NCBI GenBank assembly: GCA_021821045.1
Contig: JAKACW010000043.1
Span: 1 to 36,192 of the forward strand
DNA length: 36,192 bases
Direction: 5' to 3'
From: Pseudomonadota bacterium
Lineage (GTDB): Bacteria > Pseudomonadota > Gammaproteobacteria > JAADHS01
The notes beneath the pieces are model-generated. The model was not told the origin of the DNA. It saw only the letters and a program-made list of their open reading frames with translations, and made no database searches. Position numbers and translations under genes: made by a program. Below, in pieces: positions 1 through 36,192 of the stretch (position 1 is the stretch's first letter; the number at the start of each line of letters is the position of its first letter).

Positions 1-332
1 GCTCATCACGCCCCCTTGCAAAACAATGTCGCCGAATTGGGCTTCACGTTTTACGCGCGAGAGGCGCGCGAGGGAAGAACGTCGGAAAGTGACCGGTTAC
101 ACCGCGCCGACCGAGCTCTGCGTGGGCCGGAAGAAGTACCTCCGCGGAAGATCGTGGATTGGGGTCACATTCGATGAGTCAATCTGCATCCTCATCCTCA
201 TCCTCATCCTCATCCTCATCCTCGCGTCGCCGCAGACCAACAGCAGATGGCAGATTGCATCGTGGACTCGGATGTTGCGCAAAAAACCCGTCCTCATGGC
301 CAATCGCTATCGTTCACTCAAGTCTACTTTAG
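1..332. other. Window edge, no confident gene
   Basis: No gene can be called with confidence here. On the plus strand the frame from base 1 stays open for 58 codons and stops at TGA 175-177, so the 3' end of a rightward gene entering from outside the window is possible. Its codon use (AGA, AGT, TTA) is unconvincing and no family is recognised. A perfect hexamer tandem repeat follows at 187-222, and pilR ends at 333 on the opposite strand. No GC-rich hairpin with a T tract was found as a terminator for pilR. Confidence 0.3.
187..222. repeat. Hexanucleotide tandem repeat, six CATCCT units
   Basis: Six perfect tandem copies of CATCCT (36 bases, continuing two bases further as CG), in the gap between a possible rightward gene end (177) and the pilR stop (333). 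A hexamer unit does not shift the reading frame, so copy-number change would alter spacing or a Leu-Ile/Arg-Met dipeptide run rather than switch a frame. It is probably intergenic. Confidence 0.9.
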
Positions 333-1667
333 TTAGTCGATACCCAACTTCTTCAACCTGTATCGCAGTGCTCGAAATGAAATGCCGAGAAGCTGAGCGG
401 CTTTTGTCTTGTTATGTTTCGTCTGCTCAAGCGCTTTCACAATTGCTTCTTTTTCCAGTGTATCCAAATAGGGATCCAAGCGCCGGTCGGACGGCTGTTG
501 GGTCTCCGCTTCAGGCTCAATATGCTCAACCAGACCGAGGTCGCTCTTTGTTATTGCATTGTCGGCGCAAAGAGTCACAGCCCGCTCAAGAATGTTCTCA
601 AGTTCACGCACATTTCCCGGGAACGCATAGCCGCACAATGCTTCTACGGCCTCCGTAGACAGGCGGGGTCGATGGCCCGATGCACCGTGTCTGAATTTCT
701 CCAAGATATGTTCTGCTAAAAGTGGAATATCCTCGGGTCGTTGGCGCAGACTCGGTATATGCAGTTGGATCACGTTAATTCTATAAAACAAGTCCTGCCG
801 AAAAGCGCCGTGCTTGACCAGTTCCCCTAGGTCTTTGTGCGTGGCGCTCAGAATACGTACATCGATCGGCACTTCCTTAGATGTACCAATCGGCCGGATG
901 CATTTTTCCTGGATCGCGCGAAGCAGCTTAACTTGCATGGGCAAAGGCAAATCCGCCACCTCATCGAGAAATAGCGTTCCGCCGTCGGCCGCCTGAAACA
1001 GGCCTTCCTTGTCGGCAATCGCCCCTGTGAAACTGCCTTTCTTGTGGCCGAAGAACTCGCTCTCCATTAGTGCTTCAGGGATGGCGCCGCAGTTGACCGG
1101 TACGAATGTCTTGTCTGCGCGCGGTCCTTCCTCATGAATCATTCGAGCCACCAGCTCCTTGCCGGTGCCCGATTCGCCGCTGATGTATATGGGTGCTTGG
1201 CTTCGCGCAAGTTTCGTGATCGTTTTGCGAATCTCATGAATGGAAGGTGAATCACCGAGCAGGGTGAGTTTCGAACTCGTCCGCGAGGTATCCCGTTTCT
1301 TGGATAACTTCGTTGCGGTCGAAACGAGGTTGCGCAGTACTTGCAGATCCACCGGTTTGGATACGAAATCGAACGCTCCGGCTTTCAAGGCCTGAACCGC
1401 CGATTCCATATTGCCGTGGGCCGTGATTACGGCGATCGGGACGTCTGGGTAGGAGTCCCGCATCAGCTCAACCAATTCGATGCCGTTGCCATCAGGCAGC
1501 CGCATATCACTCAGGCAGAGATCAAAATGGTGTTGCTTAAGGATGGCGCGAGCTTCGGCGAGGGAGCCGGCCGTCTTGCTTTCGATGTTCATTCGTTGAA
1601 GCGTTAGCGCGACCAACTCGCAGATGTCGGGCTCATCATCAACAATCAGGCAGAGTGTGTTCACCAT
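333..1667 (-). CDS. pilR: Sigma-54-dependent response regulator PilR
   Basis: A 444-residue NtrC-type regulator expected to activate sigma-54 promoters, classically that of the major pilin. The N-terminal receiver shows the acidic pair D10-D11, phospho-acceptor D54 in LSDMRLPDG and K104. The AAA+ domain shows Walker A GESGTGKE (164-171), the sigma-54 contact loop GSFTGA (211-216) and Walker B TLFLDEV (231-237). A Fis-type helix-turn-helix closes the protein (NKTKAAQLLGISFRALRYRL). The start ATG lies two bases after the pilS stop, so the two genes are co-transcribed. PilR is assigned rather than another NtrC paralogue because of the PilS partner next door and a pilE in the window. Confidence 0.9.
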   Translation of the reverse strand: MVNTLCLIVDDEPDICELVALTLQRMNIESKTAGSLAEARAILKQHHFDLCLSDMRLPDGNGIELVELMRDSYPDVPIAVITAHGNMESAVQALKAGAFDFVSKPVDLQVLRNLVSTATKLSKKRDTSRTSSKLTLLGDSPSIHEIRKTITKLARSQAPIYISGESGTGKELVARMIHEEGPRADKTFVPVNCGAIPEALMESEFFGHKKGSFTGAIADKEGLFQAADGGTLFLDEVADLPLPMQVKLLRAIQEKCIRPIGTSKEVPIDVRILSATHKDLGELVKHGAFRQDLFYRINVIQLHIPSLRQRPEDIPLLAEHILEKFRHGASGHRPRLSTEAVEALCGYAFPGNVRELENILERAVTLCADNAITKSDLGLVEHIEPEAETQQPSDRRLDPYLDTLEKEAIVKALEQTKHNKTKAAQLLGISFRALRYRLKKLGID

Positions 1668-1669
1668 AT

Positions 1670-3316
1670 TTACATAATAGCCTTCGTTCGACGGGGATCA
1701 GCAAAAGTGATCACAAAACAGCTTTCAAGGGTATTTACGCGGTGGTAGGCGAGCCTGGCGCTGTTGACCTCGCACAGTTCCCGCGCGATATACAGACCGA
1801 GCCCCGTACCTTTCGGCTCGGTAGTGAAGAAGGGTTCAAACACTTGGTCGCTAATCTCTCCACTAATTCCTTCGCCGAAGTCGACAATTTCAAGATAGGG
1901 CGTCGGTGGCTCCTCCTTGATGGCGGATCTTAGCAGAAGCTTCGCTCCGTCACTTCTTGGTTTCGTGTAGCGCAAACCGTTCTGACACAGATTCCACACG
2001 ATCTGGTGCAGTTGGTTTGGATCGAATCGCACGACCAAGTCAGCCGGAGAGATCTCGAGTTTTACTTCGTCGAGCCCTAGCTCGTACGTCTGGCAAAATT
2101 CATCGGCGAAGTTCCTTAGCCATGATGCCAGGACAATGTCCTCTGGTTTGGCCGCTTGGCGGCGGCTCAGTTGTAGAACGTTTTCGATAACGGTATTCAT
2201 GCGAACCGTGTTGTCACGAATGATTTGCGTCATGCGGGCTTCGCTGGGGTCGAGGTGCGTCGATTCGGCGAGGAGCTGGCCTGCGTGGCTGATTGCCCCC
2301 AGCGGGTTACGTATTTCGTGAGCAATGCTTGCCGTTAGGCGACCAAGAGAAGCAAGCTTAAGCTGTTGCGCCTGTTGGTGCATCGCCGCGGTATCCTCGA
2401 GAAATATCAATGTTCCCGCCGCTTCGTCACGCCCCAATCGGGCAAATCGAGGCGCAATCTGCACGGAGGTAGACGGAACACGTATGACTTCGGTCGGAAG
2501 GTTGCTTCCCTTGAGCCATTCGCCGATCTGGAGGTTCAATGCCGGAGACAGTTCCTCGAGAGATCGATCATTCGGCGAGAACGGCATCCCCAGCAGATGC
2601 CAGGCGGATTCATTGATTAGTCTGATCCGTCGATTTACATCGACCACAATTATTCCGGTCTGCATTCTTTGAATAATATATTCGGCAAGTTGCTCCATGT
2701 TTGCCAGATCGATTCCGCGCTGGGCCGCCAAAGCCTCGGTTTCGCGAACCCGACGGGCAAGAAATTGAGCCATCGCTGCTGTCGAGAACATGATCGCGCC
2801 CAACATTCCGGCCTGAGTGAAACTTTCCTCCAACGGCAGGTTGTAAATGACGATGTAGCCTTGCTCCAAAAGCAAAAGCATTGTTGCCACTGCTGCCAGC
2901 AGTATTGCGCTCTTTCTCGCGAGTAGAAGGCTACCACCGGCGATTGCGACGATCAGGAGTATTCCGAGACCGCTATGCAGGCCGCCGCTTGCGTGCATGA
3001 GTAGCGTAATGGCGAGGATATCGCTCGTAACTTGAAAGAAGACTTGAAATATGAATGGCGGACGTTCCCAGCGTATGGTAAAAAAACTCAGCCCGCTAAT
3101 CGCGAGATAAACAACGCACACGGTAAAAAAAAGCGTGGGATTTTCGTGCCCGAGTATGTTTGTTTCTCTTCCAAATACGATCAGGGTAAGAAAGAGGCTC
3201 GCAAGAGTCAGACGATAAATATTCAAGAAGTGGAGGGGGCGCCACGCAACAATGTGGTTGGCAGCGCCGCGGGAAGTCACCGGATGTTTCATGCCCGATA
3301 TTGCGCTGTCGCTCAT
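1670..3316 (-). CDS. pilS: Membrane sensor histidine kinase PilS
   Basis: About 548 residues from the ATG at 3316, which overlaps the TGA of the upstream glycosyltransferase gene as ATGA. An upstream in-frame start (3379) would add 21 residues inside that gene and is less likely. The N-terminal third has about six hydrophobic segments, then a PAS-like region (near GIIVVDVNRRIRLIN), the H-box SIAHEIRNPLGA (histidine about 333) and a HATPase with an N box (WNLCQNGLRYT) and G boxes (DFGEGI, GTGLGLYIA). The family phosphorylates PilR and, in Pseudomonas, senses pilin in the inner membrane. The four-base overlap implies translational coupling to the GT41 gene, which is an unusual partner. Confidence 0.9.
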   Translation of the reverse strand: MSDSAISGMKHPVTSRGAANHIVAWRPLHFLNIYRLTLASLFLTLIVFGRETNILGHENPTLFFTVCVVYLAISGLSFFTIRWERPPFIFQVFFQVTSDILAITLLMHASGGLHSGLGILLIVAIAGGSLLLARKSAILLAAVATMLLLLEQGYIVIYNLPLEESFTQAGMLGAIMFSTAAMAQFLARRVRETEALAAQRGIDLANMEQLAEYIIQRMQTGIIVVDVNRRIRLINESAWHLLGMPFSPNDRSLEELSPALNLQIGEWLKGSNLPTEVIRVPSTSVQIAPRFARLGRDEAAGTLIFLEDTAAMHQQAQQLKLASLGRLTASIAHEIRNPLGAISHAGQLLAESTHLDPSEARMTQIIRDNTVRMNTVIENVLQLSRRQAAKPEDIVLASWLRNFADEFCQTYELGLDEVKLEISPADLVVRFDPNQLHQIVWNLCQNGLRYTKPRSDGAKLLLRSAIKEEPPTPYLEIVDFGEGISGEISDQVFEPFFTTEPKGTGLGLYIARELCEVNSARLAYHRVNTLESCFVITFADPRRTKAIM

Positions 3317-5082
3317 CCGAGTGATCCGTCGGTTACGTGGAAGCCAGCCTTGGTCTTGCCCTGTACGTACCGAGACCACATTTCTCCATAAGCTCGCTCC
3401 AGGAGATGCACGTATCTGGTCTGATCTGCCCCGGAATACTGTCGGTTGACAGCCGCTATCTTCGCGCGCACCGAATTGAGCTTATCGATATCGGTGGCAT
3501 ACAAGACCGCCTTCTCGATGTATGCGTCAAGGTTTGGACAGATGAGTTCAGCGAGTTCCAGGTGGTGAAGAATGCTTCCCGCGACCCGCGAAGCAAAAGT
3601 GTTGCCGGGGCACGTCAGAACAGGGACGCCGGCCCACAGCGCGTCGCTTGTTGTCGTGTGACCATTGTAGAGGTGGGTGTCTAGTGCGAGATCCGCCATG
3701 CTGAAACGGGAGAAATGTGCGGTCTTGTCGATGGACTTCCCGGCGAAAATTACCCGATCTGGGGCAATCCCGCAGCGTTTGGCGAACGTCAGCAGATTAG
3801 ATGCAGCGATTGAATTGTGTTGGCGTATCCAAAGCACGCTTTCCGGAACATCGTGCAGGATCTGCATCCATGCTCGAAAAATGGAAGACTCGATTCGACT
3901 GGGTTGTGCAAAGCAGCAAAATACGATTGCACTTTGTGGAAGCCCCGCATCGGAGCGCGTACCTCGGCCAAATTCCCTGCTTTCGTGCCTTAGACTTGGA
4001 AAGAATGAACACGGCAAGGTGACCACCGATTCGGTAACGTTGCGCTGTAGCTCGGGCGGCAGGACATAGTCGTCGGCGATGAGGTAGTCGATGAAATCCG
4101 CTCCCATTGTGCCCGGATAGCCCAAGTAATTCACTTGTAACGGAGCGGGACGTAGCGCAAGCACCTCTGGGCGCGCATCGCTTGAGTAACCGGTTAGGTC
4201 GATCAGCACGTCAATCCCGTCGTCGTTGATGGTCTTGACAATTTGTTGGGTTGATTGCCGGGAAACATCGCGGAAGTAGTCGCATCCTCGCTCAACAATT
4301 TCCCTGTACCCGCTGTCGTCGTTAACGCCGTAGGAGTATGCGTAGACCTGAAAGCGTCCTCGATCATGAAGCTCGAACAGGCCGGATGCTACGTGGCATA
4401 CAGGGTGATCGCGAAAGTCACAGGAAAAGTAACCCAGTTTGAGCGTTGGCCTGTGGCGCGAGGCAAGGGCATGAGAAACGGCCGGTAGCGAGGCGACATT
4501 GCTTTTCACCCGAAGAGCATACGATTGGGCAACCTGCTGCTGTAGCCGGGCATCAAGAGGCAGAAGTAGTGACGTGTAGGGGGTGATGCGGTTTGTCCAA
4601 TCAAGCGCCTCGCCTCTCTCAGCCGATTCGCGAAAGTTTTCAACAATGGGGGAAAGGGAATCCCATTCGCACGCATCTAAAAGGGCGCCGACCAATACTT
4701 GGTTTGCTTCTGCAAGGTTAGGATCCAGTTCGAGGGCGCGCTCCAAGTGTCCGATGGCGTCACGGATCATTCGACCCCGTAAAAGTAGAAGCCCGAGATT
4801 CGCGTGCAGGCCGGCATGATTGGGGTCCTTCCGTAACCCCTCTTCAAGTGTCGAAACGGCCTCGTCGAAGCGAAACTGCTCAGCCAAAACCATTCCTAAA
4901 TTGCCATAGGCGGGGGCGTAGGAAGGAGATGCGGCGATAATCGCCCGAAACTGAACCTCGGCTGCGGTCGTCTCACCTTTGTGCCACGTCCGAATCGCCT
5001 CGTCGTTCGAATTCTCTATCTTCTCGGCGCCGGATCGATGGAGCCGTCGTTTCCAAGCAGAGATCAGTAGACTTTTCAGCAT
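3313..5082 (-). CDS. TPR protein with GT41 (SPINDLY/OGT-like) glycosyltransferase domain
   Basis: About 589 residues from ATG 5082; the frame also allows a TTG at 5094. Three TPRs occupy roughly residues 25-130 (APAYGNLGMVLAEQFRFDEA, NHAGLHANLGLLLLRG). The catalytic region resembles O-GlcNAc/O-fucosyl transferases: GYFSCDFRDHPVCH (217-230, with the family histidine), APLQVNYLGYPGTMGADFID, and LYNGHTTTSDALWAGVP. The family moves a sugar from a nucleotide sugar to Ser/Thr of proteins, in the cytoplasm. Oddly, the segment usually reading FNxxYKI reads FAQPSRI, putting arginine (about 396) where OGT has an essential lysine. It starts 42 bases after the TPR/GT9 gene and overlaps pilS by four bases. 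The acceptor is unknown; pilin is a guess from context. Confidence 0.85.
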   Translation of the reverse strand: MLKSLLISAWKRRLHRSGAEKIENSNDEAIRTWHKGETTAAEVQFRAIIAASPSYAPAYGNLGMVLAEQFRFDEAVSTLEEGLRKDPNHAGLHANLGLLLLRGRMIRDAIGHLERALELDPNLAEANQVLVGALLDACEWDSLSPIVENFRESAERGEALDWTNRITPYTSLLLPLDARLQQQVAQSYALRVKSNVASLPAVSHALASRHRPTLKLGYFSCDFRDHPVCHVASGLFELHDRGRFQVYAYSYGVNDDSGYREIVERGCDYFRDVSRQSTQQIVKTINDDGIDVLIDLTGYSSDARPEVLALRPAPLQVNYLGYPGTMGADFIDYLIADDYVLPPELQRNVTESVVTLPCSFFPSLRHESREFGRGTRSDAGLPQSAIVFCCFAQPSRIESSIFRAWMQILHDVPESVLWIRQHNSIAASNLLTFAKRCGIAPDRVIFAGKSIDKTAHFSRFSMADLALDTHLYNGHTTTSDALWAGVPVLTCPGNTFASRVAGSILHHLELAELICPNLDAYIEKAVLYATDIDKLNSVRAKIAAVNRQYSGADQTRYVHLLERAYGEMWSRYVQGKTKAGFHVTDGSLG

Positions 5083-5136
5083 GTCGGATGGCAAATGACG
5101 TATCGGCCTATTGGGCGATTGAAAAGGGTGCGCGTG

Positions 5137-6597
5137 CTATGAGCGCATGAACGACTGGGTATCGATTAGGTCGACTAGGGTCGAAAAAACTTTACTCCAG
5201 TCTCCGAGTTGGGTTTGGCGAAAAATTCGCACCGACGGGTACCACGGCATGACCTCCCCCTGTGCAAGATAACGCCACTCCGGGCAAGCGGGCACCAACG
5301 CCCACGTCGGTTGGCCCAAAGCGCCCGCTAACTGTACGACAGTATTGTCGACGCTAATTACAAGGTCCAGATTCTCGATGATTGCGGCGGCTTCATCAAG
5401 ATCGTCGCCGATTCCGGGCCAGTAGTGAATTCGCTCACCTGCCTCGCAACGTAATGCGTCAAGTTCGCTTCCATTGACCCCGTGTTGCAGGCTGACAAAG
5501 TGCAGCCCCGGCTTTTGAATTAGCGAAGACCACTCTGCGAGGGGAATGGAGCGAAGATGGCCGCGGGTTTTCGGCGTCCCGCCTCGCCAAGATATGCCAA
5601 CCTTCAGTCCCGGCCCCAACGCCTCAATGCGCGACTTCCAAACAAGGGCCCGTTGCGAGTCTGTCTTTAGATAACCTGAATGTATCGGAAAGTCGTCTAT
5701 GGTCTTGCGGAACAACAGCGGTAAGGACCCGATGGGTGCGGCGAATGTTATGTCCCACGGACATTGAACCGAATCTAGGTCGGTGTCCTGAGGCTCTCCA
5801 ATGACAAGGGCTCCAGGAAACGAGCGTTGGAATAGCGATGCGAGTTTTGGCGAACAGTCGATGACGCAATTCTTCACTAGTTGCAGTGCGTCGTTAATGC
5901 AGGACGCAAACATGATCTCGTCACCGACGCCTTGTTCGGCGTAGATTAACAATCCGCCATCGGCTCGTTGGCCAGCCCATCTTGGATACGAGGTCTGACG
6001 CACAGGTGGGTCATTTTTCACGAGGCGCAGTTCGTAATCTGGCCACCCGAGATCGAGCTTGCCTCGAAGCAAATGGAGTAGTGCAAAGTGAAGCCGTGCA
6101 TCCACGTGGGAGGGCGACAGACGAAGCGCCGACATGAAACATGCTTTCGCCTGTTCCATCTGGCCGAGATCTTGGTAGACCAATGCGAGGTTTGTCAGGT
6201 AGTCAGGGTTCTCGGCAGCAAGGTCTGTCGCCTTGCTCGCAAGTGGTAAAGCCAACTCCGGCTTGCCAAGGAAGCGCAACGCGTTTCCATAGTTGATCAG
6301 CAGTGCTGGAGAGTCGGGTTCCAGTTCGAAGGCTTTTTGGAATCGGTCGATCGCATTTGTGTAGTCGCCTTTTAGATAGTAGACATTTCCCATTCCCACG
6401 TAGGCGAGATAATGCCGTGGGTTTTCTGCAAGCACGGTTTCAAAGAGCTGCAGAGCGCGTTCCACATTGCCTTGTTTCGCGGACAAAATCCCTTCCGCAT
6501 AGAAGTCATTGGGCGATCCGGATCTGTTCGGAGTGGAGAGATTGTTAGCCGACGGCTTCATACGGCGGAAAATTGACTTGATGAGGGAAAATGCCAT
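5137..6597 (-). CDS. TPR protein with GT9/heptosyltransferase-like domain
   Basis: About 486 residues from ATG 6597. This start is preferred because the N-terminus MAFSLIKSIFRRMKPS resembles MLKSLLISAWKRRLHR of the next gene and a GGGAAG lies just upstream. Alternative starts at 6696 and 6897 give low-complexity extensions, and the latter overlaps the methyltransferase gene. TPR units cover about residues 30-180 (LAYVGMGNVYYLKGDYTNA, DYLTNLALVYQDLGQMEQA). The C-terminal half shows GT9-like motifs: LLIYAEQGVGDEIMFAS, KVGISWRGGTPKTRGH and LVISVDNTVVQLAGALGQP. Such TPR/GT9 fusions are widespread beside GT41 genes in surface-glycan and flagellin or pilin modification clusters. Donor and acceptor are unknown. 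It is the second gene of the leftward set. Confidence 0.8.
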   Translation of the reverse strand: MAFSLIKSIFRRMKPSANNLSTPNRSGSPNDFYAEGILSAKQGNVERALQLFETVLAENPRHYLAYVGMGNVYYLKGDYTNAIDRFQKAFELEPDSPALLINYGNALRFLGKPELALPLASKATDLAAENPDYLTNLALVYQDLGQMEQAKACFMSALRLSPSHVDARLHFALLHLLRGKLDLGWPDYELRLVKNDPPVRQTSYPRWAGQRADGGLLIYAEQGVGDEIMFASCINDALQLVKNCVIDCSPKLASLFQRSFPGALVIGEPQDTDLDSVQCPWDITFAAPIGSLPLLFRKTIDDFPIHSGYLKTDSQRALVWKSRIEALGPGLKVGISWRGGTPKTRGHLRSIPLAEWSSLIQKPGLHFVSLQHGVNGSELDALRCEAGERIHYWPGIGDDLDEAAAIIENLDLVISVDNTVVQLAGALGQPTWALVPACPEWRYLAQGEVMPWYPSVRIFRQTQLGDWSKVFSTLVDLIDTQSFMRS

Positions 6598-6712
6598 GGC
6601 GCTTCCCAGCATAAGAGACGCGGCTGGAAAATGCCAACCGGTCAAAGGCACAATCGGTAGAAATCGGTTTGGCGCTGGCACTGTATTATGACCCATTACG
6701 CCGTGTCTGCTG

Positions 6713-7384
6713 TCAAGTAAATTTCCGGTCCTCGGCGTTCGAAAAAACGGTTTCGACAATATTGGGACCTGTCGGCGAGTCGGATTTGGAGGTGACACAG
6801 AGTTCCCAAAGAACGCCGGGGTGTCCTTCCGCAATTTCAGCAATGAGGGCCCGCCACCATTCTGGTGGCTTAATCGTACAATGCGCATTTTCGCCATTGG
6901 GCAAGATTTTGGCGGCGGGATAGCTTGCCGCGTTGATATAGGCGAACTTGTCGGCGAAACTCAGGATCTCGTCAACAATCCATGGCAAATCCTCTACTGG
7001 GCAGTGCTCCACCATATCTGTCGTAATAACGCCGTCGAACATTTCTGTTGGAAGAACCTTGAACGGTTCATAACCTGGATCGTAGCAGCGAACCTTTTGG
7101 ACACCCCAAAATTCCGGAATGGTGAGTCGTTCTTTTCCCGGACCCAGGTCTACAATTCTTTTTTCGTACTGCTGCCCCTTGCCGCTGCCGTAGTCGAGCA
7201 CCGTTTTGGCTTGGGTGGCGTCAATGAGGTCTTTAATCCTTTGGACGTGGGGCAATAAACTATAGCCCGGAAAGTACTGACCGGTTGGCTCCTTAGCCAG
7301 AGAGACTTCCTCGAGATGCATCAGGCGATACTGCTCCTGCAATTCAAAGTATCGGGGGCTAGGACGTTCGCGTGAATAGTTCAT
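6713..7384 (-). CDS. Class I SAM-dependent methyltransferase
   Basis: A complete 223-residue cytoplasmic protein. The SAM-binding glycine motif TVLDYGSGKGQQYE (61-74) and the later strand FDGVITTDMVEHCP (116-129) are typical of a Rossmann class I methyltransferase. No target-specific domain is recognised, so small-molecule, sugar or lipid substrates all remain possible. It is first in the leftward gene set, upstream of two TPR glycosyltransferases, which makes methylation of a sugar or nucleotide-sugar intermediate plausible (inference from neighbours). The ATG at 7384 has only a weak ribosome binding site. Confidence 0.75.
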   Translation of the reverse strand: MNYSRERPSPRYFELQEQYRLMHLEEVSLAKEPTGQYFPGYSLLPHVQRIKDLIDATQAKTVLDYGSGKGQQYEKRIVDLGPGKERLTIPEFWGVQKVRCYDPGYEPFKVLPTEMFDGVITTDMVEHCPVEDLPWIVDEILSFADKFAYINAASYPAAKILPNGENAHCTIKPPEWWRALIAEIAEGHPGVLWELCVTSKSDSPTGPNIVETVFSNAEDRKFT

Positions 7385-7914
7385 CTTTAACTTTGCAATT
7401 TGAATGGACTGGCACTACGGTTGGATCCATGGAGCGTCAACCGTACCTATGCATTTTAAATCGGCCAATCCGAAGATAGAAAAAGGGGCATTGCTAGTCA
7501 ACTCATTTGAGAATGATTAATACGCGCGCATAGGGCCATCCAATCACGGGTAGCCTTGCCTCGTGTTGCGTTGAATCAATGCCGATAAAGATGCACTCGA
7601 GGAATTGATTGCAGTTCAGTTTAAATCCACTGTTTTCCTAGCCCTCGTCGGTTTCTCCAACTACTTTGTGAAGAGTGAGTATTGTGACTTCGCGCACAAA
7701 ACGCCATGGTTTAAGTGCAGTAATTTGCCGAGGCGCTTTTCGATCAGGTGTGTGCCGGCCGCGTCAAAGTGATTCTCGTACGCCGCTCGCGAGGGTGCAG
7801 TTTTGGCTGAACGTCAGGTTGTGTTTGCAATGAGTGCGCTCGGTAACCGAATCGTCGGGCGGTCGCTGCTCATTGTTCCCAGCCGAATACCAGCATGCAC
7901 ACGGGATGCATGCG
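7385..7914. other. Long AT-richer intergenic region between divergent genes
   Basis: About 530 bases between the methyltransferase (left) and MBOAT gene (right), with no convincing ORF. It should hold promoters for both directions. It contains an eight-base inverted repeat (7416-7445) and a near-sigma-54 sequence (7410-7424). No clear -35/-10 pair was found for either gene and no structured RNA was recognised. Confidence 0.5.
7416..7445. repeat. Inverted repeat TACGGTTG / CAACCGTA
   Basis: Perfect eight-base arms (7416-7423 and 7438-7445) separated by 14 bases, 30-60 bases upstream of the leftward methyltransferase start. The spacing suits an operator or a stem-loop in the leader. No regulator is assigned. 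Confidence 0.4.
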
Positions 7915-9297
7915 ATGCTGTTTAATTCATATCTATACATCCTAGCGTTCCTGCCTTTGACCTTGGCAGTCTTTTTTTTTGTTTCGGCTCGAGGGGCAGG
8001 TTGGAAGCCCCAGGTTGTTCTCGTCGGCGCCTCGCTTTTTTTTTACGCTTACTGGGACGTCGTCTTTTTGCCCGTCCTACTTGCGAGCATCGGACTCAAC
8101 TTTTTTTGTTCGCGGGTGATATGGCTTGCTCCCACCGCATCGATGCGTCGAAACGCACTGATTGCAGGGATCACAACAAATTTGTTCTTGCTCGGTTACT
8201 TCAAGTACGTTGACTTCGCTATTCAAAATATCAACAGTCTATTTGGCACAAGTTTCGGACCATCGGGTATTCAACTTCCCTTGGGCATCAGTTTTTTTAC
8301 GTTTACTCAGATCGCATTCCTCGTCGACACGTATCGGCGCCTGGCCTCACGGCCCAGCCTGGTTAACTATGCGCTCTTCGTTAGCTACTTTCCGCATTTG
8401 TTGGCGGGGCCGATACTTCACCACCGTGAAATGATGCCCCAGTTCGAGGATCCAAAAAATTGGTCGTTGAGTTACGAAAATTTTGCCCGAGGGCTTTTCC
8501 TCTTCTCGTTGGGGTTGGCGAAAAAGGTGCTCATAGCGGACAACCTCTCTCCCATCGTCAGTGAGGGATACGATTCCGCGCATCAGTGGCAGGCTATTGA
8601 TGCCTGGCTGATAAGCTTGGCGTATACGCTGCAGCTCTACTTTGATTTCTCTGGCTATACCGACATGGCGATCGGCGCATCTCTAATGTTCAATATTCGC
8701 TTGCCCATCAATTTCAACTCACCTTACAAGGCGTTTAGCATCCAGGACTTTTGGCGACGATGGCACATGACGTTGTCCCGTTTCCTTCGCGAGTACCTCT
8801 ATATCCCTTTAGGCGGAAGTCGTTGGGGCGAAGCACGAACTGTCACTTCGATTCTCGTCACATTTCTATTGGGCGGGCTGTGGCACGGCGCGGGTTGGAC
8901 ATTTGTCGTGTGGGGAGCGCTCCATGGGTTGGCGCTGTGCTGCCAGCGGCTATGGGCAATGCTGGGCATGCGGCTGCCCCGATGGAACGCCTGGGTACTG
9001 ACCTTTCTGTTCGTCAACCTGACATGGGTTTATTTCCGCGCACCCTCGGTCGACATCGCGCACGACCTGCTCGAAGGCATGTGCGGATTGCGGGGGATGG
9101 GCAGCCTCCATTTCGGAACGCTGGAGACCATGCTGGTCGCGTTGGGTTTCGCTCTGGTTGTCATTGGGCGCAATTCCAACCAGTTGGCCGGTGAGATGCT
9201 TTGTCGTTTCAGAACCGCCGGTGCAACGAGCCTTTTGCTGGTGGCGTCGGTGTTTTCGATATCAGAAACTACCGAATTCATTTACTTCAACTTCTAG
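7915..9297 (+). CDS. MBOAT-family O-acyltransferase (AlgI/PatA-like)
   Basis: About 460 residues from ATG 7915; the N-terminus MLFNSYLYILAFLPLTL is the usual start of this family and an ACGGG lies nine bases upstream (in-frame alternatives at 7834 GTG and 7906 ATG). It is a polytopic inner-membrane protein. Family motifs include LQLYFDFSGYTDMAIG, FWRRWHMTLSRFLREYLYIPLGG and GGLWHGAGWTFVVWG with the conserved catalytic-type histidine at about 324. AlgI-like MBOATs pass acetyl groups to periplasmic acetylation of polysaccharides or peptidoglycan, usually with an SGNH partner, which follows here after 13 bases. The 5' third has two T9 and two T7 tracts, unusual for a high-GC genome and possible slippage sites. 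Confidence 0.88.
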   Translation: MLFNSYLYILAFLPLTLAVFFFVSARGAGWKPQVVLVGASLFFYAYWDVVFLPVLLASIGLNFFCSRVIWLAPTASMRRNALIAGITTNLFLLGYFKYVDFAIQNINSLFGTSFGPSGIQLPLGISFFTFTQIAFLVDTYRRLASRPSLVNYALFVSYFPHLLAGPILHHREMMPQFEDPKNWSLSYENFARGLFLFSLGLAKKVLIADNLSPIVSEGYDSAHQWQAIDAWLISLAYTLQLYFDFSGYTDMAIGASLMFNIRLPINFNSPYKAFSIQDFWRRWHMTLSRFLREYLYIPLGGSRWGEARTVTSILVTFLLGGLWHGAGWTFVVWGALHGLALCCQRLWAMLGMRLPRWNAWVLTFLFVNLTWVYFRAPSVDIAHDLLEGMCGLRGMGSLHFGTLETMLVALGFALVVIGRNSNQLAGEMLCRFRTAGATSLLLVASVFSISETTEFIYFNF

Positions 9298-9310
9298 CTG
9301 GACTCGACAG

Positions 9311-10507
9311 GTGAGTTATCAGAATTGGCTTTCGTCGGTATTTCTGGTCGTGGTGGTTTTGGCGACCGGTGCGGCCGGTTTTAATTACTTCACAGATCCT
9401 TGGGCTCTAAATCTGCGATGGGTTGTCGATGGTGTGAATCGGTACAAAGCGGAAACCATTGGCGTTGGGCGCCTGACCAAGGCTTACGCTGTTGTCCGCG
9501 AGCGGCCCGTGGCGGCGGTTTTCGGGACATCGACCGCGGAGCAGGGTATCTCGCCAGACCATAACGTTTGGAATGACGTTAGACCGGCGATTAATTTGGC
9601 ATTTCCGGGCGCTTCGATTAGTGAGATTTCCGCGTTTCTGCAATATGCGCACGCTGTTGTCGGCCTGAAGCGCGTTGTGATTGGGTTGGACTTTTTCTCA
9701 TTCAACACTCATCTGGCGCCGAACCCGCAGTTTCGGGAAGCGCTGGCGGCAATGACGAACCCACTCGCTCGAATGCGGCCGTATATCTCGTCCGAAATGC
9801 TATTTGATGGTCTTCGTCAGACTTGGTCTCAGGGTGATTTGGGTCCGTATCATTTGCGTTCGGGGCAGACCGATCCTCAGTCGTTTCATCGATGGAAGCT
9901 TCGAATCCAAGGACATCGCCATCTTTTCTTGTTTAGCGAACGTGGACTGACTCGAGGGCTCCTGCCGGCACCTGTCAGGCGGTACGAGTTTCAAGCCGGC
10001 GATGCTCCTTCAACGATTGAGCAACTGAGCGGGCTGGTGAACTTCTTACGGCGTGAGCGCATCGAAACCAAGCTTTTCATTTCACCGAGCCACGCACGGC
10101 AGACGGAGGTGATCGGGGAACTCGGTCTTTGGCCACAGTTTGAGCGTTGGAAGCGACAAATTGCCAGTGTGGTATACGATGGGAATGCCAGCGTTTCATC
10201 TATCGTTCTTTGGGACTTCGCCGATTATTCGTCGCCGTTGCAGGAGGAGGTGCCTCAATCGCCGGATGGCGATATGCATTGGTTCTGGGATTCCCAGCAC
10301 TATAAACAAGAGCTGGGGGATGTCGTCCTCGCGAAGTTGTTTGGACAACCGACTTCTTCAGCGTTCGATGATTTCGGTCGCCAACTCACTGGTTCGAACG
10401 TTGAGGCGGTCTTGGCAGAGATCCGGCAAAGACGAGTTGCGTATGTTACAACGCACATAAAAGACGTGCTTGAGATCAAGGGTATTGTGGAACAGCAGCG
10501 CAACTGA
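9311..10507 (+). CDS. SGNH-hydrolase-like membrane-anchored protein, MBOAT partner
   Basis: About 398 residues from GTG 9311, 13 bases after the MBOAT stop; an ATG at 9158 lies inside the MBOAT gene and is unlikely. One N-terminal hydrophobic segment (WLSSVFLVVVVLATGAAGF) anchors a periplasmic domain. AVFGTSTAEQGI (S about 74) resembles SGNH block I, and DSQHYKQELG (D about 327, H about 330) resembles the C-terminal DxxH pair. Proteins of this layout pair with MBOATs and transfer or remove O-acyl groups on extracellular glycans (AlgJ/AlgX/DltD-type logic). The glycan is unknown. The assignment rests on weak motifs plus neighbourhood. Confidence 0.65.
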   Translation: MSYQNWLSSVFLVVVVLATGAAGFNYFTDPWALNLRWVVDGVNRYKAETIGVGRLTKAYAVVRERPVAAVFGTSTAEQGISPDHNVWNDVRPAINLAFPGASISEISAFLQYAHAVVGLKRVVIGLDFFSFNTHLAPNPQFREALAAMTNPLARMRPYISSEMLFDGLRQTWSQGDLGPYHLRSGQTDPQSFHRWKLRIQGHRHLFLFSERGLTRGLLPAPVRRYEFQAGDAPSTIEQLSGLVNFLRRERIETKLFISPSHARQTEVIGELGLWPQFERWKRQIASVVYDGNASVSSIVLWDFADYSSPLQEEVPQSPDGDMHWFWDSQHYKQELGDVVLAKLFGQPTSSAFDDFGRQLTGSNVEAVLAEIRQRRVAYVTTHIKDVLEIKGIVEQQRN

Positions 10508-10616
10508 CTATTCGACGAGCGTGCTCGTGATTTGGATCGCTTGGGGAGGGCTCTGAACGCCCGCACGGCCGACAATCCAACCGCCACACATTGACGCCGC
10601 TAAGCGCCCATAAATT

Positions 10617-10693
10617 TGGTCGGGGTGAGAGGATTTGAACCTCCGACCCTCACGTCCCGAACGTGATGCGCTACCAGGCTGCGCTACACCCCG
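10617..10693 (-). tRNA. tRNA-Pro (anticodon CGG)
   Basis: A complete 77-base cloverleaf on the minus strand with encoded CCA. The acceptor stem is CGGGGTG/CACCCCG, the anticodon stem TCACG/CGTGA encloses loop TTCGGGA (anticodon CGG), and the T arm contains GGTTCAAATCC. It reads CCG codons. It lies at the change from lower-GC to higher-GC sequence. Confidence 0.97.
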
Positions 10694-10705
10694 ACTAGGG
10701 CGCTA

Positions 10706-10711
10706 ATTATA
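10706..10711 (-). promoter_or_regulatory. -10 box for tRNA-Pro
   Basis: A perfect TATAAT on the minus strand, 12 bases before the tRNA 5' end. The expected -35 position (AGCCTT at 17 bases) matches poorly, so only the -10 is supported. Confidence 0.5.
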
Positions 10712-10732
10712 GGCTGGCTGTGGGCATAAAGG

Positions 10733-11701
10733 CTAGTGATCGCGGGTCACCGCGAAGTCGGCCAAGGCGATCATGGCGTCTTTATAGGGGTTGCTTGGGA
10801 AGGCGCGCAGGGCGGCAATGGCCGCGTCGGACTCTTTTTTCGCCGCGTTCTTGGTGTAGTCGAGGGCGCCCGTTGATTGGATGGCCTCGACGACAGCGGC
10901 GATATTGTCCCGGCCGCCGTTCTCGATGGCGGAGCGGATGGTCTGGGCCTGGCCCGTACTGCCCGTCGCCATGGCATAGATCAGCGGCAAAGTCGGCTTG
11001 CCCTCGGCCAAATCGTCGCCGATGTTCTTGCCGGTCTGCTCCGAGGCGCCGGTGTAGTCCAGCACATCGTCGATGAGCTGAAACGCGGTGCCCAAATGCA
11101 TGCCATAGGCGGCCAAAGCCTCCGCTTCTGCATCCGGACGCCCGGCGATAATGCCGCCGGATCGCGATGCCGCCTCGAACAGTTTGGCGGTCTTGGAGCG
11201 GATGACGTGCAAGTACTGCTCTTGCGTGGTGTCGGCATTGTTGCAGTTCAAAAGCTGCAGCACTTCCCCCTCGGCGATGGTGTTGGTCGCATCGGCCAGG
11301 ACGGCCATGATGCGCATGTCGTTGACTTCCACCATCATCTGAAACGCGCGGGAGTAGAGGAAATCGCCCACCAATACGCTGGCTTCGTTGCCCCAAATGG
11401 CGTTGGCGGTTTCGCGGCCGCGGCGCAGCTCGGAAGAGTCCACCACGTCGTCATGCAGCAGTGTGGCGGTATGGATGAATTCGACGATTACCGCCAACAG
11501 GTGGTGATTTTGCCCTTGGTAGCCGCAAGCCCCAGCGGCCAACAGCGCCAGGGCGGGCCGCAGCCTTTTCCCGCCACTATTAATAATGTATTGGCCGAGC
11601 TGGTTGATAAGCACGACGTCGGAACGCAGCCGCATCTGGATCAGGCGGTCGACGGCGCGCATATCGTCGCTGATAAGCGCCTTTATTGAATCTAAGGTCA
11701 T
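10733..11701 (-). CDS. ispB: Octaprenyl/polyprenyl diphosphate synthase IspB
   Basis: A 322-residue trans-prenyltransferase that elongates FPP with IPP to make the ubiquinone side chain. The first aspartate-rich motif LLHDDVVDSS (D84, D85, D88), the second QLIDDVLDY and GGKRLRPAL are all present. The length matches the family. It is divergent from rplU, the standard arrangement in gammaproteobacteria, which supports IspB over IspA/GGPP synthase. Confidence 0.93.
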   Translation of the reverse strand: MTLDSIKALISDDMRAVDRLIQMRLRSDVVLINQLGQYIINSGGKRLRPALALLAAGACGYQGQNHHLLAVIVEFIHTATLLHDDVVDSSELRRGRETANAIWGNEASVLVGDFLYSRAFQMMVEVNDMRIMAVLADATNTIAEGEVLQLLNCNNADTTQEQYLHVIRSKTAKLFEAASRSGGIIAGRPDAEAEALAAYGMHLGTAFQLIDDVLDYTGASEQTGKNIGDDLAEGKPTLPLIYAMATGSTGQAQTIRSAIENGGRDNIAAVVEAIQSTGALDYTKNAAKKESDAAIAALRAFPSNPYKDAMIALADFAVTRDH

Positions 11702-11811
11702 GAAATTAATGTCATTTTTGTTTTGGCTGGGTGGCGTACATGCTAACTATCTCGCCGCGGGTTTGCAATATTGCCGGTATTCGGCGCAGGAAACCGGGGC
11801 AAACGTTTGAT

Positions 11812-11840
11812 TTGACTTGGTTAGCTCATGACCGTAAAAT
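11812..11840 (+). promoter_or_regulatory. Sigma-70 promoter for rplU-rpmA
   Basis: TTGACT (11812-11817), exactly 17 bases, then TAAAAT (11835-11840), placing the start site near 11847 and a leader of about 40 bases before the rplU ATG. Confidence 0.7.
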
Positions 11841-11885
11841 TTCGCGTTTCCCAAACCTAGCATTTCAATTCGGGGTCAACGAATC

Positions 11886-12197
11886 ATGTACGCGGTTATC
11901 GAAACCGGTGGCAAACAGTACCGGGTCAGTGAAGGTGATGTTATTCGGGTGGAAAAGCTGCCCGCGGAAGAAGGCTCGAACGTCGAGTTCGACAAAGTGT
12001 TGGCTGTAGGTGAAGGCGCCGGTTTGAAGGTGGGCGCGCCCTACGTCAGCGGCGGCAAGGTGACCGCGGTGGTGCAAGGTGAGGTCAAAGGCGAGAAGCT
12101 CAAGATCGTGAAGTTCCGCCGTCGCAAGCACTACGAGAAGGTGACCGGCCATCGCCAGCACTACACCGAAATTAAGATCACCGGCATTACAGGTTAA
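11886..12197 (+). CDS. rplU: 50S ribosomal protein L21
   Basis: A 103-residue protein, the usual length. [18 protein letters not shown] and the C-terminal [19 protein letters not shown] are diagnostic. L21 binds 23S rRNA in the large subunit. It is separated by 11 bases from rpmA and is read from the promoter at 11812. Confidence 0.98.
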
Positions 12198-12208
12198 GGA
12201 GTACTTCA

Positions 12209-12472
12209 ATGGCACATAAAAAGGCCGGCGGCAGTAGCCGCAACGGGCGCGACTCAGAATCGAAACGACTTGGCGTGAAACGCTTCGGCGGCCAGGTTGT
12301 GCATGCGGGCAGCATTATCGTGCGTCAACGAGGCACGCAGTTCCACGCCGGTGAAAACGTCGGCATGGGACGCGATCACACGTTGTTCGCCAAGGCGGAC
12401 GGCGCGGTTGTGTTCACGACTAAAGGTCCGCAGCGGCGCAGAACGGTTAACATCGTACCGGCTACGACCTAA
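12209..12472 (+). CDS. rpmA: 50S ribosomal protein L27
   Basis: An 87-residue protein. [20 protein letters not shown] at the N-terminus is the peptide that reaches the peptidyl-transferase centre. It has no cleavable N-terminal extension of the Firmicutes type. An AAGGAG lies upstream (near 12197-12201). The gene is followed by an intrinsic terminator before obgE. Confidence 0.98.
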
Positions 12473-12503
12473 AAAAAGAGCAAAGCATACGCGTGTCAGG
12501 AAG

Positions 12504-12524
12504 ACCCCGCTCTGCGGGGTTTTT
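12504..12524 (+). terminator. Rho-independent terminator after rpmA
   Basis: A seven-base stem ACCCCGC / GCGGGGT with loop TCT and a run of T (12520-12524). It separates the ribosomal pair from obgE, so partial read-through or a separate promoter must feed obgE. Confidence 0.9.
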
Positions 12525-12583
12525 CGTATCTAGAGCAATTTATCCGCGAAGCATCACTTGAAAATTCAGCGAACCTGAATTGA

Positions 12584-14808
<2,225 letters not shown>

Positions 14809-14828
14809 GAAGAACCTTATCGCGTTTC

Positions 14829-14890
14829 GTGGGAGCGGATCATTCCGCGATTGGGTCGGACGAAGAATCGCGGTAAGAAACCGCTCCCAC
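14829..14890. repeat. REPIN 1: paired REP units, a(+)/b(-)
   Basis: Unit a is GTGGGAGCGG, loop ATCATT, CCGCGATT on the plus strand; unit b is the same motif on the minus strand with loop TTTCTTA. The outer arms GTGGGAGCGG/CCGCTCCCAC and inner arms CCGCGATT/AATCGCGG make a nested palindrome. It lies between convergent proB and rpsT. Confidence 0.93.
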
Positions 14891-14914
14891 AGTATGTGGT
14901 CAGTCCGTCGTGTT

Positions 14915-14960
14915 GCGGGAGCGGATTATTCCGCGATGAGGCCAGGCGAAGAATCGCGGT
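14915..14960. repeat. REPIN 2: decayed pair
   Basis: Unit a begins GCGGGAGCGG, loop ATTATT, CCGCGAT. Unit b is cut after GAAGAATCGCGGT and lacks the outer CCGCTCCCAC arm. A separate stem GGTTGC/GCAACC (about 14960-14990) follows where the second arm should be, which could act in 3' end formation for rpsT. Confidence 0.75.
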
Positions 14961-15017
14961 GGTTGCATTAGGCATGCCGCCGTAGCAACCCCCCGCATAA
15001 CAACTGCCCGTGCAGAA

Positions 15018-15290
15018 CTACTTCGCGCCAGCAGCGCGACGAATGGCCTTGTTGAGGCCGCTCTTGTAGCGCGCGGCGGCGTTCTTGTCGATCAAACCTT
15101 TGCGTGCCAAGCGATCGATCTGCGGAACCGCTTCTTTGAACGCGTCTTGCGCAGCGGCGGCATTGCCGGTCTGAGCAGCGGCGCGAACCTTCTTGATGCC
15201 GGTCCGCATGGCGGAGCGCAACGTTACATTATGGGCGCGACGCTTTACTGCCTGACGAGCGCGTTTTTTAGCTTGGGCTGTATTGGCCAA
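15018..15290 (-). CDS. rpsT: 30S ribosomal protein S20
   Basis: A 90-residue basic protein (MANTAQAKKRARQAVKRRAHN) that binds 16S rRNA early in 30S assembly. The start codon is TTG, preceded by AAGGAGA eight bases upstream. E. coli rpsT also starts with UUG, where weak initiation is part of autoregulation by S20. It is divergent from murJ, as in Pseudomonas. Confidence 0.96.
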   Translation of the reverse strand: MANTAQAKKRARQAVKRRAHNVTLRSAMRTGIKKVRAAAQTGNAAAAQDAFKEAVPQIDRLARKGLIDKNAAARYKSGLNKAIRRAAGAK

Positions 15291-15326
15291 GGGGAAATCT
15301 CCTTACCCGGAATTCGAAAGCGCACA

Positions 15327-15355
15327 AATATACTGTTAAGTGGCGCGATTAGCAA
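15327..15355 (-). promoter_or_regulatory. Sigma-70 promoter for rpsT
   Basis: On the minus strand, TTGCTA (15355-15350), 17 bases, then TATATT (15332-15327). The start site near 15320 gives a leader of about 30 bases that includes the AAGGAGA site. Confidence 0.65.
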
Positions 15356-15482
15356 CAGCAGCGTGGATCGAGACGGGTCGACCCGTGTCGCGGCGGCGGC
15401 GTCTCGACTAATGAAATTTTTCTGAAAAAACGGTATCTTAGCGTTCCGATACAGGGTCGAAAGCGAAGGGTCGGGGTGCAGG

Positions 15483-17051
15483 GTGGCGAAATCATTAATC
15501 AGATCGACGGGTACGGTGGGGGGGATGACCCTCATTTCCCGGATCCTGGGATTTGTCCGGGATATGGTCGTCGCCCGCTATTTCGGCGCCGAGGCAGCGA
15601 CTGACGCCTTTTTTGTCGCCTTCAAGATCCCCAACTTTCTGCGCCGGCTATTTGCCGAGGGCGCCTTCTCCCAAGCCTTCGTGCCGGTCTTTACCGAGTT
15701 CAAAACACGTTCCGAACACGACGAGGTCAAACGCTTCGCCGGCGCCGTGGCCGGGACCTTGGGTGGGGTACTGTTGATCGTGACTCTCATCGGAGTCATC
15801 GCGGCGCCGGCGCTCATCGCAGTTTTTGCGCCGGGCTTTTGGGGCGACGAGGTCAAGTTCGAGCTGGCGACGTCCATGCTGCGCCTGACATTCCCCTATT
15901 TGTTTTTCATCGCGTTGACGGCGTTTTGCGGCAGCATGTTGAACGCATACGGACGTTTCGGTGTGCCGGCGTTGACCCCGGTGTGGCTGAACATCGTGCT
16001 CATCGGCGCCGCACTGGGTTTGACGCCGTGGTTCGATATTCCAGTCTACGCTCTGGCGTGGGGTGTATTCATTGCGGGGATCGTACAGTTGGTCTTCCAA
16101 CTACCGTTTCTCTACAAGATGGACATGCTGCCCCGGCCCACTTGGGGTTGGCGCAACGAAGGCGTGCAGCGGGTGTTGAAACTGATGATCCCCGCGATAT
16201 TTGGTTCGTCCGTGGCGCAGATCAACTTGCTCCTGGATACGATCATCGCGTCTTTTCTCGTGACCGGCAGCGTGTCATGGCTGTATTACTCGGATCGTCT
16301 GGTGGAGTTCCCCCTCGGCGTGTTCGGGATCGCACTCGCGACGGTGATTCTGCCGCACTTGTCGGCCAAGCACGCCGAGGCGTCCAGCGAGGCGTTCTCC
16401 CAAACCATCGACTGGGCGCTGCGCTGGACGTTCTTGTTCGGTGTGCCTGCGGCCCTCGGCTTGGCGATATTGGCGGAGCCGGTGTTGGCGACGCTGTTTC
16501 AATACGGTGAGTTCTCGGCCCATGATGTGCGAATGTCCGGCCTCAGTCTGAGTGCCATGAGCATCGGCTTGGTGGCGTTTATTCTGGTGAAGATTTTGGC
16601 GCCGGGATTCTATGCGCGCCAAAATACCAGAACGCCCGTAAAAATCGGCATCATCGCCATGGTCGCCAATATGGGTTTGAACATCGCGATTGTCGTGCCG
16701 ATGGTGTTGCTGGGTGTTGCCGGGCCCCATGCGGGGCTGGCCTTGGCAACCACGTTGTCGGCGTTTCTCAATGCGGGCATGTTGTGGCGCCAATTGCGCA
16801 AGGAAGGGGCGTACATGCCGGCGCCGGGGTGGGCGCGATTGGGCGCGCAGATTACCGCGGCCGCTGTTTTGATGGTTTCGGTTGTCGTCGCGTTGCTGCC
16901 CGATCTTTCGATGTGGAGTCAGTGGCGGGCGTTGGAGCGGCTTCTGAATTTGCTGTTGCTGATCAGCGCCGGCGCGGTCACTTACGCCGCGGCAATTTGG
17001 TTGTTGGGTGTTCGGGGTGATACGTTGCGGCGGTTGCTGCGGCATCGTTGA
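15483..17051 (+). CDS. murJ: Lipid II flippase MurJ (MviN)
   Basis: A 522-residue MOP-superfamily membrane protein starting at GTG, with about 14 hydrophobic segments. The N-terminus STGTVGGMTLISRILGFVRD and the stretch IPNFLRRLFAEGAFSQAFVP are diagnostic. It moves lipid II across the inner membrane for peptidoglycan synthesis. REP elements start 16 bases after the stop. Confidence 0.96.
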   Translation: MAKSLIRSTGTVGGMTLISRILGFVRDMVVARYFGAEAATDAFFVAFKIPNFLRRLFAEGAFSQAFVPVFTEFKTRSEHDEVKRFAGAVAGTLGGVLLIVTLIGVIAAPALIAVFAPGFWGDEVKFELATSMLRLTFPYLFFIALTAFCGSMLNAYGRFGVPALTPVWLNIVLIGAALGLTPWFDIPVYALAWGVFIAGIVQLVFQLPFLYKMDMLPRPTWGWRNEGVQRVLKLMIPAIFGSSVAQINLLLDTIIASFLVTGSVSWLYYSDRLVEFPLGVFGIALATVILPHLSAKHAEASSEAFSQTIDWALRWTFLFGVPAALGLAILAEPVLATLFQYGEFSAHDVRMSGLSLSAMSIGLVAFILVKILAPGFYARQNTRTPVKIGIIAMVANMGLNIAIVVPMVLLGVAGPHAGLALATTLSAFLNAGMLWRQLRKEGAYMPAPGWARLGAQITAAAVLMVSVVVALLPDLSMWSQWRALERLLNLLLLISAGAVTYAAAIWLLGVRGDTLRRLLRHR

Positions 17052-17067
17052 CGAGCATGCGACGAAG

Positions 17068-17091
17068 AATCGCGGAATAATCCGCTCCCAC
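17068..17091 (-). repeat. REP 3: single unit a, minus strand
   Basis: AATCGCGG, loop, CCGCTCCCAC; on the minus strand this is GTGGGAGCGG, loop ATTATT, CCGCGATT. It lies just after murJ. Confidence 0.88.
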
Positions 17092-17106
17092 ACGCGCTCA
17101 TGTTTT

Positions 17107-17167
17107 GTGGGAGCGGTTTCTTACCGCGATTCTTCGCCGATTCAATCGCGGAATAATCCGCTCCCAC
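17107..17167. repeat. REPIN 4: paired units in reverse order, b(+)/a(-)
   Basis: This 61-base element has unit b (loop TTTCTTA) on the plus strand and unit a (loop ATTATT) on the minus strand. It is the same REPIN as the others but inverted, the only full pair seen in this orientation. Confidence 0.92.
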
Positions 17168-17184
17168 CCACTCGCTCACGGCCT

Positions 17185-17207
17185 GTGGGAGCGGATTGTT
17201 CCGCGAT
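17185..17207 (+). repeat. REP 5: single unit a, plus strand
   Basis: GTGGGAGCGG, loop ATTGTT, CCGCGAT. It is the fourth unit in the 210-base murJ-ribF gap. Confidence 0.88.
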
Positions 17208-17261
17208 GCGGCGCCGAAATTGTCGTTGCGGCGAATTAATTGGATCGATTAAAGGTTCCCA

Positions 17262-18197
17262 ATGGAAATCATTCGCGGATTGCACAATCTTCGCCCCCGC
17301 CACCGCGGCTGCATTGCGACCATCGGCAATTTCGATGGCGTGCATCTGGGTCATCAAGCCGTGCTGGGCCAGTTGGCGGAAAAGGCGGCGAGCCTGTCTT
17401 TGCCGACCGTGGTGGTGACTTTCGAACCCCAGCCGCGCGAAGTTTTCACCGCCGGGGCCACGCCGCCGCGATTGAGTCGATTTCGCGAAAAGGTGCAGAC
17501 GCTGCGCCGCTTTTCCGTCGATCGTGTGGTGTGCCTGCGGTTCTCCAAGAAATTCTCCGAGATGACGGCCGAGGAGTTCATTCAGCGCTTGCTCGTCAAC
17601 GGTCTGGGGGTAAAGTATCTCGTCGTCGGCGATGACTTTCGTTTCGGTCATGGCCGCAAAGGCGATTTTGCCTTGTTGAGCCGAGCAGGGGATGCTCACG
17701 GCTTTCAAGTGGCGCGGATGCACAGTTTTTACGTCGACGGCCAGCGCGTGAGCAGTACCTTGATTCGCGACGCACTGCGCGACGGGGATCTGGTCGCGGC
17801 GGAGAAGTATCTAGGGCGACCCTATCGCATGTCGGGTCGCGTCGCCCGGGGCGATCAGCGCGGCCGGACCATCGGTTTTCCCACGGCCAATATCCACTTG
17901 CACCGCAAGGCGACGCCGGTACAGGGTGTCTTTGCGGTGGAGGTGTTTGGGTTGGATCATGAGCCCGCCTTAGGGGTGGCCAACGTCGGCACGCGGCCAA
18001 CAGTGGATGGCACGCGCTCTCTTTTGGAAATCCATTTGTTGGATTTTGCCGGGGATATTTATGGGCGTTACGTGCAGGTGGACTTTTTGCACAAATTGCG
18101 GTCTGAGCAGAAGTTCCCGAACCTCGACGCGCTCAAGGAGCAAATCGCCCGGGACGTCGCCGCGGCGCACCGGTACTTTAGCCAGCCCGGGCCATAA
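17262..18197 (+). CDS. ribF: Bifunctional riboflavin kinase / FMN adenylyltransferase RibF
   Basis: A 311-residue protein making FMN and FAD. The N-terminal nucleotidyltransferase domain has ATIGNFDGVHLGHQ (19-32) and STLIRDAL; the C-terminal riboflavin-kinase domain has GRTIGFPTANI and GVANVGTRPTV. Its place upstream of ileS is conserved in gammaproteobacteria, although here two REPINs separate them. Confidence 0.97.
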   Translation: MEIIRGLHNLRPRHRGCIATIGNFDGVHLGHQAVLGQLAEKAASLSLPTVVVTFEPQPREVFTAGATPPRLSRFREKVQTLRRFSVDRVVCLRFSKKFSEMTAEEFIQRLLVNGLGVKYLVVGDDFRFGHGRKGDFALLSRAGDAHGFQVARMHSFYVDGQRVSSTLIRDALRDGDLVAAEKYLGRPYRMSGRVARGDQRGRTIGFPTANIHLHRKATPVQGVFAVEVFGLDHEPALGVANVGTRPTVDGTRSLLEIHLLDFAGDIYGRYVQVDFLHKLRSEQKFPNLDALKEQIARDVAAAHRYFSQPGP

Positions 18198-18234
18198 ACC
18201 GGTACAATGGGCGCCTGAATTTGGGCTGCCCGTC

Positions 18235-18295
18235 GTGGGAGCGGATCATTCCGCGATTGAATCGGCGAAGAATCGCGGTAAGAAACCGCTCCCAC
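18235..18295. repeat. REPIN 6: a(+)/b(-)
   Basis: A canonical 61-base pair: unit a with loop ATCATT, centre TGAATCGGCGAAG, unit b with loop TTTCTTA on the minus strand. It lies in the ribF-ileS gap. Confidence 0.93.
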
Positions 18296-18314
18296 AACTG
18301 ATGGCCAACTCGAT

Positions 18315-18377
18315 GTACGAAGCGGATTTATCCGCGATGTACTCGGGCGAAGAATCGCGGTAGGAAACCGCTCCCAC
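18315..18377. repeat. REPIN 7: left arm decayed
   Basis: The left unit reads GTACGAAGCGG, loop ATTTAT-like, CCGCGAT, with a damaged outer arm; the right unit b (loop TTTCCTA) is intact. It ends 39 bases before the ileS start. Confidence 0.82.
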
Positions 18378-18416
18378 ATGGTGGGCCCGGCGGAATGACA
18401 TTTTGAGACGAGAGCT

Positions 18417-21251
18417 GTGGCGGACTACAAACACACACTGAATTTGCCCCAAACGGATTTCCCGATGAAAGGGAATCTGGCCCAGCGCGAACCGGCGCAG
18501 TTGGCCCAGTGGGAAGAGATGAAACTGTACCAAGCCGTGCGCGAAGCCGCGGCCGGACGGCCGAAGTTTGTTCTGCATGACGGTCCGCCTTACGCCAACG
18601 GCGCGATTCATATCGGTCACGCGGTCAATAAGATTCTCAAGGACATCATCGTCAAGGCGAAAACCCTGAGTGGATTCGACGCGCCCTATGTTCCAGGCTG
18701 GGATTGCCACGGCTTGCCCATCGAACATCAAGTGGAGAAAAAACTGGGTAAGGCTGGGGCAGGAACGAATGCGCGGGCATTTCGTCAGGCATGCCGCGAT
18801 TATGCCAGCGCTCAGGTGAACGCTCAGCGCGAGGATTTCAAACGTCTCGGCGTCATGGGCGACTGGGACAATCCCTATCTCACCATGAATTCCCGCTTCG
18901 AGGCCGACATCGTTCGCGCCCTCGGCCGCATTATCAAGCAGGGGCACGTGCACAAGGGCTACAAGCCGGTGCATTGGTGCATCGACTGCGGCTCGGCGTT
19001 GGCGGAGGCGGAAGTCGAATACCAGGACAAGACCTCGCCCGCCGTCGACGTGAAATTCCAAGTGCTGGACGACGTGGCGTTCATGCAGCGTGTACGGCGC
19101 GTGCCGAAGCACGAAGGTCATGGCCCTATCTCGGTGGTAATCTGGACCACCACGCCGTGGACGCTGCCGGCGAACCAGGCGGTGGCGTTGAATCCGAAGT
19201 TCGACTATGCCGTGGTGCAGTACGATGCCAAGCCGGGCGTCGAGCGATTAGTGTTGGCCGAATCCTTGGTGAAGGACGCCATGGGTCGCTACGGCATCGC
19301 GGATTATCGTGTGGTGGCCTACTGCAAGGGCGAAGATCTCGAAGGCTTGAAGCTGGGTCACCCCTTTTACGAGCGCGAAGTGCCGATCATCGTCGGCGAT
19401 CACGTTACGGCTGAAGCGGGCACCGGCGCGGTACATACGGCGCCGGGTCATGGTCAGGAAGACTATGTTGCCGGACAGCGTTACGGTCTGGCTGTCGACA
19501 ATCCGGTGGGTGGCGACGGCAAGTTTCTGCCCAATACGCCGTTGTTCGCCGGCGAGCATGTGTTCAAAGCCAACGAGCACGTTATCGAAGTGCTCAAGGC
19601 GAAACGAGCATTACTGCGGGAAGCGCGCCTGAGTCACAGCTATCCCCACTGTTGGCGCCACAAGACGCCGATCATTTTCCGCGCCACGCCCCAGTGGTTC
19701 ATCAGCATGGAGCAGAACGGTTTGCGCGAGCGCGCCTTGGCCTGCATCAAACAAGTCGCGTGGACGCCGGATTGGGGACAGGCGCGCATCGAGGGCATGG
19801 TGGGTAACCGTCCCGACTGGTGTATCTCACGGCAACGCAATTGGGGAGTGCCCGTCGCGTTGTTCGTGCACAAGGAAACCGGCGCGCTGCATCCGCGCAC
19901 CGAAGCGTCGATCGAAGCGGTGGCGAAGCGCATCGAGGAAGGCGGTATCGACGCCTGGTTCGATCTCGACCCCGAACACATCCTGGGCGACGAGGCCGCC
20001 GCCTACGAGAAAGTGACGGATACATTGGATGTCTGGTTCGATTCCGGTGTGACTCATGTCGCCGTGCTGGAACGGCGCGATGAACTCACTTGCCCGGCGG
20101 ATCTTTATCTGGAGGGCTCGGATCAACATCGCGGCTGGTTCCAATCGTCGTTGCTGGCGTCGGTGGCCATGCGCGGTTCGGCGCCCTATCGCGCTGTGCT
20201 GACCCACGGCTTCACCGTCGATGCCAACGGCATGAAGATGTCCAAGTCCGCCGGCAACGTGGTGGCGCCGCAGCAGGTGGTGAACTCCCTGGGCGCGGAC
20301 ATTCTGCGTTTGTGGGTGGCGGCGACGGACTATCGCGGCGAGATGAGCGTCTCCGACGAGATTCTCAAGCGCACCGCCGATGCTTACCGGCGCATTCGCA
20401 ACACGATGCGTTTCTTGCTGGCCAACTTGGTGGGTTTCGATCCCTCCAAGCACGCGGTCACCGACAGCGAGTTGATCGCGCTGGATCGCTGGATTCTCAA
20501 GCGCGCGGCCTTGCTGCAAACGGAAATCGTCAGCGCTTACGACGCCTACGAGTTTCACACCATCTACCAGAAGGTGCACAACTTCTGCGCCGTGGATCTG
20601 GGCAGCTTTTATCTCGACGTCATCAAGGACCGGCAGTACACCACGCAGAAAGACAGTCTGCCGCGGCGCTCCACCCAAACGGCGCTGTATCACATCAGCG
20701 AAGCCATGGTGCGCTGGCTGGCGCCCATCCTCAGTTTCACGGCGGAGGAAGTGTGGGGATACATCCCGGGCCGGCGCGGCAAGTCGGTGTTCTTCGAGAC
20801 GTGGCATAACTTTCCCAAGCTCGGCGAAGGGCCGGGTTTGGATAACGTGTTTTGGCAGCGTTTGCTGCAATTGCGCGAAGTGGTTGCCCGGCCCCTGGAG
20901 CAGTTGCGGGTGGCCAAGGCGATCGGTTCGTCCCTGGACGCCGAGATTGATCTCTATGTGCCGCCCGCGATCAAGCAGCAATTGGATATGTTGGGCGACG
21001 AACTGCGCTTCGCGTTCATCACGTCTTATGCGCGCGTGCATGACTTTGCGGCGAAACCCGCCGATGCGGCAACGGAGCGGTTGGAGGGCGGCGAAGAGGT
21101 GGCGGTCAAAGTCGCGGCCACGGCCCATCCGAAATGTGTGCGTTGCTGGCATCATCGGGACGATGTGGGTTCCAATGCCGAACATCCGGAACTGTGCGGC
21201 CGCTGCGTTACCAACGTTGCGGGTGCCGGCGAGCCGCGGCGTTTCGTATGA
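18417..21251 (+). CDS. ileS: Isoleucyl-tRNA synthetase
   Basis: A 944-residue class I synthetase, GTG start. HIGH is at 65-68 (GAIHIGH) and KMSKS at about 607-611. The editing region contains [12 protein letters not shown], and the C-terminal zinc site has CVRC (about 907-910) and CGRC. Length and the zinc domain fit the bacterial proteobacterial type rather than the mupirocin-resistant eukaryote-like type. The TGA overlaps the lspA ATG as ATGA. Confidence 0.98.
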
Positions 21252-21754
21252 GCACGGTTACTGCCACGACGGTTAAAGAGAGATCCGGCCTGGTTTGGCT
21301 GTGGCTGAGTCTGGTAGTGATCGTGTTGGATCACCTCACCAAGTTCATCGCCAGTTCGAGCTTGGACTACGGCGTGCCGGTGCCGGTGTTTCCCGGCTTC
21401 AACTTCACCTTGGCTCACAATCTGGGGGCGGCGTTCAGCTTTCTGAGCGACGCCGGTGGTTGGCAACGCTGGTTCTTCACCGTGCTGGCTTTGGGCGTGA
21501 GCGCATGGTTGATTTGGTGGTTGCGGCGGCTCAATGCCCGTGTGTGGACGGAGTGTGCGGCGCTGGCGCTGATTTTGGGCGGCGCGATCGGCAATGTGAT
21601 CGACCGGGTGCGCTTGGGTTACGTCGTGGACTTTATCGATGTGTATTACGATCGCTGGCATTGGCCGGCGTTCAATATCGCCGATTCGGCCATCACCGTC
21701 GGCGCGGCGTTGTTGATTTGGCATAGTTTGCGCGGAGACAAAGAATCGCGGTAG
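21248..21754 (+). CDS. lspA: Lipoprotein signal peptidase (SPase II)
   Basis: A 168-residue inner-membrane aspartyl protease that cleaves prolipoproteins. It has four hydrophobic segments; the [13 protein letters not shown] motif, and catalytic aspartates D128 in YVVDFID and D146 in FNIADSAI. The start ATG overlaps the ileS stop. The last codons GAATCGCGG TAG belong to a REP unit, so the tail KESR and the stop codon come from the repeat. In E. coli and Pseudomonas fkpB follows; here it is absent. Confidence 0.96.
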
Positions 21755-21768
21755 GAAACCGCTCCCAC
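21744..21768 (-). repeat. REP 8: single unit b overlapping the lspA stop
   Basis: AATCGCGGTAGGAAACCGCTCCCAC split as inner arm AATCGCGG, loop, outer arm CCGCTCCCAC. The TAG inside it is the lspA stop codon. Confidence 0.9.
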
Positions 21769-21787
21769 AGGTGAATCGCCGTATCTT

Positions 21788-21867
21788 GTGGGAGCGGATC
21801 ATTCCGCCATTTGGTTCGGCGCAGACGATGATTCGGGCGACGAATCGCGGTAGGAAACCGCTCCCAC
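21788..21867. repeat. REPIN 9: long form (80 bases)
   Basis: Outer arms are intact, unit a has CCGCCATT instead of CCGCGATT, and the centre is about 20 bases longer than in the 61-base forms. It ends 26 bases before the ispH ATG, so it is in or next to the ispH leader. Confidence 0.88.
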
Positions 21868-21893
21868 GCAACAAGAGTGAGACAGAGAAGTTT

Positions 21894-22832
21894 ATGCAAG
21901 TGTATTTAGCTAATCCCCGCGGCTTCTGTGCCGGCGTCGACCGCGCTATCGGGATCGTCGAGCGCGCCCTGGAAATGTTCGGCGCGCCGATTTTTGTGCG
22001 CCACGAAGTCGTCCACAACAAGTTCGTGGTGGATGGCTTGCGTCGGAAGGGCGCCATATTCGTTGATGAGCTGCGTGACGTGCCTGATGGTGCGACGGTG
22101 ATCTTTAGCGCCCACGGTGTTTCCAAAGCGGTCTGGCGCGAGGCGCAGGAGCGTGAATTGCGGGTGTTCGACGCCACCTGCCCGCTGGTGACCAAGGTTC
22201 ACATCGAAGTCGCCAAGCACGCCGAGGAAGGCCGGGAAGTGATCCTGATTGGCCATGAAGGCCATCCCGAGGTGGAAGGCACCATGGGGCAGTATGAGCG
22301 CCACAATGCCGGCGGTGGCGTCTATCTTGTGGAAGATGTGGCGGACGTCGAGACGTTAGCGCTGCGCAACCCCGACTCAGCCATGTTCGTGACCCAGACC
22401 ACCCTATCGGTGGATGACACCAAAGAAATCATCGCCGCGCTGCAGCGCAAATTCCCCGGCGTGCGCGGGCCGCGCAAGGACGATATCTGCTATGCGACAC
22501 AGAACCGCCAGGATGCGGTGAAAACCCTGGCGGCGGAAAGTCAGGTTGTGCTGGTCGTCGGGTCGAAAAACAGCTCCAACTCCAATCGTCTGCGGGAGAT
22601 CGCCGAGAAGGAAGGCGCCCGTGCTTATCTTATCGACAATGCGGCGCAGATCCGTCCCGAGTGGATCGAGGGCGCCGACAGTGTGGGCGTGACCGCCGGA
22701 GCGTCCGCGCCCGAAGTCCTCGTCAAGGATGTGCTGCGCCTGCTGGAAGAGAAGGGCGCGACGGTTCAAGAACTGCGCGGCAGGGAAGAGAATGTGGTGT
22801 TCAGTTTGCCGAAGGAGCTGCGCAAGGCGTGA
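21894..22832 (+). CDS. ispH: 4-hydroxy-3-methylbut-2-enyl diphosphate reductase IspH
   Basis: A 312-residue [4Fe-4S] enzyme giving IPP and DMAPP in the MEP pathway. Cluster cysteines are C12 (NPRGFCAGV), about C96 (FDATCPLV) and about C197 ([11 protein letters not shown]), the E. coli spacing. ATG 21894 is chosen because [15 protein letters not shown] is the family start with GAGAAG upstream; an in-frame start at 21771 would translate a REP element and is spurious. Confidence 0.97.
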
Positions 22833-22857
22833 CGGGTTGGTGTCCGCGCCGATTCAT

Positions 22858-22880
22858 ATCGCGGATGAATCCGCTCCCAC
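22858..22880 (-). repeat. REP 10: single unit a, minus strand
   Basis: ATCGCGG, loop ATGAAT, CCGCTCCCAC. It follows the ispH stop by 25 bases. Confidence 0.85.
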
Positions 22881-22900
22881 GGCGGAATGTGAACTCAAGT

Positions 22901-22979
22901 GTGGGAGCGAATCATTTCGCGATGAGTGGGGCCGGTGTGACGAATTCGTCGAAAAATCGCGGTAGGAAACCGCTCCCAC
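22901..22979. repeat. REPIN 11: long form between ispH and pilE
   Basis: A 79-base pair with unit a slightly diverged (GTGGGAGCGA, loop ATCATT, TCGCGAT: a compensated stem) and unit b intact (loop TTTCCTA). The G-to-A and C-to-T changes keep the small stem paired, suggesting structure matters. Confidence 0.88.
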
Positions 22980-23010
22980 AGCGAAATCGTATGAGCGGAG
23001 GTTGCTGCGA

Positions 23011-23472
23011 TTAGCGCCGCCAACAATCCTGGGCGTTGCCGCCGCCGGAGATTCCTTTGACCCCCGCGTTCGTCAACGTCAGATTTCCGCAAGTCGCGTC
23101 ATTGGTCGCTTGTTGCCCTTGCGGAACCGCTCTAATGGTGTACGTCGTCGCGGCTTGCGCTTGAATCTGCATTTGGTAGTAGCCGTTCTCCGTCAAATTG
23201 CTGCCCAAAACGTCCGTCGTCGCACCCGCGGCAATCGTCGCTGTGGCGTAGGTATTGCGGTCGATGAAATAACGTTCCATGCGATTCGCCAAATCCAGCA
23301 GCGCCGCCTTACCTTCCGCTCGGCGGGTCCGCGTCACGCTGTCGCGATAACTCGGATAGGCAATTGCCGCCAGGATCGCGACAATTACCAGGGCGATCAT
23401 GACTTCCAACAAGGTAAATCCATGAATGCGGTGACGGCGGTAGATCTCGGTACGAACGGACAGATTGGCCAT
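23011..23472 (-). CDS. pilE: Type IV pilin-like protein PilE
   Basis: About 153 residues from ATG 23472 (ATG 23481 adds three). The leader MANLSVRTEIYRRHRIHG is cut before FTLLEVMIAL, the class III prepilin signal with E+5, followed by the hydrophobic pilin helix. A C-terminal cysteine pair (ATCGNLT and QDCW) can close a disulphide loop. It resembles PilE-type minor pilins and lies downstream of ispH as in Pseudomonas. Here it stands alone, on the opposite strand to ispH, without pilVWXY1/fimTU beside it. Confidence 0.88.
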   Translation of the reverse strand: MANLSVRTEIYRRHRIHGFTLLEVMIALVIVAILAAIAYPSYRDSVTRTRRAEGKAALLDLANRMERYFIDRNTYATATIAAGATTDVLGSNLTENGYYQMQIQAQAATTYTIRAVPQGQQATNDATCGNLTLTNAGVKGISGGGNAQDCWRR

Positions 23473-23521
23473 GGTAATCATCTCGCTAATTCTGTGGATT
23501 CATGAATTCCGATTAAAAATC

Positions 23522-23530
23522 AGTATAACA
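23522..23530 (-). promoter_or_regulatory. Extended -10 promoter for pilE
   Basis: On the minus strand TGTTATACT (TGnTATACT) lies about 40-50 bases before the pilE start, in an AT-rich gap. No -35 match and no TGGC/GC sigma-54 pair is seen, so PilR control of this gene is not supported. Confidence 0.4.
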
Positions 23531-23594
23531 ATATCGGGTCATCACTCGATAAATTGAATACGTATCTGAATTGCGGAAGGATTTCGCCTCGAAC

Positions 23595-24593
23595 ATGGAC
23601 GTCAAACGCCGCCGACGCTGGGGATGGCTTGTCAAAGGTGTGATCACCGTCACACTTTTGGTTTGGGTCGTGCGCCTTGCTGATCCGCAGGCGCTCAGTC
23701 AAACGCTTGGCCGACTCGACATGGCCGCCGTGGCTTGGGCGCTGGCGGCACTGGCGCTGGCCTATGTCATTGCGTTTTTTCGCTGGGGCATCCTGTTGCG
23801 CTGTGTTGGAATGCACAGTCCGTTGCGAACGATCGTTCCCGAATACTTGCTCAGCATGTTTTATAACCACGTTCTGCCGAGCAGCGTCGGCGGCGACGCT
23901 GTGCGGGCGTATTACCTGACGCGGCGCGGCTTCGATTTACACGCCGTGGTTGCATCGACGGTGGTCGATCGATTGTTGGGTCTCGCCGGTGTGGTGCTCA
24001 TGTCGACGACGCTTTGGGTTGCGATCGCGGCGACGTTGCAGATCGGCGGCATCTTGCGCTTCGGTCCGGTGATCGCGGTCTTGGCTTGCATGGGTTTATT
24101 GATTTGGGTCGCGCGCCGAATGGCGGGCGCCTTGAAGCGGACGTTAGCCGGTTTCGGCTCGCCGAGGGTGCGCGAATTGTTGTTGCGACTGTTCGAAGCC
24201 TTGGAGAATTATGCCGGTCATCCCATTGTCAGCGTCAATGCGCTGATTCTAAGCATTGCCAGCCAATGCGCCATCGTCTTTGCCTATGTGAGTCTTGGTC
24301 AAGCATTGCACATTGAAATGTCGTGGCTGCACTATTTTTTTGTTGTGCCGAGCGTTATGTTTATGCAAATCTTGCCCATCTCTTTCGCCGGGATGGGCGT
24401 GCGAGAGGCCGGTTTGGTTGGGCTCTTGGCCCTGTTGGGCGTCGATACCAATCAGGCAGTCGCTTTGTCGATCGCTTATCTGGCGGTGTTTTGGTTGTCG
24501 GTTATCCCGGGCGCGGGAGTGGCTTTGTGGTATTTCATGCGTCGACCCCGAGAGGGGAAACTGGACAAGAATGGACAGACCGATGCCCAGTGA
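23595..24593 (+). CDS. Flippase-like (LPG synthase TM-family/AglD-like) membrane protein
   Basis: About 332 residues from ATG 23595 (GGAAGG upstream; a TTG at 23571 is the alternative). Around eight hydrophobic segments and the conserved NHVLPSSVGGDAVRAYYLTRRG and PISFAGMGVREAGLVGLLALLG mark the UPF0104/lysylphosphatidylglycerol-synthase transmembrane family without the aminoacyl-transfer domain. Members are associated with glycolipid or hopanoid modification and lipid movement; the substrate is unknown. It overlaps the following glycosyltransferase by about 20 bases, so the two probably act in one pathway. Confidence 0.8.
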   Translation: MDVKRRRRWGWLVKGVITVTLLVWVVRLADPQALSQTLGRLDMAAVAWALAALALAYVIAFFRWGILLRCVGMHSPLRTIVPEYLLSMFYNHVLPSSVGGDAVRAYYLTRRGFDLHAVVASTVVDRLLGLAGVVLMSTTLWVAIAATLQIGGILRFGPVIAVLACMGLLIWVARRMAGALKRTLAGFGSPRVRELLLRLFEALENYAGHPIVSVNALILSIASQCAIVFAYVSLGQALHIEMSWLHYFFVVPSVMFMQILPISFAGMGVREAGLVGLLALLGVDTNQAVALSIAYLAVFWLSVIPGAGVALWYFMRRPREGKLDKNGQTDAQ

Positions 24594-25539
24594 AGTTAAA
24601 GTTGAGATTAGCGTCATCGTGCCGGCGCGCAGCGAGGAAGCGGTGCTGCGCCATTCGCTGGAGGTCATCGCCGGCGTGATGCGCGGTGTCACTGAGCATT
24701 TTGAACTGATCGTCGTCGATGACGGATCGGACGACGGGACGTTTGCCATCGTTCGCGAAGCACACGCCGCCGACAGCCGAATCAAGGGTGTGCGATTGTC
24801 ACGCGGGTTCGGCAAGGAAGCCGCGCTGATGGCGGGCATGCGTGTCGCGCGCGGTCTCGCGGTGATTACCCTTGACGCGGACTTGCAGCACCCCCCGCAG
24901 TTGATTCCGAAGATGGTTGAACAGTGGCGCGACGGGGCGATGATCGTTCACGGCGTCAAGGAAGAGCGGTTGTTCGGCGGCACGTTTCATCGTTTTGCCG
25001 CGCAGTTTTTCAACCGCATGTTTTCCAAAATCGCCGGTTTCGACATGGTGGGCAGTTCGGACTTTAAGCTGCTGGATGCCAAGATCGCGCGCTTGCTGGT
25101 GGAGCGCTTTCCGGAGCACAGCCGCTTTCATCGCGGCCTGAGCACCTGGATGGGTTATCGCCAAGTGTCCTTGCCCTTCAAGGTTGCGCAGCGCAAGGCG
25201 GGTGTTTCGCAGTGGCGTTTGACGGATCTGCTGCGTTATGCGTGGAATACGCTGACCGCGTATTCATCGCTGCCGTTGAAGTTGATCCCCGTGATGGGAC
25301 TGTTCATGCTGGCCATATCGGTTGTGTTGGGGCTCGAAGCGATCATGTCGCGGTTGGCGGGCAATGCGGTCTCCGGTTTTGCGACCTTGGAAATGACCAT
25401 TCTATTCACCGGCAGCATGATCATGATCGGTCTTGGAATTATTGGTCAGTATCTAAGCCGCATGTACGACGAACTCAAGCGTCGCCCGCTGTTTTTGGTC
25501 GACGAAACGGTCGGTATCGAAACGAGCGGCGAAGAGTAG
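24571..25539 (+). CDS. GT2 polyprenyl-phosphate glycosyltransferase (GtrB/DPM1-like)
   Basis: About 322 residues from ATG 24571 (24583 also possible). The GT-A domain shows ISVIVPARSEEAVL, ELIVVDDGSDDGT and the metal-binding VITLDADLQHPPQLIP. Two C-terminal hydrophobic helices (LIPVMGLFMLAISVVLGLEA, TILFTGSMIMIGLGIIGQYL) anchor it in the inner membrane. The family moves a sugar from a nucleotide sugar to undecaprenyl phosphate, facing the cytoplasm. It is coupled to the flippase-like gene. The stop codon TAG lies inside the head of a REP element. Confidence 0.87.
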   Translation: MDRPMPSEVKVEISVIVPARSEEAVLRHSLEVIAGVMRGVTEHFELIVVDDGSDDGTFAIVREAHAADSRIKGVRLSRGFGKEAALMAGMRVARGLAVITLDADLQHPPQLIPKMVEQWRDGAMIVHGVKEERLFGGTFHRFAAQFFNRMFSKIAGFDMVGSSDFKLLDAKIARLLVERFPEHSRFHRGLSTWMGYRQVSLPFKVAQRKAGVSQWRLTDLLRYAWNTLTAYSSLPLKLIPVMGLFMLAISVVLGLEAIMSRLAGNAVSGFATLEMTILFTGSMIMIGLGIIGQYLSRMYDELKRRPLFLVDETVGIETSGEE

Positions 25540-25595
25540 GAGCGGTTTATTCCGCGATTGAGCCGACAAGAATCGCGGTAGGAAACCGTTCCCAC
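25536..25595. repeat. REPIN 12 overlapping the GT2 stop codon
   Basis: The left arm reads GTAGGAGCGG, loop TTTATT, CCGCGATT; its TAG is the stop of the GT2 gene. The right unit b ends CCGTTCCCAC. The two outer arms carry different single changes. It lies between convergent genes (GT2 and rsmE). Confidence 0.88.
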
Positions 25596-25613
25596 AGGGC
25601 GAGCGAACCCCGG

Positions 25614-26351
25614 TTAACGCAAGTCACCCCACCGCGCCTGGAGCAGGCTAACGGCGCTAACGGCAGCGGTCTCGGCGCGGAGTATGCGCGGACCCAGATG
25701 CCAGCTTGAAAATCCCATCATCCCCGCCTGTGTGATTTCATCCTCACGAAAACCGCCTTCCGGTCCCACAAGCACGATGGCCCGGTGTGGCACGGTGTTC
25801 GAAATGTGCGACTCAGCCGCCAAATTTAGAATGAGCCGTTGCTCGGCTTCGGCGCGCGGGGGAAGTTCGCTCATCCAAACGTCCAGCGCTATCGGCGCGT
25901 GAATCATGGGCAAGCGATTGCGGCCGCATTGTTCGCAGGCGCTGATGGCGATCTCCTGCCAATGGTGTTGCCGCCGCTCCGCGCGTTCGTCGTTGAGTTT
26001 GACGTCGCTGTAGCGGGTGAACAGCGGCACGATCTCGCTGACGCCCAGCTCGGTGGCTTTCTGCACGATCCAATCCATTTTCTCGCCTTTGGCCAATCCC
26101 TGAGCCAGCACCATATGCAGTGGGCTCTCGCGATCGTCCGGCCGAAAGGTGGAAACGCGGATCTCGGCCTGCTTCTTGCTGACGTTGACCAGCACGCCGT
26201 CGTATTCGCCGCTCTGTCCATTGAACACGATGAGCGGTGAATCGTTGTCCAAGCGCAAGACGCGAGTCAGGTAGTGCAGTGTCTTGTCGGCTACTTTTAT
26301 CGTGCCGCCATCGGATAGTGGACCTGGGAGATGTACTCGCGGTATGCGCAT
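25614..26351 (-). CDS. rsmE: 16S rRNA m3U1498 methyltransferase RsmE
   Basis: A 245-residue SPOUT methyltransferase. MRIPRVHLPGPL, GQSGEYDGVL, QKATELGVSEIVPLFTRYS and the knot region VLVGPEGGFREDEI plus HLGPRILRAETAAVSAVSL are diagnostic. It starts 13 bases after the bioA stop on the same strand, so bioA-rsmE is probably one transcript. Confidence 0.96.
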   Translation of the reverse strand: MRIPRVHLPGPLSDGGTIKVADKTLHYLTRVLRLDNDSPLIVFNGQSGEYDGVLVNVSKKQAEIRVSTFRPDDRESPLHMVLAQGLAKGEKMDWIVQKATELGVSEIVPLFTRYSDVKLNDERAERRQHHWQEIAISACEQCGRNRLPMIHAPIALDVWMSELPPRAEAEQRLILNLAAESHISNTVPHRAIVLVGPEGGFREDEITQAGMMGFSSWHLGPRILRAETAAVSAVSLLQARWGDLR

Positions 26352-26364
26352 CGCGTCGCCCGAG

Positions 26365-27729
26365 CTAGTCCTTGGTTGCCCGAGCGATGCCGTCGGCGGC
26401 GACTTGAGTCATGAGATCGATTTCGTCCTCGGTAATGACGTAGGGCGGCATGAAGTACACCACATTGCCGAGGGGGCGCAGCAGAACGCCGTGCTGCAAG
26501 CCGTATTGGTAAACGCGGACGCCGCGGCGTTCCTGCCAGGGGAAAGGTTCACGGGAACGCTTTTCCTTGACTAACTCGATGGCCAGGATCATGCCGGTCT
26601 GGCGGATGTCGCCGACATGGGGATGATTGCGCAAAGACTCGACGTTGCTTTTCATGCGCTGCGCCAATGCTCGGTTGGATTGCAAAGGCTTTTGTTGGTC
26701 GAACAACTCCAGCGTGGCCAGCGCCGCGCGGCAGGCGAGCGGATTGCCGGTGTAGCTATGCGAATGCAGGAATGCCTTTTGTGCCTCGTAGGGCGCGTAA
26801 AACGCGTCGTAGATGGCGTCTTTGGTGAGAACAGCGGCGAGCGGAAGATAACCTCCGGTGAGACCCTTGCCGATGCACATGAAGTCCGGCGTGATGTCGC
26901 CCTGTTCGCAGGCGAACAGCGTGCCCGTGCGGCCGAAGCCGACGGCGATTTCGTCGGCAATCAGGTGGACGTTGTAGCGATCGCACAGGGCGCGCAGTTG
27001 CGTGAGGTAGGCTGGATCGTACATGCGCATCGATCCGGCGCACTGTACCAGTGGTTCGACGATGACGGCGCAGGTTTCGGCGGCATGGCGGATCAGAAGT
27101 TGCTCCAAGGCCTGAGCGCACCGCGCGGCGTACTGCGCGCTCGATTCGTCCCGCTCCGCGGCGTAGGCATCGGGCGAGGGCGCGGTGAGGCACTCCATCA
27201 GCAGCGGCCCATAGGTGTCTTTGTACAGCGGAACATTGCCCACGGCGAGGGCGCCAAGGGTTTCGCCGTGGTAGCTGTTGGAAAGGGTGATGAACTTGCG
27301 TCGTTGCCCCTCGCCGACGTTGAGCCAAGAGTGGAAGCTCATTTTGAGCGCGACTTCGACCGCCGAGGAGCCGTTGTCGGTAAAGAACACGCGCGTCAAA
27401 CCGGTGGGGGCGATGCGAACGAGTTTTTCGGCCAGTTCGATGGCGGGGGCATGGGTAAATCCCGCCAGCATCACATGCTCCAGGGTGTCGAGCTGCCCTT
27501 TCAGCGCGGCGTTGATGAACGGATGGCTGTGTCCGAAGATGTTGACCCACCAGGAACTGATGGCGTCGAGATAGCGTTTGCCATCGTAGTCTTCCATCCA
27601 CACGCCCTGACCGCGCGCGATCGGGATCAGCGGCAGCCATTGGTGATCGTGCATTTGGGTGCAGGGGTGCCACAGCGCGGCGAGATCGCGCTCGACCCAG
27701 GATGCGTTGGTGTTCTGTGGGTTTGCCAT
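26365..27729 (-). CDS. bioA: Adenosylmethionine-8-amino-7-oxononanoate aminotransferase BioA
   Basis: A 454-residue PLP enzyme that uses SAM as amino donor to form DAPA in biotin synthesis. DLAALWHPCTQMHDH, ISSWWVNIFGHSHP, NSYHGETLGALAVGN and the PLP lysine in CIGKGLTGGYLPLAAVL fit BioA rather than other class III aminotransferases. No other biotin gene is in the window; upstream lies metF across a REP-containing gap. Confidence 0.95.
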   Translation of the reverse strand: MANPQNTNASWVERDLAALWHPCTQMHDHQWLPLIPIARGQGVWMEDYDGKRYLDAISSWWVNIFGHSHPFINAALKGQLDTLEHVMLAGFTHAPAIELAEKLVRIAPTGLTRVFFTDNGSSAVEVALKMSFHSWLNVGEGQRRKFITLSNSYHGETLGALAVGNVPLYKDTYGPLLMECLTAPSPDAYAAERDESSAQYAARCAQALEQLLIRHAAETCAVIVEPLVQCAGSMRMYDPAYLTQLRALCDRYNVHLIADEIAVGFGRTGTLFACEQGDITPDFMCIGKGLTGGYLPLAAVLTKDAIYDAFYAPYEAQKAFLHSHSYTGNPLACRAALATLELFDQQKPLQSNRALAQRMKSNVESLRNHPHVGDIRQTGMILAIELVKEKRSREPFPWQERRGVRVYQYGLQHGVLLRPLGNVVYFMPPYVITEDEIDLMTQVAADGIARATKD

Positions 27730-27837
27730 GGGCGGGGTCCGCTTAGGACGCTATGCGCACTACTTTAACACCGCATCGAGTTGGCTTGGGCGTCGAGCCG
27801 CGATTTGATTCGGCCATTGTGACGATTCCAGCGAAGC

Positions 27838-27860
27838 ATCGCGGAATGATCCGCTCCCAC
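27838..27860 (-). repeat. REP 13: single unit a, upstream of bioA
   Basis: ATCGCGG, loop AATGAT, CCGCTCCCAC. Remnants of a partner unit (CCGCGATTTGATTCGGC, about 27798-27814) lie to the left without an outer arm, so this looks like a REPIN that lost its left end. It is between the metF stop and the bioA start. Confidence 0.82.
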
Positions 27861-27886
27861 CGCAGGACGTTGCGTCACGGTTCATA

Positions 27887-28726
27887 TTACCGTGCGTCGA
27901 GCTTGAGATTGCGCCATAGGGCTGTCGTGGCTTCGGCCTGGTTCATGGTGTAGAAGTGCAGGCCGGGCGCGCCGCCGGCCAACAGTTTCTCGCACAGATG
28001 CGTGACCACTTCGAGGCCGAAAGCCTTGATCGCGGCCCGATCATCGCCAAACGACTCCAGCCGTTTGCGGATCCAGCGCGGGATCTCCGCGCCGCAGGCA
28101 TCGGAGAAGCGGGCCAACTGGGAGTAATTGGTGATGGGCATGATGCCGGGCACAATGGGAACGGTGATGCCCAGTTTCGTGCTGGCGTCGACGAATGCCG
28201 AATAGGCGTCCGGGTTGAAGAAATACTGGGTGATGGCGGCGTTGGCTCCGGCGTCCACCTTGCGTTTGAAATTTTTCAAATCGACTTGGGCGTTGGCCGC
28301 TTGGGGATGGACTTCCGGATAAGCGGCGACTTCGATGTGAAAATGGCTGCCTGTTTCGCTGCGGATGAACGCCACCAACTCGTTGGCATGGCGGAACTCG
28401 CCGGCCTCTTGCATGCCCGAGGGCATATCGCCGCGCAGCGCCACGATTCGGTGCACGCCCGCGTCGCGATACCTTTGGAGAATTTCGCGAATATTGCTTT
28501 TCGTCGAACCGATGCACGACAGATGCGGGGCGGCGTCCACACCGCGCTGCACCAACTCCTTGATTGTTTCGTACGTGCCTTGCTGGGTACTGCCGCCGGC
28601 ACCGAACGTGACGGAACAATACTTCGGACCCAACGGCAATAGCGTGTTCCACGCTTGGCGCAGCTTTTCGGCGGTTTCTTCGGACTTAGGCGGGAAAAAC
28701 TCGAAACTGAAGATCTGGGTCGCCAT
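27887..28726 (-). CDS. metF: 5,10-methylenetetrahydrofolate reductase MetF
   Basis: About 279 residues from ATG 28726, with AGGAA upstream. A start at 28771 would translate REP sequence and is spurious. It reduces methylene-THF to methyl-THF, the methyl donor for homocysteine. ATQIFSFEFFPPKSEETAEKL, HLSCIGSTKSNI, IVALRGDMPSG, ITQYFFNPDAY and PGIMPITNYSQL are all family motifs. It lies downstream of ahcY and metK on the same strand, linking the folate and SAM cycles. Confidence 0.96.
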   Translation of the reverse strand: MATQIFSFEFFPPKSEETAEKLRQAWNTLLPLGPKYCSVTFGAGGSTQQGTYETIKELVQRGVDAAPHLSCIGSTKSNIREILQRYRDAGVHRIVALRGDMPSGMQEAGEFRHANELVAFIRSETGSHFHIEVAAYPEVHPQAANAQVDLKNFKRKVDAGANAAITQYFFNPDAYSAFVDASTKLGITVPIVPGIMPITNYSQLARFSDACGAEIPRWIRKRLESFGDDRAAIKAFGLEVVTHLCEKLLAGGAPGLHFYTMNQAEATTALWRNLKLDAR

Positions 28727-28744
28727 TTTTCTTGTTCCTTCTCG

Positions 28745-28769
28745 AATCGCAGTAGGAAACCGCTCCCAC
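28745..28769 (-). repeat. REP 14: single unit b in the metF leader
   Basis: AATCGCAG, loop region, CCGCTCCCAC, ending 19 bases before the metF start codon on the minus strand. One inner-arm base is changed (CGCAG for CGCGG). Confidence 0.85.
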
Positions 28770-28785
28770 AATGAGCTTCAAATTT

Positions 28786-28809
28786 GTGGGAGCGGATTAT
28801 TCCGCGATT
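28786..28809 (+). repeat. REP 15: single unit a between ahcY and metF
   Basis: GTGGGAGCGG, loop ATTATT, CCGCGATT. With REP 14 it makes an everted pair whose outer arms CCGCTCCCACA and TGTGGGAGCGG face each other over about 15 bases, forming a long possible hairpin in the ahcY-metF transcript. Confidence 0.88.
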
Positions 28810-28824
28810 ATTGACCCGACTCGC

Positions 28825-30138
28825 CTAGTAGCGATAGTGCTCCGGCTTGAACGGGCCGTTGACCGGCACGCCGATGTAGTCGGCTTGTTCCTTGGTCATG
28901 GTCGTCAAATGGGCGCCGATTTTCTTCAAGTGCAAGCGAGCGACCTTTTCGTCCAGGTGCTTGGGCAACACGTAAACCTTGTTCTCGTATTTGTCCGCGT
29001 TGTTCCACAGCTCGATCTGCGCGATGACCTGATTGGTGAACGACGCCGACATGACGAAGCTCGGGTGACCCGTGGCGCAGCCCAGATTGACCAGCCGGCC
29101 TTGGGCCAGCACGATCAGTCGATTGCCGTTTGGCAGCACGACGTGGTCGACCTGGGGTTTGATTTCGTCCCACTCATATTTTCTCAGCGACGCGATGTCG
29201 ATTTCCGAGTCGAAGTGTCCGATGTTGCAGATGATGGTTTGATCTTTCATCTTCACCATGTGATCGTGGGTAATGACTTTGATGTTGCCGGTGGCGGTGA
29301 CGAAGATGTCGCCCACCGCGGCCGCTTCATCCATTGTCACGACGCGGAAGCCTTCCATCGCCGCTTGCAGGGCGCAAATCGGGTCGATTTCGGTAATCCA
29401 GACGGTTGCGCCCAAAGCACGCAAAGACTGGGCGCAGCCCTTGCCGACGTCGCCATAACCCAGGACCACGCAAATCTTGCCCGCGATCATGACGTCGGTG
29501 GCGCGCTTGATGCCGTCGAGCAGGGATTCGCGGCAGCCGTACAAGTTGTCGAACTTGGACTTGGTGACCGAGTCGTTGACGTTGATGGCGGGAACCTTGA
29601 GTTCGCCCTTTTTCATCATTTCGTACAAGCGGTGAACGCCGGTGGTGGTTTCTTCGGACAGGCCACGCACGTCATCCAACAATTCGCCGTACTTTTGATG
29701 CATGATGACGGTCAGATCGCCGCCGTCGTCGAGAATCATGTTGGGACGCCAGCCGTTGGGTCCGAAGATCGTCTGGTCGATGCACCACCAGAATTCTTCT
29801 TCCGTCTCGCCCTTCCAAGCGAAAACCGGCACGCCGGCGGCGGCAACGGCGGCGGCCGCATGATCCTGCGTCGAAAAAATGTTGCAGGACGACCAGCGAA
29901 CTTCGGCGCCGAGGTCGATCAACGTTTCGATCAGAACCGCCGTTTGGATGGTCATGTGCAGGCAACCGGCGATACGGGCTCCCTTGAGCGGTTTCTTGTT
30001 CTTGTATTCCTCGCGTAATGCCATCAACCCCGGCATTTCGGTTTCGGCGATGGAAATTTCCTTGCGGCCCCACTTCGCCAGCGCGATGTCGGCGACTTTG
30101 TAGTCCGGGCTCAGGGATTTGACCGGTGATTGAACCAT
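28825..30138 (-). CDS. ahcY: Adenosylhomocysteinase (SAH hydrolase)
   Basis: A 437-residue NAD-dependent enzyme splitting SAH into adenosine and homocysteine. [20 protein letters not shown], the Rossmann motif [20 protein letters not shown] and the C-terminal [13 protein letters not shown] are diagnostic. GAGGAG lies close to the start codon. It follows metK by 42 bases. No SAH riboswitch-like fold was recognised in that short gap. Confidence 0.97.
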
Positions 30139-30180
30139 GTTTAACTCCTCAAAAAAGGGCGATGTAGGTGCGAATGAGTT

Positions 30181-31341
30181 TTAAAGGCCGGCGGCGTCAC
30201 GCAACGCGTCGGCTTTGTCCGTGTGTTCCCATGTGAAATCCTTTTCGTCGCGGCCGAAGTGACCGTAAGACGCCGTAGCGCTGTAAATCGGGCGCAACAG
30301 GTTGAGCCCCGAAATGATCGCCTTGGGCCGCATGTCGAAGTGTTCGCGAACCAGCTTGGTAATGGTGGCGTCGGAGACTTTGCCGGTGCCGAACGTCTGC
30401 ACGGTGATCGACGTGGGCTGAGCCACACCGATGGCGTAAGACACTTGGATTTCGCAGCGATCGGCCAAACCGGCGGCGACAATGTTCTTCGCCACATAGC
30501 GGCCCATGTATGCCGCGGAGCGGTCAACCTTGGACGGGTCCTTGCCGGAGAACGCGCCGCCGCCGTGACGGGCCATGCCGCCGTAGGTGTCGACGATGAT
30601 CTTGCGTCCGGTCAGTCCGCAGTCGCCCACCGGGCCGCCGATGACGAAACGGCCGGTCGGGTTGATGTAGTAGCGCGTCTTGCTGGTGAGCCACTCCGCC
30701 GGGAAAACCGGCTTGATGATTTCTTCCATGACCGCTTCTTTGAGCGCGTTGTATTTGATGTCCGGCGAATGTTGCGTCGACAGTACGATCGCATCGACGC
30801 CAACGGGATTGCCGTCTTCATAGACGAACGTTACTTGACTCTTCGCGTCGGGACGCAGCCAGGTCAACGTGCCGTTCTTGCGCACTTCCGCCTGGCGCTT
30901 GACCATGCGATGGGCATAGGTGATCGGGGCGGGCATCAATACATCGGTTTCATTGCTGGCGTAGCCGAACATGAGGCCTTGGTCGCCGGCGCCTTGCTCG
31001 TGGCTTTCGCCTTCGTCGACGCCCATGGCGATATCGGGGGACTGCTTGTCGATGGCGGTGAGCACCGCGCAGGATTCCCAGTCGAAGCCCAGTTCCGGTT
31101 TGTCGTAGCCGATGTCGCGGATGCGTCGGCGCACCACATCCTGCATATCGACCCATGCGGTCGTGGTGATTTCGCCGGAGACGATGACCATGCCGGTCTT
31201 GACCATGGTTTCGCAGGCGACGCGTGCTTTCGGGTCCTGAGCGAGAATCGCATCGAGGATCGCGTCTGAAATCTGGTCTGCGATTTTGTCGGGATGGCCT
31301 TCCGAAACCGATTCCGACGTGAACAAATAACTTTCGGTCAT
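30181..31341 (-). CDS. metK: S-adenosylmethionine synthetase
   Basis: A 386-residue enzyme making SAM from methionine and [34 protein letters not shown] and [19 protein letters not shown] are the signature motifs. It is the first gene of metK-ahcY-metF. The 226-base gap to the divergent small gene should hold its promoter; I could not match a SAM or SAH riboswitch consensus there. Confidence 0.98.
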
Positions 31342-31567
31342 GTATTGTCTCCAGGTAAAACGCTGATTTATCCGAATTGTCGATGCGGGCCCGCCCGGGC
31401 ATTGCGCAGCCGCGGCTCAAACGCCGAGGCGGAATTTTACATCTACCGCCGCGTGGGCACAATCAAACCAAGGGCGGTCGGTGGCGCATGGGACCGTTGT
31501 GCCGTAATATTTGCGCCACGCCTGGGCCACCCGGAAGTGGCTCCGCTGGGTATAAGGGAGGGATGCA

Positions 31568-31855
31568 ATGAAAAAATGGATAGTTTTTGTGAGTCTGGCA
31601 GGCGTGGCCACCGCCGCCGGGACACCGGCCCTCGCGTGCAATGCCGCTGGCCCGGACGTCCACTTGGGGCGCGTCGCCAACGTCGATGTCGACGCCGGCG
31701 AATTTACGATCAAAGACTTCGAAACCGGCAAGTTCATCACGTTTCGGGCCGATGCACGGCTCCTTAAAGATGTGCAGGGTCGGCACGAGCCGCTGGCGGT
31801 GAAGTTCCATGCCGAAGAGGCCGAGCTCACCGCCGTCGAAATCGAACACCAATGA
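31568..31855 (+). CDS. Small exported protein of unknown function
   Basis: A 95-residue protein with a clear signal peptide (KKW, then IVFVSLAGVATAAGTPALA, predicted cut before CNAAG by an Ala-x-Ala site). Mature length is about 70 residues with alternating hydrophobic strands (HLGRVANVDVDAGEFTIKDF, FITFRADARLL), suggesting a small beta-barrel. The site has Leu at -2, not -3, so a lipobox is doubtful. GGGAGGG precedes the ATG. Its TGA overlaps the start of the PRK-like gene as ATGA, so an exported protein and a cytoplasmic kinase are made together. No family is recognised with confidence. Confidence 0.75.
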   Translation: MKKWIVFVSLAGVATAAGTPALACNAAGPDVHLGRVANVDVDAGEFTIKDFETGKFITFRADARLLKDVQGRHEPLAVKFHAEEAELTAVEIEHQ

Positions 31856-32772
31856 GTATCTCGACCAAACCCACAGTGGTCGGCATTGCCGCTGACGCGT
31901 GTGCCGGGAAAAGCGGTTTCGCGGCGGGTTTGGCCTCCGTTTTCGGCCCGCAGCGCGCGGTGGTGGTGTGTCTGGATGATTACCGCCGGTTTACACGTCT
32001 GGAGCGGCAAGAAGCGCGCTATTCACGGATTCATCCCGATGTTTATTACCTGGATATCATGGCGCAGCACCTTGCCTTGCTGCGGGAAGGCCAGGCGATC
32101 TTGCGGCCGCTGTACAACCGCACCAACGGCGTGTTCGAGCGCTCGATTTATCAAGAACCCTGCGAAATCATCATCGCCGAAGGCCTGCAGTCCTTCGCGA
32201 CGCCCGAGTTGCGCAGCATCTTCGATTTGAAGATTTTCCTGGAGCCTGATGAGGCGTTAAAGACGCAGTGGAAATTGACCCGCGATGTCGACGTGCGTCA
32301 GCGGGCCGAAGCGGACGTGCGCACCGAGATGAAGCACTGGCATGCTGACAGCGAGGCGTTCATCGAGCCCCAACGCAAGTGGGCGGACTTGGTCGTTCGG
32401 CTTGCCGCCGCGAGCGGCAAGGGTAAGAGCGCCGCCGTTGAGCGGGTATCGCTCATCTTGCGCCCGACGTTGCCCCGACCCAATTTGACGGAGCTATTTT
32501 CCGCCGATCATGCGGGAATTAAGATAAGCCTTGATCGGGATATGGGTATACCTGTGGATCGCCTGGACATCCCAGTCACCGCGCCAGACGCGGCGTATTT
32601 GGAAGTCCAGAAGGCTTTGTGGGGCCAGATCGCGAAAAAACGGGAAGATGTAAAAACCGCAGGTTTGGGGGTGATCATCGGCCCACGGGGGGAGTCCCAA
32701 GTGTCCTCGGCATTGGTGATCGCGCAGTTGTTGACGGCCCTGGAGGCCCTGGCGGCGGGAGCCGGACAATAG
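31852..32772 (+). CDS. Phosphoribulokinase/uridine kinase-family protein, divergent
   Basis: A 306-residue P-loop kinase. It aligns with plant/cyanobacterial-type PRK: P-loop AADACAGKSG (13-22), CLDDYRRFTR (40-49), PLYNRTNGVF, IIIAEGLQSF (107-115) and KLTRDVDVRQ (141-150). Aspartate D42 and the KxxRD set (K141, R144, D145) are kept, but the histidine that follows in DxxH is arginine (R45), EGLHP is EGLQS, and the P-loop has SG for ST. A true PRK phosphorylates ribulose 5-phosphate in the Calvin cycle; these changes leave the substrate uncertain. Transketolase and GAPDH follow, which favours a sugar-phosphate role. Confidence 0.75.
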   Translation: MSISTKPTVVGIAADACAGKSGFAAGLASVFGPQRAVVVCLDDYRRFTRLERQEARYSRIHPDVYYLDIMAQHLALLREGQAILRPLYNRTNGVFERSIYQEPCEIIIAEGLQSFATPELRSIFDLKIFLEPDEALKTQWKLTRDVDVRQRAEADVRTEMKHWHADSEAFIEPQRKWADLVVRLAAASGKGKSAAVERVSLILRPTLPRPNLTELFSADHAGIKISLDRDMGIPVDRLDIPVTAPDAAYLEVQKALWGQIAKKREDVKTAGLGVIIGPRGESQVSSALVIAQLLTALEALAAGAGQ

Positions 32773-33082
32773 CCAATGTTCTGTGATAAGATTTCCCGCC
32801 TCCTGTCGCGGTAGACGAGGGGATAAATCAAGAATACTGAAAAACCTCTATTTTTCGCCCATTCCGCTGTTGCAACAGAATGCATCGCGCGTCGCGGTCG
32901 GGCGAAGAGGTGGTTATTGAAGTAAAGAAAAACTTGGGGAGTTGGTGGTAGTGCGGGAGACGCGCTCAGGCGCGCCCGTTCAGCGGGACAAAACGTTCCC
33001 AGAATTCAAAACGTACTCCGTGCCTGCAAAGATTTCGGAGTGCTGGTGATTTCGTGACTTTTATAATTTAGAGGAGAATCTC
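32773..33082. other. Leader region upstream of tkt with hairpins
   Basis: A 310-base gap without a credible gene. It holds a perfect 12-base palindrome CTGTTGCAACAG (32867-32878) and two abutting hairpins: CGCGC-TCAG-GCGCG (32961-32974) and CCCG-TTCAG-CGGG (32975-32987). AGGAGAATCTC precedes the tkt ATG. A TATAAT at 33062-33067 is too close to the ribosome binding site to be the main promoter. Together these suggest a long regulated 5' leader. No known riboswitch was recognised. Confidence 0.45.
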
Positions 33083-35086
33083 ATGCCCTCACGTAGAGAC
33101 CTGGCCAACGCCGTGCGTATTCTCAGCGCGGACGCGGTGCAGAAAGCAAAATCCGGCCACCCTGGGGCGCCCATGGGCATGGCGGATATTGCGGAAGTGT
33201 TGTGGAACGATTTCTTGAAACACAACCCGGCCAATCCCAAATGGGCCGATCGCGACCGCTTCGTTTTGTCCAACGGCCATGGCTCGATGCTGGTTTACTC
33301 GTTGCTGCATCTGTCCGGCTACGACTTGTCGATGGATGAAATCAAGCGCTTCCGCCAGCTGCACTCGAAAACTCCGGGACATCCCGAGTACGGGTACGCG
33401 CCAGGCGTGGAGACCACCACGGGTCCCCTCGGTCAAGGCATCACCAACGCCGTCGGCATGGCGCTCGCCGAAAAGGTGCTGGCGGGAACGTTCAATCGCG
33501 ACGGTCACCACATTGTCGACCACTACACCTACGTGTTCCTGGGCGACGGCTGCTTGATGGAAGGCATTTCGCACGAAGCCTGCTCCCTGGCCGGCACGCT
33601 CGGTCTGGGCAAACTGATTGCGTTTTACGACGACAACGGCATCTCCATCGACGGCCACGTCGAAGGGTGGTTCACCGATGACACGCCGAAGCGTTTCGAA
33701 GCCTACGGCTGGCACGTCGTGCGCAACGTGGATGGCCACGATTCGGAAGCCATTCGCAAAGCCATCATGGAAGCCCGTTCGGTGAACGACAAGCCGTCGA
33801 TGATTTGCTGCAAGACCGTCATCGGTTTCGGCGCGCCTAATCTGTGCGGCAGCCACGACTGCCACGGCGCACCGCTGGGCGACGAAGAACTGAAAGCGAC
33901 CCGCGCGAACCTCGAATGGAAATACGAGCCGTTCGTTATCCCCGATGAGATCTACGCCGGTTGGAGCGCTAAAGACAAAGGCAACAAGGCGGAGAGCGCT
34001 TGGCGCGACAAGTTCGCCAAGTATCAAGCCGCGTTTCCCGACCTGGCCGCCGAATTTCAGCGTCGCATGAAGGGCGACCTGCCGAAAGACTGGGCCGCCA
34101 AAGCTTGGGACTTCATCAATACGGTGAATTCAAAGGGCGAGACCATCGCCACTCGCAAGGCCTCGCAAAACGCCATCACCGGCTACGCGCCCCTGTTGCC
34201 GGAGTTGATCGGCGGCTCGGCGGATTTGGCCGGTTCCAACTTGACCATGTATTCGGGCTCCAAGCCCGTCAGCAGAACCGTGTCCGACGGCAACTACATT
34301 TACTATGGCGTTCGCGAATTCGGCATGTCCGCCATCATGAACGGCATGTCGCTGCATGGCGGATTCATTCCTTACGGCGGCACCTTCCTGATGTTTTCGG
34401 AGTACGCGCGCAACGCCGTGCGCATGGCGGCGTTGATGAAAGTGCAGAGCATTTTCGTCTACACCCACGACTCCATTGGCCTGGGCGAAGACGGTCCGAC
34501 GCACCAGCCGGTCGAGCAAGTGGCCACGCTGCGCTACATTCCGAACATGTCTTTGTGGCGCCCGTGCGACGCCGTGGAATCGGCGGTGGCATGGAAGTAC
34601 GCGGTTGATCGGCGCAAAGGCCCCGCGGCGTTGATTTTCTCCCGTCAGAACCTGAAGCACCAAACGCGCACCGACGCCCAGTTGAAGAATATCGCGCGCG
34701 GCGGCTATACGCTTGTGGATTGCGACGGCACGCCCCAGGCCATCTTGATCGCGACCGGATCCGAAGTTCAGTTGGCGGTTGACGCGGCGAAAGTGCTCAG
34801 CGAGAAGGGTCGCAAAGTTCGCGTAGTATCCATGCCGGCGACGGATGTGTTCGATGCGCAGGATGCGGCCTATCGCGAGTCTGTGCTGCCCAAGAACGTG
34901 CGCGCGCGCGTCGCTGTCGAAGCGGGCGTGAGCGAGTACTGGCGGCGTTACGTCGGTCTCGACGGTGCGGTGATCGGCATGGACTCGTTCGGCGAATCCG
35001 CTCCGGCCGGTGACTTGTTCAAGCACTTTGGATTCACGGTGGAGAAAGTTGTCGAAGCCACTGAAGCGGTGATGGGTCAACGCTGA
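33083..35086 (+). CDS. tkt: Transketolase
   Basis: A 667-residue TPP enzyme of the pentose phosphate or Calvin cycle. [37 protein letters not shown], the TPP motif [13 protein letters not shown]...DDNGISIDG and [20 protein letters not shown] (activating glutamate) are present. It is followed by gap after about 70 bases, resembling cbbT-gap clusters of autotrophic proteobacteria. Whether it serves carbon fixation cannot be decided without RuBisCO in view. Confidence 0.97.
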
Positions 35087-35137
35087 TTTGGCGCAGAAAC
35101 AATAAGTCCACGATTTGAGTTTTTTGTTTTTTGTTAA

Positions 35138-36160
<1,023 letters not shown>

Positions 36161-36192
36161 GTGAGTAAATGAAGTCGGGCCGGCATTGGCCG

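Follow-up and report, generated by a model that had tools for sequence, protein, structure and literature searches.

A phosphoribulokinase that has probably changed its job or faded in a gammaproteobacterial genome

We found that a kinase encoded in a contig of a gammaproteobacterium (assembly GCA_021821045.1, contig JAKACW010000043.1; the window, hereafter, is the whole 36,192-nucleotide stretch that was analysed) is probably a repurposed or weakened phosphoribulokinase (PRK, EC 2.7.1.19), that is, one whose job has changed or faded. Its family, its synteny, its accelerated divergence, its residue changes and the second PRK of the same genome (G000) are computational observations, and on these sequences an altered function is likely. 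As to what that function is, we give about even weight to the reading that the protein descends from a PRK of the NF005655 family, was freed from the task of phosphorylating ribulose 5-phosphate (Ru5P) and, if it is a kinase, would act on a different phosphorylated acceptor. PRK is usually regarded as a one-job signature enzyme of the Calvin cycle, and a copy that is without both key histidines, while its orthologues are little changed, amounts to a natural experiment on the ways in which a PRK may evolve. The features discussed are listed in Table 1.

Table 1. Features of the window around the kinase gene, with the residue motifs of its product.
Feature	Positions	Strand	Basis or comment
metK	30181-31341	-	Divergent neighbour; locus landmark also in G114 and G327
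Shine-Dalgarno-like AGGGAGGG, 5' of the 95-aa ORF	31555-31562	+	By eye
95-aa ORF, exported-looking protein	31568-31855	+	ORF list and translation
Window kinase, 306-aa divergent PRK-family protein	31852-32772	+	NF005655; syntenic with proteobacterial PRK
P-loop ADACAGKSG, residues 14-22	31891-31917	+	Relatives: GDSAAGKTT
DDYRRFTRLER, residues 42-52	31975-32007	+	Base D42, R49 and R52 kept; H45 to R
YNR, residues 88-90	32113-32121	+	Dyad histidine H90 to R
EGLQS, residues 110-114	32179-32193	+	NF005655 family: EGLLG
K141 LT R144 D145 VDV R149	32272-32298	+	Basic residues kept; K148 and G150 (just after) lost
tkt (transketolase), 310 bp 3' of the window kinase	33083-35086	+	
gap (type I GAPDH)	35141-36160	+	ORF opens at 35141; protein scanned from 35156

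The window kinase reaches 248.5 bits against NF005655, the PRK07429 subfamily of PRKs (cut-off 236), with residues 4-301 lying on positions 5-312 of the 326 in the model, and 91.9 bits against PF00485 (cut-off 22); both scores exceed their cut-offs, so the match is not due to chance. Full-length sequence alignment was obtained only with the structures 9QKN and 9QKO/9QKP (E about 2e-65), canonical PRKs aligning within residues 6-209. An AlphaFold2 model of the protein (mean pLDDT 83, pTM 0.85) matched 9QKP and 9QKO with Z scores of 34.5 and 34.4, respectively, and an rmsd of 2.4 over about 300 residues.

The NF005655 family is not confined to cyanobacteria, and the genomic settings of its members argue that it is very probably a family of true PRKs, which in some bacteria would supply the sugar that accepts CO2. 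The window kinase alone, used as a contig query, returned no relatives, and a four-row alignment returned 220, of which the best 80 were kept. Among these best 80 of 220 are 11 non-cyanobacterial loci; the genomes of ten (L108-L116 and L122) were searched with PF00485, and the remaining locus, L147, is that of genome G114. In all ten named proteobacterial genomes the NF005655 kinase is the sole PF00485 member found, and all ten carry a RuBisCO large subunit over cut-off. In G207, which is 99% complete, RuBisCO gave three matches and the NF005655 kinase is the only PRK-family protein found. As a control, each of eight chosen cyanobacteria has a canonical PRK besides its NF005655 kinase, with a third match in two of them; class I PRKs were detected in G000-G003, G114 and G327. 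That no other PRK-family protein was found in 11 RuBisCO-bearing proteobacterial genomes is a genomic argument for the activity of this kinase, and the name "cyanobacteria specific PRK" needs correcting. By title or the start of the abstract, no work on NF005655 PRKs in proteobacteria or on 9QKN, 9QKO or 9QKP was found in the literature searched, outside which lie most subscription journals and all preprints.

The order of genes around these kinases is also that of a sugar-phosphate cluster. In G327 and G207 the orthologue is followed on one strand by tkt, gap, pgk and pyk, and in G114 by tkt, gap and pyk, a reverse frame covering the place of pgk in ORF picking. At L108, L112 and L113 the run is kinase-tkt-gap-pgk-pyk-fba; we claim the full run to fba for these three, reverse-strand frames hiding some cluster genes at other loci (e.g., L109, L110 and L111), and at L112 pyk and fba pass their NCBIfam cut-offs, with pgk matching a longer pgk/tpi model below its cut-off. 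Members over the NF005655 cut-off are also carried by plasmids, in Mycobacterium intracellulare within rpe-tkt-PRK with RuBisCO and aldolase nearby, and in Allomeiothermus silvanus within glpX-RuBisCO-cbbX-PRK-rpe-fba. In G612 (L236:6566-8726) two PRKs are adjacent, one of class I and, between it and tkt, one of NF005655; an aldolase is close by, as is, by eye, a frame for form I RuBisCO.

Other PRK-like kinases were seen as well. In G073 (L078:5042-7770) a different one, with the motifs GYHKEDR and EGLHALYPE, directly precedes a RuBisCO-large-like protein and a cupin. G202 has such a kinase with a RuBisCO-large match about 2.6 kb away, and in G302 the kinase is present with no RuBisCO-large match. 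At L022, L023 and L024 (in G005, G136 and G022, genomes that gave no RuBisCO match) frames of 680-684 residues encode a PRK-like domain preceded by a long hydrophobic N-terminal stretch that looks membrane-embedded.

The sugar-phosphate setting that the sequence-only reading had drawn from the tkt and gap genes beside the window kinase was borne out, its orthologues heading a tkt-gap cluster. The order metK, one gene, kinase, tkt-gap is the same in G114, G327 and the window, where metK, ahcY and metF are the divergent genes upstream of the 95-aa ORF. The spacing between kinase and tkt is 310 bp in the window as against 26-28 bp in G207, L108, L112 and L113, and is 81 and 113 bp in G327 and G114, respectively; a scan of 31250-33150 returned no terminators (2.5 expected) and one promoter-like site (0.8 expected), counts that are uninformative. 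The gap gene of the window is a different paralogue, 48-51% identical to the gap at the matching place in G114, G327 and G207 and 85% identical over 222 residues to the G003 gap.

Within this conserved setting, the kinase has diverged rapidly. It shares 39-44% identity with its proteobacterial orthologues among the best 80 of 220 relatives and 41-42% with those of G114, G327 and G207, which are 77-91% identical among themselves; the tkt, metK and ahcY products of the window are 71-82% identical to those of the same three genomes. A 63-row tree places it inside the gamma clade (support 99/100) with an end branch of 2.21, other gamma rows having at most about 0.05; the tree program flags the length and letter make-up of the window row, and its exact place is unsure, though synteny agrees. 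No relative above 44% identity was found in 56 genomes, in 369 genomes searched with the family model, in the best 80 of 220 or in 398 genomes of the phylum (the samples overlap), the last of which held two further family members at 35-37% identity.

One could envision such a protein as a decaying redundant gene, open by chance and heading for loss: its same-family relatives G001 (85% complete) and G002 (95% complete) gave no match to the kinase, 29 columns invariant in relatives from the best 80 of 220 are broken, and its codon preference is weak, at 0.10 bits per codon as compared to 0.25-0.49 for five neighbours, 0.31 for the class I PRK of the genome and 0.26-0.47 for orthologues at six other loci or genomes (with reference genes that were not quite the same from locus to locus). 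However, despite some 2.2 changes per site the 306-codon frame is still open and aligns to the orthologues with gaps no longer than one or two residues, and when neutral base changes were simulated from L108 to 43% identity, none of 300 runs stayed free of stops (mean 6.6, minimum 1; base changes only, no indels), so selection has acted on the frame through most of its history. Decay is the least probable of the readings considered here, and we regard it as quite improbable. Because the codon score of the 95-aa gene is equally low (0.09), weak preference may be a property of the two genes together and not a sign that a PRK role was lost.

The residues that have been kept and lost bear more directly on function. 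That D42 and KxxRD are retained, and that the histidine of DxxH has become arginine, was already clear to the sequence-only reading, and the translation agrees (K141-L-T-R144-D145, and DxxR at 42-45). Two further signs from that reading are present but mean less than was claimed: EGLQS does stand at 110-114, but it is not a sign of altered specificity, since the protein's own family has EGLLG there and not EGLHP; and the P-loop does end in GKSG at 19-22, but it is not damaged in itself, though T22 is otherwise constant. Walker A requires only GK[S/T], and both this element (G19 K20 S21) and the catalytic Asp are present in the window kinase. A striking change that had not been remarked on before is H90R in the YNH motif. 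All of the best 80 of 220 relatives (80/80) have His at positions 45 and 90, as do 58/58 PRK-type rows of all classes in a second alignment, and the window kinase has Arg at both; of the uridine kinases in the second alignment, 4/4 have Tyr at 45 and 3/4 have His at 90. The searches that sought closer relatives found no second genome with this Arg-Arg form.

In passages of its published description (PMC5241800), R59, R62, Y98 and H100 of the Methanospirillum hungatei PRK hold a sulphate at the Ru5P phosphate site, and H55, K151 and R154 match Ru5P-/ATP-binding residues of the Rhodobacter enzyme; in plant PRK, according to an extract of another study (PMC9978339), the catalytic base Asp58 pairs with His106. 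By motif and a constant shift of 10, R49, R52, Y88, R90, R45, K141 and R144 of the window kinase were put at these published sites, and by this placement the base and the Arg/Tyr/Lys clamp (R49, Y88, K141 and R144, all kept) remain and both histidines are gone. The combination of H45R and H90R makes poor Ru5P turnover most likely; because position 90 is His in most of the uridine kinases too, its loss may abolish kinase activity of any kind. A working PRK isoform, slower or differently regulated, with arginines taking over from the histidines at the Ru5P phosphate site, would account for the retention of R49, R52, Y88, K141 and R144 and for the neighbouring tkt and gap, and would be in keeping with a family whose members are very probably PRKs. 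Nevertheless, the constancy of both histidines across all classes of PRK aligned and the low codon preference tell against such an isoform, and we consider it rather unlikely.

A broader test does not single out the active site. Across 79 full-length relatives (from the best 80 of 220, mostly cyanobacterial; L135, truncated at 109 aa, was dropped), 88 columns are invariant, of which the window kinase keeps 59 and breaks 29; when nine other rows were put through the same test one by one, eight broke none and L184 broke one. Invariant residues of the active site were kept in 12/17 cases as compared to 47/71 for the others (Fisher p 1.0), and a set leaving out L176 instead of L135 likewise gave no preferential retention (9/14 versus 18/30). 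The active site thus fared no better than the rest, a result that does not argue for catalysis having been specifically preserved, and a weakened or regulatory function fits nearly as well as altered specificity. The protein could be a (nearly) non-catalytic regulator that binds ATP or sugar phosphates and senses or titrates Calvin-cycle intermediates or partner enzymes, as the dyad His and T22 are lost with the fold predicted to be intact, the C-terminal R229 D230 M231 and P234 V235 D236, invariant in relatives from the best 80 of 220, are kept, and codon preference is low. A pure pseudo-enzyme would have no need of K20, D42, E110, K141, R144 and D145, however, all of which are kept, and no partner gene is evident; we hold a regulator to be unlikely, though with some claim to attention.

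The genome has a PRK besides the window kinase. A second, canonical prk and RuBisCO, which the sequence-only reading had named as things to look for, were both found in G000: a class I PRK at G000:C124:43490-44113, with 517 bits to NF011997 and only 81.5 to NF005655, far under the cut-off of 236, and four matches to the RuBisCO large subunit, of which one is partial. Both Calvin-cycle signature enzymes are thus present without the window kinase, and the possibility that it is the sole PRK of the cell was rejected. G114 and G327 also have a class I PRK, and their NF005655 kinases are 91% identical to each other; as these are conserved despite it, having a second PRK is not enough to explain the change in the window.

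The ATGA shared by the 95-aa and kinase ORFs is as had been reported, at 31852-31855, and by eye no Shine-Dalgarno sequence was seen in the stretch upstream of the kinase, so that re-initiation at its start, coupled to translation of the 95-aa ORF, is plausible. The 95-aa protein is exported-looking, having a hydrophobic N-terminus that ends in ALAC, and gave no match to any family of Pfam or NCBIfam at E values up to 1; two other members of its family have no Pfam family either. Homologues occur in 9/93 other genomes searched (29-41% identity over the matched parts), and the window member and those at loci L050-L059 share a Cys after the hydrophobic start, H-x-G and a TFTI-like pattern. The balanced synthesis or functional pairing proposed for the two proteins was not supported as a conserved design. 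The G002 homologue divergently adjoins metK and is not followed by a kinase gene, and homologues occur in eight further genomes. In the search of 369 genomes seven exceeded the NF005655 cut-off, none of them one of these nine, and the five of the nine included in the 56-genome search gave no match to the window kinase. A conserved kinase and exported-protein module was rejected on these searches, and the pairing, seen only in the window, looks incidental, since the homologue stands beside metK without a kinase in G002. An AhpC/TSA-type protein fills the place of the 95-aa gene in G114 (by Pfam) and in G327 and G003 (by likeness of the first residues). The 95-aa gene would then be an upstream gene particular to this lineage, and ribosomes translating it would probably pass on to the kinase start.

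Under the reading to which we give even weight, the window kinase would be a syntenic descendant of the NF005655 PRK that heads a Calvin-cycle cluster in proteobacteria. Ru5P would probably be phosphorylated in G000 by the separate class I PRK, and the window copy, freed from that task, would persist as an intact and probably weakly expressed protein. It would retain the nucleotide loop (GKS), D42 and a phosphate clamp of R49, R52, Y88, K141, R144 and R149, with replacements at the two histidines responsible for orienting Ru5P and tuning the base, and would most likely no longer be good at Ru5P turnover; its acceptor, if it has one, would be another phosphorylated compound. Of the altered specificity first proposed, the divergent PRK-like kinase with changed Ru5P-site residues stands, and specificity itself is only plausible, as one of several readings. 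A fuller scenario, in which a true Calvin-cycle PRK, shared by cyanobacteria and proteobacteria probably through horizontal transfer, turned into a new-acceptor kinase via a double His-to-Arg switch at the Ru5P site and is translationally coupled to an exported protein, is unlikely as a whole.

Among known systems, uridine kinases have the P-loop kinase core in common with the window kinase, at 74-85 bits, but were rejected as its identity (73.7 bits against the TIGR00235 cut-off of 220.3 and 85.4 against the NF004018 cut-off of 180), and the four aligned are without R49 and R52, both of which the window kinase has. Class I bacterial PRK (NF011997; 1A7J) shares PF00485 with it and is a different subfamily. 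Plant-type (class II) PRK of cyanobacteria and plants (6HZK, 6KEV and 6KEX) has the kinase-domain fold and the base Asp in common, with the sequence match lying within residues 6-209 and Z scores of 24.7-27.7 as compared to 33.6-34.5 for 9QKN/9QKO/9QKP; unlike the window kinase, eight cyanobacterial plant-type PRK rows have EGLHP and both histidines. The archaeal PRK of M. hungatei (5B3F; Z 30.1, 24% identity) has residues that, as named in passages of its description, fit window positions at the constant shift of 10 (R59, R62, Y98, H55, H100, K151 and R154), with Arg in the window kinase in place of H55 and H100. Closest is the "cyanobacteria specific PRK" of Chroococcidiopsis (Hyella disjuncta) PCC 6712 and Gloeocapsa PCC 73106 (PDB 9QKO, 9QKP and 9QKN), to which the window kinase is homologous over its full length and in fold, with 38% identity over about 300 residues. 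With its NF005655 relatives it has in common DDY, R49, R52, KxxRD and the C-terminal R-D-M..P-V-D, and it differs from them in R45, R90, S21-G22, EGLQS, V148 and Q150, where they have H, H, T-T, EGLLG, K and G, respectively.
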